This document shows, one piece after another, positions 1 to 64,000 of a stretch of DNA of 64,000 nucleotides. The DNA is from an uncultured Armatimonadota bacterium (GTDB lineage: Bacteria; Armatimonadota; Fimbriimonadia; Fimbriimonadales; Fimbriimonadaceae): contig CAIYMO010000033.1 of assembly GCA_903927345.1 (NCBI GenBank), positions 1-64,000 of the forward strand, given 5' to 3'. How positions within the stretch are numbered: position 1 is the first letter of the stretch; each line of letters opens with the position of its first letter. Below the pieces are notes generated by a model. It made no database searches. It saw only the letters and a program-made list of their open reading frames with translations, and was not told the origin of the DNA. Position numbers and translations under genes: made by a program.

Positions 1-1
1 C

Positions 2-148
2 TGGGGGATGAACAACCACGGTGGCAGTTTCGGCGGTCAAATCCTGCCGGATATGATGCGATGGCTCTGGCGAGATGCCCAAAAGGACATTACTGATCCT
101 GACGACATGATCGAGCGAAGCCTCCGAACACCAGGGTTAGACCACTAA
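2..148 (+). CDS. C-terminal end of an esterase (enterochelin esterase-like), 5' truncated
   Basis: Only the last 48 codons lie in the window, ending in TAA. The visible peptide contains [20 protein letters not shown], which resembles the C-terminal end of alpha/beta-hydrolase esterases of the enterochelin/feruloyl esterase type (COG2382), where the catalytic His lies in an H-G segment shortly before a final 'LPD..RWLWRD' helix. The nucleophile and acid lie outside the window, so substrate cannot be inferred. The stop codon overlaps the stop codon of the convergent GH43 gene by two bases. A secreted carbohydrate esterase beside a GH43 glycosidase would make sense for plant polysaccharide breakdown, but this is inference. 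Confidence 0.6.
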
Positions 149-1035
149 GCCCGGAGACCCTCAAAAGTGAGTTTGACGGGCAAGATATTCCCGTCTCCGT
201 CAAACTCCATCCGGTCAATGCACGTCACTCGGTGATTGTGGTGCTCTTCTTCAAGCGGCCGTCGGTGATAGCAAATCACATACTCCTGCGTTCCCGGCAG
301 CTGAAGAACCGAATGGTGCCCGGCGCCCTTTCCGACCGAGTAATCGCTTTCAAGAATCTTTGCCCGTCGCTCGAACGGTCCCAACGGATGATCTGAAACC
401 CCATAGGCCACTGCGTAGCTCGAGTCTCCCCAGCCACCCTCCGACCACATGAAGTAGTACTTCCCATCCTTCTTCAACATAAACGGTCCTTCAACATAGT
501 TTTCGGGAGTGATCTCGACAAACTCTCCGATTGTCGAAACCATATCCTCACCGAGTCGAACAACGACGGCATGCTTCCAGCCGCCGTAATAGAGGTAAGC
601 CTGACCGTCATCATCGATGAAGGCATGTGCATCAATCGGCTGGGCACCATGGTGATACTCCTTGATCAAAGGCGCGCCTACGGCATCCACAAACGGTCCA
701 GTTGGACTATCCGAAACCGCCACCCCGATTCCTGCGCCATCGCCAGCTGAGAAGTAGAAGTAGTACTTCCCATCTCGCTCACAGCAAGACGGAGCCCATG
801 CCGCCCGTTGAGTGCTCCAGGGAACGTTGGCAAAGTCGAGAATCCGCCCTTCGTTAGTCCAAGTAACGAGATCAGGGGAAGAAAAGCACTCGAAGAAGGT
901 CTGCTCCTCATAAGCAGCGGAGAAGGTGGGATAGATGGTGTACCGCCCCGCAAAGTAATGCAGCTCCGGATCGGCATACCATCCAGGAAAACAGGGGTTG
1001 GGCACGAGATTATTATGCCCGCAAGCCGTTGGCAC
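145..1035 (-). CDS. Glycoside hydrolase family 43 protein
   Basis: A 296-residue five-bladed beta-propeller glycosidase of family GH43 (arabinofuranosidase/xylosidase group). The three expected acidic residues are visible: Asp22 in 'GWYADPEL' (general base), Asp135 in '[12 protein letters not shown]' (pKa modulator) and Glu182 in '[11 protein letters not shown]' (general acid). The single domain has no carbohydrate-binding module and no evident signal peptide from the chosen GTG start; a second GTG ten codons downstream also precedes the fold. An intracellular or weakly exported enzyme acting on short arabino- or xylo-oligosaccharides is likely; exact specificity cannot be read from sequence. 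It diverges from the PEP-CTERM gene and converges on the truncated esterase. Confidence 0.85.
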
Positions 1036-1083
1036 GATTCTTGCGGGTTACCTTCCGACTCTATGAGGAGTCGACAGGTTGAT

Positions 1084-1713
1084 ATGAAAACCAAGTTACT
1101 AGCCCTTGTAACGCTTTTCGGAACCGCACTTGCGGGGTCTGCACAAGCGATTGATCTCACGTTCGCTGGAATGAGCTTGCCAAACGCTCTGACAGCATCA
1201 ATCTCCGTCAACGGAAGTTCCTTCACGTCGGTTTACGCCGGGCAGCTGAAGTTCACTTCCAGCTCCGGTTCGCTCAGCACCTACTGTGCAGACGCCCTCT
1301 CGTTCCTAAACAGCTCGTCACACAGCTACACAACGAGTTCGCTGACTCTTACCCCGGATACAAATCTAGGAAAAGCTGCAACCATCCTCTCAAACAACCA
1401 GGCAGGAGCTCTCACGGCTGCCCAGCAAGCCGGTCTTCAGCTCGCAATTTGGGAGGCACTGTACGACGGAGGAACCACCTTCGACGCAAGTGGAGCCAAA
1501 TTCCAGGCAAAAGGAGTCTCTTCCGAGGTTCTCGGTTTCGCGTCGAGCTACTACGGCAGCTACTGTGATCCCGCCTCCAACCCAGTCACTCACTTTGGAA
1601 CAAACCAAAGTGGAGGACAATCTCAGATGACCGCCGTTCCGGAACCGATGACCGTTGCTGCCCTCGGACTAGGGTCACTCGCTCTGCTTCGACGTCGAAA
1701 GCGAAGCGCCTAA
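1084..1713 (+). CDS. PEP-CTERM sorting domain protein
   Basis: A 209-residue exported protein. The N-terminus (MKTKLLALVTLFGTALAGSA) is a signal peptide, and the C-terminus is a textbook PEP-CTERM anchor: 'AVPEPMTVAALGLG' followed by a short hydrophobic stretch and the basic tail RRRKRSA. Such proteins are sorted by an exosortase/EpsH-type transpeptidase and associate with exopolysaccharide. The middle (about 150 residues) is rich in Ser/Thr/Ala with two Cys (in 'STYCADAL' and 'GSYCDPA') that could form a disulphide. The frame is open upstream, but ATG 1084 is chosen because it begins the signal peptide and follows GAGGAG at 1065-1070. No exosortase gene is in the window. Specific function unknown. 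Confidence 0.85.
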   Translation: MKTKLLALVTLFGTALAGSAQAIDLTFAGMSLPNALTASISVNGSSFTSVYAGQLKFTSSSGSLSTYCADALSFLNSSSHSYTTSSLTLTPDTNLGKAATILSNNQAGALTAAQQAGLQLAIWEALYDGGTTFDASGAKFQAKGVSSEVLGFASSYYGSYCDPASNPVTHFGTNQSGGQSQMTAVPEPMTVAALGLGSLALLRRRKRSA

Positions 1714-1727
1714 TTCCCCCTTCCGAT

Positions 1728-1754
1728 GCCAGGTCTCCTACCGGGAGATCTGGC
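1728..1754. terminator. Stem-loop after the PEP-CTERM gene
   Basis: Arms GCCAGGTCTCC (1728-1738) and GGAGATCTGGC (1744-1754) pair over 11 positions with one G-T wobble around a 5-base loop. It lies 15 bases after the PEP-CTERM stop codon. The plus-strand side is followed by seven A rather than T, so it is not a canonical intrinsic terminator for that gene; it may still end or stabilise the transcript. Confidence 0.45.
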
Positions 1755-1830
1755 AAAAAAAGACGACTTAGAATGTCCTATAAAATAAGACAAAACTAGG
1801 TTTCTGCGACAGATTTTCACAGCGGCAGTG

Positions 1831-1836
1831 TATGCT
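1831..1836 (+). promoter_or_regulatory. -10 box, leaderless-type, of the sugar dehydrogenase gene
   Basis: TATGCT ends six bases before GTG 1843, the spacing expected when transcription starts at or next to the start codon. There is no Shine-Dalgarno sequence in front of this GTG. No good -35 is visible. A further AT-rich segment (TATAAAAT at 1779-1786) is an alternative promoter. Confidence 0.35.
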
Positions 1837-1842
1837 CTGGCG

Positions 1843-3087
1843 GTGAATTCTTCTCGTAATTTGATGGGGCTTCTCCCCATCGCGATCGTGCTCTCGTCAT
1901 GCGCAGGCCTCCAAGAAGTGCCTCTCAAGGAGCTAGCCGCCTCGGCCAAGGTCTCCGCAAAAATCGTTGCTGGCGGACTTACTCGCCCTGTCGACTACCG
2001 AGCGAATCCGAAGGATCCTTCGCTGGCGTACGTCATCGAAAAGGCAGGAATCGTCAAGCTCATCAAAAACGATGTCTTGCAATCAACCCCTGTTCTGGAT
2101 ATTTCTAGCCAGGTCAACAACGTCGGCGAAACCGGCTTCCTGGGAATCGCGTTCGATCCCAACTTCGCTAGCAACAACTACGTCTACTTCTACTATCACA
2201 TCCCATCCCCGTTGCGACTCGTTGTTGTTCGCTACGAAATGAACTCGGACGGAACGGCTCTGTCAAATCCTTACCGAATCATGACCTTCGAACAACCGAC
2301 CACCTCCCACCAAGGCGGTTCGATCAACTTCGGCGGCGACGGTTACCTCTACATGGCAACCGGTGATGGAGCATCTCCGGAAGACGTTGCCAACCGAGCT
2401 CAAAGTGGCAACTCGTTGCACGGAAAGGTTCTAAGAATCGATCCATCGGCAGACGGTTTCCCAACCGATCCTGACCAGAACTACGCGATTCCTGCGACAA
2501 ATCCGTACGCAACCAGCACAACGATTCGGCCTGAAATCTGGGCAGTCGGACTCCGCAACCCATTCCGCTGGACCTATGACAAGGTAACCGGTGGATTCCT
2601 GATCGCCGACGTCGGTCAAGATCGGATGGACGAGATCAACTTCTTGCCTGCGGGTCAAGCATCGCACAACTTCGGCTGGCGTCACCGCGAAGGCACCGTT
2701 TCCTTCTTCACCGACCAACCTGCGTTTTCCCCATACTTCAAGGAGCCATTCTTAGCGTATGAGCAAACGGTCGGACGGTCAATCGTCGCTGGATTTATCT
2801 ATCGAGGATCGAAGCTGGACCCAGCCTTCAAGGATCGAATGTTCCTCGGTGATGCCGTCACCCGAAAGGTGATGTCAATCCCAATGGAAGTTTCGCAAAC
2901 CACCGGCGCACGAACAATTCCCGTGAGCTACATCGTGGACCACTCACCAGACATCAACACCGCCCTCGGCACCGAAGTCCTTTCGGGCGTCGTGTCAGTG
3001 GTGCCTGACTCAGCCGGCGAGCCAATCGTCGTCGACATGTACCGAGGACAAATCGTCCGACTCGTTCCCCCAACCCCGGCTCCCTAG
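1843..3087 (+). CDS. PQQ-dependent sugar dehydrogenase family lipoprotein (GSDH)
   Basis: A soluble-glucose/sorbosone-dehydrogenase type six-bladed beta-propeller (about 414 residues from GTG 1843). Family signatures are visible: 'GETGFLGIAFDPNF', 'SHQGGSINFGGDGYLYMATGDG' (with the His that acts as catalytic base in soluble glucose dehydrogenase), 'PEIWAVGLRNPFRW' and 'HNFGWRHREG'. The N-terminus has a lipoprotein signal (LLPIAIVLSSC; lipidated Cys about residue 20), placing the protein on the outside of the cell. It probably oxidises an aldose with pyrroloquinoline quinone as cofactor, though many family members (HIPL/YliI-like) have uncertain substrates. An in-frame GTG at 1828 is an alternative start; 1843 is preferred because of the -10 box just upstream. 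Convergent with the response regulator gene. Confidence 0.8.
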   Translation: MNSSRNLMGLLPIAIVLSSCAGLQEVPLKELAASAKVSAKIVAGGLTRPVDYRANPKDPSLAYVIEKAGIVKLIKNDVLQSTPVLDISSQVNNVGETGFLGIAFDPNFASNNYVYFYYHIPSPLRLVVVRYEMNSDGTALSNPYRIMTFEQPTTSHQGGSINFGGDGYLYMATGDGASPEDVANRAQSGNSLHGKVLRIDPSADGFPTDPDQNYAIPATNPYATSTTIRPEIWAVGLRNPFRWTYDKVTGGFLIADVGQDRMDEINFLPAGQASHNFGWRHREGTVSFFTDQPAFSPYFKEPFLAYEQTVGRSIVAGFIYRGSKLDPAFKDRMFLGDAVTRKVMSIPMEVSQTTGARTIPVSYIVDHSPDINTALGTEVLSGVVSVVPDSAGEPIVVDMYRGQIVRLVPPTPAP

Positions 3088-3093
3088 TCGGGG

Positions 3094-3774
3094 TTAGCCA
3101 ACGTATTTGTAGCCAACGCCCCGGACCGTCACGATTTTCTCGGGAAGGTTCGGGTCTGGCTCAATGCGGGTTCGAAGCCATCGGATGTGGACATCCACCG
3201 TGCGGGAAGTAACGTAAGCGTCCTTGCCCCAAACTCGGTCCAACAGAGCCTCACGCGTAAACACCTGGCCGGAGTTTTTCGCTAAGAAGAGAAGCAACGC
3301 AAACTCTTTAGGCGACAACGTCATTGGCTTGCCTTCAAGCGTAGCCTCGTGTGTGCGGGGGTCAATGATAAGGCCGCCTCGCTCGATCACTTCGCTGGCT
3401 GGTTCGCTCTGTGCTCGTCGAAGAATCGCCTTAACACGGGCGGCTAGCTCGGCCATGTTAAAGGGCTTGACCACATAGTCGTCTGCGCCCATTTCGAGAC
3501 CGCGAACGCGATCCTCTTCGTCAGCGCGAGCGGACACAAAGATGATTGGAGTTTGGTTGTCCTTTCGAACGGCCCGGCAGAAGTCAAATCCGGAACGGTT
3601 CGGGAGCATGATGTCCAGGATAACCAGGTCTGGCTTTACTCGCTTAAACAGCCGCATCCCGTCTTCCGCACTTTCTGCGGTGAAGGTTGTGTATCCCTCC
3701 CTCCGGAACTTTGCTTCCAAAGTTTCAGAAATCGCCGGCTCGTCATCAACAATCAGTAGCGTCATGTTTCCCAA
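3094..3774 (-). CDS. OmpR/PhoB-family response regulator
   Basis: A 226-residue two-domain regulator. The N-terminal receiver domain (about 4-120) has the acidic pair D10/D11, phosphoacceptor D54 in 'LVILDIMLPNRSG', Ser81 in 'FVSAR' and Lys103 in 'VVKPF'. The C-terminal winged helix (about 130-226) has the OmpR-type 'LSPKEFALLLFLAKNSGQVFTR' helix region and 'RTVDVHIRWLRTRIEPDP ... VRGVGYKYVG'. It binds DNA as a phosphorylated dimer. No sensor kinase is beside it, so it is an orphan in this window. The start could be Met1 or Met4. Confidence 0.92.
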   Translation of the reverse strand: MGNMTLLIVDDEPAISETLEAKFRREGYTTFTAESAEDGMRLFKRVKPDLVILDIMLPNRSGFDFCRAVRKDNQTPIIFVSARADEEDRVRGLEMGADDYVVKPFNMAELAARVKAILRRAQSEPASEVIERGGLIIDPRTHEATLEGKPMTLSPKEFALLLFLAKNSGQVFTREALLDRVWGKDAYVTSRTVDVHIRWLRTRIEPDPNLPEKIVTVRGVGYKYVG

Positions 3775-3829
3775 TGCCAGTTTTGCGCGGAGATGTTAAG
3801 GCTGGGTAAAGAGACCGCAAACCTGGGAA

Positions 3830-4957
3830 TTATCCCGCCGCAATAATCTCTACGTTCGCTCGAGGCACCGTCACTTCTTCGCCGCTGTTAAGCTTGGCGC
3901 GGAGTACCCGAACGTGCGTTCCCGAGTCCAACGTAACCAGCTCCGGCGGAAGATCGGTGACGCTCGCCAAGAGACCGAAGTAAGGCTCGCGAATGACACG
4001 AATCTGGGTGCCAATGTTGAGCGAGAGAACCTTTGCCTCTTGGCTCGCCTCACCCGTTGTGCGCGGTTCTGGAACGATGAGTTCAGGGCGAATAACGCCC
4101 GCTCGAATCTGGGTCGCACCGTTGATCGAACAATCATGTCCTTCAAGAGATGCCAAAAGCTCGAACGTTCGCGCCGCCATCGGCAAGAAGCCAAAGCCCT
4201 CGGTGACCATCAGGGTCAAATTGATCTTTTCGGAACCGGTAATCGCAACGCCGATGTCGTATCCAAGGAACTCGATCAAGTCGCTGTCCTTAAGGCCGCC
4301 TGCAATGATTCCCGCAGCTCCAACGTCCGATGCGCGCTTAATTGCCGCCGCAGTCATTCCCGCGCCACCAACAAGGATTTTCCCTGCGTCGGTGTCGAGA
4401 ATGTGCTTCTCATCGATGACTTCGTCGGCCGTAGCTACCGCCTGGCGAAGAACGCCTTGGCGCTCGCCGCCTACTCCAAAAATTCCTTGGACCATCGCGC
4501 ATCGAGTTTCGATGATTGCGCCTTCTTCAGGAAGAATCTCCGCGACCTTGCCCTTAATGTAGGCATTCATGTCGATGGGGATCGACGGCTCGCGAATCAA
4601 AGCGTTTCCAGTGATCTCACTAAAGCTCTCAAGGGTTCCGGTGTGCTCAGAGTTAGCAACCGGCGCCTTGAAAATTCCAAACAGCTTTTTACCAGTGGCA
4701 ACAAGGTCACCCTTCTCCACATGATCGCCAACCTTGACAACCATGAATGCTTGGGCATCCTTTGGCTCAACGCCGAGTGGATCAGCAATACGAAGAGTCT
4801 GAAGGTTGCCCGGCAAAAGTGCGCGTGCAATCGGGGTTGATGGTTCGACCGAATCACCGATTCCTACGAGGACTTCGCCCTTGATCGGCAGCCTCCGGGT
4901 GCGGCGGACAACGATGTCTCCGCTAACGGTCAATCCTGGTGTATATGCGCTTCCCAA
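3830..4957 (-). CDS. Unrecognised protein with sandwich-barrel and KOW-like segments
   Basis: A 375-residue soluble protein that I do not recognise as a named enzyme. The N-terminal third has short beta-rich modules with 'VGDHVEKGDLVATGKKLFG', like the barrel-sandwich fold of lipoyl/biotinyl domains and RnfC-type proteins but without the lysine-carrying MKM motif. The middle (about 190-290) alternates small hydrophobic strands with Gly-rich turns ('ILVGGAGMTAAAIKRASDVG', 'GIIAGGLKDSD'). The C-terminus (about 310-372) repeats 'IGTQIRVIREPYFGLLASV' and 'GTHVRVLRAKLNSGEEVTVP', which reads like KOW motifs. No signal peptide or membrane segment. It lies between a response regulator and a ferredoxin-NADP reductase on the same strand, separated by 55 and 130 bases. 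Confidence 0.6.
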   Translation of the reverse strand: MGSAYTPGLTVSGDIVVRRTRRLPIKGEVLVGIGDSVEPSTPIARALLPGNLQTLRIADPLGVEPKDAQAFMVVKVGDHVEKGDLVATGKKLFGIFKAPVANSEHTGTLESFSEITGNALIREPSIPIDMNAYIKGKVAEILPEEGAIIETRCAMVQGIFGVGGERQGVLRQAVATADEVIDEKHILDTDAGKILVGGAGMTAAAIKRASDVGAAGIIAGGLKDSDLIEFLGYDIGVAITGSEKINLTLMVTEGFGFLPMAARTFELLASLEGHDCSINGATQIRAGVIRPELIVPEPRTTGEASQEAKVLSLNIGTQIRVIREPYFGLLASVTDLPPELVTLDSGTHVRVLRAKLNSGEEVTVPRANVEIIAAG

Positions 4958-5042
4958 CTTCTTAACAACTCCGCGAGGTTTGGGAATGATGATACACCCT
5001 CCGACAGTTGGGAATAAGCAGTTCGGGGAGACGACAACGCAG

Positions 5043-5078
5043 ATTCATGGTTGACGAGCTAAATCGCCAACCATGAAT
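5043..5078. repeat. 11-bp inverted repeat downstream of the reductase gene
   Basis: ATTCATGGTTG (5043-5053) and CAACCATGAAT (5068-5078) pair perfectly across a 14-base loop. It begins ten bases past the reductase stop on the minus strand and lies 86 bases upstream of the next minus-strand gene. There is no T-run, so it may be a transcript-stabilising hairpin, a weak terminator or a protein-binding site. Confidence 0.45.
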
Positions 5079-5087
5079 GCCCAAAGA

Positions 5088-6071
5088 TTAGAGCTCGAGG
5101 TCGCTACTGTGGCCAGGGAACAGCTTCGCTTCGGGGTCGATATAAGTCTTAGCGAAGCAGACTGCAGTCGCTGCCTCACCAACTCCGGTTGCGATCAATT
5201 TGAGCTTGGAGCCATGGGTGGCAACGTCGCCAACCGCAAAAATCCGCGACAGATTCGTCTCGTACTTGGAATCCACCTTAATCTGGTTCTTTTCGATCTC
5301 CAGCCCCCACTCCTTAAGCGGTCCCAAAGAGGATTTGAATCCAATATTGACGCAGATTGCATCCGCCGAAACCGTCTCCAGTTCCTTGGTCTGAGTGTTC
5401 TCCAAGGTAACCGCCTCCAGAACGCCGTTAGAGCCGTGCAACTCCTTAACAACGTAGAACAGCTTCATCGTGACCGAAGAGTTCTTGACGATCTCAACTG
5501 AGTGATCGTGAGCCTTAAATACATCGCGTCGGTGCACCAGAGTGATGCTCTCAGCGATATCGTTCAGGTTCATCGCCCAGTCAAATGCAGAATCTCCACC
5601 GCCAACGATGAGCAACTTCTTTCCCGTAAAGATCGACCGATCCCGGACGCCGTAAAACACGCTTGTCCCAACAAACTCGTCCTCGCGATCAACGCCGATT
5701 TTGGTGGGTGCAAAGGCACCTGCACCAGCGGAAATGATGACGGTTTTCGTGGGGAGTTCTAGCCCTTTATCGGTGCGCAAAACCCACTGGTCTCCCATGT
5801 CCTCTGCCGACACCGCAGTATTTTCCAAAACGAGCTTCGGGTGGAACTGAGTTCCCTGAGCAATGAGGTCCCGCGCCAGGTCTTTGGCAAGAACCTTGGG
5901 GAAGCCCGGCATATCGAAGATGTACTTCTCCGGATACAGCGCCATCAACTGCCCACCCAGTTCGGGAAGGGAATCAATGATTCGTACAGACATGCCGCGC
6001 AGACCGGCATAAAACGAGGCGAACAGACCGCATGGGCCGCCGCCAATCACAGTTACATCAACGAGATTCAT
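5088..6071 (-). CDS. Ferredoxin/flavodoxin-NADP+ reductase, thioredoxin-reductase type (YumC-like)
   Basis: A 327-residue FAD/NADPH flavoprotein. The FAD-binding Rossmann motif is 'VIGGGPCGLFASFYAGLRG' at about 8-26, 'ELGGQLMALYPEKYIFDMPGF' follows, the NADPH motif is 'LLIVGGGDSAFDWAMNL' and the second FAD motif is 'IFAVGDVA'. It lacks the redox CxxC of true thioredoxin reductases, and the 'GGQLMALYPEKYI' segment is characteristic of thioredoxin-reductase-like ferredoxin-NADP reductases (Bacillus YumC, Chlorobaculum FNR). It would transfer electrons between NADPH and ferredoxin or flavodoxin in the cytoplasm. Ferredoxin itself is not encoded nearby. Confidence 0.88.
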   Translation of the reverse strand: MNLVDVTVIGGGPCGLFASFYAGLRGMSVRIIDSLPELGGQLMALYPEKYIFDMPGFPKVLAKDLARDLIAQGTQFHPKLVLENTAVSAEDMGDQWVLRTDKGLELPTKTVIISAGAGAFAPTKIGVDREDEFVGTSVFYGVRDRSIFTGKKLLIVGGGDSAFDWAMNLNDIAESITLVHRRDVFKAHDHSVEIVKNSSVTMKLFYVVKELHGSNGVLEAVTLENTQTKELETVSADAICVNIGFKSSLGPLKEWGLEIEKNQIKVDSKYETNLSRIFAVGDVATHGSKLKLIATGVGEAATAVCFAKTYIDPEAKLFPGHSSDLEL

Positions 6072-6112
6072 GGCTCAATTTCGCGGCTCGCCGTTGAAAC
6101 CGAACCTAGGTT

Positions 6113-6601
6113 TTACCCGTTTGTTAACCCGGACCACTTCATCGCGAGCCGCTCGGACCATCTTGGCTTCGACGGCACATACCCTCGTCCTGCCTCCATC
6201 GCGTCCTTCAGCGAGTTGAAGGTGTTCCACAATCCCCAGAGCGCAAATAAAATCCACGTCAAAACGCTCTTGACGATGATTCCAATCCAGTCAATCTTTT
6301 CCGTGTGCAGACCAGTCGAATCGAGCACCCCGTCATTCTTCAGCTTCCACAGGCTGTAAGCCAGACTACAGGCGATCAGAATGCCCGCCAGAATGCTCCC
6401 GAGTACCTGCTCAATCAGCATCCGGTACGAGTGAAACTTGACGTAAGGCGACTTCTTCCCAAGCACCGCACCCGCGATCGGAGCGATGTACGGCAACGGG
6501 ATCGATGCCAAATTCATCACCATAGCCAATCCCTGATCTTGCTTCGGAATTTCGGGCGTCATCGAGATGGCTGTACGAGGCGCGTCCTGCACTGGTTTCA
6601 T
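6113..6601 (-). CDS. Small membrane protein (DUF4870-like)
   Basis: A 162-residue protein with three hydrophobic segments (about 30-47, 66-84 and 107-125). The first segment followed by 'KKSPYVKFHSYRMLIEQ' resembles DUF4870-type proteins ('S.fvrfHa.qal'), which are short membrane proteins of unknown function. The N-terminus (about 28 residues) is soluble and polar and the C-terminus is basic. It sits between gltX and the ferredoxin-NADP reductase on the same strand, 11 bases after gltX, so it is probably cotranscribed. Function is not known. Confidence 0.65.
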   Translation of the reverse strand: MKPVQDAPRTAISMTPEIPKQDQGLAMVMNLASIPLPYIAPIAGAVLGKKSPYVKFHSYRMLIEQVLGSILAGILIACSLAYSLWKLKNDGVLDSTGLHTEKIDWIGIIVKSVLTWILFALWGLWNTFNSLKDAMEAGRGYVPSKPRWSERLAMKWSGLTNG

Positions 6602-6612
6602 AGTCGACTATT

Positions 6613-8166
6613 TCAGAGCATCGAGAGGGCTCGATCAATCCGCTTCACAATCCGATCTGGACCCAGAACCGACATAAGCTCAAACAGCCCCGGCCCAAAA
6701 GTCTTACCCGTGAGCGCAACCCGAGTCGGATGAACGATCGGTCCGAGTTTCTCAATTCCATTGGCTTCTTGGAACGCCACCAGCGCCGCCTTCATCTCAT
6801 CGGGAGACAAAGCAGACGCCCCGCAGGCTGTACGGATATGTTCGAACAGAGCTCGGGCATGAGGCTGGCCAAACCACTTCTCAACCGCCTTTGGATCCAT
6901 CGGTGGCTCCTCAACGATGAAGAACTCACAGGCCTCGCCAAACTCGATCAGATTCGTCACCCGTTCTTGCTCAAGCTTGATGCACTCCAGCGCATACCCC
7001 CGATTCGTCCGGGCAAACAAAACAAACTTCTCAAACCGCTCAAAAATCGCCTTGCCGTCTCGAGGAGTCTGGTTCGGAAGCACCTCTTCATCAACAAAGT
7101 TCTCCCAGAAGCCCTTGGTGTGCTCCTCTGAATACAATCCCTCAATCTCCGCCAGAACTTGCTCGGCGGTCATCGACCGGATCGTATGGCCGTTCAGCCA
7201 CTTCAGCTTCTCCATGTCGAACTTGCCCGGACTCGGCTGCAATCCGCTCAGCGAGAACGCCTCAATCAGCTCCTGCTCCGACATCGCCTCTCGATCATCT
7301 CCTGGCGACCATCCGATCAACGCGATAAAGTTCTTCAACGCCGACTTCAGATAGCCCTGAGCCATGTAGTCCAAAACTCGGGTCGCACCGTGCCGCTTCG
7401 AAAGCTTCTTACCGTCCGCACCAACGATGACCGGACAGTGAACAAAGATCGGCGGCTCCCAGCCAAACGCTTCAAAGATCAGCCAGTGAATCGGCGAAGT
7501 CGAAATCCACTCCTCTCCACGCAACACGTGAGTGATCTCCATAAGGTGGTCATCCACCATCGCCGCAAAGTGGTACGTCGGCATTCCGTCGGCTTTGATC
7601 AGAACCGGATCAGGCAACGTATTCGAATCGAACTCAACACGACCCCGAATCAAATCCTGAACCACGATCTTGCGATCTCGAGGAACCTTCAACCGAATAA
7701 CGTACGGCTTGCCTTCGGCAATTGCCGCCTCAACCTTCGCTGGCTCCGCATCGCGCCAATCTCCACCAAAGTAGCCGATCTGAACCTTGTTGATCTGCTG
7801 AAACTCGCGCATCTGCTCGATCTCTTCAGTCGTGTCAAACGCCTTGTAAGCGTGTCCGTTGGCTTCCAGTTCAGCAATCTTGGAGGCGTAAATGCCCAGG
7901 GCCTGCCGCTCTGACTGCCGGTAAGGAGCATGCGGTCCACCCTCAAGATGAGGCCCCTCATCAAACTCAATCCCAACCCATCTCAGAGTTTCAACAAACT
8001 CGTGCTCACTCTCTGGGTTGTAGCGGCTGCGATCGGTGTCCTCAATCCGTAGAATGCACGATCCGCCTTCCTTTTGCCGAAGCAAATAGTCGTACAGAAC
8101 CGTACGCAGAGCTCCTACATGGAGGAGCCCCGTCGGGCTGGGAGCAAATCGAACGCGGACTGGCAT
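6613..8166 (-). CDS. gltX: Glutamyl-tRNA synthetase
   Basis: Class I aminoacyl-tRNA synthetase that charges tRNA-Glu in the cytoplasm. From ATG 8166 the protein has 517 residues and begins MPVRVRFAPSPTG, the usual family N-terminus; an upstream in-frame ATG at 8190 would add eight residues. The HIGH-equivalent is 'SPTGLLHVG' near residue 10 and the KMSKS-equivalent is 'KKLSKRHGA'. Other family landmarks are 'LRIEDTDRSRY', 'PTYHFAAMVDDHLMEITHVLRGEEW' and the C-terminal anticodon-binding region. The length is normal to slightly long for discriminating bacterial GluRS. No GatCAB genes are nearby, so whether it also serves tRNA-Gln cannot be decided here. Confidence 0.95.
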   Translation of the reverse strand: MPVRVRFAPSPTGLLHVGALRTVLYDYLLRQKEGGSCILRIEDTDRSRYNPESEHEFVETLRWVGIEFDEGPHLEGGPHAPYRQSERQALGIYASKIAELEANGHAYKAFDTTEEIEQMREFQQINKVQIGYFGGDWRDAEPAKVEAAIAEGKPYVIRLKVPRDRKIVVQDLIRGRVEFDSNTLPDPVLIKADGMPTYHFAAMVDDHLMEITHVLRGEEWISTSPIHWLIFEAFGWEPPIFVHCPVIVGADGKKLSKRHGATRVLDYMAQGYLKSALKNFIALIGWSPGDDREAMSEQELIEAFSLSGLQPSPGKFDMEKLKWLNGHTIRSMTAEQVLAEIEGLYSEEHTKGFWENFVDEEVLPNQTPRDGKAIFERFEKFVLFARTNRGYALECIKLEQERVTNLIEFGEACEFFIVEEPPMDPKAVEKWFGQPHARALFEHIRTACGASALSPDEMKAALVAFQEANGIEKLGPIVHPTRVALTGKTFGPGLFELMSVLGPDRIVKRIDRALSML

Positions 8167-8222
8167 AGACCTATAAGGGTACCGCTTCATCGAGCAAGTA
8201 CCACTCTAGAACCACGCCAGGT

Positions 8223-9227
8223 CTACTTCGCTTTCAGAGTCTCTTCGCCAGCAAGGCAGGCCTTCAGAGAATCCAACGCAACCTCGATTTGGTCGTCCCG
8301 TGGCTCCGAAGTTGTAATCAGCTGCGTCCAAAGCCCAGGCTTGAACATCACCATAATCGCCGCATTATCCCGAAACTTCCCGGCAAATCGCAGAAGCTCA
8401 TAAGCAATTCCCGCGATGAATGGCAGAACCGCGATGTGATAGATAAAGTTGCCCAGCGCGATCATCAAGGTATTGCCCTTGAACTGCGTGAAGTGATCCT
8501 CAAACCGTGGAATCCAAGGGAAGATCACAAAACCAAGAAGCAAAACAATAATCGCAAACGAGGTTCCGCAACGAGGGTGCAACCGAGTCTGTGCCTTGCA
8601 GTTCTCAAGCGTTAACTCCTGCTCTGCCTCGTATGTGTTGATCGCCTTATGCTCAGCACCGTGATACATAAAGACTTCTTTAACCTGCTTCATTTGGCTG
8701 ATGATCAAGAGGTAGCCAATGAAGAACGCAAACTTGATCGTCTCAACAAGAAGGTTTGTGACCTGAGGTCCAAGGTCAAACTTCTGCCGAAGCGTAGTCC
8801 CACCAACCTGCGGAAGATATTTGAACAGGAACAAGCTGAAAGCCAGCGAAACAACGATCGTTCCCGCAACGACGCCGTCCTGAATGGTCTTCGAAGCAAC
8901 GGGCTGCGAATTCTTGGTCACTTCCTCAGCAGCATCGACTACGTTTGCATCAGGCTTCTGATACTCGGTCGCTAATTGCACATCCGAAGCAAACTTCATC
9001 GCCCGAATTCCCAAGGACATCGCGTCAAGCAACGCCCATGATCCGCGAAGGAACGGCGCCTTGAGCCACTTTTGTCGCCCAATCCAAGTCTTTTCCAACG
9101 GCTCGGCTTTCACGACGAGTTCGCCGTTCGGAGCGCGACACGCAACCGCGAAGTACTTCGGCGACCGCATCATCACTCCTTCAATGATCGCTTGACCGCC
9201 AACACTCAGGAATTCATCCTTGGACAT
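8223..9227 (-). CDS. DUF1385 (YqhQ-family) membrane protein
   Basis: About 334 residues from ATG 9227, chosen because family members start just before the conserved 'GGQAIIEGVMMRSP' motif seen here at residues 10-23; the open frame upstream has no family similarity. 'EKTWIGRQKWLKAPFLRGSWALLD' and 'VFMYHGAEHKAINTYEAEQELT' are further DUF1385 signatures, the latter with His residues that could bind metal, followed by 'HPRCGTSFAIIVLLLGF'. About four membrane segments. The family has no established function; in Firmicutes members often lie near ribosomal protein and release factor genes. Here it is next to gltX on the same strand. Confidence 0.88.
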   Translation of the reverse strand: MSKDEFLSVGGQAIIEGVMMRSPKYFAVACRAPNGELVVKAEPLEKTWIGRQKWLKAPFLRGSWALLDAMSLGIRAMKFASDVQLATEYQKPDANVVDAAEEVTKNSQPVASKTIQDGVVAGTIVVSLAFSLFLFKYLPQVGGTTLRQKFDLGPQVTNLLVETIKFAFFIGYLLIISQMKQVKEVFMYHGAEHKAINTYEAEQELTLENCKAQTRLHPRCGTSFAIIVLLLGFVIFPWIPRFEDHFTQFKGNTLMIALGNFIYHIAVLPFIAGIAYELLRFAGKFRDNAAIMVMFKPGLWTQLITTSEPRDDQIEVALDSLKACLAGEETLKAK

Positions 9228-9370
9228 CGCTGTAAGTATAGCCGGGCAGAAGCGCGAGCAACGAGAAGCGAGTCCCGAGCCTTCTCGCATCAAACTAGGT
9301 CCCTAGCCCCACCTATTGTTAAGATTTGCTTAATCTAACCGACAATATGCGAACGGCACCGAACTTGCCG

Positions 9371-9376
9371 TAGACT
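9371..9376 (+). promoter_or_regulatory. -10 box of the small protein gene
   Basis: TAGACT lies 31 bases upstream of the proposed ATG 9408, so the transcript would begin near 9383 and contain the AAGGAGG Shine-Dalgarno at 9394-9400. No good -35 at the standard spacing. Confidence 0.3.
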
Positions 9377-9407
9377 TATCATGTCGAAAGACCAAGGAGG
9401 AGCAATC

Positions 9408-9608
9408 ATGGATACTCTGACAAACAGAGGACTGAAGCTCACCGAGGACGAAGCGTTCGCACTGTTGGGACTTTGTTTAACCAGCCCTGGGCCGGTTGAT
9501 GAAGCGACAGCGGTTGCAATGCGGAAATTGGCGGCCTATTGTTCGCAACGAAGCGAAAAGAGCAATTATATAATCAATCTAAATCAGGCAGCCGTAGCAC
9601 CTAGGTGA
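9408..9608 (+). CDS. Small acidic protein of unknown function, 66 aa
   Basis: A 66-residue protein starting at ATG 9408. This start is chosen because AAGGAGG (9394-9400) lies seven bases before it, the strongest Shine-Dalgarno in this part of the window; an ATG at 9381 in the same frame lies in front of that site. The sequence 'GLKLTEDEAFALLGLCLTS' followed by 'VDEATAVAMRKLAAYCSQ' suggests two amphipathic helices. No membrane segment and no family recognised. It has its own promoter-like sequence and a strong terminator, so it is a monocistronic, probably well-expressed gene. Confidence 0.65.
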   Translation: MDTLTNRGLKLTEDEAFALLGLCLTSPGPVDEATAVAMRKLAAYCSQRSEKSNYIINLNQAAVAPR

Positions 9609-9623
9609 GACGAAGCAAAGTAA

Positions 9624-9651
9624 GGGGAAGCAAGATGCTTCCCCTCTTTGT
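9624..9651 (+). terminator. Rho-independent terminator
   Basis: GGGGAAGCA (9624-9632), loop AGA, TGCTTCCCC (9636-9644), then TCTTTGT. A perfect 9-bp GC-rich stem with a T-rich tail 15 bases after the stop of the 66-residue protein gene. Confidence 0.85.
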
Positions 9652-9690
9652 ATCTGAACCTCTTTGTATCAAGGCCCTCAGGTCGGCATA

Positions 9691-10800
9691 ATGTTAACGA
9701 TGCTGACCGTCAAAGACGTCTTACGAACTCTAGAATCGTTCACCCCTGTGCGCTGGGCGTTCCATTTCGACAACGTCGGACTCCTAGTCGGATCAAAGGC
9801 TTCGAGCGTCAGCAAAATCGTCACCGCTCTCGATCCATCATTGGCTCTCGTCGAGAATGCAGTTAAAACCGGCGCAGAACTGGTCGTCACCCACCACCCA
9901 ATCCTCTGGTCAGGAACCAAATCGGTGACAGACACCAATCCAGATTCGGCATTCATCCTCGCCCTAGCCAAACACGGTATCTCGCACATCGCCGCACACA
10001 CAAACTGGGACGCTGCTCCAGGTGGCATCAATGACGTCCTTGCGGGCCTCCTAGGAATCCACAACCTCGGCTCATTTGGCTCCGCGGCAAGCGTGCCCTA
10101 CAGCAAGATCATCGTCTTCTGTCAGCAAGAGCAAGAAGACATTCTCCTCGATGTCATGGCCGAACACGGAGCAGGAAACATCGGTAACTACCGGCGATGC
10201 GGATTCAAAGCCCACGGAATCGGAACGTTCGAACCACTCCCTGGCTCAAACCCTTCCGTTGGCCGAATAGGAAAATCCGACGAGATCGAAGAAACCAAAG
10301 TTGAGATGATCTGCCCAACTCACAAGGTTTCCGAAGTCATCGCCGCGATGATCGAACGGCACAACTACGAACAACCCGCATTCGACGTTATCCCCCTCGC
10401 CCCTCTCGCCGAGCAACCTGCCGGCCGGATCGGAGCCCTCGCCGCGCCCTGTACGTTGCAAGAATTTCTCAACCGAACGGCATCCGCCCTTGGTGTTCCT
10501 CCCATGGCCTGGGGTGATCCCCAAAGGATGATTGAAACCGTGGCCGTCGTCGGCGGCTCGGCCGACGGAGAATGGCAAAACGCTCTCGACGCGGGTGCCG
10601 ACGTATTCGTCACCGGCGAAGTGAAGCACCACGTTTCGCTCGAAGCTGCAAGCGCTGGTCTTGCCATCGTTGCCGCCGGACACTATGCAACCGAAAACCC
10701 CGGTATGCGTGCATTGGCCGAGCAACTTGCCCTGCGCATGCCAAGCGTTCAGGTCAGCCACTTCGAACCCGCGTCTGGGTCCTTTGGTCGCAGCATCTAA
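9691..10800 (+). CDS. Nif3-like dinuclear metal centre protein
   Basis: About 369 residues, Nif3/YbgI/YqfO family (COG0327; often labelled GTP cyclohydrolase I type 2). Metal ligands are visible: the pair His68-His69 in 'VVTHHPILW', 'HTNWDAAPGGINDVLA' with its His/Asp, and near the C-terminus 'GEVKHH' and 'AAGHYATE'. The central insertion (about 125-225, 'YSKIIVFCQQEQEDILLDVMAEHGAG') matches the PII-like insert of the long, Firmicute-type members. The family forms toroidal hexamers; its role is still debated. ATG 9691 is preferred over a TTG at 9664; ATG 9700 is a further option. In Gram-positives the partner gene is usually trmK, which is absent here. Confidence 0.9.
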   Translation: MLTMLTVKDVLRTLESFTPVRWAFHFDNVGLLVGSKASSVSKIVTALDPSLALVENAVKTGAELVVTHHPILWSGTKSVTDTNPDSAFILALAKHGISHIAAHTNWDAAPGGINDVLAGLLGIHNLGSFGSAASVPYSKIIVFCQQEQEDILLDVMAEHGAGNIGNYRRCGFKAHGIGTFEPLPGSNPSVGRIGKSDEIEETKVEMICPTHKVSEVIAAMIERHNYEQPAFDVIPLAPLAEQPAGRIGALAAPCTLQEFLNRTASALGVPPMAWGDPQRMIETVAVVGGSADGEWQNALDAGADVFVTGEVKHHVSLEAASAGLAIVAAGHYATENPGMRALAEQLALRMPSVQVSHFEPASGSFGRSI

Positions 10801-10842
10801 GGCTCCGGAACCCTAAACGCACTACTCACCGTACTAACTGCC

Positions 10843-11580
10843 GTGAAAGCACTTCTGTTTCTGCCGCTCGGAGCCATTGCCTTGGCGGGCTACGTCTATG
10901 CCGGACACCACATCAGTCTATCGTCGGGCGGAAACCAGATCACCGGAAACGGAATCCTCAAAACCCAGAACCGACAAGTTGCTCCTTACAGCAAAATCGT
11001 CATCGGTTCGGCGTTCGAAGGGCAATTCTTCGAGACCACCCCAGGACCGCTGACGCTGAGTGCAGAATCAAACGTTCTTCCTCTCATCGAGACAAAAGTC
11101 GAAAACGACACCCTCTATGTGAACCTGAAAGGCTCGATGTCCCTGAAGCGCGGGCTGCGAATCACAGGTCGAACGGCAAAGATCTCGTCGGTCGACGCAT
11201 CCGGAGCAAGTCAGATCGAACTCAAGAATATTGGCCGACACGCCCTCACCGTTAAGGGCTCGGGAGCGAGCAAAGTCTCGGTCTTCGGCGCACCGAATAG
11301 CCTCAAGCTTGATGCATCGGGCGCAAGCCAAATGAAGTTCGGCAATCTCACGCTCGAAACCCTCGTTGCCGACCTGTCCGGCGCCTCCAACCTCACGTTG
11401 GCAGGCACAGTTCAGAACGCCACCGTTAGCGCCTCCGGCGCCAGCACGTTCGCAGGGAATATCTCCGGAGGAAAATTCAAAGGAACCGCATCGGGAGCCT
11501 CGAATCTCAACATTTCCGGTCATTTCACCACCTGTGTGACCAGCGCCAGCGGAGCCTCCCAGATTTCTCGACCCTATTGA
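10843..11580 (+). CDS. Secreted GIN-domain (DUF2807) protein
   Basis: A 245-residue exported protein starting at GTG 10843. TACTAA at 10832-10837 lies five bases upstream and there is no Shine-Dalgarno, suggesting a leaderless mRNA. After a signal peptide (MKALLFLPLGAIALAGYVYA) the whole protein is a GIN/DUF2807 right-handed beta-solenoid: 'VAPYSKIVIGSAFEGQF ... LSAESNVLPLIETKVENDTLYV' followed by repeated rungs carrying 'SGAS' (at least six: DASGAS, KGSGAS, DASGAS, DLSGAS, SASGAS, TASGAS). Such domains are common in outer-surface proteins of Bacteroidota and others and have no defined activity; adhesion is usually proposed. Confidence 0.85.
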   Translation: MKALLFLPLGAIALAGYVYAGHHISLSSGGNQITGNGILKTQNRQVAPYSKIVIGSAFEGQFFETTPGPLTLSAESNVLPLIETKVENDTLYVNLKGSMSLKRGLRITGRTAKISSVDASGASQIELKNIGRHALTVKGSGASKVSVFGAPNSLKLDASGASQMKFGNLTLETLVADLSGASNLTLAGTVQNATVSASGASTFAGNISGGKFKGTASGASNLNISGHFTTCVTSASGASQISRPY

Positions 11581-11648
11581 ATTGAACTTAACAAAATTGA
11601 TTCATACTGTAACTAGCCCAGTAATTTAACTGGGCAACTGGAATAACA

Positions 11649-11960
11649 ATGAGCATTTTTGATAAGGCAAAAGAAGTCGCTGCAGAAGCACTCGAGAAGA
11701 GCAAAGAAGTCGCAGCAAAAGCGGGTGACGTTGCAGGTGACCTGAAGGACAAAGCCGTCGACACCGCCGGAGATCTCAAGGACAAGGCTGTAGATGCTGC
11801 CGGAAACCTCAAAGACAAGGCTGCTGACCTAGCTGGAGATGTCAAGGATAAGGTCGTGGAAGTCGCCGAAAATGTGACCCACAAGGATCTCAACAAGGAT
11901 GGCGTCATCGGTTCTGCAACCGCCGAAGCCACCGAAACACCAGAAGAGCCAGAAGCCTAA
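11649..11960 (+). CDS. LEA-like 11-mer repeat protein with truncated EF-hand-like tail
   Basis: A 103-residue, Ala/Lys/Asp-rich protein without signal peptide. Residues 27-70 are four consecutive 11-mers of the form DxAGDxKDKAV (starting at D27, D38, D49 and D60), preceded by a degenerate 'KEVAAEALEKSKEVAAKAG'. This is the amphipathic-helix pattern of late-embryogenesis-abundant group 3 / CsbD-like stress proteins, which fold on drying or at membranes. The tail has 'DLNKDGVIG' (D80, N82, D84, G85, I87), matching the first half of an EF-hand or dockerin loop but lacking the usual Glu at position 12. The gene is monocistronic with its own terminator. A stress or desiccation role is inference. 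Confidence 0.7.
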   Translation: MSIFDKAKEVAAEALEKSKEVAAKAGDVAGDLKDKAVDTAGDLKDKAVDAAGNLKDKAADLAGDVKDKVVEVAENVTHKDLNKDGVIGSATAEATETPEEPEA

Positions 11961-11974
11961 GCTCAGTACACATT

Positions 11975-12018
11975 AACAAGCGGGGCCACGTCATCGACGG
12001 GGCCCCGCTTGTTTCTTA
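11975..12018 (+). terminator. Strong intrinsic terminator after the LEA-like gene
   Basis: A perfect 13-bp stem: AACAAGCGGGGCC (11975-11987) and GGCCCCGCTTGTT (12001-12013), with a 13-base loop and a short T-rich tail. It lies between convergent genes and mainly serves the plus-strand LEA-like gene. Confidence 0.8.
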
Positions 12019-12023
12019 AAGCC

Positions 12024-12530
12024 TCAGCGAGTCTCTTCGTAAACCGAGATATCTCCATCAATGACCTCGCCGGTCACATCAAGCCCCTCGCCTCGCTCCT
12101 TGGGAACGAACCTAAAGCGAATCACGTCTCGGTTGCCCGTGTTCACTCTGGGCGCACGTCGGTCTGTCGCGACAACAAGAACATAGCCCTTCGCTTCAGC
12201 AACAACCTTCCCATCAACGCTACGGTACATCGTGCCCTCACCAGCGAACTCCACGACGTTGTTACTCTTTGCAAAGCGAACACACTTCAGAAAGCCCGTC
12301 GCTACTGCGATATTGCGATTTCCGTCGCGGAACTCAGTTCTAAACTTCGCAAAGCCGCCGATCTCAACGCGCTCTCCAGCCGTCACCTTCTTCGAGTCAA
12401 TCTCAAAGCGGACGCGACGCCCGCCGTTCGCCTGCATCCATCCTTGACCTTTTGCGCCAATCACGGTCGTACCCGCCGCAAGCGCCAACATCGAGAGACC
12501 AGCCAATCCTGAAACAAATGTTGTTTTCAT
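12024..12530 (-). CDS. Exported protein of unknown function
   Basis: A 168-residue protein from ATG 12530, chosen because a signal peptide starts there (MKTTFVSGLAGLSMLALAAG). The mature part (about 145 residues) is basic with beta-strand character: 'VRFEIDSKKVTAGERVEIGGFAKF', 'FAGEGTMYRSVDGKVVAEAKGYVLVVATDRR', ending 'GEVIDGDISVYEETR'. No cysteine pair, motif or family is recognised. Convergent with the LEA-like gene and 80 bases downstream of the hydrolase-like gene on the same strand. Confidence 0.6.
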   Translation of the reverse strand: MKTTFVSGLAGLSMLALAAGTTVIGAKGQGWMQANGGRRVRFEIDSKKVTAGERVEIGGFAKFRTEFRDGNRNIAVATGFLKCVRFAKSNNVVEFAGEGTMYRSVDGKVVAEAKGYVLVVATDRRAPRVNTGNRDVIRFRFVPKERGEGLDVTGEVIDGDISVYEETR

Positions 12531-12610
12531 AGTGATACGGATTCCGAACAGAATCCCCTCTTCCAACTCTCATGATAGAGCCAACGAAACCGCCCACCGG
12601 GACTAAAGGT

Positions 12611-13432
12611 TCAGCGATTTCCGTAAACGGACCGCAAAATGTCCACCATGTGCCGCGCCTGAGTCATGTGAGAAGTGGGTGATGTGCCGTCATAGTGCCA
12701 AACGTGCAATTTGCGCTCGTCAAAGCGCCGGAAGAGACGCTGAGCCCCGGATTCGCTCGGCGTGTCTACCATCCGTTTACCCATCAACTCAACGGCAGCT
12801 TTCGACACCTCGTGAGTTCCTGCGTATGTCTCCGGCTCGATTGAAGAGCACGTCACAACGACGCTCGTTCGCCCGGACAAACCCCGTTGGAGTAAAGGCA
12901 CCCAGCACTTGGCGTACTCAGGATCAACAGTGCGCGGAGTCAAAAATGACCCGTACATCGAATCACTAAGAATTACCGTCTCGAGACGATTCAAAAAGTC
13001 TGGTTGCTTAATCAGCTCGCGGACAGCGCCATAGCCCGCTGAAAAACTCGTGACCACCAGGTTTCCCAGCTTGCCCTTGAGCGCAAATTCAAGCTGTCGC
13101 TTCCAAGGATCAAAAGAGCGGCGATCAGCCAAGAACGGCCGTGCGTAAATCGATGAGCCCTGACCGAAGTTGCACACCAAAACCGGGTCCCCAAAGCGTG
13201 CCGCTTGATACTGCGAGATCACATACCAAGGGGCAGAGTGAAAGTGGACCGCCACTCGGTTTCTTGCCTGAGGGCGCCAGCCATCAGGAATAAAGAGGCT
13301 CGCCTGAGCGTCTCCGACAATGATCGGCGTCACCCGCCCCCCGCGGATCGGCGTTGGCGCACCAACCGCAACCTCTGACATCACAACGGGCTTCAGTTGA
13401 TCGGCTAACCCGAGCGCTACCAGACTGACCAT
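12611..13432 (-). CDS. Alpha/beta-hydrolase-like exported protein
   Basis: A 273-residue protein with a short hydrophobic N-terminus. 'VVTSFSAGYGAVREL' is a typical nucleophile elbow (G/S-x-S-x-G), preceded by 'RVAVHFHSAPWYV', which fits the oxyanion-hole strand, and followed by 'ILSDSMYGSF' and a C-terminal 'TSHMTQARHMVDIL' that can supply the catalytic His. Substrate is unknown. The start codon directly abuts the stop codon of the 872-residue BNR protein gene (no intervening base), so the two are translationally coupled. Confidence 0.6.
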   Translation of the reverse strand: MVSLVALGLADQLKPVVMSEVAVGAPTPIRGGRVTPIIVGDAQASLFIPDGWRPQARNRVAVHFHSAPWYVISQYQAARFGDPVLVCNFGQGSSIYARPFLADRRSFDPWKRQLEFALKGKLGNLVVTSFSAGYGAVRELIKQPDFLNRLETVILSDSMYGSFLTPRTVDPEYAKCWVPLLQRGLSGRTSVVVTCSSIEPETYAGTHEVSKAAVELMGKRMVDTPSESGAQRLFRRFDERKLHVWHYDGTSPTSHMTQARHMVDILRSVYGNR

Positions 13433-16051
13433 CTACTTCTGCCTCGGATCCGCTCGCACCTCGAGCTGTTGCTGGTAGGGTTTTCCATCAACCGTAAGCC
13501 GCACGGTGTAGGTTCCCGGCTGAACAAATGCTCCACGCGAAACCGGCGTATTCTGCCAGATCGCCGCCATGCTCAGGCCTTTGGTCGAACCCGCCGTTCG
13601 CAGATCCCAAACAAACCGATGTGCACCCGGTGCTGCCGACACAACCTGCGGCGGTCGGGCCCAGCGAGGGTCAACGGTGATCGCCTTCGGATCAAGGGTT
13701 ACCGGAGCGTCAGCGGAGCTGAACGTTCGTACCGGCGATCCATTTGAATCAAGGATCTCCAACGTAACCTCCTTCGCTGCCGAACGCAAGAAGAAGTCGA
13801 TCGGCACACCATCGGGCGGATTCTGTCCACCAGGTTCCTCGGGGGGAAGGGGAGTATCACGATTCAGATTCCACTCGACCAAGTAGCCCACCGTAGGCGG
13901 ATAAAGTGTGTCCCCCAAGTTCCGAAGCGGAGTGATCGAGTCCATGATCCAGAAAGATCGCCCGTGAGTTCCCACCACAAGATCGTCGTTGTGGACAACA
14001 ATATCCCGAATCGACGTGGCGGGCATATTCATTCGGAGAGGCGACCAAGATTGACCATCATTCACCGAAAAATGCACCATCCGCTCAGTTGCCGCGAACA
14101 GCAACCCAGGTTTCTTCGGATCCTCACGCACCGCATTGACCGGAGCGTTGCCCGGAAGCCCCGCCACCTTCAGCGCCCACGACTGTCCGAAATCATGCGT
14201 AACGTAAACGTACGGCTTCAGATCATCGCACCGAAGGCGATTGACCGAGACGTAAGCCGTACCCTGATCGAAGTGCCCAGCATCGATCTGAGATACTTTG
14301 CTCCAAGAGGTCACACCTGGCGGAGTTACATTCACCCACTTCAAACCGCCATCGCGAGTCACCCAAACCAAACCATCGTCGGTACCAGCCCAGATAAGCT
14401 TTTCGTCCAAAGGTGAGGGTCCAACCGAGTAGATCACCCCTCGGCGATTCATCGTCTTACCCTGGTTAGAAACTTCAGCGAAAGGAGCCGGCACATCCCA
14501 GGTCTCTCGCGAAAGGTCGGGGCTGATCAGCTGCCACGTCACCCCGCCATCCGTAGTCTTGAGCAAGTGGTTTGCCGCCAAAAACAGAATATAGGGATTC
14601 GCTGGTGAGAACAGCATCGGCATTGTCCGCAAGAATCTCAAGCTGCTGTCGTTCGGGCGAATATTGGTGACCTTGCCCGTCCGCTTATCGTATTTCGACC
14701 CCTTTGAGCCGTAAATGATGTTCGGATTCACCGGGTCCGGAGCGATATAGGCGTACTCCTCCGCTCCCACTGGTCGCCAGTCACGAAACGTGATCTGACC
14801 GTCAACGCCCCGACTTGGAACGCCCGCCGATCCGCTCTCCTGCTGACCACCAAAAACGTTGTAGGGAAACTCGTTATCGGTGATCACGTGATAAAACTGC
14901 GCCGTTGGCTGGTTGTACCAACTGCTCCAAGTCTCTCCGCCGTTCACGCTGATTGTCGCCCCCTGGTCAGCGGCTAAACCGATGAGTTGAGGGTTCGTCG
15001 GATGGATCCAAATCGTGTGGTAGTCATCTCCGCCCGGCGCACCCTTGATGCATACGAAGTTGTAGCCTCCATCCGTCGATTTGTACATCGACGTGTTACC
15101 AGCGTAAACAACATCCGGATTCGTTGGGTCAACCCGAATCTCCGCAAAATCGTCGCCTCTCCCCCGAATTCGCGATTCATCGTTGGTCTTCTTCCAATGT
15201 GCGCCCGCATCGTCCGAGCGATACACTCCGCCATCCGTCTTTGCGTCGACCATCGCGTACAAGCGCTTCGGATTCGCTTTGCAAATCGTGAATCCAATTC
15301 TGCCCACGGAGTCCGGCATCCCACTCTTCAACTGCGACCAAGTCGAACCACCATCCACCGACTTGTAAAGTCCACTCGTGATGCCCGCCCAGTTTCCATT
15401 CTCCCAGGGCGCTTGACGAGCCGCCCAGAGCGAGGCATAAATCGTTTTTGGCTGCACGGGGTCAATGGCCACCGCCACCGCTCCGGTGTTGAAATCTGGT
15501 CCCAAAACCTTTTCCCAGCTCTTGCCACCATTCAGCGTCCGAAAAACGCCCCGCCTAGGATTCGGACCATAAGGGTGCCCAAGAACTGCCGCGAAAACTC
15601 GGTCCGGATTGCGAGGATCAACGGCAATCCCGCTAATCTGTTGCCCATCCTCCAGACCCGTGTTAACCCACGTCTTACCTCCGTCGGTCGTTTTGTAAAC
15701 ACCATCGCCAACGCTCAGATCGGGCCGTTGAAGGCCCTCCCCCGAGCCAACATAAATGATCTTGGGATTCGACTGAGCAATCGCCAAGCAGCCCACCGAA
15801 CCCGTCGGTGCGGAATCAAAAATGGGGTTCCAGGTATGCCCGAAGTCGGTCGTCTTCCAAACGCCCCCGTTGTTCACGCCGATATAAAGCTCATTGGGAC
15901 GACTCCAAACTCCGTCGATTCCGACGGTCCGTCCACCCCGAAACGGCCCAATACACCTCCAGCTGAGGCAGTTGTATTGTTCAAGAGGGACAGTCTGCCC
16001 AATCGCCACGACTGAGCAGACAAATGCGATGAGCGAGGAGATCAATCTCAC
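13433..16051 (-). CDS. Secreted VPS10/sortilin-type BNR-repeat protein
   Basis: An 872-residue exported protein with a signal peptide (MRLISSLIAFVCSVVAIG). It is built almost wholly of beta-propeller blades carrying Asp-box/BNR motifs (S/T-x-D-x-G-x-x-W): 'TTDFGHTWNP', 'TTDGGKTWVN', 'SVDGGSTWSQ', 'SDDAGAHWKK', 'VNGGETWSSW', 'TTDGGVTWQL', 'TRDGGLKWVN', 'THDFGQSWAL' and others. A C-terminal beta-sandwich (about 740-872; 'APGAHRFVWDLRTAG', 'VQPGTYTVRLTVDGK') is typical of this widespread family, often annotated as glycosyl hydrolase BNR although catalysis is not established. GTG start at 16051 with TAGCGT six bases upstream (leaderless pattern). In an operon with the following hydrolase-like gene. 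Confidence 0.85.
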   Translation of the reverse strand: MRLISSLIAFVCSVVAIGQTVPLEQYNCLSWRCIGPFRGGRTVGIDGVWSRPNELYIGVNNGGVWKTTDFGHTWNPIFDSAPTGSVGCLAIAQSNPKIIYVGSGEGLQRPDLSVGDGVYKTTDGGKTWVNTGLEDGQQISGIAVDPRNPDRVFAAVLGHPYGPNPRRGVFRTLNGGKSWEKVLGPDFNTGAVAVAIDPVQPKTIYASLWAARQAPWENGNWAGITSGLYKSVDGGSTWSQLKSGMPDSVGRIGFTICKANPKRLYAMVDAKTDGGVYRSDDAGAHWKKTNDESRIRGRGDDFAEIRVDPTNPDVVYAGNTSMYKSTDGGYNFVCIKGAPGGDDYHTIWIHPTNPQLIGLAADQGATISVNGGETWSSWYNQPTAQFYHVITDNEFPYNVFGGQQESGSAGVPSRGVDGQITFRDWRPVGAEEYAYIAPDPVNPNIIYGSKGSKYDKRTGKVTNIRPNDSSLRFLRTMPMLFSPANPYILFLAANHLLKTTDGGVTWQLISPDLSRETWDVPAPFAEVSNQGKTMNRRGVIYSVGPSPLDEKLIWAGTDDGLVWVTRDGGLKWVNVTPPGVTSWSKVSQIDAGHFDQGTAYVSVNRLRCDDLKPYVYVTHDFGQSWALKVAGLPGNAPVNAVREDPKKPGLLFAATERMVHFSVNDGQSWSPLRMNMPATSIRDIVVHNDDLVVGTHGRSFWIMDSITPLRNLGDTLYPPTVGYLVEWNLNRDTPLPPEEPGGQNPPDGVPIDFFLRSAAKEVTLEILDSNGSPVRTFSSADAPVTLDPKAITVDPRWARPPQVVSAAPGAHRFVWDLRTAGSTKGLSMAAIWQNTPVSRGAFVQPGTYTVRLTVDGKPYQQQLEVRADPRQK

Positions 16052-16080
16052 GAAGCCACGCTACCTCAAAAAGGAGTCTG

Positions 16081-16166
16081 TGGTGGGCGAGGAGAGAGTC
16101 GAACTCTCACGGCTATTAACCGCTGGAACCTAAATCCAGTGCGTCTACCAATTTCGCCACTCGCCC
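16081..16166 (-). tRNA. tRNA-Leu (anticodon UAG)
   Basis: An 86-base cloverleaf on the minus strand with the CCA end encoded (complement of TGG at 16081-16083). The acceptor GGGCGAG pairs with CTCGCCC; the anticodon stem CTGGA/TCCAG encloses TTTAGGT, giving anticodon UAG. A long variable arm and a T arm with GTTCGA are present, as expected for a class II tRNA-Leu. Confidence 0.97.
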
Positions 16167-16181
16167 GAGTGAAACTCTAGT

Positions 16182-17108
16182 TTACTTGATCACCGGCGGA
16201 CTCTGCCCCGGCTTAAGCGGCTTGCCATTCTTCTTCAGCTTGAGCTTCAAGTTCTTCGAAATCCGATCCCACTCAGCCTGATTCACAAAATTGGCGTGCG
16301 AATCCGCGTATCCCACAAGGCGCATTCCATCGGGCCAAGGCTGCTCGTCAAAGACCATCGGCGTCTCCGCAGGATTCTCGACGTCAACAATATTCGCCCC
16401 TGCCAGGCTCATGTTAAACAACAGCCGACCACCATTCGGGTTCAAGCTCTTGATCAACTCGTTATTCTTCAAATATGGCATCACGAGCTCAAACATCTGA
16501 GCCGTACTCTGCCCATAAGGAATCACGTCGTCAAAATCGGAGAGCAGAATAAACATCCCGGTGCAGACCTGCTTCACGTTAGAAAGCGCCATCGTCTTCT
16601 TCGACGCCTGCTGAGCCGGGCTTAACACCTTCGGAGCCGGCGCCGTAATCGCTGTCACCAACGCCTCGGGCGAAAGATCAGGGCGCACGGTAAAGGCCAC
16701 CATCGAATCCCTCCGAATGTATTGCAATCGGAAAACAAGCATCTCCGAAGACATCGGCTGGTACGGCTCGAACATGTTATACGAAAGCCGATAACCCTTG
16801 ACCATCGGCGCCGCCCCCATCTTTAGCTCGTCCGGATCAACCCAAACGGTCTGCCCCATTTCCCGAAGCAAATTGACGTTAATGGACGACGAATCGGTAT
16901 TCGTCTGTGCTGCCGAGACCATCGAAAATGATATCGAAAGCAAACTCCCCACCCCATCGCCAACAAGCTGAGGCTGGATCGCGACCAATGTCTTCGGCAA
17001 ACTCGAAAGCGTATGGCTCGCCGGAAGCCCACTCCCCAGCGGATCAAGCTCTTGAGCGTTCGCCGCTACCGAGGCGACAAAAAGTAAAACGGCGGAAAGG
17101 AGTTTCAC
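16182..17108 (-). CDS. Exported protein with pseudopilin-like C-terminal domain
   Basis: A 308-residue protein with a normal cleavable signal peptide (MKLLSAVLLFVASVAANAQE). The C-terminal 140 residues read like the globular part of the prepilin-type/DUF1559 proteins abundant in Armatimonadota and Planctomycetes: 'SNVKQVCTGMFILLSDFDDV', then 'LVMPYLKNNELIKSLNPNGG', 'PAETPMVFDE' and 'RLVGYADSHANFVNQAEW', corresponding to the usual 'CLSNLKQ... DYDE..P', 'PYvKN', 'PaeTi.f.D' and 'aFaDGHv' blocks. The type IV prepilin leader and N-terminal helix are missing. The similarity is by eye. Function unknown. Starts at GTG 17108. Confidence 0.6.
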   Translation of the reverse strand: MKLLSAVLLFVASVAANAQELDPLGSGLPASHTLSSLPKTLVAIQPQLVGDGVGSLLSISFSMVSAAQTNTDSSSINVNLLREMGQTVWVDPDELKMGAAPMVKGYRLSYNMFEPYQPMSSEMLVFRLQYIRRDSMVAFTVRPDLSPEALVTAITAPAPKVLSPAQQASKKTMALSNVKQVCTGMFILLSDFDDVIPYGQSTAQMFELVMPYLKNNELIKSLNPNGGRLLFNMSLAGANIVDVENPAETPMVFDEQPWPDGMRLVGYADSHANFVNQAEWDRISKNLKLKLKKNGKPLKPGQSPPVIK

Positions 17109-17142
17109 AAATCAGAGGACGCTTTCAAACTGGCAAAAAGTT

Positions 17143-17664
17143 CTAGGAGAGTTTGATACTTCCGCGAACGACCACACCCTCATCCGTATGCTCAACACCT
17201 TCAAAGGTCACCGGAACCGGAAACATCGACGCCTCCACAATCGGGTTCATCTTCTCGATTTGCGTCGCCACCAAATTCTTCAGCCCCGCCCCCATCGCCG
17301 CCGCCGAAATCAGCTTGATCGAAAGCTCAGAAGGCGAAGTCAACTCAAGAACCGCATGAGCCGTCACCGGAATCGGCACAATGACCTGCTTCTTCCCCTC
17401 AATATGCACCCCATCCGGAGCCACCGTAACCGAAATCTCGTACAAATCGGCCGGCTTCAGGTTCTCGAGAAACACCTCAATCGACTTCGCCCGAACCGTC
17501 GCCCGAAAGCTGCCCGACCCCGTCGATTTCTCCAATTCCGAAGGATCAACCCGCCAAGATTCACCCTCAAAGACCACCTCATCAATCAGCAGCCCAACCG
17601 GCGTCATCAGCCACTCAATCGTCGACGAAATCTTGCCAATCTGAATCGACGAATCGTTGCTCAC
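17143..17664 (-). CDS. DUF2993 (LmeA-like) protein
   Basis: A 173-residue protein without signal peptide, consisting of alternating beta strands with a pattern typical of DUF2993: 'IDEVVFEGESWRV', 'ATVRAKSIEVFLENLKPADLYEISVTVAPDGVHIEGKK', and the C-terminal 'EASMFPVPVTFEGVEHTDEGVVVRGSI'. Members such as mycobacterial LmeA are lipid-binding, tubular-lipid-binding-like folds. Here it lies on the same strand between the pseudopilin-like gene and the ankyrin gene with 9-34-base gaps, suggesting one transcript. Assignment to the family is by overall pattern. Confidence 0.55.
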   Translation of the reverse strand: MSNDSSIQIGKISSTIEWLMTPVGLLIDEVVFEGESWRVDPSELEKSTGSGSFRATVRAKSIEVFLENLKPADLYEISVTVAPDGVHIEGKKQVIVPIPVTAHAVLELTSPSELSIKLISAAAMGAGLKNLVATQIEKMNPIVEASMFPVPVTFEGVEHTDEGVVVRGSIKLS

Positions 17665-17673
17665 ATAAAGAAT

Positions 17674-18465
17674 CTACCGCTTCGCAACTAAGACCGGCAT
17701 CAAATCATGCACGGACAGCGAAACGGCAACTCCGCCCTCCACGGTAAACCGGATCCGTGCATGAGGCGCCCCCGTCGGTGCAAACCCATGTTCTTCCACC
17801 CGATTCAACATCCGATTAACCCCCGTCGGCCGCTGAATCTGCAACGCCTTACTCTTACTCAGGGCCACCACAAAGTGGTCATTAACCCCCTCCCCAAAGG
17901 TGTACTTCCCAACGTAAGTCTCCTTCTCCGAATCGGTCAGCGGCAGCGCCGGGGCCGCAGTCCCAGCATCACCCAACTCAGTCAAGTAAGCCAAAACCGC
18001 CGCAGCCTTTTCCCCGCCAAACCGAGCATGAGCGAGCAAAGTAATCCCATGTGGCCCCAAGTTTTTCTGAATCCCCGGATTCTGTTTAACCAACATCTGC
18101 ACCGCATCCAAGTTGCCCAACATCGCGAACGCAAAAATATCCGGCTGAGCGCCATGGTCGATCAAAACCCGAGCAATCTCCGCCTGACCCGTATGCGCAG
18201 CTGCCCCCAGAGGCGTCTCCCAGTCCCCAAATCCCCAGTCCCAAGCCGATTTCGCCAAGGCCGGTGTGTCCTTCAACATCGCTCGAACACGATCAATGCT
18301 CCCGTGAGACATCGAGACAATCTCCTTCACCGCATCAGGGTGATGACTCGGATACAAGGGGTGAACCGAACTCGCCTGCGTCCGCTCTCCCAAAGCAGCA
18401 GAGGGAAGGAGAAAGGCCGAAGGCACCAACCCGATCAACCCGCGACGCGACAAACCAGTTTTCAT
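17674..18465 (-). CDS. Exported ankyrin-repeat protein
   Basis: A 263-residue protein. The N-terminus 'TGLSRRGLIGLVPSAFLL' has a twin-arginine-like motif ahead of the hydrophobic core, so Tat export is likely. Residues about 45-150 form ankyrin repeats ('GDWETPLGAAAHTGQAEIARVL' and 'IDHGAQPDIFAFAMLGNLDAVQML'), and the rest is a beta-rich domain ('KETYVGKYTFGEGVNDHFVV') similar to small beta-barrel tails found in serine-hydrolase and ankyrin proteins. Partner and function unknown. Divergent from the GHL10 gene, with 47 bases between start codons. Confidence 0.7.
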   Translation of the reverse strand: MKTGLSRRGLIGLVPSAFLLPSAALGERTQASSVHPLYPSHHPDAVKEIVSMSHGSIDRVRAMLKDTPALAKSAWDWGFGDWETPLGAAAHTGQAEIARVLIDHGAQPDIFAFAMLGNLDAVQMLVKQNPGIQKNLGPHGITLLAHARFGGEKAAAVLAYLTELGDAGTAAPALPLTDSEKETYVGKYTFGEGVNDHFVVALSKSKALQIQRPTGVNRMLNRVEEHGFAPTGAPHARIRFTVEGGVAVSLSVHDLMPVLVAKR

Positions 18466-18500
18466 TTCAGCACGTTACCTCGCACACAAAGCGATTGACG

Positions 18501-18506
18501 TAGACT
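18501..18506 (+). promoter_or_regulatory. -10 box, leaderless-type, of the GHL10 gene
   Basis: TAGACT ends six bases before ATG 18513. The bases between are AGGGGG, too close to the ATG to act as a standard Shine-Dalgarno site. Confidence 0.35.
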
Positions 18507-18512
18507 AGGGGG

Positions 18513-19931
18513 ATGCTCTCCGCGCTGATCGCCCTTGCAACGATGCAAAACGACCTTCCAGCCATCCCCCGCGAGTTCCGTGCCGCATGGATCGCCACCG
18601 TCGACAACATCGACTGGCCCACCAAACGCGACGACACCGTCGAAAACCAACGCAACGAACTCAAAGGCATCGTCGCAAGGGCAAAACAGCTTCACCTCAA
18701 CGCCCTCATCTTCCAGGTCCGCCCCTCCGCCGACGCCCTCTACAAAAGCAAGCTCGAACCCTGGAGCGAATACCTAACCGGCCAACAGGGCCGCGCCCCA
18801 AGCCCCGTTTGGGACCCCCTCGAATTCATGGTCACCGAATGCCACAAAAACGGCATCGAGCTGCACTGCTGGTTCAACCCCTACCGCGCCTTCCACCCAT
18901 CCCAAAAGAACGGTTTCGCCAACAACCACCTCAGCAAAACCAACCCCGCAATCGTCAAGCAATACGGAAAATTCCTCTGGATGGATCCAGGCGAACCCGC
19001 CGTCCAAAAGCGCTCCCTCGACGTCATGATCGACGTCGTCAAGCGCTACGACATCGACGGCGTCCACATCGACGACTACTTCTACCCCTATCCAATCCTC
19101 GACGAAAACAAAAAGAAGGTCGATTTCCCCGACGCCCCTAGCTACGCCAAGTACGGCAAGGGCCTCAACAAAGATGACTGGCGACGCAAAAACGTCGACG
19201 ACTTCATCGAAAAGCTCTACAAAGAAATCAAGCGCCAAAAGTGCCACGTCAAGTTCGGAATCTCCCCCTTCGGCATCTACCGCCCCGGTGTCCCCGAAGG
19301 CATCAAAGCCGGAGTCGACCAATACGCCGAGCTCTACGCCGACGCCGAAAAGTGGCTCAAAAAAGGCTGGTGCGACTACTTCACGCCCCAACTCTACTGG
19401 CCAATCAAGCAAACCCCACAGTCCTACCCCGTCCTTCTCGACTACTGGATCAAGGTGAACAACCAAAATCGCCACATCTGGCCCGGACTCTACACCAGCC
19501 GAACCAACCCCGATGATGGCGGCTGGAAAGCCCAAGAAGTCGGCGACCAAATCCGCCTCTCGCGCGAAAAGCAGGCCACCGCCGGAAACGTCCACTTCAG
19601 CATGAAAGCCCTCATGAAGAACTGGGGACTCCTCAGCACCGGACTCCAACGCGGCCTCTACAAAGACGACGCCTTCGTCCCCGAATCCCCCTGGCTCTCC
19701 CCACGGAAACCAAAATCGCCCGAAATCATCATCGAAAACGGCACCGTCACCCTCAACTGCCGAGGCGACGAAGAAACCACCGCCGTCTCGCTAAAAAGCA
19801 AAGAAGGCACCTGGTCCCCCTGGATCCACGCCGAAGACGGAGTCCCCCTCAAGGACGCCACCCAAGTCGCCGCCATCAGCTTCACCCGCGCCGGAATCGC
19901 CAGCGACCCCACAATCCAAACTGTAAAGTAG
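18513..19931 (+). CDS. GHL10-family (DUF187/YngK-like) putative glycosyl hydrolase
   Basis: A 472-residue TIM-barrel protein of Pfam GHL10. The family opening is clear: 'REFRAAWIATVDNIDWPTK', then 'ALIFQVRPSADALYKSKLEPWSEYLTG', 'ELHCWFNPYRAF', 'GVHIDDYFYPYP' (probable catalytic acid region) and 'WCDYFTPQLYWPI'. A C-terminal fibronectin-like segment follows (about 385-472). Related proteins act on peptidoglycan-like or other bacterial glycans. The N-terminus has only a weak hydrophobic stretch, so export is uncertain. The sense strand is strikingly C-rich at third codon positions. The gene is followed at once by the first REP-type palindrome. Confidence 0.88.
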   Translation: MLSALIALATMQNDLPAIPREFRAAWIATVDNIDWPTKRDDTVENQRNELKGIVARAKQLHLNALIFQVRPSADALYKSKLEPWSEYLTGQQGRAPSPVWDPLEFMVTECHKNGIELHCWFNPYRAFHPSQKNGFANNHLSKTNPAIVKQYGKFLWMDPGEPAVQKRSLDVMIDVVKRYDIDGVHIDDYFYPYPILDENKKKVDFPDAPSYAKYGKGLNKDDWRRKNVDDFIEKLYKEIKRQKCHVKFGISPFGIYRPGVPEGIKAGVDQYAELYADAEKWLKKGWCDYFTPQLYWPIKQTPQSYPVLLDYWIKVNNQNRHIWPGLYTSRTNPDDGGWKAQEVGDQIRLSREKQATAGNVHFSMKALMKNWGLLSTGLQRGLYKDDAFVPESPWLSPRKPKSPEIIIENGTVTLNCRGDEETTAVSLKSKEGTWSPWIHAEDGVPLKDATQVAAISFTRAGIASDPTIQTVK

Positions 19932-19942
19932 CAGTTACTGGT

Positions 19943-19967
19943 GCCTCCACAGTCGCACTGTGGAGGC
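19943..19967. repeat. REP-type palindrome 1
   Basis: Arms GCCTCCACAGT and ACTGTGGAGGC (11 bp, perfect) around the loop CGC. It starts 12 bases after the GHL10 stop and is followed by a degenerate copy of the 5' end of the RAYT gene. Confidence 0.9.
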
Positions 19968-20026
19968 TAATTTTCCGGCAACCTCCATCCCCGAGCCGCG
20001 CTACTGCCACGATCGGAACCCCAAGA
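19968..20026 (+). pseudogene. Decayed duplicate of the RAYT gene 5' end
   Basis: The 59 bases after palindrome 1 align without gaps to those after palindrome 2, including the first 13 codons of the transposase. Here they would read IPEPRYCHDRNPK instead of MPEPRYRHYRNPK, with ATC in place of the start codon. After that the sequences diverge. This is a remnant of a tandem copy of the element's left end. Confidence 0.75.
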
Positions 20027-20044
20027 GAAAAGCTAATCACTGAT

Positions 20045-20069
20045 GCCTCCACAGTCGCACTGTGGAGGC
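20045..20069. repeat. REP-type palindrome 2
   Basis: Identical to palindrome 1 (11-bp arms, loop CGC, same orientation), 102 bases downstream of it and 19 bases before the transposase start codon. Confidence 0.9.
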
Positions 20070-20088
20070 TAAACTGACGCCAATCTCC

Positions 20089-20646
20089 ATGCCCGAGCCG
20101 CGTTACCGCCACTATCGGAACCCCAAGGGTGAAGCACGTACGTGCTTCGTCACCTCAACCTGTCTCGATTTCGCACACCTATTCGCGCGACCGGAACTCA
20201 AATCCGAGATGACCAAGAGCCTTCTCAGCGATTGCCATTACTACAATGCTCGTCTCCACGCCTTCGTCGTGATGTCCCATCACATCCATCTGCTTGTAAC
20301 CCCCAGCGAATCAAGCACAATTTCTCAGCTAATCCAGAAAGTCAAACGTAACTCGGCGAAGCTGATCAGTCCAATGCTCAATGCCGACGAGAGCAAACAA
20401 CTACAAGCCCAGAGTGGACTCAATCAGCGCAGCTTCTGGATGCGGTCCTTCCGAGCCGTAACTGTCGAGACAGAGGAGATATTCTTTCAAAAGGTGAACT
20501 ACATCCACCAAAACCCCGTGCGAGTCAACTTAGTTGAGGAGCCAGCTGACTACTCGTGGAGCTCTGCAAGGCTGTACCAAGCCGAGCTGCAAGACGGATT
20601 TTTCGGTCTAGATATGCTCCGAGCCCTCGACTTATTCCGGCCCTGA
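20089..20646 (+). CDS. REP-associated tyrosine transposase (RAYT, Y1_Tnp)
   Basis: A 185-residue HUH endonuclease of the IS200/IS605-like Y1 transposase fold. The HUH motif is 'SHHIHLLVTP' (H65-I66-H67), and the probable catalytic Tyr is Y138 in 'VNYIHQNPVRVNLVEEP', followed by the family ending 'YSWSSARLY'. ATG 20089 is chosen because the open frame upstream runs through palindrome 2. RAYTs bind and nick palindromic REP elements; here the gene is flanked by two palindromes on the left and two on the right, so enzyme and substrate occur together. It appears intact. Confidence 0.9.
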   Translation: MPEPRYRHYRNPKGEARTCFVTSTCLDFAHLFARPELKSEMTKSLLSDCHYYNARLHAFVVMSHHIHLLVTPSESSTISQLIQKVKRNSAKLISPMLNADESKQLQAQSGLNQRSFWMRSFRAVTVETEEIFFQKVNYIHQNPVRVNLVEEPADYSWSSARLYQAELQDGFFGLDMLRALDLFRP

Positions 20647-20652
20647 TCCTTA

Positions 20653-20677
20653 GCCTCCACAGTGCGACTGTGGAGGC
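20653..20677. repeat. REP-type palindrome 3, inverted
   Basis: The same 11-bp arms as palindromes 1 and 2, but the three-base loop is GCG, so the element is in the opposite orientation. It starts six bases after the transposase stop codon. Left and right ends of the RAYT gene are therefore in inverted orientation. Confidence 0.9.
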
Positions 20678-20859
20678 ATAAATGGACCTGCGAAGCTATC
20701 TGAGTAGTTCTGGAACGCAAACTCTCCAAAATGCTCCAGAATAAACTCAACAACGCTCTTGAATTGCCTCCCCCTGGTAGATTGAGCGTCCGAATCGAGT
20801 TCTCTGTTTTTTGGCCATCTCGGGGTTGTGTAACGACTTAAGAGACACCTGCTTTTCAT

Positions 20860-20884
20860 GCCTCCAAAGTCGCACTGTGGAGGC
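20860..20884. repeat. REP-type palindrome 4, one mismatch
   Basis: Arms GCCTCCAAAGT and ACTGTGGAGGC around the loop CGC; one base differs from palindromes 1-3. Orientation as in palindromes 1 and 2, 182 bases beyond palindrome 3. Confidence 0.85.
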
Positions 20885-21242
20885 TTAACCACGACCGGCC
20901 TCCACGCCAAGAACCTTCGAAACCCCCACCGAAAACTGGCACTAGTTGACCGAACTGGTTGACAAAAACCCACCAAACGCACCCATAAGTGCATGCAAGA
21001 ATTCCTCGACTGGCTCTCACCCATCTGGAAACCCCACCCCGGACCACTCGCCTTCCCCCAGGTCCACGCCAAACCCAGAGAAGTTTCCCTCAACGAGAGG
21101 GCTTGCCGTGGTCCCGCATGCCGTCGAGATAATTTGAGAACCGCTGAACCGAAACTGCCCCATCTGCCCGACACACGCCACTCGCAAAAAGCGCCCATTC
21201 GCGCCAACTTTTGACAAAGCAATCGCCGTCGTCGAACCTAAT

Positions 21243-21287
21243 GCGCCCACTTTTACCGTGCCACGCACGCGTCACTAAAGTGGGCGC
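21243..21287. terminator. Hairpin downstream of comM
   Basis: GCGCCCACTTT (21243-21253) and AAAGTGGGCGC (21277-21287) form a perfect 11-bp stem with a 23-base loop, 15 bases past the comM stop on the minus strand. No U-rich tail, so termination is only possible. Confidence 0.45.
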
Positions 21288-21302
21288 GAAGCAAAAGCCT
21301 CG

Positions 21303-22817
21303 TCACCCCCGCTCGCGATACTGCACCGCTTCCGCCAAGTGCGCCTTCTTCACCTGCTCCGACCCGTCCAAATCCGCAATCGTCCGACCCACCCGCAAAA
21401 TCCGGTCAAACACCCGACCCGAGATATTCATCCGCGCCGCAACCGCGCGCATGAACTGGTCGCACTCTTCGTCCAAAACCACCATCTCCCGAATCTCGCG
21501 AGGCGTCATCTTCGCATTCACCCTCGCCCCGCCAAGCCGCGCCGCCTGTCGGTCCCGCGCCGCCACAACCCGCGCGCGAATCTCCGAAGACCCCTCGCCC
21601 GGCTCTTTATCCATCAGCTCATCCGGCTTCAACCGAGGAACCTCAAGGTGAATATCAATCCGGTCCATCAACGGCCCACTAATCTTGCTCGCATACTTGC
21701 TACAAGACGCCGGATTCGAAACGCACTTCTGCTCCGGCAACCCCTTAAACCCGCAAGGACAAGGGTTCATCGCCCCGATCAAAATGCACTCAGCAGGGAA
21801 GGTGAGAGTGTTGCTCACTCGAGCAACCGTAATCACCCCGTCTTCCAACGGCTGCCGCAAAGCCTCCAAAACCGACCGATCAAACTCCGGCATCTCGTCC
21901 ATCAGCAGCACTCCAAAGTGCCCCAACGAAATTTCCCCCGGCTTCGGATTCTTCCCCCCGCCAACAATCGCCGCATGCGAAGCCGAATGGTGCGGCGACC
22001 GAAACGGCCGTTCCCAAACCAGCCCTTCTCGAGCGCCTTTCTGCCCCGCCGAAGAGTGAATCCGAGTCACGGCAATCGCCTCCTCCAACTTCAACGGAGG
22101 CAAGATCGTCGGCAACCGCCGCGCCAACATCGTCTTCCCAGATCCCGGCGGTCCAACCATCAAAACGTTATGCCCGCCCGCCGCCGCGATTTCCAAAGCT
22201 CGAATGGCATGCTTCTGCCCCTTCACGTCGCTGTAATCAACTTCGTACTGCGGCAAACGAACATCTTCGCCGTCATCAAAAACCACCGGCTGAATCAACG
22301 GCGAACCGTTGAGCAATTCGACCGCCTCGAGCAAGTTCCGAACACCGTAAACCTCAACGCCCACCGCCACCGCCGCCTCGCGAGCATTGTGCAACGGCAT
22401 AATCAACCGCTTAAACCCCTGCTCAAGCGCCATCAAAGCAACCGAAACCGCGCCGTCCACCGGACGCATCTGCCCGTCCAGTCCCATCTCGCCGATGATC
22501 AAAGTCGAATCAAGCTCCGAAGCCGGAAGAACTCCATTCGCCGCCAGCACCGCGCAAGCAATGGGAAGGTCAAGAAACGGCCCCTCTTTCCGCACATCTC
22601 CCGGCGCCAAGTTACACAAAACACGCTTCTTCGGGAAGTCGAGCTGTGAGTTCCGAATCGCCGTCCGAACCCGCTCCTTACTCTCGGCAACCGCCTGGTC
22701 CGGCAACCCAACCAAGGCAAACATCGAACCCTCCTGAGCTGGTTGAAGGTCCACCTCAATCACGATAGGCAAGGCTTCAATACCGTTCAACGTAGCGGAA
22801 TGAGCTTTAGAAATCAT
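21303..22817 (-). CDS. comM: YifB/ComM family Mg-chelatase-like AAA+ ATPase
   Basis: A 504-residue protein of the ComM family, a hexameric helicase that drives branch migration during integration of transforming DNA. N-terminal ChlI domain (about 20-140): 'MFALVGLPDQAVAESKERVRTA' and 'PGDVRKEGPFLDLPIA'. The ATPase domain has Walker A GPPGSGKT at 222-229, 'RPFRSPHHSASHAAIVGGG', Walker B 'GVLLMDEMPEF', and a zinc-finger-like 'CPCGF ... QKCVSNPASCSKYASKISGP'. The C-terminal domain ends 'LDGSEQVKKAHLAEAVQYR'. Normal length. Other transformation genes are not in the window. Confidence 0.95.
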   Translation of the reverse strand: MISKAHSATLNGIEALPIVIEVDLQPAQEGSMFALVGLPDQAVAESKERVRTAIRNSQLDFPKKRVLCNLAPGDVRKEGPFLDLPIACAVLAANGVLPASELDSTLIIGEMGLDGQMRPVDGAVSVALMALEQGFKRLIMPLHNAREAAVAVGVEVYGVRNLLEAVELLNGSPLIQPVVFDDGEDVRLPQYEVDYSDVKGQKHAIRALEIAAAGGHNVLMVGPPGSGKTMLARRLPTILPPLKLEEAIAVTRIHSSAGQKGAREGLVWERPFRSPHHSASHAAIVGGGKNPKPGEISLGHFGVLLMDEMPEFDRSVLEALRQPLEDGVITVARVSNTLTFPAECILIGAMNPCPCGFKGLPEQKCVSNPASCSKYASKISGPLMDRIDIHLEVPRLKPDELMDKEPGEGSSEIRARVVAARDRQAARLGGARVNAKMTPREIREMVVLDEECDQFMRAVAARMNISGRVFDRILRVGRTIADLDGSEQVKKAHLAEAVQYRERG

Positions 22818-22874
22818 GGTGAGCAGCGCCGAATGACGTGCAAAGAATTTACTCTAATGCCTGCCAAGAAGCGA

Positions 22875-23513
22875 TCAGCGTCCGCCGACTTTTTTGGGCG
22901 GTACGAATTTCAACTCCAGGTCACAAGAGACCGGCTCCGTTCCCCCCGGCATCCGGGTCTTCAAAAACGTAATCCGGATCAACTCCGGAAAGGGAAGCTT
23001 ATTGTTCCAAAGCGCAAACCCCGTCACCTTCGGAAGGTCCTTTTCCCGGTAGCTGATCTGGTCAATCCGAACGTTGTTCTGGAAGGTCCGAACGATTCCC
23101 ACCGCCCCTTTAGCAAGCCAGTCCGTCTCGTCGCTAAACTCCGAAACCCAGTCGCCCGAGTTAACGTCTCGCTCTCGAAGAGAACGCAAAATCCGCTGAT
23201 AAACTCCCTCAACCTGACCCCGCTCCGGCGGTGAATAGGCAACCGCACCGGTAGGGAGGAGCGTCCACTTTCGCTCTGCAGGAACCGCTTTGCCGTCGGT
23301 CGGAATGCGTTGACCATCGGCAATCGTCGCCGTCAGCTTCTGAACAAACGACAGCTGAATCGCCTTGCTGTCCACTTTGTCCACCCGAATTCGCAGCGAC
23401 TCCTCATTAGTCAAATCCGTATCCGAATTCTCATAGCGAGTGCTGAGAACGTAATCCCAAGTGTTTCCTTCTTTTAAGTCAGGAAACAGGAGCAAAGCGG
23501 CAATCAAAATCAT
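22875..23513 (-). CDS. Exported protein of unknown function
   Basis: A 212-residue protein with a very short signal-like N-terminus (MILIAALLLFPDLKEGNTW). The rest is beta-rich: 'TWDYVLSTRYENSDTDLTNE', 'RIRVDKVDSKAIQLSFVQKL', 'KWTLLPTGAVAYSPP', 'SCDLELKFVPPKKVGG'. It starts inside the stop codon of the FtsB-like gene (ATGA overlap) and so is the last gene of a pyk-FtsB-like-this gene transcript. No family recognised. Confidence 0.6.
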   Translation of the reverse strand: MILIAALLLFPDLKEGNTWDYVLSTRYENSDTDLTNEESLRIRVDKVDSKAIQLSFVQKLTATIADGQRIPTDGKAVPAERKWTLLPTGAVAYSPPERGQVEGVYQRILRSLRERDVNSGDWVSEFSDETDWLAKGAVGIVRTFQNNVRIDQISYREKDLPKVTGFALWNNKLPFPELIRITFLKTRMPGGTEPVSCDLELKFVPPKKVGGR

Positions 23514-23791
23514 TTCAGCGGAGTTTCTCCAGGTGGAACCCAGCCCATTCGTCGAGCTTTTTCTTCCATCTCCACAGGATTAGTCGCTTCACGACTCGCT
23601 TCGGATTCCTTTAATTCGGCGTCTTTCAAAGATTTAATCTCTTTCCGCATCGCACTGGCCCTCTGCTTATGGTCGCCGTACATCAACCAAGGTCCCCGAG
23701 CTGCGAACAATCCGGCCGCAACCGCCAGAATAATCACGATCGGCAGGAACAGCCCCTTCTTCTTTTTGGCTCTGGGTCTCCTCCGACTCAC
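23510..23791 (-). CDS. FtsB/DivIC-like small bitopic membrane protein
   Basis: A 93-residue protein: a basic cytoplasmic start (MSRRRPRAKKKK), one membrane segment (about 14-32), a short coiled coil ('RASAMRKEIKSLKDAELKES') and then 'NPVEMEEKARRMGWVPPGE'. Basic tail, single membrane segment, coiled coil, and a 'dp..iE..AR..lg.v.pgE' tail is the arrangement of FtsB/DivIC/FtsL septum proteins, though the coiled coil is short and no FtsQ or FtsI is nearby. GTG start overlaps the pyk stop codon (GTGA), so it is translationally coupled to pyruvate kinase. In many bacteria the ftsB neighbour is enolase, another glycolytic gene. Confidence 0.55.
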   Translation of the reverse strand: MSRRRPRAKKKKGLFLPIVIILAVAAGLFAARGPWLMYGDHKQRASAMRKEIKSLKDAELKESEASREATNPVEMEEKARRMGWVPPGETPLK

Positions 23792-25182
23792 TTAACCACC
23801 TGGGTCATGATCATATTCGTGTTGCCAGCCTTGCCCGCCGGAACGCCGCCCGTAAGAATCACGAGATCACCCGAGTGAAGGCATCCGTTATTGGTGAATG
23901 TCTCCAAGGCCGCCGCCATCACGTCGTCCGTCGTGGAAGGCTGAGGAACCAGAGTCGCCGAAACCCCCCAAACAACTGCCATATAAGCCACCGTCTCGGG
24001 GCGCCAACTAGCACAGAGAATCTTCGCTTTAGGCCGATACTTCGAAACCAACCGAGGAGTCTGTCCGCTGGTCGAGGTCGTGACCACCGCAGAAGGAACC
24101 AGCTGGCGCTCAAGAATCGCCACCGCCGCCGCAATCGCATCTGTGTGCTCCTCCGGGTCTTCCTTGGTATAGCGCTCGTAAATGTCGTCGCCAAGCTCAT
24201 ACTCGGCCTCCAGAGCGATCCGTGCCATAACCCGAACGCACTCGATTGGATACTGCCCCGCCGCCGTCTCTCCCGAGAGCATAACCGCGTCGGTGCCATC
24301 CAGAACTGAGTTAAACACGTCCGAAACTTCGGCCCGAGTCGGACGAGGATTGGTCATCATACTCTCCAACATCTGGGTCGCAGTAATAACCGGAATTCCT
24401 GCCTTCCCGCAATGCTCAATAATCCGCTTTTGAAGCCGAGGGACATCTTCAATGTCCATCTGAAGCCCCATATCTCCGCGAGCGACCATCACGATATCGA
24501 CCTCTTCAAGAATCGAATCCAGTTCCCGAATCGCTTCCGGTGTCTCGATCTTCGCACACACCTTCATTGTCGATCCATGCTTCTGAAGTTCCCACTTCAA
24601 CAACTCAATATCCTTGGCGTGCTTCACGTAGCTCAGAGCAATGAAATCGCAACCAAAGTTGACGGCCTGCTGGACGTCTTCAAGGTCCTTGATCGAAAGC
24701 GCAGGAACGTTAAAGGCCTGACCCACCAAGGTAATTCCCTTGCGGCTCTTCAGGTTTCCACCTGTAACAACTCGACCCCGGAACCATTCTCCCTCTTTGG
24801 ATTCGATCCGAATCTCAATCTCGCCGTCCCCCAGCAACAGCTTTTCGCCAGGACCCATGACGTCAAGAATCTCATCCTGCTCAATCGGAAGTTCAGCGCC
24901 CTTGCCCATCGTGACGTACTGACCCGCGACGATATCCAAACCAGCAGTGCCCACGTCCCCGACACGGAACTTCGGACCCTGAAGGTCAGCAAGAATCGCG
25001 ACCGGAGCGGTCACAGGAGAAAGCTCGCGGATCCAGTTAATCCACCGACCCTTGGCCTCCCAGTCACCATGGCTGCAGTTAAGCCGAGCAACCGACATTC
25101 CCGCCTCAATGAGCTCTTGGATCTTCTCTTTGGAATCCACTGCGGGACCCAGGGTGACCACGATTTTGGTTCGCCTTTCCAT
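23788..25182 (-). CDS. pyk: Pyruvate kinase
   Basis: A 464-residue glycolytic enzyme that makes pyruvate and ATP from phosphoenolpyruvate and ADP in the cytoplasm. Family landmarks: 'RRTKIVVTLGPAVDSKEKI', 'MSVARLNCSHGD', 'ALSYVKHAKDI', 'CAKIETPEAIRELD', 'VDIVMVARGDMGLQM', 'ITATQMLESMMTNPRPTRAE' and 'SDVFNSVLDGTDAVMLSGET'. The C-terminal domain has the standard length with no extra PEP-utiliser domain. First gene of a three-gene overlapping unit with the FtsB-like and exported-protein genes. Confidence 0.96.
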   Translation of the reverse strand: MERRTKIVVTLGPAVDSKEKIQELIEAGMSVARLNCSHGDWEAKGRWINWIRELSPVTAPVAILADLQGPKFRVGDVGTAGLDIVAGQYVTMGKGAELPIEQDEILDVMGPGEKLLLGDGEIEIRIESKEGEWFRGRVVTGGNLKSRKGITLVGQAFNVPALSIKDLEDVQQAVNFGCDFIALSYVKHAKDIELLKWELQKHGSTMKVCAKIETPEAIRELDSILEEVDIVMVARGDMGLQMDIEDVPRLQKRIIEHCGKAGIPVITATQMLESMMTNPRPTRAEVSDVFNSVLDGTDAVMLSGETAAGQYPIECVRVMARIALEAEYELGDDIYERYTKEDPEEHTDAIAAAVAILERQLVPSAVVTTSTSGQTPRLVSKYRPKAKILCASWRPETVAYMAVVWGVSATLVPQPSTTDDVMAAALETFTNNGCLHSGDLVILTGGVPAGKAGNTNMIMTQVVK

Positions 25183-25221
25183 AATGATTCGCTTCCGTGC
25201 GGGCTTCGTTGAAACCTAGCT

Positions 25222-25227
25222 TAGAGT
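25222..25227 (+). promoter_or_regulatory. -10 box, leaderless-type, of the 2TM-domain gene
   Basis: TAGAGT ends seven bases before ATG 25235; no Shine-Dalgarno lies between. It is in the short divergent spacer with pyk. Confidence 0.35.
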
Positions 25228-25234
25228 ATGCCGT

Positions 25235-25729
25235 ATGATAGAGGACGTGGCAGAGCCTGTTTTAAGATCAGGAGAAGATGTAGAAGCAATCTTAAAGATT
25301 GCCCTTCGCAACGAGCATGGGTCTGTTTCTGAGCTGAGGGAGCGACTGGCGAGGTCCGCGGACGAACTCGGCATCTCCCCCGAAGCCCTCGCTCGAGCCG
25401 AAGAGCAGTACCGTACTGAGGCGAAAATCGACAAATACATGGCAGCCAGGCAAGCCGGATTCCGTGCCAGTCTGGTCACCTACGGTGCCGTGACAATCCT
25501 CCTCAACGTGATCTACACACTCACGATGTTCGGCCGATTCTACTGGCCCGGAATCGTGCTTGCCGCCTTTGGAGTAGCGGTGGCAACCCACTGGAATGAA
25601 ATCCGCCAGCGTCCTTCACTCACCGACCGCAAATTCCAGTTTTGGCTCGAATCGGGGGAGCCCTCCACTGTCGGCACAGACTCCGATGAGTGGGCAGACA
25701 AAGAAGCTCGCAAGCGTCTAGAACGGTAA
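25235..25729 (+). CDS. 2TM-domain membrane protein
   Basis: A 164-residue protein. The N-terminal 65 residues are a soluble helical region ('EDVEAILKIALRNEHGSVSELRERLARSADELGI' and 'SPEALARAEEQY'), resembling a small DNA-binding or DUF1707-like helical module. It is followed by 'KIDKYMAARQAGFRASLVTYGAVTILLNVIY' and a second membrane segment, the hairpin of the 2TM domain (PF13239). The tail is acidic. Function unknown; 2TM domains often accompany regulators or kinases. It lies 12 bases upstream of the adenosine deaminase gene on the same strand. Confidence 0.65.
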   Translation: MIEDVAEPVLRSGEDVEAILKIALRNEHGSVSELRERLARSADELGISPEALARAEEQYRTEAKIDKYMAARQAGFRASLVTYGAVTILLNVIYTLTMFGRFYWPGIVLAAFGVAVATHWNEIRQRPSLTDRKFQFWLESGEPSTVGTDSDEWADKEARKRLER

Positions 25730-25741
25730 GCTCTTGGCTAT

Positions 25742-26764
25742 ATGCTCACCCGCGAGTTCGTCGAAGCGATGCCCAAAGTGGAACTCCACGTCCACTTAGA
25801 AGGTGCAACCCAGCCCGCGACTCTCCTGAAACTCGCCAAGAAGAACGGAATCAGTCTCCCCGCTAACGATCTTGAAGGAGTCAAAAACTGGTTCAAATTC
25901 GAAAACTTCGACCAGTTCGTCCAGGTCTACATCGCCTGCATTGAATGCTTCCGCTCTGGAGAAGACATCGAACTACTTGCAGAAGAGTTTGCTCGCGAAC
26001 AGGCCCGGCAGAACATCCTCTACACCGAAGCCACCTACACCGCCGAAACAATCTTCCGACGATGTGGAGTCCCGGGTGACGAGCAAATCGAGGCCCTTCT
26101 CGCCGGATTTGCCAAGGTTCCCGAAGTCAAAGTTCAGCTCATCCTGGACATCGTCCGCGACATGGATGTGCCAAACGGCGAATGGACGTCCGCCCTGTGC
26201 CAAAAGTGGAACGCCAAAGGCGTCTGCGCAATCGGCCTATCCGGCTTCGAGGGGCGAAATCCCGTGGCACGCCACTCCGCCGCAATCCGTGACGCAAAGA
26301 AGGCCGGCCTCAAAGTCTCCACCCACGCCGGCGAAACCCAGGGTCCCGACTCCATCCGAGAAGTCCTTGCTGATGCCGATCCCGATCGAATCGGCCACGG
26401 AGTCCGATGCGTCGAAGACGCCCACCTCGTCGCAGAACTCCGAACAAGCCAGATTCACCTCGAAGTCAATCCATCGTCGAACATCTGCCTAGGCGGCTAC
26501 CCTGGCCTTGCCGAGCACCCGCTTCCACGCATGATGGATGAGGGGCTTAATGTCTCGATCAACTCCGACGATCCCCCCTTCTTCGACACAACCCTCAGCG
26601 ACGAGTACTGGCGATGCGCTCAGGAATATGAGTTCTCGACGGACACCGTCTTCTCGCTCGCGCAAAACGCCGCCCGAAACGCCTTCCTGCCCGATGCAGA
26701 CAAGAAAGCTCTCCTTCAGGAAATGGTCAGCCGGTTTAACACGCTTACCAGCGGATTAGATTAG
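25742..26764 (+). CDS. add: Adenosine deaminase family protein
   Basis: A 340-residue metal-dependent deaminase of purine salvage. Zinc-site and catalytic motifs are present: 'VELHVHLEGA' (H16, H18), 'KVSTHAGETQGPDSI' (third His and catalytic Glu), 'RIGHGVRC' and 'SINSDDPPFF' (metal-binding Asp). Overall length and order match adenosine deaminase; the closely related adenine deaminases share these motifs, so substrate is not certain. The 3' end overlaps the convergent fabH gene by 20 bases. Confidence 0.9.
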   Translation: MLTREFVEAMPKVELHVHLEGATQPATLLKLAKKNGISLPANDLEGVKNWFKFENFDQFVQVYIACIECFRSGEDIELLAEEFAREQARQNILYTEATYTAETIFRRCGVPGDEQIEALLAGFAKVPEVKVQLILDIVRDMDVPNGEWTSALCQKWNAKGVCAIGLSGFEGRNPVARHSAAIRDAKKAGLKVSTHAGETQGPDSIREVLADADPDRIGHGVRCVEDAHLVAELRTSQIHLEVNPSSNICLGGYPGLAEHPLPRMMDEGLNVSINSDDPPFFDTTLSDEYWRCAQEYEFSTDTVFSLAQNAARNAFLPDADKKALLQEMVSRFNTLTSGLD

Positions 26765-27731
26765 CGCCCCAAACCAGGCCAGCACCGAAGCCAACGGTCA
26801 TTACGACCATGCCTTCTTTCAGTCGGCCCTCTTTGGATGCCTCATAAAGCGCCAAAGGAATCGATCCCGCGCTGGTATTGCCGTAGTTATGAAGGTTGAC
26901 AAAAACTTTCTCTGGCGGCAAGTTAAGTCGCTTCGCCGCAGACTCAATAATGCGGATGTTCGCCTGGTGAGGAACAAACAGATCAACCTGGTCGGCGGTC
27001 ATTCCTGCGTCGTGCAAAACCTTCTCACAGGCATCTCCCATCGCCCCAATCGCAAACCGATAAACCTCGTTTCCGTTCATCTTAATGCCGTAGGTGCGAG
27101 CGAACCACTCCTCACTCTTCGGCGGATACTTCGTGCCACCAAGCTCGTTCATGATGTGCGGCGCGCCGCTTCCGTCGCTGAGCAGAACCGTCTTAATCAC
27201 GCCCCGTGTGGTCGATTCCTGATGACCCAGCACGATTGCCCCCGCTCCGTCTCCGAATAGAATACAAGTCGAGCGGTCATTCCAGTTGACTTGCTTGGTC
27301 AAGGTGTCAACACCTACGATAATCGCGTTATCAACCTGACCGGACTCAATCATTGCCGTTCCAACTGATGACGCGTAAATGAACCCAGCGCAAGCCGCAC
27401 CAAGGTCAAAGGCGCCTGCGTTCTTCAAGCCGAGTTGGTCCTGAACATAGCAAGCGGCAGTTGGCCAGTCCCAGTCGCCCGAAACCGTAGCAACAATGAC
27501 CATGTTGATGTCGCTCTTCTCAAGTCCAGAACTTTCGAGTGCCTCGCGAGCCGCCTGGAGAGATAGATCAAAGCACCCTTCATCAGGTCCGCAGATTCTG
27601 CGCTGCTTGATTCCAGTTCGTTGAACGATCCACTCGTCAGTCGTGTCCACTGTCTTGCTCAATTCCTCGTTCGTGAGGATCTTGGTTGGGAGCGCGTGTC
27701 CGATGCCTTTTACGACGGCGTTTCTATTCAT
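26745..27731 (-). CDS. fabH: 3-oxoacyl-ACP synthase III
   Basis: A 328-residue condensing enzyme that starts fatty acid synthesis by joining acyl-CoA with malonyl-ACP. The Cys-His-Asn triad is visible: Cys114 in 'LGAACAGFIYA', His in 'LFVPHQANIRI' and Asn in 'NLHNYGNTSAGSIPLAL'. 'TDEWIVQRTGIKQRR' is the family N-terminal signature. The gene follows plsX by 15 bases, forming the common yceD-plsX-fabH lipid operon; fabD, fabG and acpP are not in the window. Confidence 0.96.
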   Translation of the reverse strand: MNRNAVVKGIGHALPTKILTNEELSKTVDTTDEWIVQRTGIKQRRICGPDEGCFDLSLQAAREALESSGLEKSDINMVIVATVSGDWDWPTAACYVQDQLGLKNAGAFDLGAACAGFIYASSVGTAMIESGQVDNAIIVGVDTLTKQVNWNDRSTCILFGDGAGAIVLGHQESTTRGVIKTVLLSDGSGAPHIMNELGGTKYPPKSEEWFARTYGIKMNGNEVYRFAIGAMGDACEKVLHDAGMTADQVDLFVPHQANIRIIESAAKRLNLPPEKVFVNLHNYGNTSAGSIPLALYEASKEGRLKEGMVVMTVGFGAGLVWGANLIRW

Positions 27732-27746
27732 GAACCTGCAAAGAAG

Positions 27747-28826
27747 TTACCCGTTTTGCGGTTCTTCGAAGTTCTGAGGGAGGTCGCGATGAACTGCCTC
27801 GCGGATATGGTCAACCAGTTCCGAGCGAATCGCTTTGTCCGCCATCAGAACGGCGTTCATAATCGCCTTCGAGTTGCTACGTCCGTGGGCAATAATGCAC
27901 GTCCCGTTCAAACCCAAAAGCGGAGAACCGCCGACTTCGGCGTAGTCCATATGCTTCCGGATGGGCTTCATCACCTTCTTAAGAGGCCAATACATCGTCT
28001 GCAACAACTTATTGGTCGGCACTCCGGAGCGAATCATCTTCGCAAACATTTCCGCAACACCCTCGGCGGTCTTCAATATCGTATTCCCTACGAACGCCTC
28101 GCAAACGACAACATCGCAGGAGGAGTTGAACATGTCCTTGCCTTCGATGTTTCCCGCGAACCACTCGTGCTGCTGAAGGAGCTTGTAGGCCTGCTTCGCA
28201 AAAGCATTACCTTTCCCCTCTTCCTCGCCAATGTTCACGAGGTGAACCTTTGGGTTTTTGCGACCCATCACCGCCTCGGCGTAAGCCCGGCCCATGATGG
28301 CGAACTCAACAAGGTGCTCAGGATCTACATCTGGAGAAGCGCCAGAGTCGAGCAAAAGGAATCCGCCGTGCATGTTCGGAAGCTGAGATCCGATCGCGGG
28401 TCTATGAATCCCTTGGACTTGTCGCCAAGTCAGCAGGGAAGTCGCAGAGGCCGCCCCCGTCGAGCCTGCGGAAACGAACGCTTTGGCCTTGCCTTCTTTC
28501 ACCAGACGGCAACCAACGAGCATCGAAGAATCCTTCTTCTTTCGATATGCATCGAGTGGCTTTTCACCCATCTCAATGACCTGCGAAGCATGAAAAATCT
28601 TGACGTTCTGGGGGCGAGGCGCTCCCGTGCCTACTCGGTTCAAGGATGCTTCAATGACTTCCTGCTGACCGACCAAAATCAGATCACCCTTAATCGAAGG
28701 TGCCGCCATCAAACCGCCAAGAATGACTTCATCAGGGGCGTTATCACCGCCCATCGCGTCAAGAACAATATTGGGCTCGCCGTGGGAGATAACCTCAGAA
28801 AGGTGAATCTGCTCGGCCTCGCTCAA
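27747..28826 (-). CDS. plsX: Phosphate acyltransferase PlsX
   Basis: A 359-residue enzyme that converts acyl-ACP to acyl-phosphate, the acyl donor for PlsY in phospholipid synthesis. Family motifs: 'NIVLDAMGGDNAPDEVILGG', 'SSMLVGCRLVKEGKAKAFVSAGSTGA', 'LLDSGAS', and C-terminal 'GSPLLGLNGTCIIAHGRSNSKAI'. About 15 N-terminal residues precede the core. The start codon overlaps the yceD stop by four bases (ATGA). Confidence 0.96.
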   Translation of the reverse strand: MSEAEQIHLSEVISHGEPNIVLDAMGGDNAPDEVILGGLMAAPSIKGDLILVGQQEVIEASLNRVGTGAPRPQNVKIFHASQVIEMGEKPLDAYRKKKDSSMLVGCRLVKEGKAKAFVSAGSTGAASATSLLTWRQVQGIHRPAIGSQLPNMHGGFLLLDSGASPDVDPEHLVEFAIMGRAYAEAVMGRKNPKVHLVNIGEEEGKGNAFAKQAYKLLQQHEWFAGNIEGKDMFNSSCDVVVCEAFVGNTILKTAEGVAEMFAKMIRSGVPTNKLLQTMYWPLKKVMKPIRKHMDYAEVGGSPLLGLNGTCIIAHGRSNSKAIMNAVLMADKAIRSELVDHIREAVHRDLPQNFEEPQNG

Positions 28827-29359
28827 TTCTGATCCTCCGAAAGAAGCGCGCGGAGCTTCGTGAGCTCGCTATTCTCATTGTCGATCACCCGAGTAGCGCC
28901 CTCGGCGAACAGACGATCGCACTCCGCTACCGCATCCCCTTCGCAAGCAGGATGGATCGGGAGGTTAAGCAAAAGCGTTTGTTGGAGAAGTGCCTCGACT
29001 AAGAGGTTGTTCTCGTCAAAGAACTTCACTGGTTCGTCAGGATCAGCTTCCACCTTCGCAAAGTCCTGGTGGCTCATCGAACTCGGAATTCCAACAACTC
29101 CGAACTGCTCATCCAAAGCAAACTCGATCGGCATTTCGATTGCCCGATCGCATCGTGAACATTCCAAAACGACGGTCGCTTTGAACTCGCCAGTAATAAG
29201 AAGTGCATTGCCTGTAGAGACTGCTTCTAGGAAGCCTTCGACAGGCGCAACGAGGTCAAGATCCTCCATTTCTGGAAGTTCAGAGGCAATGTCAACAGCC
29301 AGCTCCCTTCCAGGATGCTGGAGAACGTCGTTGAGGTCAAGTAAGTCGTCCCTTCGCAC
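28823..29359 (-). CDS. yceD: YceD family protein (DUF177)
   Basis: About 178 residues from GTG 29359, chosen because the family begins close to this point ('RRDDLLDLNDVLQHPGRELAVDI'). The open frame extends 33 codons further upstream, but that part would overlap the divergent promoter and lipoprotein start. Family signs are the metal-like pair 'VLECSRCDRAIEMPI' and the C-terminal 'LPIHPACEGDAVAECDRLF'. DUF177 proteins accompany rpmF and plsX and are implicated in 23S rRNA maturation. Here rpmF is missing between yceD and plsX: the two genes overlap. Confidence 0.82.
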   Translation of the reverse strand: MRRDDLLDLNDVLQHPGRELAVDIASELPEMEDLDLVAPVEGFLEAVSTGNALLITGEFKATVVLECSRCDRAIEMPIEFALDEQFGVVGIPSSMSHQDFAKVEADPDEPVKFFDENNLLVEALLQQTLLLNLPIHPACEGDAVAECDRLFAEGATRVIDNENSELTKLRALLSEDQN

Positions 29360-29459
29360 CGGAGTGAAATTGTACCAGTCTGGCGAATTCCTAAAAAAAC
29401 CTATCCAAGCGGGAACATAACTTGCTATACTCCGATCACTCTTGTTGCTAGGGATCACT

Positions 29460-30932
29460 ATGCGTCGTCAATTGGATTGGAAACAACTGAAGTGGGGTCT
29501 GGGCGTGAGCGCCCTCGCCATCGCGATTTTTGGCTGTGCGGGTAACACCGCTGGCGGCTCTTCTACGGGCTCAACTGCGAGCACAGGGTCGACCGCGACT
29601 ACTGGTTCGACCGCAACCTCCGGTGGGCTCTTCCCACAGGTTGCTACTGTCAACCTTTCGGATACCCCGGCACTGTTGCAATACGTGTTCCTTACCGGCG
29701 CAGGTCGAGCACCTTCGACGGAAGTAGCCGTTGCGCGAAACATGGCCGTCACCGATAACTTCGGTGTTGAAATGTCTGACCTTACGGAAAAGACCCTCAC
29801 TCTGACGTCGAACCAGTCGCAAATCTTGGCGACCAACGTCGGATTGCTTACAACAGAGTCGCGCAACTTCACCAAGGTCGATCTGAACATGGTTCGATAC
29901 GACCTCACCGACGACCTCGGTAGCCGATCGTTCACCTCGATCAGCGGAATCCCAGGTTCGATCCCATCAGACGTTCGCATCTTCAAGGGCCGAGAAAGCC
30001 TCGTCCCTCTTTACATGGATGGTTCGACCATCAACACCGAAACTCAAACGATCAACGGTGTTGATACCGAAGTCGCAGTCTTCGACCGCGCTTGGTTCGA
30101 CAGCATCAACCAAATCGAAGGAGATTCAACCGTCGTCCGAGGATTCCTCAGCGACTACATCTGCTTCGACGTCTCCGCGATCTCCAGCAGCCTCCGCCCA
30201 ACCTTGAGTCAAGGCCTCGGCGCGGCTAACCGACTCTTCTTCTCAGGAGACGGATACGCTCTCGGTGCAGGCGACCCAGCCGCTGGTGTCGTCGGTGGTG
30301 CTCCATTCGAGACCATCTTCTCTGCAGGCCAAGATGCTTCGGTCGTCGGACGATACTCTTCGCCAGCTACTCTCCCAAGCGGAATCGCTCTCTCGGTAAC
30401 CCCGGGTAGCTACACCACTGTTGGAGTTGACCCAACCGACGTCACCACGACGGACCCAGTCCTCGCTCGAAAGATCACCTCGTTCCAAGGAACCTGGCGA
30501 CCTCACTTCCAGCAACGACAAGATCCTTCAACCGGATCGATCTCGGACATGGGCTACCTCAAGAACGTTCACACGTTCGAGGCAATCTCCTTCCCAAGCA
30601 GCTTGGATGACGAGCGACAAGACGTCGTCTTCATCAACCAAACCATTGGAACCGCAGCAAACGGCGCAAAGTTCGCGACCATCACATCCATGATGTGGGG
30701 CTACGTCGACCTGAGCACCAAGCAGGTCTTCCTCTACCCAATCAAGAACATTGGCGACTCAAATGCGATCACCAACCGAACTGGTGAAGTGGTGGGAACC
30801 CTTGGTACCCAATACAACCTCGCTGGCGGCTCCACTGTCTCACCACAGAAGACTCGCTGGATCGACTTCACGTTCACGACTCCTCCATCTGGATTCCCAG
30901 CAACCGGAAAGATCGTCGTTCTACGCAAGTAA
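29460..30932 (+). CDS. Lipoprotein of unknown function upstream of the proteasome genes
   Basis: A 490-residue lipoprotein starting at ATG 29460. The signal ends 'ALAIAIFGCAG' with lipidated Cys26, followed by a low-complexity linker of Gly/Ser/Thr with repeated 'GSTA(S/T)TGSTAT' to about residue 50. The remaining 440 residues are beta-rich with no recognised family; sub-segments read 'SRSFTSISGIPGSIPSDVRI', 'RGFLSDYICFDVSAI' and 'TKQVFLYPIKNIGDSNAI'. Codon use is uniform (CGA for Arg, TCG for Ser), suggesting good expression. Its stop overlaps the dop start by one base (TAATG), so it is probably cotranscribed with the UBact-proteasome genes although exported. Confidence 0.7.
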   Translation: MRRQLDWKQLKWGLGVSALAIAIFGCAGNTAGGSSTGSTASTGSTATTGSTATSGGLFPQVATVNLSDTPALLQYVFLTGAGRAPSTEVAVARNMAVTDNFGVEMSDLTEKTLTLTSNQSQILATNVGLLTTESRNFTKVDLNMVRYDLTDDLGSRSFTSISGIPGSIPSDVRIFKGRESLVPLYMDGSTINTETQTINGVDTEVAVFDRAWFDSINQIEGDSTVVRGFLSDYICFDVSAISSSLRPTLSQGLGAANRLFFSGDGYALGAGDPAAGVVGGAPFETIFSAGQDASVVGRYSSPATLPSGIALSVTPGSYTTVGVDPTDVTTTDPVLARKITSFQGTWRPHFQQRQDPSTGSISDMGYLKNVHTFEAISFPSSLDDERQDVVFINQTIGTAANGAKFATITSMMWGYVDLSTKQVFLYPIKNIGDSNAITNRTGEVVGTLGTQYNLAGGSTVSPQKTRWIDFTFTTPPSGFPATGKIVVLRK

Positions 30933-32356
30933 TGCACCGCATCCTCGCCGGTATCGATACGGAGTACGGACTCCGTATCGAGGGGCGGGGAGCAGAAACA
31001 CAAGTTGAGGACTCGGAAGACTTCGTCAGGAGTTATCCGGGTCCTTCTTTTGTTGGCTGGGACCACCGATTTGAAAATCCCCGCAATGACCTCCGAGGCT
31101 TCTCGGTAGATCGCCTAGAAATCGATCCGAACGATGCCAAGTTCGACAAAGGCAAATCCTATGGTGACCCCAAGGATGTTCGAGCCGATCGAGTGCTTCT
31201 GAATGGAGCCAGGTTCTACAATGACCATGGTCACCCCGAATACGCCACACCCGAATCCTTCTCGATCTTCGAACTAGCTCGGCTAGTCTCCGAAGGCGAC
31301 CAGCACCTGCTCTCAACCGCCGAAGCCTACGCATTAAAAACTGGTCGAGCGGTCACCCTCTACCGCAACAACACAGACTTCCACGGCTCCTCCTTTGGCA
31401 CGCACGAGAGCTACCTCGTCTCGCGCAAACACTCGCCCGAGGCAATCCAGAAAGCCGTTGTTCCCATTCTGATTGCGCGCCAACTCCTCACTGGAGCCGG
31501 AAAAGTAGGAGCCGAAACCGGCGACCCCTGTGACTTCCAACTCAGCCAACGCGCCGACCACCTTTCCGAACTCTGCAACCTAGAAACCCTATGGCGACGC
31601 CCTATCTTCAACACCCGTGACGAAGCGCATGCCGACCCGGCCAAATGGATTCGCCTGCATGTCATTACGGGAGACTCGAACATGATGGAGGTCAGCTGTG
31701 CCCTTAAGGTAGGACTAGTAAAGCTGGCACTGTATCTGCTTGAGCTGGGAAGGGTTCCCGCTTGGCAAATCGACGACCCTGTCGATCAGTTCAAACACTT
31801 CAGCCGGACGATGGATAGCCCCGAAACCCGAAGATTTGGCTGGGAGATCATTGAGTCTTACTCAACGGCGGCGAGCGGGGCCGGTGTCGCGGAGATTGAT
31901 CCTGAAATCGATTGGGTAGCAAGGGCCGCGTCCGAACTCTTCGCTGGGCTCGAGTCAGCGCGACCCGCCATCGTCAAGCGTGTCGAATGGCTCGCCAAGC
32001 GTAGCCTTCTTCAGCAGGTGGGCGAGGAGTTTGGAGAGGATGCCGATCTCCGTTCTTACGACCTCGAATTTCATAACATCAACCCGGAGGAAGGGCTTTA
32101 TCACGCTCTGGAACAAGCAAATCAAGTTCACCCGCCCATCCCCAAGAACAAGTTCGAAAATCTTCTCCTAACCCGAGCCTTCGCCCGATCAATCGCAGTC
32201 ACTCAATTCAAAAGCCACCTCCAAACCGTCGGCTGGCGAGGCATCACCATCAACAACGAATTCATCGATCTGCCGCCAGAAAAGGAATATCCCGCGACGC
32301 TCGCCGACTGCCCTGACGTAGAATCATTCATAGCCGCCCTCAAGGAGATCAGATGA
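30932..32356 (+). CDS. dop: Dop-type depupylase/deamidase of the UBact (Pup) system
   Basis: A 474-residue member of the Dop/PafA carboxylate-amine ligase superfamily. It reads as Dop rather than the ligase PafA: 'WDHRFENPRNDLRGF' fits the Dop-specific loop, and 'NGARFYNDHGHPEYATPE' carries the Dop-type 'NGARyy.DHaHPEY' with the presumed catalytic Asp98 (PafA has 'LYLDvGsHPEYAT'). Also seen: 'FHGSSFGTHESYLVSR', 'FQLSQRADHL', 'RPIFNTRDEAHADP' and 'RLHVITGDSNMMEV'. Dop deamidates a C-terminal Gln of the modifier to Glu and cleaves modifier from targets; the modifier next door ends in Gln. Oddity: the N-terminal Mg-binding motif reads GIDTEYG with Asp9 where Glu is usual. Overlaps the modifier gene by ATGA. 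Confidence 0.88.
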   Translation: MHRILAGIDTEYGLRIEGRGAETQVEDSEDFVRSYPGPSFVGWDHRFENPRNDLRGFSVDRLEIDPNDAKFDKGKSYGDPKDVRADRVLLNGARFYNDHGHPEYATPESFSIFELARLVSEGDQHLLSTAEAYALKTGRAVTLYRNNTDFHGSSFGTHESYLVSRKHSPEAIQKAVVPILIARQLLTGAGKVGAETGDPCDFQLSQRADHLSELCNLETLWRRPIFNTRDEAHADPAKWIRLHVITGDSNMMEVSCALKVGLVKLALYLLELGRVPAWQIDDPVDQFKHFSRTMDSPETRRFGWEIIESYSTAASGAGVAEIDPEIDWVARAASELFAGLESARPAIVKRVEWLAKRSLLQQVGEEFGEDADLRSYDLEFHNINPEEGLYHALEQANQVHPPIPKNKFENLLLTRAFARSIAVTQFKSHLQTVGWRGITINNEFIDLPPEKEYPATLADCPDVESFIAALKEIR

Positions 32357-32535
32357 TTTACGCCGAACAGCCGCAAAGACAGATGCCAGCCACCCCCGAG
32401 CGCAAACTCGGCGACGACAGCGGCCCTAAGGCCCCCGACGTCACCAAGCCAGAAGGCGGAAACGAGCTCCTTCGCCGGCTCAAAAAGGTCGACCCCGACC
32501 AAGCCAAGAAGTATCGCCAGAGGTCCGGTCAATGA
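32353..32535 (+). CDS. UBact/Pup-type ubiquitin-like modifier protein, 60 aa
   Basis: A 60-residue, hydrophilic, probably disordered protein. The N-terminal 35 residues are rich in Pro/Gln/Asp/Gly, followed by a basic helix 'NELLRRLKKVDPDQAKKYRQ' and the C-terminal end RSGQ. A conserved C-terminal helix ending in Gly-Gln or Gly-Glu is the hallmark of Pup and of UBact, the Gram-negative relative described in Nitrospirae, Planctomycetes, Verrucomicrobia and Armatimonadetes. RSGQ differs from actinobacterial KGGQ/E and fits UBact better. The terminal Gln would need deamidation before ligation to lysines. Starts in the dop stop (ATGA) and ends in the prcB start (ATGA). Confidence 0.9.
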   Translation: MIYAEQPQRQMPATPERKLGDDSGPKAPDVTKPEGGNELLRRLKKVDPDQAKKYRQRSGQ

Positions 32536-33287
32536 TCTCGCCCCTCGCGAAGCCATTTAGCGAACTGGTCCCCGCTCCCTTCAACGAGGCAACCGGAAAC
32601 CACCCCGAAACCCACGGCACCACCGTACTCGCACTCCGCTACAAAGACGGAATTCTCATCTTCGCCGACCGCCGAGCAACGATGGGCAATCTCATCATGT
32701 TCGAGCAGGCCGACAAAATCATGGCCCTCGACGACTCCACAGTAGTCGCAATCAGCGGCTCCTTCGCCCGCTCGGTCGAAATCTGTCGCTATCTGAAGCA
32801 CTCCTTCAAGTACTATCGACGCTCCGTGCTCCAGGAGCTCAGCCTCCAAGGCAAGCTTGCCGAGATAAGTCGTTCCCTGGCCGGAAACGCGGCGGCAGCT
32901 ATGGAAGGTATTGGCGTCTTCTTGCCCATCTTGGCTGCCTTCAATAAGGACACCGAAGAGTTTCAGCTGTACTTCTTCGACGGTGCCGGAGCACGGTTCC
33001 TGAACGAGGAATACGCCTGCGCCGGATCGGGAAGCATGCAGATCAAAGGCGTCTTCGAATACCTACGAAGAAGGGAAGGCTCCTTTGCCAAGCGACCACT
33101 GGATGAAGTCCTCAAAAACGGTCTTGAAATGTTGGACATTGCCGCAACGCTTGACAGCGCAACTGGCGGCTTCCAGAGAATCGAACCAATGGTCCGAGTC
33201 CTCGATAAGGACGGCAACCGTCCGGTCGACGAAAAGGCCCTCAAAACGGCGATGCAAGCCGTTCTGAAGGCCGCAAAACCTCTCTAG
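32532..33287 (+). CDS. prcB: 20S proteasome beta-type subunit
   Basis: A 251-residue N-terminal-nucleophile hydrolase with an approximately 29-residue propeptide. Autocleavage is predicted between Gly29 and Thr30 in 'ETHGTTVLALRYKDGIL', exposing Thr30 as nucleophile. Asp46 ('IFADRRAT') and Lys62 ('ADKIMAL') match catalytic Asp17 and Lys33 of mature beta subunits, and 'CAGSGSMQIKG' matches the Ser129 region. The protein forms the proteolytic rings that degrade UBact/Pup-tagged substrates. The actinobacterial neighbours prcA, pafA and mpa are not in the window; a convergent peptidase gene follows directly. The 3' end overlaps that gene by four bases. Confidence 0.92.
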   Translation: MISPLAKPFSELVPAPFNEATGNHPETHGTTVLALRYKDGILIFADRRATMGNLIMFEQADKIMALDDSTVVAISGSFARSVEICRYLKHSFKYYRRSVLQELSLQGKLAEISRSLAGNAAAAMEGIGVFLPILAAFNKDTEEFQLYFFDGAGARFLNEEYACAGSGSMQIKGVFEYLRRREGSFAKRPLDEVLKNGLEMLDIAATLDSATGGFQRIEPMVRVLDKDGNRPVDEKALKTAMQAVLKAAKPL

Positions 33288-35578
33288 CGCTGCAACCGCG
33301 CCAGAGCACCCTCAACGGTGTTCCGAGCAAAGTGCAACGAGTGGTTTCTTCGAGACTCGATCACCGGGATAGCGCGCTTGTCACCGTAGTCGGCAAGCGC
33401 ATTAATCGCCTGATCCATTGGAACGTAAGCGCGTCCTTTCGCAATCGAAATGAGAAGGTTGAACACCTCGTTTGAACCCGGTTTGTCTTTCACCGAACCA
33501 AGGACGCTAATTGCGGTCATCCGAATCGGTCCCGGCGCGAAGCCCTTGACGGCGGTCAATGCCATCTCACGTGCCCGATTCGCGTCGTTCTGAGCAAACC
33601 AGTTCAATGCCCGAGTCTTCGTCTGCAGGTTCCAAGTCAAAGTATTCCAACCCAACTCGGCAGTCGCCACGTCGTTGCGTACCGAGAGCAACTTATCGAA
33701 GGCTGCATTGCGCATCTCCTCGTTCTTGGTCTCCTTAAAGATCTTGGCAAAGGTAGCTTCATTGCTCGATCCCTTGTTGGCAGAAAGCCCTTGCAGAGCC
33801 GTCAGTTGCTCTCGAGGAACCGTACTTGTCGCCAAGACGTTCTGCAGGAACGCATCATCTTGAATCCGACGCAACAGCTCAAGTTTTAGCGCCAATGAAC
33901 GGGGCCGATCAAACTCAGCTTTGCGGAAGTCCTGCGAAACCTTATCGATCAGTCGCATCCGTTGAGCATCGTTGTCCGCCAAAGTCCACGCCCGCTCCCA
34001 GTCGCCTTTTGAGTAGGAAGTGGGATACTCAACATCGCAAAGAAGCCAAGCACCTGGATCAACAATCAGAGTTTCACCCGTCCCAACCTCAACCTTCACA
34101 GCTTCGGCAGTTGTTCCTCCCAGAACCCCTCGGCGCACAACCATCTCGCCGTTCATGATCACGTATTCAACGTCAATGTCAAAACCAGCTTGATTCTGCT
34201 TAATCGAAACCCCGCCATCAGCCTTCGCAACCTTAAACCGGGGATACCCCTTGGTGTAGAACCATTGTTTTCGGAAGTCATCCAGCTTGGTGTTCGTCGA
34301 CTTTGAGTAGGCACCAAAGAACTGCTCAGTGGTGACATTCTTGCGACCATACTCACCGAGATAAGCCTTGGTAGCTGCCCAGAACTTAGGCTCTCCCAAT
34401 TGGTGCATCAACATAAACATTCGAGTTGCGCCGCCTGGGTATGCGTTGCCGTCAAACATCTCCATTGGCACGGTGTAGTCTGTTCGCACCATCGGATGTT
34501 CGCGTGCCGAACCCTTGCAACCCTCGTAGGTCCCAAACCGCTCGATGTGGTACGCGCTGTCACCATCCATCTGTCGAGTCACAAAGTGGGGCAAGAATGT
34601 CGCCCAACCCTCATTAACCCAGATGTGCGACCAACTCGGAGTGGTGATCAAGTCACCAAACCACTGGTGCGCCAACTCGTGGGCGTTCAGCCCCCGAGCC
34701 GACGAAGTTGACGCCGAATTCTCTGGAAAAATGGCTCCAATTGTCTGCGTGGTGCAACTCAAGTTCTCCATTCCACCGAACATGAACTCCGGCACCACCG
34801 ATTGAGCGTACTTATCCCACGGATAGTCCACTCCAGTCAACTTCGAGTAAATCTCAACCAGCCTATCGGTTCCCTTGAACGCGGTCTTCGCTGCATCTTC
34901 CGCTCCCTTCGGCGCCCAAATCTGAACCGGCTTGCCCTTAAAGTTTCCGTCTGGGATGGCGACGTAATCGCCCGCTACCAACGAGATCAAGTAGGTCGCC
35001 ATCGGCTGATCCTGCTTCCAGTGCCAAATCGATTGATTACCCACCGTCTCTGAACCCAGCAACTTGCCGTTTGACAAAACGCTCATCCCCTTCGGAACGC
35101 GCGCGATAAGCTCAGCGGTCGCCTTATCATTCGGATAGTCGTAAGTCGGGAACCAGTACCGGTTATCCTCCATCTCACCTTGGGTGTAAGCGAGAGATCC
35201 TCGGCTCGGATAAGCCCGTTCTGCCGGAACGAAGTAAATTCCCGCCTCGGGCGCCGCCGCGTAACTGATCGTAACCGTCAGCGCAGCTCCACTCGGAACC
35301 CCCGAACATCGAACCACCACATTCTTCGCCGTCGTTTCGGACTTGAACTTCCCAGCCCCCGAAACCGAAACCGATTTGATCGTCATCGGCCCCTTGTCGA
35401 ACGCCAAAACGGCATTCTTCGCGGTGGTAACCACCTTGTGAACAACGGTTCCCGAGACAGCCTCCGCCTTGAAGTCAAGCGAGACATCGAGCTTGACGTC
35501 AAGAAGGTCGAATTGGTGCGGCAAGCGCACATCGGGTGCGAAATAAGACGCCGCGGCAAGCACAAGGCCAGAAAGCAT
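33284..35578 (-). CDS. M1 family metallo-aminopeptidase, exported
   Basis: A 764-residue zinc peptidase of the aminopeptidase N/leukotriene A4 hydrolase family. The zinc motif HELAH is at 300-304 with the third ligand Glu323 in 'HIWVNEGWATF'. The substrate-binding 'FMFGGMENLS' lies at about 266-275. A short N-terminal signal sequence ('MLSGLVLAAASYFAPDV') suggests export. The C-terminal 220 residues are HEAT-like ('RSLALKLELLRRIQDDAFLQ', 'IRMTAISVLGSV'). It trims N-terminal residues from peptides. Last gene of the ANTAR-HIT-UDG-M1 row; convergent with prcB. Confidence 0.92.
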   Translation of the reverse strand: MLSGLVLAAASYFAPDVRLPHQFDLLDVKLDVSLDFKAEAVSGTVVHKVVTTAKNAVLAFDKGPMTIKSVSVSGAGKFKSETTAKNVVVRCSGVPSGAALTVTISYAAAPEAGIYFVPAERAYPSRGSLAYTQGEMEDNRYWFPTYDYPNDKATAELIARVPKGMSVLSNGKLLGSETVGNQSIWHWKQDQPMATYLISLVAGDYVAIPDGNFKGKPVQIWAPKGAEDAAKTAFKGTDRLVEIYSKLTGVDYPWDKYAQSVVPEFMFGGMENLSCTTQTIGAIFPENSASTSSARGLNAHELAHQWFGDLITTPSWSHIWVNEGWATFLPHFVTRQMDGDSAYHIERFGTYEGCKGSAREHPMVRTDYTVPMEMFDGNAYPGGATRMFMLMHQLGEPKFWAATKAYLGEYGRKNVTTEQFFGAYSKSTNTKLDDFRKQWFYTKGYPRFKVAKADGGVSIKQNQAGFDIDVEYVIMNGEMVVRRGVLGGTTAEAVKVEVGTGETLIVDPGAWLLCDVEYPTSYSKGDWERAWTLADNDAQRMRLIDKVSQDFRKAEFDRPRSLALKLELLRRIQDDAFLQNVLATSTVPREQLTALQGLSANKGSSNEATFAKIFKETKNEEMRNAAFDKLLSVRNDVATAELGWNTLTWNLQTKTRALNWFAQNDANRAREMALTAVKGFAPGPIRMTAISVLGSVKDKPGSNEVFNLLISIAKGRAYVPMDQAINALADYGDKRAIPVIESRRNHSLHFARNTVEGALARLQR

Positions 35579-35586
35579 AAGCTATC

Positions 35587-36189
35587 TTAGCCCATCTTTT
35601 CTCGTAATCGAATCGCCGTATCCCAGGCCTTCTGAATATCGGCAACCAGCAGGCTAAATCCGCCGTCGTTATCAGGCCGCTGCTGTCGCAAAATGTAACT
35701 CGGATGAAGCGTCGCAATCGCCGTCTTGGCATAAGCGCACTCGTGGTACAACCCCCGCTCCTTAGTAATCGCAAAGTTCTTCCGGATCAAATTCTTAGCA
35801 CTTGGTGCACCAACGCAAAGAATCACCTTCGGCGCGATCAACTCCAACTGAGGGATCAGCCATTGCCGGCAAGTCGACGTTTCTTCTTCGGTCGGCGGTC
35901 GGTTTTGCGGTTTTCCGGTCGACCAGTCGGCAGCTCGACACTTCACCGTATTGCAAATATAGACCGTCTCGCGGCTTAGTCCCGCCTCAACAAGAGCCTT
36001 ATCCAAAAGCTGTCCAGCACGTCCAACGAACGGTCGCCCTGTCCGATCTTCGTTATCTCCCGGTCCCTCTCCCACCAAAACGAGCGGAGAATGAGGATCA
36101 CCCTCGCCGAACACGACATTGTTCCGACGGCTGCTCAGCGCACAAGCCGTGCAACCTAGTGCACTCGATCGTAATGCGTCAAGCGTCAC
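35587..36189 (-). CDS. Uracil-DNA glycosylase, family 4 ([4Fe-4S])
   Basis: A 200-residue DNA repair enzyme that removes uracil from DNA. Iron-sulfur ligands Cys13 and Cys16 ('GCTACAL'), Cys84 ('NTVKCRAAD') and Cys107 ('TSTCRQWL') are present; the active-site loop is 'VLVGEGPGDNEDRTGRPFVG' at about 37-56 and the C-terminal 'IATLHPSYILRQ' supplies the His. These mark family 4 (Thermus UDGa type). Overlaps the HIT gene start region by 11 bases, so cotranscribed with it. Confidence 0.92.
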   Translation of the reverse strand: MTLDALRSSALGCTACALSSRRNNVVFGEGDPHSPLVLVGEGPGDNEDRTGRPFVGRAGQLLDKALVEAGLSRETVYICNTVKCRAADWSTGKPQNRPPTEEETSTCRQWLIPQLELIAPKVILCVGAPSAKNLIRKNFAITKERGLYHECAYAKTAIATLHPSYILRQQRPDNDGGFSLLVADIQKAWDTAIRLREKMG

Positions 36190-36667
36190 GCTGAATCGCC
36201 TCCAAAAGGCGGTCGTAACTGTCTTCTAGCGATTGCGGCATAACGCGGGTATTCCCGACCGTAGTCAAGAAGTTCGTATCGCCATTCCAGCGAGGCAACA
36301 CGTGCCAATGGATATGCTCCGGAATCCCTGCCCCCGCGGCTCGTCCGAGGTTCACCCCGATATTGAATCCATCCGGCTGATAAACGCCCGAAATCCACTT
36401 CACGGCCTTCGCCACAAGCTGGTTGATCTCCAATAACTCCTCATCCGTCATCGTCGGCAAATCATTGGTCTGCCGATAAGGCGCAATCAGAATGTGACCG
36501 TTTGTGTACGGATACGCGTTGAGCATCACGAACGCGGATTTCCCGCGAACAAGAATGTAGTTCTTCCGGTCCTCATTCTGAGCGGGCAGCTCAACAAAGA
36601 TGTTTCCCGACGCAGATGGCTTCTCGACGTATTTCAGTCGCCAAGGCGCCCAAAGATTTTCCGGCAT
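36179..36667 (-). CDS. HIT-family nucleotide-binding protein
   Basis: A 162-residue protein with the histidine triad 'EHIHWHVLPRW' (H118, H120, H122), where H120 would be the nucleophile of nucleotidyl transfer or hydrolysis. The N-terminal 'LWAPWRLKYVEK' and the W after the triad are typical of the bacterial ApA-phosphorylase/HIT branch ('mWaPWR..Yi'), which acts on diadenosine polyphosphates or AMP conjugates. Cytoplasmic. It lies 16 bases downstream of the ANTAR regulator gene. Confidence 0.92.
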   Translation of the reverse strand: MPENLWAPWRLKYVEKPSASGNIFVELPAQNEDRKNYILVRGKSAFVMLNAYPYTNGHILIAPYRQTNDLPTMTDEELLEINQLVAKAVKWISGVYQPDGFNIGVNLGRAAGAGIPEHIHWHVLPRWNGDTNFLTTVGNTRVMPQSLEDSYDRLLEAIQRDA

Positions 36668-36683
36668 GAGCCTATTTTAGACC

Positions 36684-37259
36684 TTAAATGGACTTTGCAA
36701 GAATGATCGCCTCAGCAACTTCCTGCATGGTCTTCCGAAGGTTCATCGACTGCACCTGGATGCGTCGATACGCCTCAGCCTCGCCCAGGCTGTGCGAATC
36801 CATCAAAATTCCTTTCGCACGATCAATCGCCTTTCGAGCCTCAAGTCGTTGAGACAGGTTCGTAACTTCCTTGTTCAGAAGAACGTTCTGCTCGAATCGA
36901 GCCCGCGCGACTTCGATCGAAGGAGCCAGATCGCTAGGCTTGAACGGCTTCACCAAGTAAGCAAAAACGCCTGCCGCACGAGCACGATCGATCAATTCCT
37001 TGTCTGAGTAAGCCGTCAGCAAAATCGTAGGAGCGATGTTCTCATCGGTGATGATGTCGACCGCTTCGATCCCGTCCATAACGGGCATCTTAACATCGAG
37101 GATGCAAACATCAGGTTTGAGTTCACGTGCGAGATCGACGGCCGCCTGACCATCTCCTGCTTCTCCCACAACCTCATAGCCAAGACTTTCGAGCATCTGG
37201 CGCAGGTCAAGCCGGATAATCGGCTCATCATCAGCAATCAAAACGCGAACTTGAGACAT
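36684..37259 (-). CDS. ANTAR-domain response regulator (AmiR/NasR type)
   Basis: A 191-residue regulator: receiver domain (about 3-120) with acidic D10/D11, phosphoacceptor Asp55 in 'DVCILDVKMPVMDG', Thr in 'LLTAYSD' and Lys in 'VKPFKP'; a linking helix; then the ANTAR domain (about 135-190) 'LEARKAIDRAKGILMDSH' and 'EAEAYRRIQVQSMNLRKTMQ'. ANTAR domains bind paired RNA hairpins and prevent transcription termination. No partner sensor kinase and no obvious paired hexaloop hairpins are visible nearby, so its targets are presumably elsewhere. First gene of the row ANTAR-HIT-UDG-M1 peptidase. Confidence 0.93.
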   Translation of the reverse strand: MSQVRVLIADDEPIIRLDLRQMLESLGYEVVGEAGDGQAAVDLARELKPDVCILDVKMPVMDGIEAVDIITDENIAPTILLTAYSDKELIDRARAAGVFAYLVKPFKPSDLAPSIEVARARFEQNVLLNKEVTNLSQRLEARKAIDRAKGILMDSHSLGEAEAYRRIQVQSMNLRKTMQEVAEAIILAKSI

Positions 37260-37327
37260 GTTTCCTGGGTTTCGACACGATCTTCGGCGATCCGCATCTC
37301 GAATCTAAAAGATACCATGATCTAAGC

Positions 37328-37333
37328 TAAAAT
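37328..37333 (+). promoter_or_regulatory. -10 box, leaderless-type, of the fahA-partner gene
   Basis: TAAAAT ends five bases before GTG 37339 with no Shine-Dalgarno between; a good match to TATAAT. Confidence 0.4.
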
Positions 37334-37338
37334 GAACC

Positions 37339-38193
37339 GTGGCAAAGCGCGCAGATGGTTTTCTCAATCAGATCATTGACTATGCAGGGACATTTCCGCC
37401 CGCAGCATTGCCAGCAGACCAAGCCGTCGCCAACTATCTAGGGTTTATGAACTCCCGAGATGGCTGGATCGTCGAAAATCTGGCCTGGCTCGTGAAGGAT
37501 CTTAACATTCTGGAAGATTTGCTTGGCAACCACGAAGCCGGAGTTTCAGCCATCGGACGCCCCGGCACTGAGTGGGCAGAATGGCAAAGCGCCCGCGAGG
37601 CAGACGCAAAAGACATGTCTGTCTTCCTCGGAGTTTGCCAAAACGCAAGCATTCAAACGTACGAGTGCGTCGCACCTCCGCTCAGCCACCTTTCCGCTGG
37701 AATCGGTTCGCTGAAAAGCTATCAAAACGAAACCGATGTCTTCTTCGAACTCCCCTGGGATCGAGACGTAACAACCGAACTGGCGATGATCGCCGAGCAA
37801 GACTGGCTCTCCGCAAAGTTCCGCTGTGGTGGTGCCGCAGTTCCCACACCAATCCAACTCGCAAATGTCCTCAAGGAGTGTATTGATCTGGAACTTCCCT
37901 TTAAACTAACCGCCGGGCTTCACGAGCCGATTGCTCACGAAGGGCAACACGGCTTCCTCAACGTCATCGCCGCGATAGGCTTCCGGTATCTGGATGATGC
38001 GAGCGTCTCCGAAATGGCATCGATCCTCGCAGATGAAAACTCAGCATCCTTCTCCATCCGAGACTCGTTCTCCTATCGCGGTCGCGCCTTCTCCGAAGAT
38101 GATCTCGAGGAACTGCGCACATTCTTCCTGACCTTCGGTTCGTGCAGCGTTGCCGAACCTCTCGCCGGACTCGACCGATTGTTTAGCAATTAA
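37339..38193 (+). CDS. Protein of unknown function paired with fumarylacetoacetase
   Basis: A 284-residue cytoplasmic protein from GTG 37339. 'DYAGTFPPAALP' near the start and 'AKFRCGGAAVPTPIQLANVL' with 'LPFKLTAGLHEPI' and 'HGFLNVIAAIGF' in the second half are strongly patterned, with His residues in the 'AGLHEP' and 'GQHGF' segments that could form an active or metal site, perhaps on a TIM-barrel-like scaffold. I do not know a named function. Only four bases separate it from fahA, so a role in aromatic amino acid (tyrosine/homogentisate) breakdown is plausible by context. Confidence 0.65.
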   Translation: MAKRADGFLNQIIDYAGTFPPAALPADQAVANYLGFMNSRDGWIVENLAWLVKDLNILEDLLGNHEAGVSAIGRPGTEWAEWQSAREADAKDMSVFLGVCQNASIQTYECVAPPLSHLSAGIGSLKSYQNETDVFFELPWDRDVTTELAMIAEQDWLSAKFRCGGAAVPTPIQLANVLKECIDLELPFKLTAGLHEPIAHEGQHGFLNVIAAIGFRYLDDASVSEMASILADENSASFSIRDSFSYRGRAFSEDDLEELRTFFLTFGSCSVAEPLAGLDRLFSN

Positions 38194-38197
38194 GACT

Positions 38198-39442
38198 ATG
38201 TTTGTGATCCCTAAAACTGCCCGATCTTGGGTCAATGTTGACCCAACGTCCCACTTCTCAATTCAGAATCTCCCGTTCGCGATATTGGCCCCACTCGGCA
38301 GGGAAGTGACGCTCGCCACCGCCATCGGAGACTTTGTCGTCGACATCACTCTTCTGCGAGAGGCAGGGCTGATCTCAGAGAAGCAGTTCCCGTTTCTGGA
38401 TAGCTTTGCCGACCTAACTCAAGAAGAGTTCACCGAGCTCCGGCGCGCGCTCTTCGAACTACTCGAAGAGTCGAACCCGATCCTTCGAGATAACGACATC
38501 CTGAAGATGAAGGCACTCGTGCCTTTGCACCGCGCACGATTACTCCTCCCGATCAAGCCCACCGCCTTCATCGACTTCTACTCGGGAATCAACCACGCCA
38601 GCAACGTCGGTCGAATGTTCCGACCCGATATGCCCCCGCTTCTCCCGAACTACCGACACCTACCTGTCGCCTACAACGGTCGGGCAAGTAGCGTGGTCGT
38701 CAGTGGAACGCCTATTCGTCGTCCCCACGGGCAAACCAAAGCCGCCGACGCAGAGTCTCCAACCTTTGGACCGACCAAGGAACTAGACTTTGAACTCGAA
38801 ATGGGATTCTATGTTGGGATGCCATCGGCAATGGGTGAAACCGTGGATATCGGCGTTGTCAAAGAACACATTCTCGGCTTTGTCCTCGTAAACGACTGGT
38901 CTGCCCGAGACGTCCAGCGTTGGGAGTACCAGCCGCTCGGCCCGTTCCTTGCCAAGTCCTTCGGAACCTCAATCTCCCCTTGGGTCGTACTGCCAGATGC
39001 ACTTGAGCCATTCCGAGTCACTCGGCTAGAACAAGACCCCCCAGTTCTCGGTCATCTCCAGACCAGCGAGCCGATGGCTTACGACGTTCATCTGGAAGTT
39101 AAGCTAAAACCTGCTGAGCAAGAGGATTACGCAACGATCTCGGCGACCAACGCCAATCAACTCTATTGGTCATTCGATCAGCAACTCGCTCACCAAGCAT
39201 CAAACGGAACTCCGTTGGGTTGGGGCGATCTTTACGGCAGCGGAACGATTTCCGGCACCGAAGAGGGAACATATGGCTCGTTGCTTGAGCTCACCTGGCG
39301 CGGCTCAAAGCCCGTCAAGGTTGGAAACGTTGAAAGGAAGTTCTTGGAAGATGGAGACAGCCTCATCCTTACTGGCTACTGCCAAGGCGAGGGATTCCGG
39401 GTTGGCTTTGGCGAAGTCGAAGGGACGATCTTGCCTGCTTAA
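38198..39442 (+). CDS. fahA: Fumarylacetoacetase
   Basis: A 414-residue enzyme that cleaves 4-fumarylacetoacetate to fumarate and acetoacetate, the last step of tyrosine/homogentisate catabolism. ATG 38198, four bases after the upstream gene, is chosen; 16 extra open codons upstream overlap that gene. The N-terminal beta-roll ends near residue 110. The C-terminal FAH domain has 'PTAFIDFYSGINHASNVG' (Asp metal ligand), 'ELDFELEMGFYVG' (two Glu ligands), 'GFVLVNDWSARDVQRWEY' (Asp ligand, Arg) and 'KSFGTSISPWVV'. Full length. Homogentisate dioxygenase is not in the window. Confidence 0.95.
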   Translation: MFVIPKTARSWVNVDPTSHFSIQNLPFAILAPLGREVTLATAIGDFVVDITLLREAGLISEKQFPFLDSFADLTQEEFTELRRALFELLEESNPILRDNDILKMKALVPLHRARLLLPIKPTAFIDFYSGINHASNVGRMFRPDMPPLLPNYRHLPVAYNGRASSVVVSGTPIRRPHGQTKAADAESPTFGPTKELDFELEMGFYVGMPSAMGETVDIGVVKEHILGFVLVNDWSARDVQRWEYQPLGPFLAKSFGTSISPWVVLPDALEPFRVTRLEQDPPVLGHLQTSEPMAYDVHLEVKLKPAEQEDYATISATNANQLYWSFDQQLAHQASNGTPLGWGDLYGSGTISGTEEGTYGSLLELTWRGSKPVKVGNVERKFLEDGDSLILTGYCQGEGFRVGFGEVEGTILPA

Positions 39443-39807
39443 GAGGCAAGGTCGTCGGCTTGTCGCTGGAAGACTTGGTGAACGAATTCTGCAACCGCCA
39501 TTCGCTCTTCATGGTTCTCTGGAACAAAGCGAACGCCTGCGCTGAACAGGTCTGAGTTAGGGATCTCAACCGTGTGCCGAATCTCGCCGCGTAGGTCGAG
39601 GTTCGTTCCATCGGTACAAGCCACGTGAATTAGAACTCGGGTTCCGGAAACAAGCTGGCTTCGTGTTCGCACTTGGATACCACCAAGGCCGATATCCGTG
39701 ATTACGACGTTTACTTTCTCGGTGGTGCCATCGAGCGACATCACTGCATAGTCAAGCAGCTCGTACCGAATGTATCGTCGTTTGTCAGTGTTATAAGCCA
39801 GATTCAC
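39439..39807 (-). CDS. PilZ-domain protein
   Basis: A 122-residue single-domain protein. GTG 39807 is chosen because AAAGGGAG lies six bases upstream on the minus strand; 29 further open codons have no PilZ similarity. Cyclic-di-GMP-binding motifs are recognisable: 'KRRYIRYELLD' for RxxxR and 'ITDIGLGGIQVR' for D/NxSxxG (with Gly in place of Ser). It probably binds c-di-GMP and affects motility, exopolysaccharide or pili. The 3' end overlaps the convergent fahA gene by four bases. Confidence 0.82.
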   Translation of the reverse strand: MNLAYNTDKRRYIRYELLDYAVMSLDGTTEKVNVVITDIGLGGIQVRTRSQLVSGTRVLIHVACTDGTNLDLRGEIRHTVEIPNSDLFSAGVRFVPENHEERMAVAEFVHQVFQRQADDLAS

Positions 39808-39906
39808 GGAAGTCTCCCTTTCCCTCGCACCGATCAAAACGATCAGCACAAGAGAGTTATCGGAGAGTTCATTCCATATTGTGAGAGTAGGCAACCACTA
39901 AAAAGC

Positions 39907-39936
39907 AAAAGGCGAGTCGAAAACGACTCGCCTTTT
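39907..39936 (-). terminator. Bidirectional-looking intrinsic terminator
   Basis: A perfect 13-bp stem, AAAAGGCGAGTCG (39907-39919) and CGACTCGCCTTTT (39924-39936), with a 4-base loop. On the minus strand it is followed by TTTTGCTTTTT, so it ends the copper-amine-oxidase-N gene, whose stop is 20 bases before it. Confidence 0.88.
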
Positions 39937-39954
39937 GGCTGGTTACCCAAGTAT

Positions 39955-41388
39955 TTACTTGGAATCTTTCTTGGTGATCAAGACGTGGCCAGTGGATGGA
40001 TCGAAATCGATCTCAACCTTGAGGGCGTCTCGCATGAAGCTCAAAGGAATGATGGTTCGTCCGCGATCGATGTAAGGAGCCATTTCAAGCTTGAACGACT
40101 GGTCGTTGACCTTTGCGTTAGCGTCGCCAACCTTGAACCAAATCTTCTGACCGTCAGCCGAAGCGTTAACTTCCTTTGCTGACTTCAGCCACTCGACCAT
40201 ACCGCCTGCCTTTTCGATCAGGTGTCGGAATGGGGTCATTGGAATTCCCTCATCAACGCGTGGTTGAACATCGAACTCAACGAATCGACCGTTGTAAAGC
40301 ACCGAGAAGGTGTTGACTCCGTTCATTCGGAAGCCTTTATCAACCGAAAGAACCTTACCGGCCGCTTCGGAAGCGAAATTAGGAAGAGCGTGTGGGCGAG
40401 CGTTTCGCATTCCGGTAGGAACCATATTCATGTTCCCCATTGGAATTCCGCCGTCAACTGCTGGCGACTTAAGAGTAGCAACCTTGTCCTCAACCTTAGC
40501 AACAACCTTGGTCGTCGTTGGTTGAACCTTGCCTGCTGCAGGAGCCTTAGCGGTGACCGTAGTGGTGACCTTCGGAGCTGTAACCCTAGGAGCCGTAACC
40601 TTCGGAGTAGCCGCGCCAACCGGAGTTGTGGTGGCTGCAACCGTCAGATCGCCAACCTTCGTGTTGGACGTTGTATCTACGATGCCTGCTTGGCTGGTGC
40701 CCTTAGAAACAACTGCTTCGCCTGCGCCAAGACCAGTTCGATTTGTTCGACCACCTGGGTTGTTGACAAAGACTCGAACTTGCTTGGACTTGTACGTGTT
40801 GGTGAGTTCATCAACAACCCAAGCTTCGACTGTGTGCCATCCGTTGGACTCCTTCTGGGTATCCCAAACGTAGTTGTACGGGGGGGTGTTCTTAATGTCT
40901 TTGTGATCGCCATCAATGAAGAACGAAACGAACGCGTTCTTCATTTCCTTGCCAAAACCGATCTTGATTTCGACAGGACCCTGGATGGTTTGACCTTGCT
41001 TAGGACCAGTGATGTAAACCGGACCCTTGTTGCCTTGGTCAGTTGAAATATTTTGCTTCTGGCTCGAAAGAACCTTTCCGGTCTTATCGTAAAGTCGAAT
41101 CTCGACTTCGTTGTCTCCGTCCTTCAGGTCGGTTACTGTTACGGTGAAGTCAACAGATCCCTTTGACGAAGTCGAAGTCACTGCACGAGTGGCGAACGAT
41201 TCACCGTTGATGCGAAGTTCAACGAGAGTAGCGTTTGCACCGTCGTACTTAACGGTAAGCGTAGGACTGTTCAGCGCGCGCTGAATAAGAATTTCAGCAT
41301 CAAATGCGAACGCGAACGATCCGGCAGACAACGCTGCAGCTCCTGCCAGAGCCATCGTTCTTTTAATCTTTGTGAGCCTATTCACCAT
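39955..41388 (-). CDS. Exported protein with copper-amine-oxidase N-terminal-type domain
   Basis: A 477-residue protein from ATG 41388, which has GAGGAT upstream and begins the signal peptide (MVNRLTKIKRTMALAGAAAL). Two immunoglobulin-like beta-sandwich regions (about 45-115 and 120-205; 'YITGPKQGQTIQGPVEIKIG', 'GWHTVEAWVVDE') are followed by a Pro/Ala/Thr/Val/Lys-rich linker (about 235-310) and a C-terminal Cu_amine_oxidN1 domain ('VDEGIPMTPFRHLIEKAGG', 'APYIDRGRTIIPLSFMRDAL'). Such domains are cell-surface modules of unclear role, often linked to peptidoglycan or S-layer. The gene has a recognisable promoter and terminator of its own. Confidence 0.82.
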   Translation of the reverse strand: MVNRLTKIKRTMALAGAAALSAGSFAFAFDAEILIQRALNSPTLTVKYDGANATLVELRINGESFATRAVTSTSSKGSVDFTVTVTDLKDGDNEVEIRLYDKTGKVLSSQKQNISTDQGNKGPVYITGPKQGQTIQGPVEIKIGFGKEMKNAFVSFFIDGDHKDIKNTPPYNYVWDTQKESNGWHTVEAWVVDELTNTYKSKQVRVFVNNPGGRTNRTGLGAGEAVVSKGTSQAGIVDTTSNTKVGDLTVAATTTPVGAATPKVTAPRVTAPKVTTTVTAKAPAAGKVQPTTTKVVAKVEDKVATLKSPAVDGGIPMGNMNMVPTGMRNARPHALPNFASEAAGKVLSVDKGFRMNGVNTFSVLYNGRFVEFDVQPRVDEGIPMTPFRHLIEKAGGMVEWLKSAKEVNASADGQKIWFKVGDANAKVNDQSFKLEMAPYIDRGRTIIPLSFMRDALKVEIDFDPSTGHVLITKKDSK

Positions 41389-41434
41389 GTTATCCTCAAG
41401 CACTATCCCCCCGGATAGCAATACAGGTCATGCT

Positions 41435-41463
41435 ATTGTCGCACTTATCCCCCGGAATGTCAA
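41435..41463 (-). promoter_or_regulatory. Sigma-70-type promoter of the copper-amine-oxidase-N gene
   Basis: On the minus strand, TTGACA (41463-41458), 17 bases, GACAAT (41440-41435), then about 46 bases to the GAGGAT-preceded ATG 41388. The -35 is a consensus match. Confidence 0.6.
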
Positions 41464-41518
41464 CAATCTTTTTGCCTTCTTGACAATTTTTCGGGGGAAG
41501 TTGTGCGTCAATAAAAAG

Positions 41519-42775
41519 ATGCTCTCTGCGCTTGTGGCAACTGTCCTCATGTCGGGTTCCCCAGATCGTGCTCTGTTGGACTATCTAGCAATTCCCCAGA
41601 AGGGCCTCCCAACCGCCAAACTCACCCGAACCAACGGAATTGATGAGATCGAGTTCTGCAGCCAAATGTGGCAAAAGCAGCTCTGGTCGCACCGAATCCT
41701 GATGAAGGTTCCCAAGGGTGCAGAAAATTCCGAAACCGCCATTCTCTACATCACCGGCGACGGCCCATTCAAAGGAGACATGGTTGACATCAACCTCCTC
41801 TCCAACGCCACCGGAATGCCGATCATGATGCTCTTCAACATCCCCAATCAGCCGATCTGGGAAATGAAGGAGGACGACCTAATCGCGCACACCTTTAATA
41901 AGTATCTGGAAACGGGCGATGCCTCCTGGCCGCTGCTCTTCCCCATGACCAAAGCCGCCGTATCTTCGATGGACGTTATCCAGCGCTTCACAAAGCAAAA
42001 CGGGATGAACATCAAGAAATTCGTGGTAACCGGAGCAAGCAAGCGAGGCTGGACGACCTGGCTCACCGCCGCCAGCGGAGACAAACGAGTCGTCGGTATC
42101 GCACCAATGGTCTACGACAACCTCAAGATTGATGCGCAGATGAAGCACCAGATCGAAATGTGGGGCGAATACAGTGAGCAAATCGCCGACTACACCCGCC
42201 GAGGACTCCAGGCAAAGCTCCAAACAAAAGAAGGCCAAAAGCTAATGGAGATGGTCGACCCGTATTCGTACCGCGACCGAATCAAGATCCCAACTCTGAT
42301 CGTCAACGGCTCAAACGACCAATACTGGGCAACCGACGCAACCAAGCTGTACTGGAACGACCTCAAGCAACCCAAAAACGTCCTCCAAGTCCCCAATAAC
42401 GGCCACGGCCTAAGCGATCGAATCCGCCTCACCAACTCCATCGGCGCCTTCGCCCGATCCCTCAACGGAGCCTTCAAGTTCCCGCGACTTCAAAGCAAGA
42501 CCACCGTCACCGAAGACGACATCTCCTTTAACCTCGACCCGAGCGAAGGTCAGATGGAAGCCGTTTCAATCTGGAAAGCCGAAAGCGATACCAAAGACTT
42601 CCGCGAACAACGCTTCGTCGAAGAAAAGAAAGCCAAGTCCGACGTCCTCAAAACCGAACTCAAACCTGGAAAATGGAGCGCCGTCTTCCTTGAAGCCCGC
42701 TACAACATCGACGGTAAGCCTTTCACCCTATCGACCCCCGCCGAAGTCGCCTACGGAGGTAAACCCCAGAAATGA
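41519..42775 (+). CDS. PhoPQ-activated pathogenicity-related protein family
   Basis: About 418 residues from ATG 41519, the first Met of a short signal-like stretch (MLSALVATVLMSGS); the open frame extends upstream without support. Matches Pfam PhoPQ_related (PF10142): 'ILYITGDGPFKGDMVDIN', 'KKFVVTGASKRGWTTWLTAA' (alpha/beta-hydrolase-like elbow with Ser in GASKRGW), 'VVGIAPMVYDNL', 'IPTLIVNGSNDQYWATDATK' and 'NNGHGLSD' (Asp and His of the triad). Function of the family is not established, despite the name. It is followed by an SGNH-like lipoprotein gene with an ATGA overlap. Confidence 0.82.
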   Translation: MLSALVATVLMSGSPDRALLDYLAIPQKGLPTAKLTRTNGIDEIEFCSQMWQKQLWSHRILMKVPKGAENSETAILYITGDGPFKGDMVDINLLSNATGMPIMMLFNIPNQPIWEMKEDDLIAHTFNKYLETGDASWPLLFPMTKAAVSSMDVIQRFTKQNGMNIKKFVVTGASKRGWTTWLTAASGDKRVVGIAPMVYDNLKIDAQMKHQIEMWGEYSEQIADYTRRGLQAKLQTKEGQKLMEMVDPYSYRDRIKIPTLIVNGSNDQYWATDATKLYWNDLKQPKNVLQVPNNGHGLSDRIRLTNSIGAFARSLNGAFKFPRLQSKTTVTEDDISFNLDPSEGQMEAVSIWKAESDTKDFREQRFVEEKKAKSDVLKTELKPGKWSAVFLEARYNIDGKPFTLSTPAEVAYGGKPQK

Positions 42776-43668
42776 TCCGCGCTCTTCTTGGTCTAGCGAT
42801 TCTCGGCTGTAACCCCGCCGCCCAAACTCCCAAGAGCAACAACATTCGGCTCTATTCAATCGGACACTCCCTCAGTAGCGAACTCCCCGACATGGTCGCG
42901 TCGCTAGCCAAGAACACGCCCGGGCTCAAATTCGAGTTTCAAGAGCAATTCCGCCTCGGAGCTCCGCTTGAACTCCAATGGAACGAAGCCACCAAACCAG
43001 CCGACAAATGGGACGATAACCAGTTCCGAATCGCCTATCCAAAAAGCCTGGGCAAGGGCGGCTACAACGCGGTCGTCCTCGTCGATTCCATCCCAAGGGG
43101 CGGCGACTGGCAAGAGAAGAACTCAATCGAATTCCTCACCAAGTTCGCCGATTACATCGGCAAAACCAACCCCCAAGCCAGCATCTACTACGTCGAACCC
43201 TGGCACAGTCTCAAAAGCGGAACGGGCAAAGCCGAATGGGACACCGCCAGCCCCACCCGAAACCTCCCCTGGCGCAAGCGCGTAGACGCTGACGCCCCCA
43301 TGTGGCTAAGAATCAAATCCGCCGCAGAGAAAGCCACCGGCAAAAAGATCACTCTGATCCGAGAAGCCCAAGCCCTCGGCGCTCTAGTCGATGCTGCCGA
43401 AGCCGGCCGCATCCCCGGATTCAAAACCGCCCAAGACCTCTTCGGCGACGACATTCACCTCAAGCCCGCCGGAATGTACTTCATCGCCTGCCTCCAATAC
43501 GCCGTCCTCTTCGGCCGCTCGCCTGAAGGTCTAACCGTCGACGTCAAGGGCCGCTGGGGCAGCGAATACTGGGGCAAACAACTCTACGGCAACGGCCCCA
43601 TCCACCCCCGCCCAGACCCCGCCGCTGTCAAGGAAATGCAACGAATCGCCTGGCAATTCGCTAAATGA
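42772..43668 (+). CDS. SGNH-hydrolase-like lipoprotein
   Basis: A 298-residue lipoprotein (lipobox 'LAILGCNP', Cys13). 'RLYSIGHSLSSELPDMVA' resembles the GDSL block I ('GdSls'), and the C-terminal 'DIHLKPAGMYFIACLQYAVL' matches the Asp-x-x-His block V of SGNH hydrolases; 'DNQFRIAYPKSLGKGGYNAV' lies where block II would be. Deacetylation or esterase activity on surface glycans is a fair guess. Starts within the stop codon of the PhoPQ-related gene (ATGA), so the two form an exported-protein pair. Confidence 0.6.
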   Translation: MIRALLGLAILGCNPAAQTPKSNNIRLYSIGHSLSSELPDMVASLAKNTPGLKFEFQEQFRLGAPLELQWNEATKPADKWDDNQFRIAYPKSLGKGGYNAVVLVDSIPRGGDWQEKNSIEFLTKFADYIGKTNPQASIYYVEPWHSLKSGTGKAEWDTASPTRNLPWRKRVDADAPMWLRIKSAAEKATGKKITLIREAQALGALVDAAEAGRIPGFKTAQDLFGDDIHLKPAGMYFIACLQYAVLFGRSPEGLTVDVKGRWGSEYWGKQLYGNGPIHPRPDPAAVKEMQRIAWQFAK

Positions 43669-43675
43669 TCCGAAA

Positions 43676-43735
43676 AGCCCCCTCGCACTCCCAGAGCGTG
43701 GAGGGAGAGAGGGTTGGGGGGTGAGGGAGGCTTTA
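43676..43735. repeat. G/C-skewed intergenic sequence, possible dispersed repeat
   Basis: Between convergent genes lies a run that on the minus strand reads as a CCCTCAC / AACCCTCTC / CCTCCACGCTC series, similar in style to intergenic repeats in many bacteria. Only one copy is in this window, so repeat status is a guess. Confidence 0.25.
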
Positions 43736-43759
43736 CCGAATACTTTCGGGAGACGGAAC

Positions 43760-44668
43760 CTAATCCCGAACAATGCCCTTCTTCCGGAGCCACTTGTTTT
43801 CGGAGGCAGCAACCCACCCGTCCATAAAGGTCATCATCGTGATAATCCCCGTCACCATCAGCGGGATCACCAGCCACAACCAAGGCTCGCTGACATTCGG
43901 TTGCATCTCGACTCGCCGTAACCTGACCAAGCCAGTCAGCAAGGATCCGCTCAGTAACCCCCAAACTACGCACTTCAATAGCGTCCCTGGCGGACGCTGG
44001 AATTCCCGCCGCTCGATCATCGGATAAGTGCTCGGCAATATCGATGTCGGCATCCCCTCAAGCTTCTTCACTAGTGCCTTGAGCTCCTCCCGCTTAACCG
44101 CCAAAGTCCCGGTCTCCACGTTTGCCGGCCGCAAGTAGAGGTACATCGCAGGCAAGCTGTGAAACTTGGGAATCTTCAGCCGAATCCGCCCCTCCACAAT
44201 CTTAATCTCCTCCACCTCGAGCCGGTTGATCTCAACGGTGTGCTTCTCATTCGAAACCCGAATCAACCCATTGACCAGCTCTAGGGAGCCCCCAAGCCGT
44301 TGCATTCCCCCATTCGACTGATGAAACCCCCAGACCAAAGCGACCGGGTTTGGAGGCAAATCTGGCTTCTCCGCTGGCTTCCGTTTGCCAGCCAGCACAG
44401 ACAGCCCCATAAAGAAGAGTAGCGGTCCCATCGTGAACACAAGCGCGAGCCACTTCCAAGGACTATCGAAGGGAAGCTCGCCCGACTGAATCTTGTTGGC
44501 AAACCAAACGCCGCCGCCAATCATAAACACCGCGGTCAAAACGCACGAGATAATCAGCCGAGGCAAGTTCTCAAACCCCGTCTCCTTAGCCCCCACAACC
44601 TTCGGCCCCGTCTCGTGACGCAAAAACCGCCGACCTTCGTAAACCAAAATCTTCGGCTCGTCCGCCAT
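43760..44668 (-). CDS. Membrane protein of unknown function
   Basis: A 302-residue protein from ATG 44668 ('MADEPKILVYEGRRFLR'); 13 further open codons upstream contain two more Met but no conserved-looking sequence. It has four hydrophobic segments in two pairs: about 37-57 and 68-90, then about 240-260 and 270-290. A cytoplasmic domain of about 130 residues between them carries 'VWGFHQSNGGMQRLGGSLEL' and 'HTVEINRLEVEEIKIVEGRI', a PH-like beta pattern. No family named. Next to the RNase P RNA gene, divergent. Confidence 0.6.
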   Translation of the reverse strand: MADEPKILVYEGRRFLRHETGPKVVGAKETGFENLPRLIISCVLTAVFMIGGGVWFANKIQSGELPFDSPWKWLALVFTMGPLLFFMGLSVLAGKRKPAEKPDLPPNPVALVWGFHQSNGGMQRLGGSLELVNGLIRVSNEKHTVEINRLEVEEIKIVEGRIRLKIPKFHSLPAMYLYLRPANVETGTLAVKREELKALVKKLEGMPTSILPSTYPMIERREFQRPPGTLLKCVVWGLLSGSLLTGLVRLRRVEMQPNVSEPWLWLVIPLMVTGIITMMTFMDGWVAASENKWLRKKGIVRD

Positions 44669-44739
44669 CCCCAACATCTTACGCCCCACCCCTCCGAGAA
44701 GGTGCACCCCGAAATCCCAAACGCGGTACCCTGTAACCC

Positions 44740-45054
44740 GAAGTTGGCCGGGTGACGGCTCCTGATCATACGGGGGAGGAAAGTCCGGACTTCATAGGGC
44801 ATGGTGCCCTCGGCAACGGGGGGCGGGGCGACCCGACGGAAAGTGCAACAGAAACAAACCGCCACGAGCAATCGCGGTAAGGGTGAAATTGTGAGGTAAG
44901 AGCTCACGTCTTTGGTTAGTAATAGCCAAGGAGGGCAAACCCCACCAGAAGCAAGGCCAAATAGGGAGGGGCTGACTCGGCCCGACGACCCTCCGGGTTG
45001 GCCGCGTAGATAAATCGTCACACAAATACAGAATCCGGCTTACAGGCCAACTTC
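44740..45054 (+). ncRNA. rnpB: RNase P RNA (M1 RNA)
   Basis: The catalytic RNA that matures tRNA 5' ends. The ends pair as P1: GAAGTTGGCC (44740-44749) with GGCCAACTTC (45045-45054). Universal core elements are in order: GAGGAAAGTCCGGACTTC (CR I) near 44775, AGAAACAAACCGCC, GGTAAGGGTGAAA, TAAGAGCTCAC, and ACAGAATCCGGCTTACAGG (CR V) close to the 3' end. Bacterial type A-like organisation, about 315 bases. Confidence 0.97.
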
Positions 45055-45094
45055 AACCTCATCCCAGCTCAAACCCAAATCCCAGTCCGACCGA

Positions 45095-45100
45095 TATACT
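45095..45100 (+). promoter_or_regulatory. -10 box, leaderless-type
   Basis: TATACT ends seven bases before GTG 45108, with CTTAACC between and no Shine-Dalgarno. This is the clearest example of the pattern in the window. Confidence 0.45.
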
Positions 45101-45107
45101 CTTAACC

Positions 45108-45668
45108 GTGATCCTCGCAACCGCAATCCTTCTCGCCGGAGTCCAGACCTCCGAAGCCAAAGCCGCCGCCAAACTCGGCGAAGAACTGGTGCAGGTCATG
45201 ATGAAGGAAGGCGCAAAGCCCTCCAAAACCTACATCCTCTTCTCCCAACCCAAGCGAGTTTGGAAAGTCTCGACCAAACCCGACGAGCAACTCGGCGAAG
45301 AAGGCGGATGGCGAGAAGATGTCGAAGCTGTCGGAACGGTTTGGCCCAAAGCCAAAGTCGGCACCTACGTCTCAATCTCTTACTCCTCACCTTCAGGAGA
45401 CTGGTTCGCCGCAGAAAACTACGCCATTCGCTCAAACGGAGCCTTCGCAATGGCAAAGACCTACTTCAGCTCGTTCAACCCAATCGAATTCCGCCGCATC
45501 GAAGTCCGACTCTTCAGCAAAACCGGAAAACTCCTCTCCACTAAAATCGACTACACCAACTTCGACGAAAAGCCCCTCACGAAAGCCGAGCTCAAAACCG
45601 TAGGCGACATCGGCAAAGAGTTCAAGCTCCTCAGCTCCGCCAAGAAGATTCCATTCGCGATAAAGTAA
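45108..45668 (+). CDS. Exported protein of unknown function
   Basis: A 186-residue protein from GTG 45108 with a short signal peptide ('MILATAILLAGVQTSEA'). The mature protein is mixed alpha/beta with 'YILFSQPKRVWKVSTKPDEQ', 'VSISYSSPSGDWFAAENYAI' and 'IEFRRIEVRLFSKTGKLLST'. Family not recognised. Leaderless-type promoter directly upstream; 85 bases separate it from the TPR lipoprotein gene on the same strand. Confidence 0.6.
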   Translation: MILATAILLAGVQTSEAKAAAKLGEELVQVMMKEGAKPSKTYILFSQPKRVWKVSTKPDEQLGEEGGWREDVEAVGTVWPKAKVGTYVSISYSSPSGDWFAAENYAIRSNGAFAMAKTYFSSFNPIEFRRIEVRLFSKTGKLLSTKIDYTNFDEKPLTKAELKTVGDIGKEFKLLSSAKKIPFAIK

Positions 45669-45752
45669 GTCGGGGCCCTCGTAGGTAGCTTGCTAAGCGA
45701 TTATCTGCAGAAATCCGAAACTACTTCGGCGGGCAAGCGCGTCCTAAGTACC

Positions 45753-46922
45753 ATGAAGTTCAGGTCAAGCCTCGCCTTACTGGTGGTCGCCGCCGTTGCC
45801 GCCGCCTGCTACAACGACAGCGACACCAACCTCACCGAGCTGCGCGACAACCTGGACATCACCTACGCCATTGCTGGACGCTTCACGATCTACCCGCCCG
45901 AGTACTACAAGCGCCGGATAGAAATCCAAACCGCTAACCTCAAAAAGAACCCCAACGATCTCAACGCCTACGACAACCTCGCCGTCGCCTACGACCGCAT
46001 CGGCAAGCACGACGAAGCCATCGCGACCATCCGCAAGGAGCGGGCCCTACTTGATTATTCGCGCGTAAATCCCCTCACCGAAGTCAAAGACGAACTCGTC
46101 CCCGACGCCCCGCCCGTCAACCACCGCTACACAGTCGAGGCCAATGAAGGCACATTCCTTATCCACCGCTGGATATCCAACGGCGGAAATCCGAAGAACC
46201 TAACCGACGCCGTCGAAGCCGAAAAGCACATCGCCAAAGCCATCGAAATCAACCCCAACGCCCACTTCGGTCGCGAGTTCGCCCAGCTCTACTGCATGCG
46301 CGCCATCCTCAAAGGCGCCAAAGATGGTGACTGGAAGCGTAACTTCACCGAAAACCTCATCGCCATCGCCGACCAAGACAAAGTCGACCACAAAGCCCTC
46401 CGCAAAGGCATCGCCGGAATGATGGTCCTCGGCAACGCCTGGAACTCACCGGTGATGCTAAAGGCGATCGAAAAGTTGGTTCCAGACGACAGGGAAGTCG
46501 TAATGTTTTGCCAACTCAGAGCTAGGGAGATTGAACATCAGTCAGAAGGACCCAATTACATTGACTCGCTGTTTGATGTACAGACTCCCGGAAAGGAAGT
46601 GATGGACTTCGAACAAGACGTTGAGTTTCTTCAAGAAGTGAGGTCGAATGCAGTTGACTTCCAGAACAATCGAAAGAAGTACGTCCTAACTCAGCTGGCA
46701 AGTGGCAAGCATCCCGACCTCACCCAAGGCTTCTGGTCCGCCCTTAAAGACGTCCCCGAAATCGATAAAAGCCGCTACAAAGAAGGCATTCCCCGTGAGC
46801 AAGAAATGCGCTCCCATCTAAACGGCCTCTACCTCTGGCTCACAGGATTGGCGACAGGCATTGCCGCCCTCGTAACTAGCCTAGTCGTCTTCATCAAACG
46901 CCGTAATGCCCGAAACACTTAA
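45753..46922 (+). CDS. TPR lipoprotein with C-terminal membrane segment
   Basis: A 389-residue protein from ATG 45753, where a lipoprotein signal begins ('FRSSLALLVVAAVAAAC', Cys near 19). Residues about 55-90 form a tetratricopeptide repeat ('NPNDLNAYDNLAVAYDRIGK' followed by 'HDEAIATIRKERALL'), with a second weak repeat ('AVEAEKHIAKAIEINPNAHF'). A C-terminal membrane helix ('LYLWLTGLATGIAALVTSL') ends in a basic stop-transfer 'FIKRRNARN'. The combination of lipid anchor and C-terminal anchor is unusual; the signal might instead be a plain signal peptide. Overlaps the next membrane protein gene by 17 bases. Confidence 0.65.
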   Translation: MKFRSSLALLVVAAVAAACYNDSDTNLTELRDNLDITYAIAGRFTIYPPEYYKRRIEIQTANLKKNPNDLNAYDNLAVAYDRIGKHDEAIATIRKERALLDYSRVNPLTEVKDELVPDAPPVNHRYTVEANEGTFLIHRWISNGGNPKNLTDAVEAEKHIAKAIEINPNAHFGREFAQLYCMRAILKGAKDGDWKRNFTENLIAIADQDKVDHKALRKGIAGMMVLGNAWNSPVMLKAIEKLVPDDREVVMFCQLRAREIEHQSEGPNYIDSLFDVQTPGKEVMDFEQDVEFLQEVRSNAVDFQNNRKKYVLTQLASGKHPDLTQGFWSALKDVPEIDKSRYKEGIPREQEMRSHLNGLYLWLTGLATGIAALVTSLVVFIKRRNARNT

Positions 46923-47343
46923 GGACCGCGATCTCGCAACAAACTCTGGCTGTACGATCCTTCTCGGCGGAGCCTGCGTCGCCGTTGGATTCCTCATGGT
47001 CGTCGAGGGCGACGTCGGTTCAGCAAAGACCTACCACGCCGGTGGAATGCTCCTGACCAACTGCCTCTATCTCGCCCTATACTTCCTCTACAGCCTCGGC
47101 TACCCACCCAAGGGCCGCTGGGCAGGCATCAACCAACCCTTCGCCCTCCTCGCCTGGCTCACGCTGGGCGCCCTCGCGATGTGCATCATCGAATGGCTCT
47201 CTCACAGCACCTGCTGCACCGGCTCAATCTACGGCGACATCCTCGCCTGGATGTCTCTAGCCTGGCTTCCCACCTTTTGGTTAGTCAAGCGAGCAATCGA
47301 CCTCCTCTCTTCAAAACCGCAGTTCGAACCACCCAGAACTTAG
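46906..47343 (+). CDS. Small polytopic membrane protein
   Basis: A 145-residue protein with four hydrophobic helices (about 15-33, 46-64, 77-97, 108-128) and 'LSHSTCCTGSIYGD' between helices three and four. No family known. It overlaps the end of the TPR lipoprotein gene by 17 bases, so the two are expressed together and may form a complex at the membrane. Confidence 0.65.
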   Translation: MPETLKDRDLATNSGCTILLGGACVAVGFLMVVEGDVGSAKTYHAGGMLLTNCLYLALYFLYSLGYPPKGRWAGINQPFALLAWLTLGALAMCIIEWLSHSTCCTGSIYGDILAWMSLAWLPTFWLVKRAIDLLSSKPQFEPPRT

Positions 47344-47749
47344 ATGCTCATGTATGCAACCGCAACAACTCGGGATCCCCGCTCGATACTCATTCAGTTT
47401 GCAAACGGATCAAGTCGTCAGCCACCGGGGAATCTTGGAAACTCGGTCGGCCGATTCGGATAGTGCCCCGCCCGAATTCGAATGTTTTCGATGATCCGGC
47501 GCAAGCCCTCTTGCTCCCCCGAAACCCCTCAAGAAACAAGCGCCCTGATACGCCCAGTTTTTGAAGAAAAATCCCCGCGCGCGAGCCTATCGCGCCCCAA
47601 AAACTCTACACACGATCTGTCCGAAACACACTCCGAAGTTGGCGCAAACAAGTTCAAAATTTGCGCCATCAGTGTCGATCTTTCGACAACAATGGGAAGC
47701 CGTCGAACCTATTTGCGCCCACTGCGCCATCCCGCACACAATCGAAGAG
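47344..47749. other. Intergenic region with no supported gene
   Basis: About 400 bases between two convergent genes. The overlapping short frames on both strands have no family resemblance. The only structure seen is a 9-bp inverted repeat, TGGCGCAAA (47640-47648) and TTTGCGCCA (47660-47668), 82 bases past the glucokinase stop, which may help end that transcript. Confidence 0.6.
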
Positions 47750-48775
47750 CTACTTCGCCCACTTCTGCGCTTCAAATGCCAGTGCCGCCCCGCCGAGCAT
47801 CCCTGCATCCTCAACCTGCTCCGCCAGCCGAAGCTCGCAATCCCGGAAGAGGGAAGTGATCGCGTTCGATCGCGCGGACTGGAAAATCGGATCGAGTAAC
47901 CACTTACCCGCCTTTGAAACCTGCCCGCCGATCGCGACAATATCGGGGGCAAAGATGTTGATGTAGTTCGCAACGCCAACGCCAAGAATCGTCCCGACCT
48001 CGCGGAACGTCTCGATCGCAACCTCGTCGCCCACTTCGCACGCCTCAAAGATCATCCGAGGAGTAATCGACGAAGGATTCCCCTCCGACAGTTCCGTTAA
48101 CGCAGAAGCTCGTCCGCGGATGATCTTAAACTGCGCTCGTCGAACAATCGCGTCTCGCTGGCAATAAGCCTCAACCGTGCCGTAGGTTCCAGCATTGCAG
48201 TCTAGGCCATCCATGTTGACGATGATGTGACCAAGCTCCGCGCCGCCTTTGTTACCGCCAACCAAAACCAACGGCCCCCGCGCGTCGCCCAAAACTGCAT
48301 CTGGCGACAAAATAACGCCACCGCCAATCCCGGTGCCCATCGTCACCATCACAAACGACTTGGCCGTGCCACGACCGCAGCCGTAGCGATACTCACCCAG
48401 CGCCGCCATATTAGCGTCGTTGTCCATGAAAATCGGAATATCAATATGCTTCGAAAGCGGTGCTCGAACCGGAACATCGAACCAGCTCTCGAAAACGCCA
48501 TCGACGTTCTGGCCGAAATTCGGAGCCCACCGAACGATGCCCGCCGCATTATCGATGTGCCCAGGAATCGCAAGACCAACCGCCTCTGGCTTTGACTCCG
48601 CAGCTCCCATCGCCTGCCGAATCGTCCCGGCTAGCGCGTCAAAAATTGCTTCGGTGCCCTTCTGAGCGTGTGAAGGATTCTCAAACTGCTTCCCCGCAGG
48701 CGAACCATCTTCGTAAAATGCCCCCGCCCGAACGTTCGTTCCACCGAGATCAACGCCAATTACGCACCTAGCCAC
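47750..48775 (-). CDS. ROK-family sugar kinase (glucokinase-like)
   Basis: A 341-residue kinase. The phosphate loops 'GVDLGGTNVRAGAFYEDG' (start) and 'MVTMGTGIGGGVIL' are present, 'IFMDNDANMAALGEYRYG' carries the catalytic Asp, and 'AELGHIIVNMDGLDC' the ROK His. The ROK zinc motif CxCGxxGCxE is degenerate: after the His only 'DCNAGTYGTVEAYC' is found, so the three-Cys zinc site is not intact. The second ROK half 'DIVAIGGQVSKAGKWLLDPI' is normal. Probably phosphorylates glucose or a related hexose. No DNA-binding domain, so not a ROK repressor. GTG start; a palindrome lies in its promoter. Confidence 0.85.
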   Translation of the reverse strand: MARCVIGVDLGGTNVRAGAFYEDGSPAGKQFENPSHAQKGTEAIFDALAGTIRQAMGAAESKPEAVGLAIPGHIDNAAGIVRWAPNFGQNVDGVFESWFDVPVRAPLSKHIDIPIFMDNDANMAALGEYRYGCGRGTAKSFVMVTMGTGIGGGVILSPDAVLGDARGPLVLVGGNKGGAELGHIIVNMDGLDCNAGTYGTVEAYCQRDAIVRRAQFKIIRGRASALTELSEGNPSSITPRMIFEACEVGDEVAIETFREVGTILGVGVANYINIFAPDIVAIGGQVSKAGKWLLDPIFQSARSNAITSLFRDCELRLAEQVEDAGMLGGAALAFEAQKWAK

Positions 48776-48803
48776 CAGAAAAGTTTAGCATCGGTGTATC
48801 CAA

Positions 48804-48827
48804 TCAAACGTTTGAACACTCTATATA
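48804..48827 (-). promoter_or_regulatory. Probable operator and -10 box of the ROK kinase gene
   Basis: TCAAACGTTTGA (48804-48815) is a perfect 12-bp palindrome with a central CG like LacI/GalR-family operators. On the minus strand TATATA (48827-48822) ends six bases before it, so transcription of the kinase gene would start within the palindrome. No LacI-family gene is in the window. Confidence 0.45.
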
Positions 48828-48886
48828 AGAATTGTTGAACTAACTCCTAGCAAAAAGCGTAGGGGTTAGATACAGTTTGGGGAGAT

Positions 48887-49837
48887 ATGGCAAGCGCAAG
48901 GATTGGTGACTTCTCGCGACAGATCGTTCGCGAAATCGAAAAAGCCGTTGTCGGCAAAAGAGAAGCCGTGGAAATGGCAACCGTGACCCTTCTATGTGAA
49001 GGTCATCTTCTCATCGAAGACGTCCCAGGCGTCGGCAAAACCACGCTCGCCAAAGCAATGGCGAGAACCATCGGTGGAGAATTCCGCCGCGTCCAGTTCA
49101 CCCCAGACCTCCTTCCTGCCGACATCACCGGAAGTTCGATCTACAACCAAAAGGAATCCGAATTCGAATTCCGCGCCGGACCGCTCTTCGCCAACGTCGT
49201 CCTTGCCGACGAAATCAACCGTGCGACGCCGAAAACTCAATCGGCACTCCTGGAAGCAATGGAAGAAGGTCAAGTCTCCTCCGATGGCGACACCCGAATG
49301 CTCCCTCGACCCTTCTTCGTCATCGCCACCCAGAACTCGGTCGAAATGACCGGAACCTATCCGCTGCCCGAAGCCCAACTCGACCGCTTCTTCTCGAGGA
49401 TCAGCCTCGGCTACCCTGACCGAGAAGCCGAACGAGCCGTCCTCAGCGCCCAGCAAACCGCCAGCCCAATCGACACCGTTACAGCTGCCGTAACGCTGGA
49501 AGAACTCAAAGCCATCCAAGCCGAGATTCGCCAAACCTTCGTCCACGACATGATCAAGGACTACATCGTCGACATCGTCCGCGCCACCCGAACAAGCAAC
49601 CAGCTCCTCCTCGGAGCCTCACCCCGAGCCACGCTCCACCTCATGCGAGCCGCTCAGGCCAAAGCATCGATCCAAGGTGCTGACTCAGTTCGTCCAGACG
49701 ATGTCAAGCAAGTCGCTCCCTACGTCCTCGGTCACCGAGTTCTCGCCCGAGCCGAGCTCCGGGCAAAGGGAATGGACTCCTACGATGTCGTCAAGCAAGT
49801 CGTCGATTCGGTCACCGCGCCTCTCCCTGTAGGATAA
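48887..49837 (+). CDS. MoxR-type AAA+ ATPase
   Basis: A 316-residue chaperone-like ATPase. Walker A 'EDVPGVGKTTLAKAM' (about 45-59), 'FRRVQFTPDLLPADITGSSI', Walker B 'NVVLADEINRATPKTQSALL' with sensor 'FVIATQNSVEMTGTYPLPEA'. It is the first gene of the classic moxR-DUF58-transglutaminase set, which is thought to help assemble or modify a cell-envelope system. GGGGAG lies just before the ATG. Confidence 0.95.
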   Translation: MASARIGDFSRQIVREIEKAVVGKREAVEMATVTLLCEGHLLIEDVPGVGKTTLAKAMARTIGGEFRRVQFTPDLLPADITGSSIYNQKESEFEFRAGPLFANVVLADEINRATPKTQSALLEAMEEGQVSSDGDTRMLPRPFFVIATQNSVEMTGTYPLPEAQLDRFFSRISLGYPDREAERAVLSAQQTASPIDTVTAAVTLEELKAIQAEIRQTFVHDMIKDYIVDIVRATRTSNQLLLGASPRATLHLMRAAQAKASIQGADSVRPDDVKQVAPYVLGHRVLARAELRAKGMDSYDVVKQVVDSVTAPLPVG

Positions 49838-49841
49838 GAAT

Positions 49842-51020
49842 ATGCGCCGCGTCGCTGGTCGAGCCCTCAGTGTCGCCTCTCTCTTCCTCGGCCTCGTCGC
49901 CGTGCTCATCAACGCGCCCGCTCTGTTTTACATGAGCTTTGCGTTGATCGCAACCATCGTCGCCTGCAACATCCAAAGCAACCTCGCAACAAAGGCTCTT
50001 CGCATCGAACGCATCGCTCCAAAGAGCGTCCACGTCGGCGAACTCGTTACCGTCGAGATCGTCCTCTGGAGCGAACGCAAAATCAAGCGTCCGTTGGTGA
50101 CCGTCGACGACAATCTGCCTGCGCGATTGCATCCGGGTGGGGTCGGGCCAAGCCTTCCCGTTGCACCTGCCTTCGACCTTCCCGTGCGAACGCTCTACCA
50201 ATTCACCCCTCTCAAACGGGGACGATTCCGCTGGAAAAACCTCAAGGTGACCGCCACCGACGCACTGGGTCTGACGACAAAGACGGTCGAATACCCAACC
50301 GAGCAAACCGAAATCGTTGTTGTCCCGCTCCCGATCCCCGTCTCAATCGAGCTCCCCAGCTCTGCTGGTTGGGGAATCAATGAGGCAATCTCCGGTCAGG
50401 CTGCCGGCGCAGGCATCGAACCAAGAGGAATTCGCCAATACACATACGGCGACTCCCTAAGACATGTTCACTGGCGAACCAGCGCACGAACCGGGGTTCT
50501 GCAAGTCAAAGAGTTCCAAGCCGGCTCTCAGGGTGCAGCGAGCTTTATCATCCAGCGATCCTCAAACACCGACGCAGGAAAGGGCAATGTCTCGACCCTC
50601 GACGCGATCTGCGGCCACTCCCTTTACATTGCCGAGCAAATGCTCCGACAAGGAGTCAGTGTCAGCTTCCCGCTCATGGAGGAAGAACGTGGTAAGAAGG
50701 GCGAAGCAGAACGGAAGGAAGAGATAGCACTCCTTCTCGGAACCCTCAACGCTGACTCTGCGACTACTTTAGGCGCAGACATCCTCGAAGCCGCCGCCCT
50801 TCTCGAAACCGGCGCAACGCTGTACGTCTTCGCCGCGATTGACGATGGCTCTCTCGTCTCGTCTCTCCAGCGTCTCAGAGGCCGTGCCAGCGTCGTCGTG
50901 CTGGTCTACGATGCGGCTGCCTACGATCCCAAACGAATCTCCGACTCGGCTGCACTCTTTAGCGAAGCCTATCGCCAGGCGGGTGCTCACGTTGTGCTCA
51001 TGCCGGAGGTGGCAGGTTGA
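49842..51020 (+). CDS. DUF58 domain protein
   Basis: A 392-residue protein with two N-terminal membrane helices (about 8-50), then a soluble domain with the DUF58 signature 'EPRGIRQYTYGDSLRHVHWR' followed by 'TSARTGVLQVKEFQ', a region related to the von Willebrand A fold. The C-terminal half is longer than usual and somewhat divergent. Partner of MoxR. It lies four bases after moxR and its stop codon overlaps the TTG start of the transglutaminase gene (TTGA). Confidence 0.92.
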   Translation: MRRVAGRALSVASLFLGLVAVLINAPALFYMSFALIATIVACNIQSNLATKALRIERIAPKSVHVGELVTVEIVLWSERKIKRPLVTVDDNLPARLHPGGVGPSLPVAPAFDLPVRTLYQFTPLKRGRFRWKNLKVTATDALGLTTKTVEYPTEQTEIVVVPLPIPVSIELPSSAGWGINEAISGQAAGAGIEPRGIRQYTYGDSLRHVHWRTSARTGVLQVKEFQAGSQGAASFIIQRSSNTDAGKGNVSTLDAICGHSLYIAEQMLRQGVSVSFPLMEEERGKKGEAERKEEIALLLGTLNADSATTLGADILEAAALLETGATLYVFAAIDDGSLVSSLQRLRGRASVVVLVYDAAAYDPKRISDSAALFSEAYRQAGAHVVLMPEVAG

Positions 51021-53119
51021 GAAAGAACTGGTGGACAGATACCAGCACGGCAAACTGGGTTGACTATCTGATCAGTTGGCTAGCGTCGGGTCTCGCTGCA
51101 TTTTCGTGCGGACAGGCCGTCGGCTCGGACAAAGTTTCCACGCTTGGAGTCGGAATCGTCACCATTGGAACTCTCCTCAGCTATCTTGCTCGAGTTCTCG
51201 GAGGCGAACAAAAGTGGACCAAGCTAGCCGGTCCCATCTACTGCATCTCAGCATGGGCGGCTTTCTTGGGAGTTCGCTACATCAACGGGGCTATCTTTGA
51301 GGAAGGCACATTTCCAATCGAGCTAATGCCATCGAGCTGGCTCTATTGGATGATCTTGCTCGGTACCTGTTTCCTTTGGCGTGACGGAACCCTCATTTTT
51401 CACCTGGTTCCTGCGCTTGCAATGTTCGGCTTCGTCGGCTGTTACGATACGTTCCGCCCGGTCGTCATCCTCTTCTTCATCTTCCTTGTCTGCTTCGCGA
51501 TCATGTTTGCCAGAGCTCATGCCCGGGAGATGCAGACTCGCGCAAAGGAGTCGGGCTACTTCAATCACACATCGCAATCGCAATTGTCCGCGATGGATGA
51601 ATCAGAAGTCCTTCGTGAAGGACCTTGGCGGTGGGCGGCAGGTGCGGAGTGGGCTCTCGGGTCCGCGATGATCATTGTGCTGTTATCGGCACTTGGTGCC
51701 CCCGTTATCCAGGCGGGCGCAAAGCCAATTGCAGGCTTCATTGCCGTACGTCAGCCAACGCTGCGAAACGCAGCAAATCGGCTTCCGGCTAATTCATCAG
51801 CCGTTCGAGACACAGCGAAAGTTGGCGACGGCGCCGTTGATCTCAGTAACCGCCCGTACTTTGAAGTCAAGGGCGATATTCCGGGATATCTACGGACTGC
51901 GGCTTATAACACCTGGACAGGGCGGATGTGGCAACGCGTCTCTCCTCTTAGTCCGAACGAGGTGTATGAAACCGCGACAGGGAACCCTTCGGGAGTTGAA
52001 GATCAGGCATTCGCCCAGCGAATGAAGAATCCAAATCAGGTGCCTGGAACTCCGCCGGGCGAGTACCGAACCCAGTCCATTTTGGTGAAGTCGCTCATCG
52101 CCACCTCCGAAATTCCTCAGGCCGGGAACAGCCCAATCTGCCAGCACCCAAGAGGAGTCCTACCCTCCGTTGACGGTGTTGTTGCAGCTGCTTCATTGAG
52201 CATTTACTCGGCGGCGATTAGCTTCGACGAGGTTGAACCCAGGGCTGATGCAAACGTCCCGAAGAAGCTTCCAGGCTGCATCTTTGCCAACCTTTCCAAA
52301 GAGAATCTGGCTCCACGACTCGTTGCCGAAGCAAAGAAGATCACTAAGAACGCTAAGAGCGATGCTGAAAAGATGGAATTGATCCGCTTCGCAGTAAGCA
52401 GATTGATCAAGTACAACACGAAAGTTCCAGCGACTCCAGCTGGCGAAGATCCAGCAGCATATGCCTGCTTTGAGAGCCGCGAGGGGTACTGCGATGTGTT
52501 TGCAACCTCCGTTGTGCAAATGGGCCGCGCAGTTGGGGTCCCCTGCCGATACACTATCGGTTATCTTCCCGACCTTCAGAATCGAAACTCGGTAGGCACT
52601 CAAATCCTCCTAGAATCTGATCGGCACGCATGGGCCGAGGCTTACTTTGATGGCGTTGGCTGGGTTCCTTATGATGCGACAATGGGAGCCGATGTTGTTC
52701 CTGGCGGCGACCGTAGGCACAGTGCTTCCGAAGGAATTACTGCCGTTCAAGTCATCAGCATGTTCTTAAACGGACTGATTGTGCTGGCGCTGGTGGTTGG
52801 TGGCTACGCTCTCTACAAGGCGCGAACTGCGCCGAAGACTCCAGAGATCGTGAAGGCTGAGCTAGACCGAAATTACTTGGTCTTCATTGGCAATGTCTGG
52901 CGCTTCACTGGCAACCGACGTTTACTCAGCGAGACGACGAACGAGTACCTTGCCCGGGTCGAAAGCCGGCTAGGTGAACATGCGTCAGCGGCAGGCGAGA
53001 TCGGAACCGAGTTTACGAACATGATGTTCTCTCGGTCGACACCGACCGTTGAACAGGTGGCGAAGCTTCAGGCGGACGTGGCACACTTTGCAAAGCAATT
53101 GCGCGCGGCCAAAAAATGA
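51017..53119 (+). CDS. TgpA-like membrane transglutaminase-domain protein
   Basis: A 700-residue protein starting at TTG. Residues about 15-240 form six or so membrane helices, then a large extracytoplasmic domain with the transglutaminase core: Cys492 in 'REGYCDVFATSVVQMGRAVG', His537 in 'DRHAWAEAYF' and Asp553 in 'GWVPYDATMG'. A further membrane helix (about 580-600, 'VISMFLNGLIVLALVVGGYA') precedes a cytoplasmic DUF4129-like tail. Together with MoxR and DUF58 it forms the conserved triad seen in Pseudomonas (TgpA). Substrate unknown. The sense strand of this gene and those after it has clearly less C excess than moxR. Confidence 0.92.
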   Translation: MRKNWWTDTSTANWVDYLISWLASGLAAFSCGQAVGSDKVSTLGVGIVTIGTLLSYLARVLGGEQKWTKLAGPIYCISAWAAFLGVRYINGAIFEEGTFPIELMPSSWLYWMILLGTCFLWRDGTLIFHLVPALAMFGFVGCYDTFRPVVILFFIFLVCFAIMFARAHAREMQTRAKESGYFNHTSQSQLSAMDESEVLREGPWRWAAGAEWALGSAMIIVLLSALGAPVIQAGAKPIAGFIAVRQPTLRNAANRLPANSSAVRDTAKVGDGAVDLSNRPYFEVKGDIPGYLRTAAYNTWTGRMWQRVSPLSPNEVYETATGNPSGVEDQAFAQRMKNPNQVPGTPPGEYRTQSILVKSLIATSEIPQAGNSPICQHPRGVLPSVDGVVAAASLSIYSAAISFDEVEPRADANVPKKLPGCIFANLSKENLAPRLVAEAKKITKNAKSDAEKMELIRFAVSRLIKYNTKVPATPAGEDPAAYACFESREGYCDVFATSVVQMGRAVGVPCRYTIGYLPDLQNRNSVGTQILLESDRHAWAEAYFDGVGWVPYDATMGADVVPGGDRRHSASEGITAVQVISMFLNGLIVLALVVGGYALYKARTAPKTPEIVKAELDRNYLVFIGNVWRFTGNRRLLSETTNEYLARVESRLGEHASAAGEIGTEFTNMMFSRSTPTVEQVAKLQADVAHFAKQLRAAKK

Positions 53120-54177
53120 GTTTTAGCATTCCCAAAGCACTTCAGCACCGAGTCATAGGCATCTCGGGCGGTGAGGAGCTACTCGTTCGCCGCGCTATCT
53201 CCGACCTAATCTTGGGCGCAGGGTTGGAAAAGGATGACTACGACCTTCAGCATCTGAGCGGAGATTCAAGTGCGCCTAGCGAATGGTTGGGTTCTGCTGG
53301 CACGATCCCGTTTCTGGCCCCACGTCGAGTGGTCGTTGTCAAGAATGCAACGAAGGCCAAACCGGATGACATTTCCGGAGAAAGTCTCAAAGCGCTTCCT
53401 GAATCAGCACTGCTTGTGCTCGTTCTCGAGGAGGATGCGTCAGGTGATGAGCGCAAAGGTGGAGCGAAGAAGAAGTCGTTTGAGAAGTTGATCACCCAAG
53501 CCGGCGGAGCCGTGTTTAGTTTTGACCTGGACCCCAAAAAGGCAAAAGACGATATCAAGAGTGAGGTTACCAAGCGAGGGAAGACAATCCATCCTCAGGC
53601 TCTCGAACTTCTGACTGAAATGGTCGGGGGGAGCGTCAGCCGCGCGTACGAGGAGCTGGACAAGCTCGTACTCTTCGCTGCCCATGATCAAATCTCCGAG
53701 AGTGATGTGCGGAGCATTGTTGTGGCATCGCGAGAGTGGAATATCTGGCGCATGATCGACACGATGGTTCAGGGCGATATTCCAGAGTCATTGCGGCAAC
53801 TCAAAATCATATTGTCCAACAAGGGAAAGGTCGAAGATGTGGCGTTTGGCCAGCTTTTCCCGCTGATATCGCGGCAATTGCGGTTGCTGTATCAAGGTCG
53901 ACTTTGCCTCGACGCTGGGGTGACTCCGGACCGTCCTGGTGAGCTAGTGAATAGCTTCCCGAACAAGCCGAATATCACCAGCATCTCCGACTACCAACGC
54001 AACTCCGTCATGCGTTCGGCGAGGAATCTGAGCCTCAAGCAACTCGGAATGGCCATGTCGCACCTCTCCGAAGCTGATGCACGGCTGAAGGGAATGGGAG
54101 CATCGTTTAGCGGGATCGACACCATCGAACGACTTGTTTTTGATTTAGCGACAACACTCAACCCGAAAAAGGCATAG
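53116..54177 (+). CDS. holA: DNA polymerase III subunit delta
   Basis: A 353-residue clamp-loader wrench subunit that opens the beta clamp. Family features: 'GISGGEELLVRRAISDLILGAG', 'FLAPRRVVVVKNATKAK', 'LVLVLEEDAS', 'GKTIHPQALELLTEMVGGSV', and the C-terminal helical collar ('GQLFPLISRQLRLLYQGRLC', 'SLKQLGMAMSHLSEADARLK'). Delta subunits lack an ATP-binding P-loop, as here. ATGA overlap with the preceding gene. Confidence 0.93.
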   Translation: MSFSIPKALQHRVIGISGGEELLVRRAISDLILGAGLEKDDYDLQHLSGDSSAPSEWLGSAGTIPFLAPRRVVVVKNATKAKPDDISGESLKALPESALLVLVLEEDASGDERKGGAKKKSFEKLITQAGGAVFSFDLDPKKAKDDIKSEVTKRGKTIHPQALELLTEMVGGSVSRAYEELDKLVLFAAHDQISESDVRSIVVASREWNIWRMIDTMVQGDIPESLRQLKIILSNKGKVEDVAFGQLFPLISRQLRLLYQGRLCLDAGVTPDRPGELVNSFPNKPNITSISDYQRNSVMRSARNLSLKQLGMAMSHLSEADARLKGMGASFSGIDTIERLVFDLATTLNPKKA

Positions 54178-54190
54178 AATAAGAATAACG

Positions 54191-54694
54191 ATGTCAGAGC
54201 ATATCGACGGCAATCAGAACGACGATCTAACGAACCCTCCACAGTTCTTTGCGGAGCAGGTATTTAATCAACCAGAGATCGTGGTTATAACCGAGCCGAT
54301 CGAAGTTCAGATTGAAGGTTTGTATGAAACCGAAATCGATCGTTCTCCTCATCAATTCATCGTATTGACCGACGGAGAAATTCGGCTCCCGATCAGCATC
54401 GGCACGCCGGAGGCAAAAGCTATCCTCGATGCGATTGAGCTTGAAGTTCCTGACCGTCCGATGACCCACGACTTGTTGCGCAACGTGATCGACCGTCTGG
54501 GTGCCACAGTAGAAAGAGTCGTTATCGACGATCTCTGGCGAGATATCTATTACGCAAAGATCTATCTGTTGCGTGGGTTAGAAGAGTTCATGATTGACGC
54601 GCGGCCGTCGGATGCAATTGCGGTCGCGGCAAGGTTTGCTGCGCCAATTTTTGTCCAATCTAAGATCCTGGAAGTCGCCGGGCGCGAAGCCTAA
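54191..54694 (+). CDS. Bifunctional nuclease family protein (DUF151)
   Basis: A 167-residue protein. After about 30 variable residues comes the DUF151 domain: 'IEGLYETEIDRSPHQFIVLT', 'LPISIGTPEAKAILDAIE', 'RPMTHDLLRNVIDRLGATVE', 'YYAKIYL' and 'IDARPSDAIAVAARFAAPIF'. Members have been described as bifunctional DNase/RNase enzymes. TAGAAT within the holA stop codon region could give it its own promoter, ten bases before the ATG. Confidence 0.92.
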   Translation: MSEHIDGNQNDDLTNPPQFFAEQVFNQPEIVVITEPIEVQIEGLYETEIDRSPHQFIVLTDGEIRLPISIGTPEAKAILDAIELEVPDRPMTHDLLRNVIDRLGATVERVVIDDLWRDIYYAKIYLLRGLEEFMIDARPSDAIAVAARFAAPIFVQSKILEVAGREA

Positions 54695-54701
54695 TCGGTA
54701 G

Positions 54702-57604
<2,903 letters not shown>

Positions 57605-57724
57605 TATCCTTTTTGTTATTTCCTGTCTACGCAATTTCTAGGTTCAACCCAACCTGAGGGGGTGGGTAAAGAGTGACGATTCGTGTGCCAAAATAGTTAT
57701 GTTATCGTCGTTATGTCCGTTTTG

Positions 57725-57783
57725 GGGTCGACTCCCCGCCGGACCCCGTTGATGTGTAGTCATGCTGTAGGAGGTGACCCCGA
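57725..57783 (+). promoter_or_regulatory. Leader with alternative hairpins before the 3D-protein gene
   Basis: GGGGTC (57725-57730) can pair with GACCCC at 57743-57748 or with an identical GACCCC at 57777-57782, which directly follows the GGAGG Shine-Dalgarno of the 3D-protein gene. The two pairings are mutually exclusive, so the leader could switch access to the ribosome binding site. No known riboswitch family recognised. Confidence 0.3.
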
Positions 57784-58428
57784 ATGCACAACTCCCCACA
57801 AAGGGTTTGTTTATTGCTGGTAGGTTTAGCGATCGCAATGTTCGCTTTTGCAGGCCAACCAAAAGAGGAAGGAATTGAGACGATCTCAGAGACAAAGACT
57901 CTGAAATCGGACACGGTGTACGAGTTCAGCCGTCAAGTAGGACTCGGGCGTATTGTCAAAGTGCGCGACGGAAAAAATGGTTCGATCACGAAGTTCTTCA
58001 AATTGCTGAAGAAGGATGGAAAGATCGTTGGAAAAGAGTTGATCCGAGAAGAGAAGGTCGACGCGGTTCCAACCACTTATCGACTTGGAAACGGTGGCTA
58101 CAATGCAAGCCGTGCCGGTGGGATGTTTAAGCCTAAAAAGGTTTTGACAATGAAAGCGTCTGCGTACGATCCAGGTCCCAGTTCAAACGGGAAATGGGCG
58201 GGAAGAACAACTCTTGGAGTTCGACCAACCTTCGGAATCGTTGCAGTTGATCCACGGACTATTCCGCTCGGTTCAATCCTGTTCATTGAAGGATACGGCT
58301 TCGGCTATGCGGCAGACACTGGTAGTGCCATCCGCGGCAACCGAATTGACCTCTGCATGAACTCGGTTAGCGAATGCTACCGGTTCGGACGGCGAACAGT
58401 AAAAGTTCACGTCCTCGGTAAAAAGTGA
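57784..58428 (+). CDS. Exported G5-like/3D-domain cell-wall protein
   Basis: A 214-residue protein with a signal peptide ('VCLLLVGLAIAMFAFAG'). Residues about 30-100 resemble a G5-like domain ('IETISETKTLKSDTVYEFSR'). The C-terminal 3D domain carries its three Asp: 'MKASAYDPGPSSNGKWAG', 'GIVAVDPRTIPLGSILFIEG' and 'YAADTGSAIRGNRIDLCM'. The fold is a lytic transglycosylase-like double-psi barrel used in peptidoglycan turnover (YabE, YocH, Rpf-linked). The strong GGAGG before the ATG defines the start. Directly upstream of rsmA, as yabE is near ksgA in Firmicutes. Confidence 0.88.
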   Translation: MHNSPQRVCLLLVGLAIAMFAFAGQPKEEGIETISETKTLKSDTVYEFSRQVGLGRIVKVRDGKNGSITKFFKLLKKDGKIVGKELIREEKVDAVPTTYRLGNGGYNASRAGGMFKPKKVLTMKASAYDPGPSSNGKWAGRTTLGVRPTFGIVAVDPRTIPLGSILFIEGYGFGYAADTGSAIRGNRIDLCMNSVSECYRFGRRTVKVHVLGKK

Positions 58429-59270
58429 ATCTCGCCGATCGTGGCGAGCTAGTAGGCTTCCTTCGGAAGCACGGCATTAGTGCCGACAAGAGTTTGGGGC
58501 AGCACTTTCTGTGCGCCCCAAGCGTCGTTAAGAGCATCGTTGATGCGGCAGGTGACTATCGGACCTGCCTCGAAGTCGGTCCTGGTCCGGGGATTCTGAC
58601 GTCGTTCCTCGCGAAGAAGGCTGAGACAATGCTCGCGGTTGAATTCGATGAGCGAATGATTGCTCTCCTCAAGGATTCTTCACCAACCTGCCAAGTGACT
58701 CACGGCGACGCACTCAAGGTCGACATGCGCCAGCTTTTGGCTGATACTCCTGAGCCACGCGCTCTGGTCTCCAACATGCCGTACTACATCACAGGCCCGC
58801 TGCTGGAGCGTTTTGCTGCCATCAGAGACCTGTACGACGTGGCCGTCCTTATGATGCAGAAGGAGGTAGGGGTGAAAATCGTCGCACGACCGGGCGAACG
58901 CGAACGGGGTGCGTTGAGCGTGATGCTCCAAACCCAGTTTGAAATCACGAGAGTGCTGAAGGTGCCCGCAGGTGCGTTCATGCCGCCTCCGAAGGTCGAG
59001 TCGGTCGTCCTCAAGCTGATCCCGCGCCAAGCTGAGCTTCCGCGAAGCTTCGAACGAGTCGTGAGAGCTGGTCATAGCCAACCGAGAAAGACCCTGATTA
59101 ACTGCCTGGCCGCAACATTCCGACAAGAGCGAACTGTTGTTCAGGAAGTTATTGCAGAGGCAGGGCTAACGGAGAACACTCGCGGATTTGAATTAGATGA
59201 GGTTCAATGGGTCAAACTTTCAGAAGTCATTGAGCAGCAGGCATGGATCGAGTCAGTAGCGAAAGGTTAA
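58425..59270 (+). CDS. rsmA: 16S rRNA (adenine1518-N6/adenine1519-N6)-dimethyltransferase
   Basis: A 281-residue rRNA methyltransferase (KsgA) that dimethylates two adenines of 16S rRNA helix 45 during 30S maturation. Motifs: 'DKSLGQHFLCAPSVVKSIVD', SAM-binding 'CLEVGPGPGILTSFLAKKAE', and catalytic 'VSNMPYYITGPLLERF' (NxPY). The C-terminal helical domain has 'FMPPPKVESVVLKLIP' and 'RKTLINCLAA'. GTG start overlaps the stop of the 3D-protein gene (GTGA). Confidence 0.96.
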   Translation: MNLADRGELVGFLRKHGISADKSLGQHFLCAPSVVKSIVDAAGDYRTCLEVGPGPGILTSFLAKKAETMLAVEFDERMIALLKDSSPTCQVTHGDALKVDMRQLLADTPEPRALVSNMPYYITGPLLERFAAIRDLYDVAVLMMQKEVGVKIVARPGERERGALSVMLQTQFEITRVLKVPAGAFMPPPKVESVVLKLIPRQAELPRSFERVVRAGHSQPRKTLINCLAATFRQERTVVQEVIAEAGLTENTRGFELDEVQWVKLSEVIEQQAWIESVAKG

Positions 59271-60154
59271 AGTCAGCAGCACTGGAACTTGGGTTCACCA
59301 CCATCGGTGTCGCTCCAGCCGAGACGATCCCGCAAGCACTTCAATACTACAGCAACTGGCTTGGCGAAGGCTATCAGGCTGACATGGAGTACTTGGAGAC
59401 CCATCAGCCACTCAAGCAGCATCCGGGGCACCTACTCGAGGGTTGCCAGGCCGTGGTTGCCGTCTCACTGAACTACTATCAGGAGCCTCCTGAGCGGGAT
59501 GGGAAGATCGCTCGGTATGCGCTCGGACGTGACTATCACAAGGTAATCCGTACCAAGCTAAACCATCTGAGCAAAGCAATTCAGGACGAGTATCCAGATG
59601 CCCTTAACCGCGCCTGCGTCGATTCTGCCCCGATTCTGGATCGCGCCTATGCCAGCCTCGCGGGCCTAGGGTGGTTTGGAAAGAACACAATGCTGATTGA
59701 CTCCAAAAGAGGAAGTTGGTTCTTCATCGGTCTTCTTCTGACCACAGTGCCCTACGAATTGGATGCACCAAGCGTCGGAGGTTGTGGCAATTGTCGAAAG
59801 TGCATTGATGCCTGTCCAACCGGTGCCATCAAGATCCTTGGCGACCGTTATGCTGTGGACTCTCGACACTGCATAAGCTACCAAACGATCGAAAACAAGG
59901 GACCCATCACCGAGGACCCGGATGGGTGGGTGTTTGGTTGTGACGTCTGCCAAGAGGTTTGCCCGTTCAATCATCCTCGTGAGAGCCAGCCATTGCGGGC
60001 AGAAAGAACGGTCGAGCCCGGATTCTTGCTCCCCTTAGCGCAGCGCCTCCGCCCGGAGATATCCGAGCCTGAATGGGATGAAGCGACCCAAGGCTCCCCA
60101 ATCCGTCGAGCTGGCTACCAGGGTTGGCTAAGAAACAATCAGCGCATCACGTGA
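59243..60154 (+). CDS. queG: Epoxyqueuosine reductase
   Basis: A 303-residue cobalamin- and [4Fe-4S]-dependent enzyme that makes queuosine from epoxyqueuosine in tRNA. Features: 'GFTTIGVAPAE', 'ADMEYLETHQ', 'KIARYALGRDYHKVIR', 'CVDSAPILDRAYASLAGLGW' (catalytic Asp region), 'FGKNTMLI', and two 4Fe-4S cluster motifs 'CGNCRKCIDACPTGAI' and 'CDVCQEVCPFN'. The C-terminus is shorter than in QueG of E. coli and lacks HEAT repeats. It overlaps rsmA by 28 bases. QueG needs cobalamin, notable with the riboswitch 1.5 kb away. Confidence 0.93.
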   Translation: MDRVSSERLKSAALELGFTTIGVAPAETIPQALQYYSNWLGEGYQADMEYLETHQPLKQHPGHLLEGCQAVVAVSLNYYQEPPERDGKIARYALGRDYHKVIRTKLNHLSKAIQDEYPDALNRACVDSAPILDRAYASLAGLGWFGKNTMLIDSKRGSWFFIGLLLTTVPYELDAPSVGGCGNCRKCIDACPTGAIKILGDRYAVDSRHCISYQTIENKGPITEDPDGWVFGCDVCQEVCPFNHPRESQPLRAERTVEPGFLLPLAQRLRPEISEPEWDEATQGSPIRRAGYQGWLRNNQRIT

Positions 60155-61584
60155 CCCGCGCGGGTGCGGGCTGCTTGGGAGTACAGATAGATGTAGCGAG
60201 CGGCCGACGCATCCCAACCCCAATCGGCTTCCATTCCGTGCCGCTGAATCTCTTGCCATCGTGGCTTGTCCCCGAACACATCAACTGCCCGCCGGCAAGC
60301 GGAGACCAGCTCTGAGACGGACTTGTGAGCAAATGTGAATCCGTTCAGGCAATCGAATACGGAGTCCATCAATCCGCCGGTCTGCCGGACAACGGGCACT
60401 GTTCCGTAGCGCATTGCGATCATCTGCCCTAAACCACACGGTTCAAACGCGGATGGCATTAGGAAGGCATCCGAGCCCGCATAAACACGCTGAGCCAGCG
60501 ATGCATCGAACACGTTGAGGAGTCTGAACTGACCTGGATAGCGTGCTTCAAGGGCCTTATAGCCCTGAACAATCGTCGGTTCACCCAAGCCTTGAACAAC
60601 CAGCTGGGCACCCATATCGAAGAGCTCTGGTGCGGCATCCAGCAAGATGTCAAACCCCTTCTGCGAGCTCAACCGAGACACCATTCCGAAGATCGGCGCG
60701 CTGTCTTGGTGTGGCAACCCGACCTCCTTAAGCAAGGCGGCTCTGCACTCAGATTTTCCAGATAGATCTTGGACCGAAAATGGAGCCTGAATATCGGGAT
60801 CGTGCGCGGGATTGAAAACGGTCGTATCGATGCCGTTCAAAATTCCAGAAAGCCGACCATTATCAGCCAAGAACTGGGTCATTCCTTCAAGCGCACAACC
60901 GTACTCCCGCGTCTGGATCTGAGCCGCATATGTGGGAGAAACGGTGTTGACCTTCTCAGCGAAGGCCATTCCTGCCTTCAAGAAGTTCACGCGACCCCAA
61001 GCCTCCACTTGATGGTAGTTGAACAGGTGGTGGGGCAAGTCGAGCCAATTTAAGGCGTCAATATCAAATTCGCCTTGGTATGCCAGATTGTGGATCGTGA
61101 AGACCGACGCCGTATTCGCCCATTGCGCAGAACCTCGTTCACGAAGTAGGACTGGGACAAAGCCGGTGTGCCAGTCATTGGCATGCAGAATTTCTGGAAT
61201 CCAATCGAGTTCTTCACAGGCTCGGAACACGGCAGCGGCAAAAAATGCGTGAAGGTCGCCACCTGGTTGATACAACGTTGAGGAGTCGACTGCATGCGAG
61301 AACCAGCGATCACATCCAATAAAGTAGTGAGTAACCCCTTCGTGCTCGTACTCCCACAAGGAGGCGCTTTGCGTCCACTCAGCGTTCATTCGCACTTCAA
61401 ATCGTGCTTTGAGTTGCTTTAGGTTCCAGCGAGGATCTTGGACGATCATCTCGTAGAGCGGCAAGATCACCCGACAATCGATGCCCTGTTGGACAAGTGC
61501 CTTCGGTAACCCGCCTGCCACGTCAGCAAGCCCTCCGACCTTAGCGAATGGCGCGACCTCTGCCGAAATGAATAAAACCCTCAT
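60139..61584 (-). CDS. glgA: Glycogen synthase
   Basis: A 481-residue GT5 family glucosyltransferase that extends glycogen from ADP-glucose. N-terminal 'LFISAEVAPFAKVGGLADVA' (KxGGL binds ADP-glucose), 'ILHANDWHTGFVPVLL', 'TIHNLAYQGEFD', 'TVSPTYAAQIQT', and C-terminal 'SRLSSQKGFDILLDA', 'SAFEPCGLGQMIAMRYGTVP' and 'RQTGGLMDSV'. Full length. No glgB, glgC or glgX nearby. Its 5' leader appears to be a cobalamin riboswitch. The 3' end overlaps queG by 16 bases, convergent. Confidence 0.95.
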   Translation of the reverse strand: MRVLFISAEVAPFAKVGGLADVAGGLPKALVQQGIDCRVILPLYEMIVQDPRWNLKQLKARFEVRMNAEWTQSASLWEYEHEGVTHYFIGCDRWFSHAVDSSTLYQPGGDLHAFFAAAVFRACEELDWIPEILHANDWHTGFVPVLLRERGSAQWANTASVFTIHNLAYQGEFDIDALNWLDLPHHLFNYHQVEAWGRVNFLKAGMAFAEKVNTVSPTYAAQIQTREYGCALEGMTQFLADNGRLSGILNGIDTTVFNPAHDPDIQAPFSVQDLSGKSECRAALLKEVGLPHQDSAPIFGMVSRLSSQKGFDILLDAAPELFDMGAQLVVQGLGEPTIVQGYKALEARYPGQFRLLNVFDASLAQRVYAGSDAFLMPSAFEPCGLGQMIAMRYGTVPVVRQTGGLMDSVFDCLNGFTFAHKSVSELVSACRRAVDVFGDKPRWQEIQRHGMEADWGWDASAARYIYLYSQAARTRAGHVMR

Positions 61585-61589
61585 CCAAT

Positions 61590-61735
61590 GCTTCTCAGGC
61601 TAACTGACCTGACCCCTTCCGGTTCTGTTCCATGCGGTGCAAACCCCGAGGCTTGGTGGTTATACCTGCTTACCGCTGTCCTGAAATCCTACAGTTCACC
61701 GGATTCTCACCTTACCGTTCCCCATAATGTGAGGT
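61590..61735 (-). promoter_or_regulatory. Probable cobalamin riboswitch in the glgA leader
   Basis: Read on the minus strand, the conserved blocks of the cobalamin (B12) aptamer occur in the right order: GGGGAAC (61723-61717), GGTGAGAATCC (61711-61701), CAGCGGTAAGC (61678-61668), then GGAAGG (61620-61615) and GTCAGGTC (61613-61606) leading into a CAGG/CCTG hairpin (61611-61596). The 'GGGAA..GGTGAGAATCC..ACTG....CAGCGGTAAG' core is close to many bacterial B12 elements. It ends about 5-10 bases before the glgA ATG 61584, so control would be on translation. The upstream P1/P2 strand would extend into the start of the divergent ATPase gene. Not verified by covariance search. Confidence 0.7.
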
Positions 61736-61737
61736 AG

Positions 61738-63639
61738 ATGAGCTTCTTTGCATCCCGTCAAATCCAACTTGCACTCGGCGCACTAATCTTTTTGCTCCTG
61801 AGCTTCATTCCTGGATTTGGTTGGTTGGCGTACGTTGCAATTGTGCTCGGAGCCATCGAGTCGGTCCCGGCTGCGTGGAAAACCGTTCTGGCGCGAAAAC
61901 TGGACGTCGAGTTTCTCATGATTCTTGCGGCGGTCGGAGCGATCGCGCTTGGCCGCCCTGCCGAAGCCGCGGTCCTTCTATTCTTGTTCTCCCTCAGCAA
62001 GGCTTTGGAAGACCTCACAATGGCAAAAACCAAAGGGGCGATTGACGCCTTGGTTCGCCTGAGACCAGCGACTGTTATCGCCATCCGTGGTGGAGAGCAG
62101 GTTGAGATTCCTGTCGAGTCCATTGTTCTTGGAGATGAACTCCTGTTGCCCGCATTCCTGACCGCTGCCGTGGACGGCGAGATAACCGACGGTATAGGAA
62201 GCATCGATACATCGGCATTAACTGGCGAATCGATCCCCGTCCCGGCCAAGCCAGGCGAAAAGGTGCTCGCAGGAGCCCGAAATCTCGAGTTCGGACTCAG
62301 ATACAGAGCCACTTCCACTGTCGAGAACTCCACGCTCCAAAAGGTGGTTGACCTTGTTGCAGAAGCTCAAGAGAATCAAGCCAGTGGAGAACGTGTCAGT
62401 AAGTGGTTTGGCGAAAAGTACACCTGGTTTGTATTGATCGCCAGTCTTTCGATTTTCCTCTTTCGGGTCTTCGTCATGAAACTACCGCTTCATGAGGCGA
62501 GTTACAAGTCCCTAACGCTCCTTGTTGCTCTCAGCCCCTGCGCACTCGTCATTAGTGTCCCTGCGGCAACCTTGAGCGCAATGACGTGGGCAGCACGCCA
62601 CGGGCTACTAATTCGCGGCGGCGAGATGATTGAGCGATTGGGGCAAGTAACCGCATTTACTTTTGACAAGACAGGCACACTCACCCAGGGCCGCCCGGAA
62701 CTAACGGAAATCTGCCTCTGCGATGTCGAGTGCAACGGAAACGAAGTTTGCTGGGGAGGTTCTGGGCAACTGTCGCCGGAGGCCGCCGAAATCATCTTAT
62801 ACGCCGCTTCTGCGGAAGCTCAGAGCGAGCATCCGGTAGGACATGCGATTCGCCGCGCCGTTCCCGAGGGAATGGTCGTTCCGCTTGCTGAGTCGATCGA
62901 AGTCGTGCCTGGGGAGGGTATCCGGGCCACGATCTCAGGGAAGAAGGTGCTGATTGGACAGTTAGCTCTTCTTGAGCAAGCCGGACTCAAGCCAACCGAA
63001 GAGTTTCTCTCGCACTTTGCCGAGATTCAGTCAAAGGGTTGGACAGTTGCTGCTCTGGCCGTTGATCACAAAATGGCAGCCCTCGGATTCAAGGATGGAC
63101 TCAAAAAAGGTGCCAAGGAAACATTGGTGAAGCTCAGAGCACAAGGAATCACCAGCATGACCATGCTGACAGGCGATCACCCGCGAACCGCTGAGGCAAT
63201 TGCATTGGAGGTTGGTCTGAAAGACTATCACGCAGGGTTGATGCCTGGCGACAAGCTGGAGATTATCGAAAAACTCAGCAAGGATCACAAAGTTGCGATG
63301 GTCGGTGATGGCATCAATGACGCCCCGGCCCTGACTCAAGCCTGGGTCGGAATCGCGATGGGTGGCTTGGGCAGCGACATCGCGCTCAACGCCGCCGATG
63401 TAGTGTTGATGAACGACCGCATCGAGGCTCTGCCCGAGCTCATTGCCCTCGGGCGACGAACAAACGGAATCGTCCTCGCCAACCTAATCATCGGTGGCGG
63501 AGTCATCGCTTGTTTGACCGCCGCTTCACTGGCGGGGCTACTTCCACTCCCCATCGCAGTGGTAGGCCACGAAGGTTCCACTCTGCTCGTTATTCTTAAC
63601 GGGCTGAGGTTGCTCCGCGGACCTTTCGCAAAGCTTTAG
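61738..63639 (+). CDS. P1B-4-type heavy-metal ATPase (Co/Fe/Zn class)
   Basis: A 633-residue cation-pumping ATPase with no N-terminal metal-binding domain. The actuator 'DTSALTGESIPV', phosphorylation Asp310 in DKTGTLT, 'SEHPVGHAIRR' and hinge 'VGDGINDAPAL' are present. The metal path motifs are SPC (266-268) in 'LVALSPCALVISVP' and 'GHEGSTLLVILNGLRLL' (His611) in the last membrane helices; SPC plus HEGxT defines subgroup P1B-4 (CoaT, CtpD, PfeT), which exports cobalt, iron or zinc. The ATG is preceded by CATAAT nine bases upstream. Divergent from glgA with a 153-base spacer that holds the riboswitch on the other strand. Confidence 0.92.
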   Translation: MSFFASRQIQLALGALIFLLLSFIPGFGWLAYVAIVLGAIESVPAAWKTVLARKLDVEFLMILAAVGAIALGRPAEAAVLLFLFSLSKALEDLTMAKTKGAIDALVRLRPATVIAIRGGEQVEIPVESIVLGDELLLPAFLTAAVDGEITDGIGSIDTSALTGESIPVPAKPGEKVLAGARNLEFGLRYRATSTVENSTLQKVVDLVAEAQENQASGERVSKWFGEKYTWFVLIASLSIFLFRVFVMKLPLHEASYKSLTLLVALSPCALVISVPAATLSAMTWAARHGLLIRGGEMIERLGQVTAFTFDKTGTLTQGRPELTEICLCDVECNGNEVCWGGSGQLSPEAAEIILYAASAEAQSEHPVGHAIRRAVPEGMVVPLAESIEVVPGEGIRATISGKKVLIGQLALLEQAGLKPTEEFLSHFAEIQSKGWTVAALAVDHKMAALGFKDGLKKGAKETLVKLRAQGITSMTMLTGDHPRTAEAIALEVGLKDYHAGLMPGDKLEIIEKLSKDHKVAMVGDGINDAPALTQAWVGIAMGGLGSDIALNAADVVLMNDRIEALPELIALGRRTNGIVLANLIIGGGVIACLTAASLAGLLPLPIAVVGHEGSTLLVILNGLRLLRGPFAKL

Positions 63640-64000
63640 TCAGCGAACTTCAGCTCAAGTCGAGGACGAAGCCCACGTTCTTTGTTGTCTCGCGAGTAGA
63701 CCTTATACATGCCCTTCATCCCTTGCTCACTCGCATCGTATTTCGAGGTAAGGGCAACGAAAAGGGGACGAGCAGAGTCAACAAGCTTGCCAAGGTCACC
63801 TGTGAACTTTGATTTCTCACCAAGAAGGTTCATCCGAATCTCAAAGGTATCGCCAGCTTGTTTTATCACGCCGTTCCCATAGACGGAATCCTTTGATGGG
63901 GTGACGTCACTTGCCATCTCGAACGCCCAAGTCTTCTCAGCAAACGAACCAACCATAGGGCGAACCTCCAGCGGCCAATCTTTTGATGCGGGGTCCACGA
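63636..64000 (-). CDS. Protein of unknown function, 5' truncated
   Basis: The last 120 or so codons of a minus-strand gene that continues past the window end. The visible part is beta-rich ('KTWAFEMASDVTPSKDSVYG', 'GDTFEIRMNLLGEKSKFTGD', 'ALTSKYDASEQGMKGMYKVY'), possibly an exported or periplasmic protein. A GTG at 63998 is likely internal. The stop codon overlaps that of the P1B ATPase by three bases. Confidence 0.55.
   Translation of the reverse strand, partial: VDPASKDWPLEVRPMVGSFAEKTWAFEMASDVTPSKDSVYGNGVIKQAGDTFEIRMNLLGEKSKFTGDLGKLVDSARPLFVALTSKYDASEQGMKGMYKVYSRDNKERGLRPRLELKFAD

Follow-up and report, generated by a model that had tools for sequence, protein, structure and literature searches.

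The stretch of DNA analyzed here (the window, 64,000 nucleotides) forms the beginning of contig 33 in a 3.1-Mb draft genome that consists of 57 contigs and is, by the figures of the assessing tool, 100% complete with 0.05% contamination. The organism probably belongs to the genus Fimbriimonas; the closest named record is a Fimbriimonas MAG with a 95% identical UBact and an 87% identical lipoprotein (see below). A combination of ORF reading and profile searches revealed at positions 30932-33287 three genes on the same strand, dop, UBact, and prcB, with no prcA, pafA, or ATPase gene adjoining them. This raises the question of whether the beta-type proteasome subunit works here with a missing alpha ring, as the initial annotation had considered, or whether the other components are encoded elsewhere. 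The current analysis supports the latter: the cluster is very probably the dop-UBact-prcB part of a complete UBact-20S proteasome system that is spread over four chromosomal loci.

The first gene of the cluster, dop (30932..32356, forward strand), codes for a 474-aa protein of the Pup-ligase family (Pfam entry PF03136, 346 bits), a predicted enzyme of the depupylase/deamidase type. In NCBIfam, it scores 277 bits with the Dop model TIGR03688 versus 203 bits with the PafA model TIGR03686, and its top match in PDB is Dop (4b0r, E value of 2e-57). It carries ∼28 more residues than PafA at the position of the Dop-loop and contains the ATPE motif. A longer spacer in Dop is to be expected from the published description of this loop (PMC7947786), and the distance from the N-terminal motif to NGAR, determined for 32 Dop and 33 PafA proteins across some 40 loci, spans 82 to 89 residues in the Dop kind versus 56 to 61 in PafA. 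Based on the best PDB match and the spacer of Dop-loop length, this protein is assigned as Dop and not as a PafA paralogue. The second gene, UBact (32353..32535, forward strand), encodes a 60-aa modifier with a C-terminal Gln (it ends with RSGQ). Its relationship to UBact is confirmed by scores above the cut-offs of both models, PF20513 in Pfam (75.2 bits, cut-off of 27.8) and NF033388 in NCBIfam (77.1 bits, cut-off of 35). All UBact homologues among those listed have either Gln or Glu at the C terminus, and relatives alternate between the two residues; L039 and L042 differ in this respect although they are close sister genomes.

The product of prcB (32532..33287, forward strand; 251 aa) is a predicted 20S proteasome beta subunit with a putative propeptide of ∼29 aa, followed by the likely catalytic Thr30. 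It matches the Proteasome family in Pfam (PF00227, 87 bits), the 20S_bact_beta model in NCBIfam as the top one (TIGR03690, 125 bits), and Mycobacterium tuberculosis PrcB in PDB (E value of 3e-25). The Gly-Thr processing site is conserved, as HGTT, and Thr1, Asp17, and Lys33 of the catalytic triad are invariant in 40 of 40 relatives. PrcB shares the Thr-nucleophile beta fold with the alpha-less proteasome relatives HslV and Anbu but scores only 23 to 28 bits as HslV, and Anbu does not appear among its matches in Pfam or NCBIfam. Both the dop/UBact and the UBact/prcB junctions are 4-nt ATGA overlaps, the latter spanning from −4 to +2 nt in all 20 family genomes, and no promoter-like site was found within the unit. 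Given the profile scores and the retention of this arrangement in 20 of 20 related genomes, chance is excluded as its source. The identification of Dop, a small modifier, and a Thr-nucleophile subunit, joined by ATGA overlaps, in the initial annotation was thus correct, as was that of the convergent M1 peptidase gene downstream (33284..35578, reverse strand; PF01433 and PF17900). The 3′ end of the peptidase gene overlaps prcB by 4 nt; it is a neighbor outside the system, being convergent and not recurrent in this position across the family.

The genes absent from the cluster are all found in the same genome, so the statement that the system lacks prcA, pafA, and the ATPase does not hold beyond the cluster, and the suggestion that the other subunits are encoded elsewhere does. 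This genome encodes exactly two Pup_ligase proteins, two Proteasome proteins, and one Prot_ATP_ID_OB_C protein, i.e., both members of the ligase-depupylase pair (PafA and Dop, the two PF03136 proteins) as well as separate alpha and beta 20S subunits; the beta subunit has a predicted alpha partner. The pafA gene is located on contig 30 (L006:7229-8707; Pup_ligase, 402 bits). Its product scores almost equally with the NCBIfam models for Dop (283 bits) and PafA (278 bits) and has been named PafA because the Dop-loop is missing and because of the position of its gene in clustered relatives. The prcA gene on contig 8 (L007:11279-11944) codes for the putative alpha subunit, which is recognized by the bacterial alpha model TIGR03691 (69 bits) and scores only about 24.5 bits with the Pfam Proteasome family but has PDB matches to the Rhodococcus (E value of 3e-12) and M. 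tuberculosis alpha chains; this call is the least secure gene assignment of the system. The ARC/Mpa ATPase gene resides on contig 36 (L008:8016-9695; TIGR03689, 442 bits; PDB match to Mpa, E value of 4e-102), and its product combines two OB domains with an AAA domain (PF17758, PF16450, and PF00004), suggesting that it acts like Mpa/ARC, albeit without the C-terminal GxYx tail. Each of these three genes stands alone, surrounded by unrelated genes.

None of the five proteins reaches the NCBIfam equivalog cut-off for its actinobacterial counterpart: Dop, 277 of 492; PafA, 278 of 551; beta subunit, 125 of 192; alpha subunit, 69 of 139; and ATPase, 442 of 505 (504.75 before rounding). Accordingly, functions were assigned by family and not by equivalog, and the system was classed as UBact-type and not as an actinobacterial Pup-proteasome.

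A survey of 151 Armatimonadota genomes detected UBact in 77 of them. Every one of the 20 family genomes sampled, which represent 10 genera, keeps dop, UBact, and prcB together, with prcA, pafA, and arc located elsewhere. The latter three do not form a normal second cluster, which the initial annotation had named as the finding that would make this layout merely a split operon: in five single-contig relatives, each of the four loci is separated from the others by 78 kb or more (circular distance assumed), and it is in these relatives that the separation is proven, the genome of the window being a draft. Outside the family, the single cluster arc-dop-UBact-prcB-prcA-pafA is present in 15 of the 20 genomes fetched from other families of the phylum; in the remaining five, it is either cut by contig ends (three genomes) or has one or two genes elsewhere (two genomes). 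The same gene order is seen in verrucomicrobial records, complete in L210 and partial in the others. The UBact clusters of other Armatimonadota and Verrucomicrobia encode the same six proteins, with the same type of ATPase tail, as the genome studied here, but keep them in one place and have arc in front of dop, the position that is occupied here by a lipoprotein gene. The six-gene cluster is therefore likely to be the ancestral state in Armatimonadota that was later scattered by this family.

The lipoprotein gene (29442..30932, forward strand) is the first gene of the unit and overlaps the start codon of dop by 1 nt (TAATG). The initial annotation was right in placing an exported lipoprotein gene upstream but took it for a neighbor. 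Its homologue immediately precedes dop on the same strand in 20 of 20 family genomes and, counting some loci that share a genome, in more than 50 loci overall. Being on the same strand, overlapping dop, and conserved in position, this gene belongs to the unit and does not mark its boundary. The product is predicted to be a bacterial lipoprotein, judging from its signal sequence and the lipobox Cys, with the Gly-Cys pair invariant in 41 of 41 homologues. Across the 151 genomes, the lipoprotein profile yields 383 to 503 bits for the proteins encoded beside dop in the 20 family genomes, two of which also encode a weaker paralogue; in the 131 other Armatimonadota genomes, there were no hits above 30 bits and no full-length homologues.

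No Pfam family was assigned to this lipoprotein, its homologues gave only scattered, single-member, weak matches, and the best E value in a sequence-profile search of PDB was 0.24. Confident AlphaFold2 models, with pLDDT of 84 for the whole protein and 89 for the C-terminal domain, predict an all-beta mature protein whose N-terminal half resembles a beta-sandwich. Foldseek searches with these models returned no matches at E values of ≤0.001. In VIA-align 2, the best match of the whole model was the Bacteroides fimbrial protein 3sy6_A (Z score of 6.3; 106 aligned residues, 2.9 Å, residues 68-232) and that of the C-terminal domain was TbpB, 4o3w_A (Z score of 4.2; 86 aligned residues, 4.4 Å); both Z scores fall within the range of a mere common arrangement, so neither structure was accepted as identifying the fold.

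Two explanations can be offered for the layout of the family genomes. The one that seems somewhat better than even is plain gene scattering, with the operon lost by drift, the lipoprotein gene merely sharing a promoter with its neighbors, and the system working as proposed. Drift predicts that the relocated genes would have no constant neighbors, and indeed any one neighbor of prcA or pafA is shared by at most 6 of the 20 family genomes. Other lineages are found in intermediate states: one genome has arc at a different location, a second has both arc and pafA apart from the rest, and L162 and L165 have dop-UBact without an adjacent prcB. Drift accounts less well for the lipoprotein-dop-UBact-prcB unit, which remains unbroken in 20 of 20 genomes, its genes mostly overlapping or touching, while the surrounding gene order decays. 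The other explanation gives the lipoprotein a function within the UBact-proteasome, e.g., as an envelope-side sensor or client, such that obligate cotranslation would tie the cytosolic proteasome to the cell surface. We consider this unlikely; transcription shared with a housekeeping unit is a more likely cause of the lipoprotein-dop linkage than membership in the machine. To our knowledge, no such lipoprotein component has been described for any bacterial proteasome. Drift and a functional role compete over the layout and not over the identity of the system.

The history of the scattered genes can be followed in the gene trees. The family is monophyletic in the trees of all five proteins, and pairs of gene trees share 7 to 11 of the 17 internal splits within the family, versus 0.14 to 0.25 after label shuffling, which was applied to three pairs. 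The family clade in all five trees and the shared splits identify the scattered pafA, prcA, and arc as the original genes, i.e., vertically inherited orthologues.

The components that would bring the ATPase and the proteasome core together have changed in a manner common to the phylum. In the mycobacterial Mpa and PafE, the C-terminal GQYL opens the 20S gate; its Tyr touches Arg26 or Glu119 of the alpha subunit, and the carboxylate can reach Lys52 (PMC9599533, PMC12288473; see also PMC6466877). None of the 40 Armatimonadota ATPases examined has Tyr in its tail or ends with a GxYx (HbYX-like) sequence; instead, their penultimate residue is Ile or Val, followed by Ile, Val, Leu, Met, or Phe. Further ATPase loci, including three Verrucomicrobia-like ones, agree with this pattern. 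In the alpha subunits, the pocket Lys is invariant (39 of 39), while the pocket Arg is absent from 38 of 39, the sole exception being the genome of the window; the Arg count comes from the alignment column, and the printed sequences agree with it. The alignment was numbered by the M. tuberculosis PrcA sequence. Its Arg26/Lys52 numbering agrees with the published one (PMC9599533). Thus, both sides of the Tyr-Arg contact are gone in nearly all these genomes, only the Tyr side is missing in that of the window, and the Lys side is kept. Tyr-less tails and Arg-less pockets are found in clustered and scattered genomes alike, so this change is a property of the UBact-type proteasomes of the phylum and not of the split. 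The ATPase can still be expected to dock on the alpha ring by its aliphatic, Tyr-less tail, with the carboxylate meeting the pocket Lys.

These data bear on two further explanations. According to one, the family lost its original pafA, prcA, and arc to unrelated genes that were acquired later and now occupy the three scattered loci. These loci are indeed unrelated to the cluster, but each gene is monophyletic in the family, the shared splits far exceed those in the shuffled trees, and the ATPase tail type and the alpha-pocket Lys match those of the clustered relatives. No tree placed pafA, prcA, or arc outside Armatimonadota, although all outgroups came from that phylum; replacement appears highly improbable. 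Even less probable is a truly reduced system, in which PrcB would be a beta-only, HslV- or Anbu-like protease without an alpha ring, ligase, or ATPase: it agrees with the gene content of the window cluster but is out at the gene level, since all three genes are present in this genome and in all 19 family relatives, prcA is monophyletic in the family and coinherited with prcB, and PrcB is nearest to the actinobacterial beta subunits and not to HslV.

The UBact-proteasome encoded at these four loci can be expected to work along the lines of the mycobacterial Pup-proteasome (PMC3511204, PMC6466877). Dop would convert the C-terminal Gln of UBact by deamidation into Glu, a step that should be needed here because the modifier ends in Gln, and PafA, encoded on contig 30, would attach the resulting UBact-Glu to lysine residues of substrates. 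The UBact-tagged proteins would be bound by the ring of the ARC ATPase (contig 36), which would unfold them and thread them into an alpha7-beta7-beta7-alpha7 degradation core formed by PrcA (contig 8) and PrcB, while Dop would additionally strip off the tag, recycling it. The genes of the unit are likely cotranscribed, and coupled translation would link the amounts of the tag, the tag-processing enzyme, and the protease subunit. In comparison, the actinobacterial Pup-proteasome, as in M. tuberculosis, consists of homologous Dop, PafA, PrcA, PrcB, and Mpa and also uses a small modifier ending in Gln or Glu. However, in the system described here, UBact replaces Pup, the ATPase lacks the GQYL tail, the phylum does not conserve Arg26 of the alpha pocket, and the gene order, which in Pup-type systems has been characterized as rigidly conserved (PMC3511204), is broken.

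The presence of a proteasome in a nonactinobacterial genome, highlighted in the initial annotation, is no longer a novelty: a 2017 publication (PMC5666114) described alpha and beta proteasome subunits from Armatimonadetes, Nitrospirae, and Verrucomicrobia, and both Pfam and NCBIfam contain a dedicated model for UBact. Our literature search returned nothing usable on UBact by that name and no paper on a Fimbriimonas proteasome. The UBact-proteasome itself is of an already known kind; its dispersed variant has become fixed here in a single family. What is new is that the whole family keeps the system scattered, always with the gene for a surface protein ahead of dop, which makes this uncharacterized lipoprotein gene a constant partner gene. 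The possibility that this proteasome lacks an alpha ring can be dismissed, as no such proteasome is present here. Given that an entire family has long kept the system in four pieces, physical linkage of its genes is not needed for its maintenance. The phylum also provides a natural variant in which the Tyr-Arg contact has been lost and the Lys-carboxylate side has been kept, making the gate-opening contact testable.

The search of the window's own genome for Proteasome-family genes recovered only two, prcB and prcA, so HslV was not detected there; some relatives carry a third Proteasome-family gene of HslV size. Around the lipoprotein-dop-UBact-prcB unit, a DUF177-like/plsX/fabH gene group (26745-29458 of the window) is transcribed divergently from it, and a DUF177-like neighbor recurs at 18 of the 23 family loci (these gene names were assigned by eye). 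A terminator-like hairpin of 15 pairs on the minus strand (33236-33272) lies within the 3' end of prcB and would serve the M1 peptidase gene. The ATPase gene is closely preceded by a gene for a GGDEF-like protein, the domain again being named by eye, in 11 of the 20 family genomes (6706-9695 of L008, the own-genome ATPase locus, and relatives), and these two genes possibly form a separate operon.

Several Armatimonadota genomes encode more than one UBact, in tandem or as multiple copies, such as G013 (contig C4, 768105-768378), G079 (contig C30, 12142-12415), and G134, with three matches on three contigs. At locus L045 of genome G026, 264 nt separate the end of the dop reading frame from UBact, and Pup_ligase was found in this genome as three pieces; this dop may be frameshifted. 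A lineage other than the window's family has dop-UBact pairs without an adjacent prcB (loci L162, 8555-10180, and L165, 8450-10183), preceded by a gene for a different exported protein of ∼220 amino acids. Records L215 and L174, titled Klebsiella pneumoniae and Methanoregulaceae, contain UBact loci of the Verrucomicrobia or Armatimonadota type and are probably contaminated or mislabeled MAGs.

Armatimonadota that lack UBact include members with an operon encoding two Pup_ligase-family enzymes, an ARC-like ATPase, and a JAB-type peptidase (L219, 2568-10019, in genome G005; L220, 79-9601, in G053). The former operon also encodes a small protein, ubiquitin-like in appearance (8833-9234), that had no Pfam matches, and the latter a ThiF/E1-like protein. 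Such operons could possibly represent a hybrid of pupylation-like and ubiquitin-like parts.
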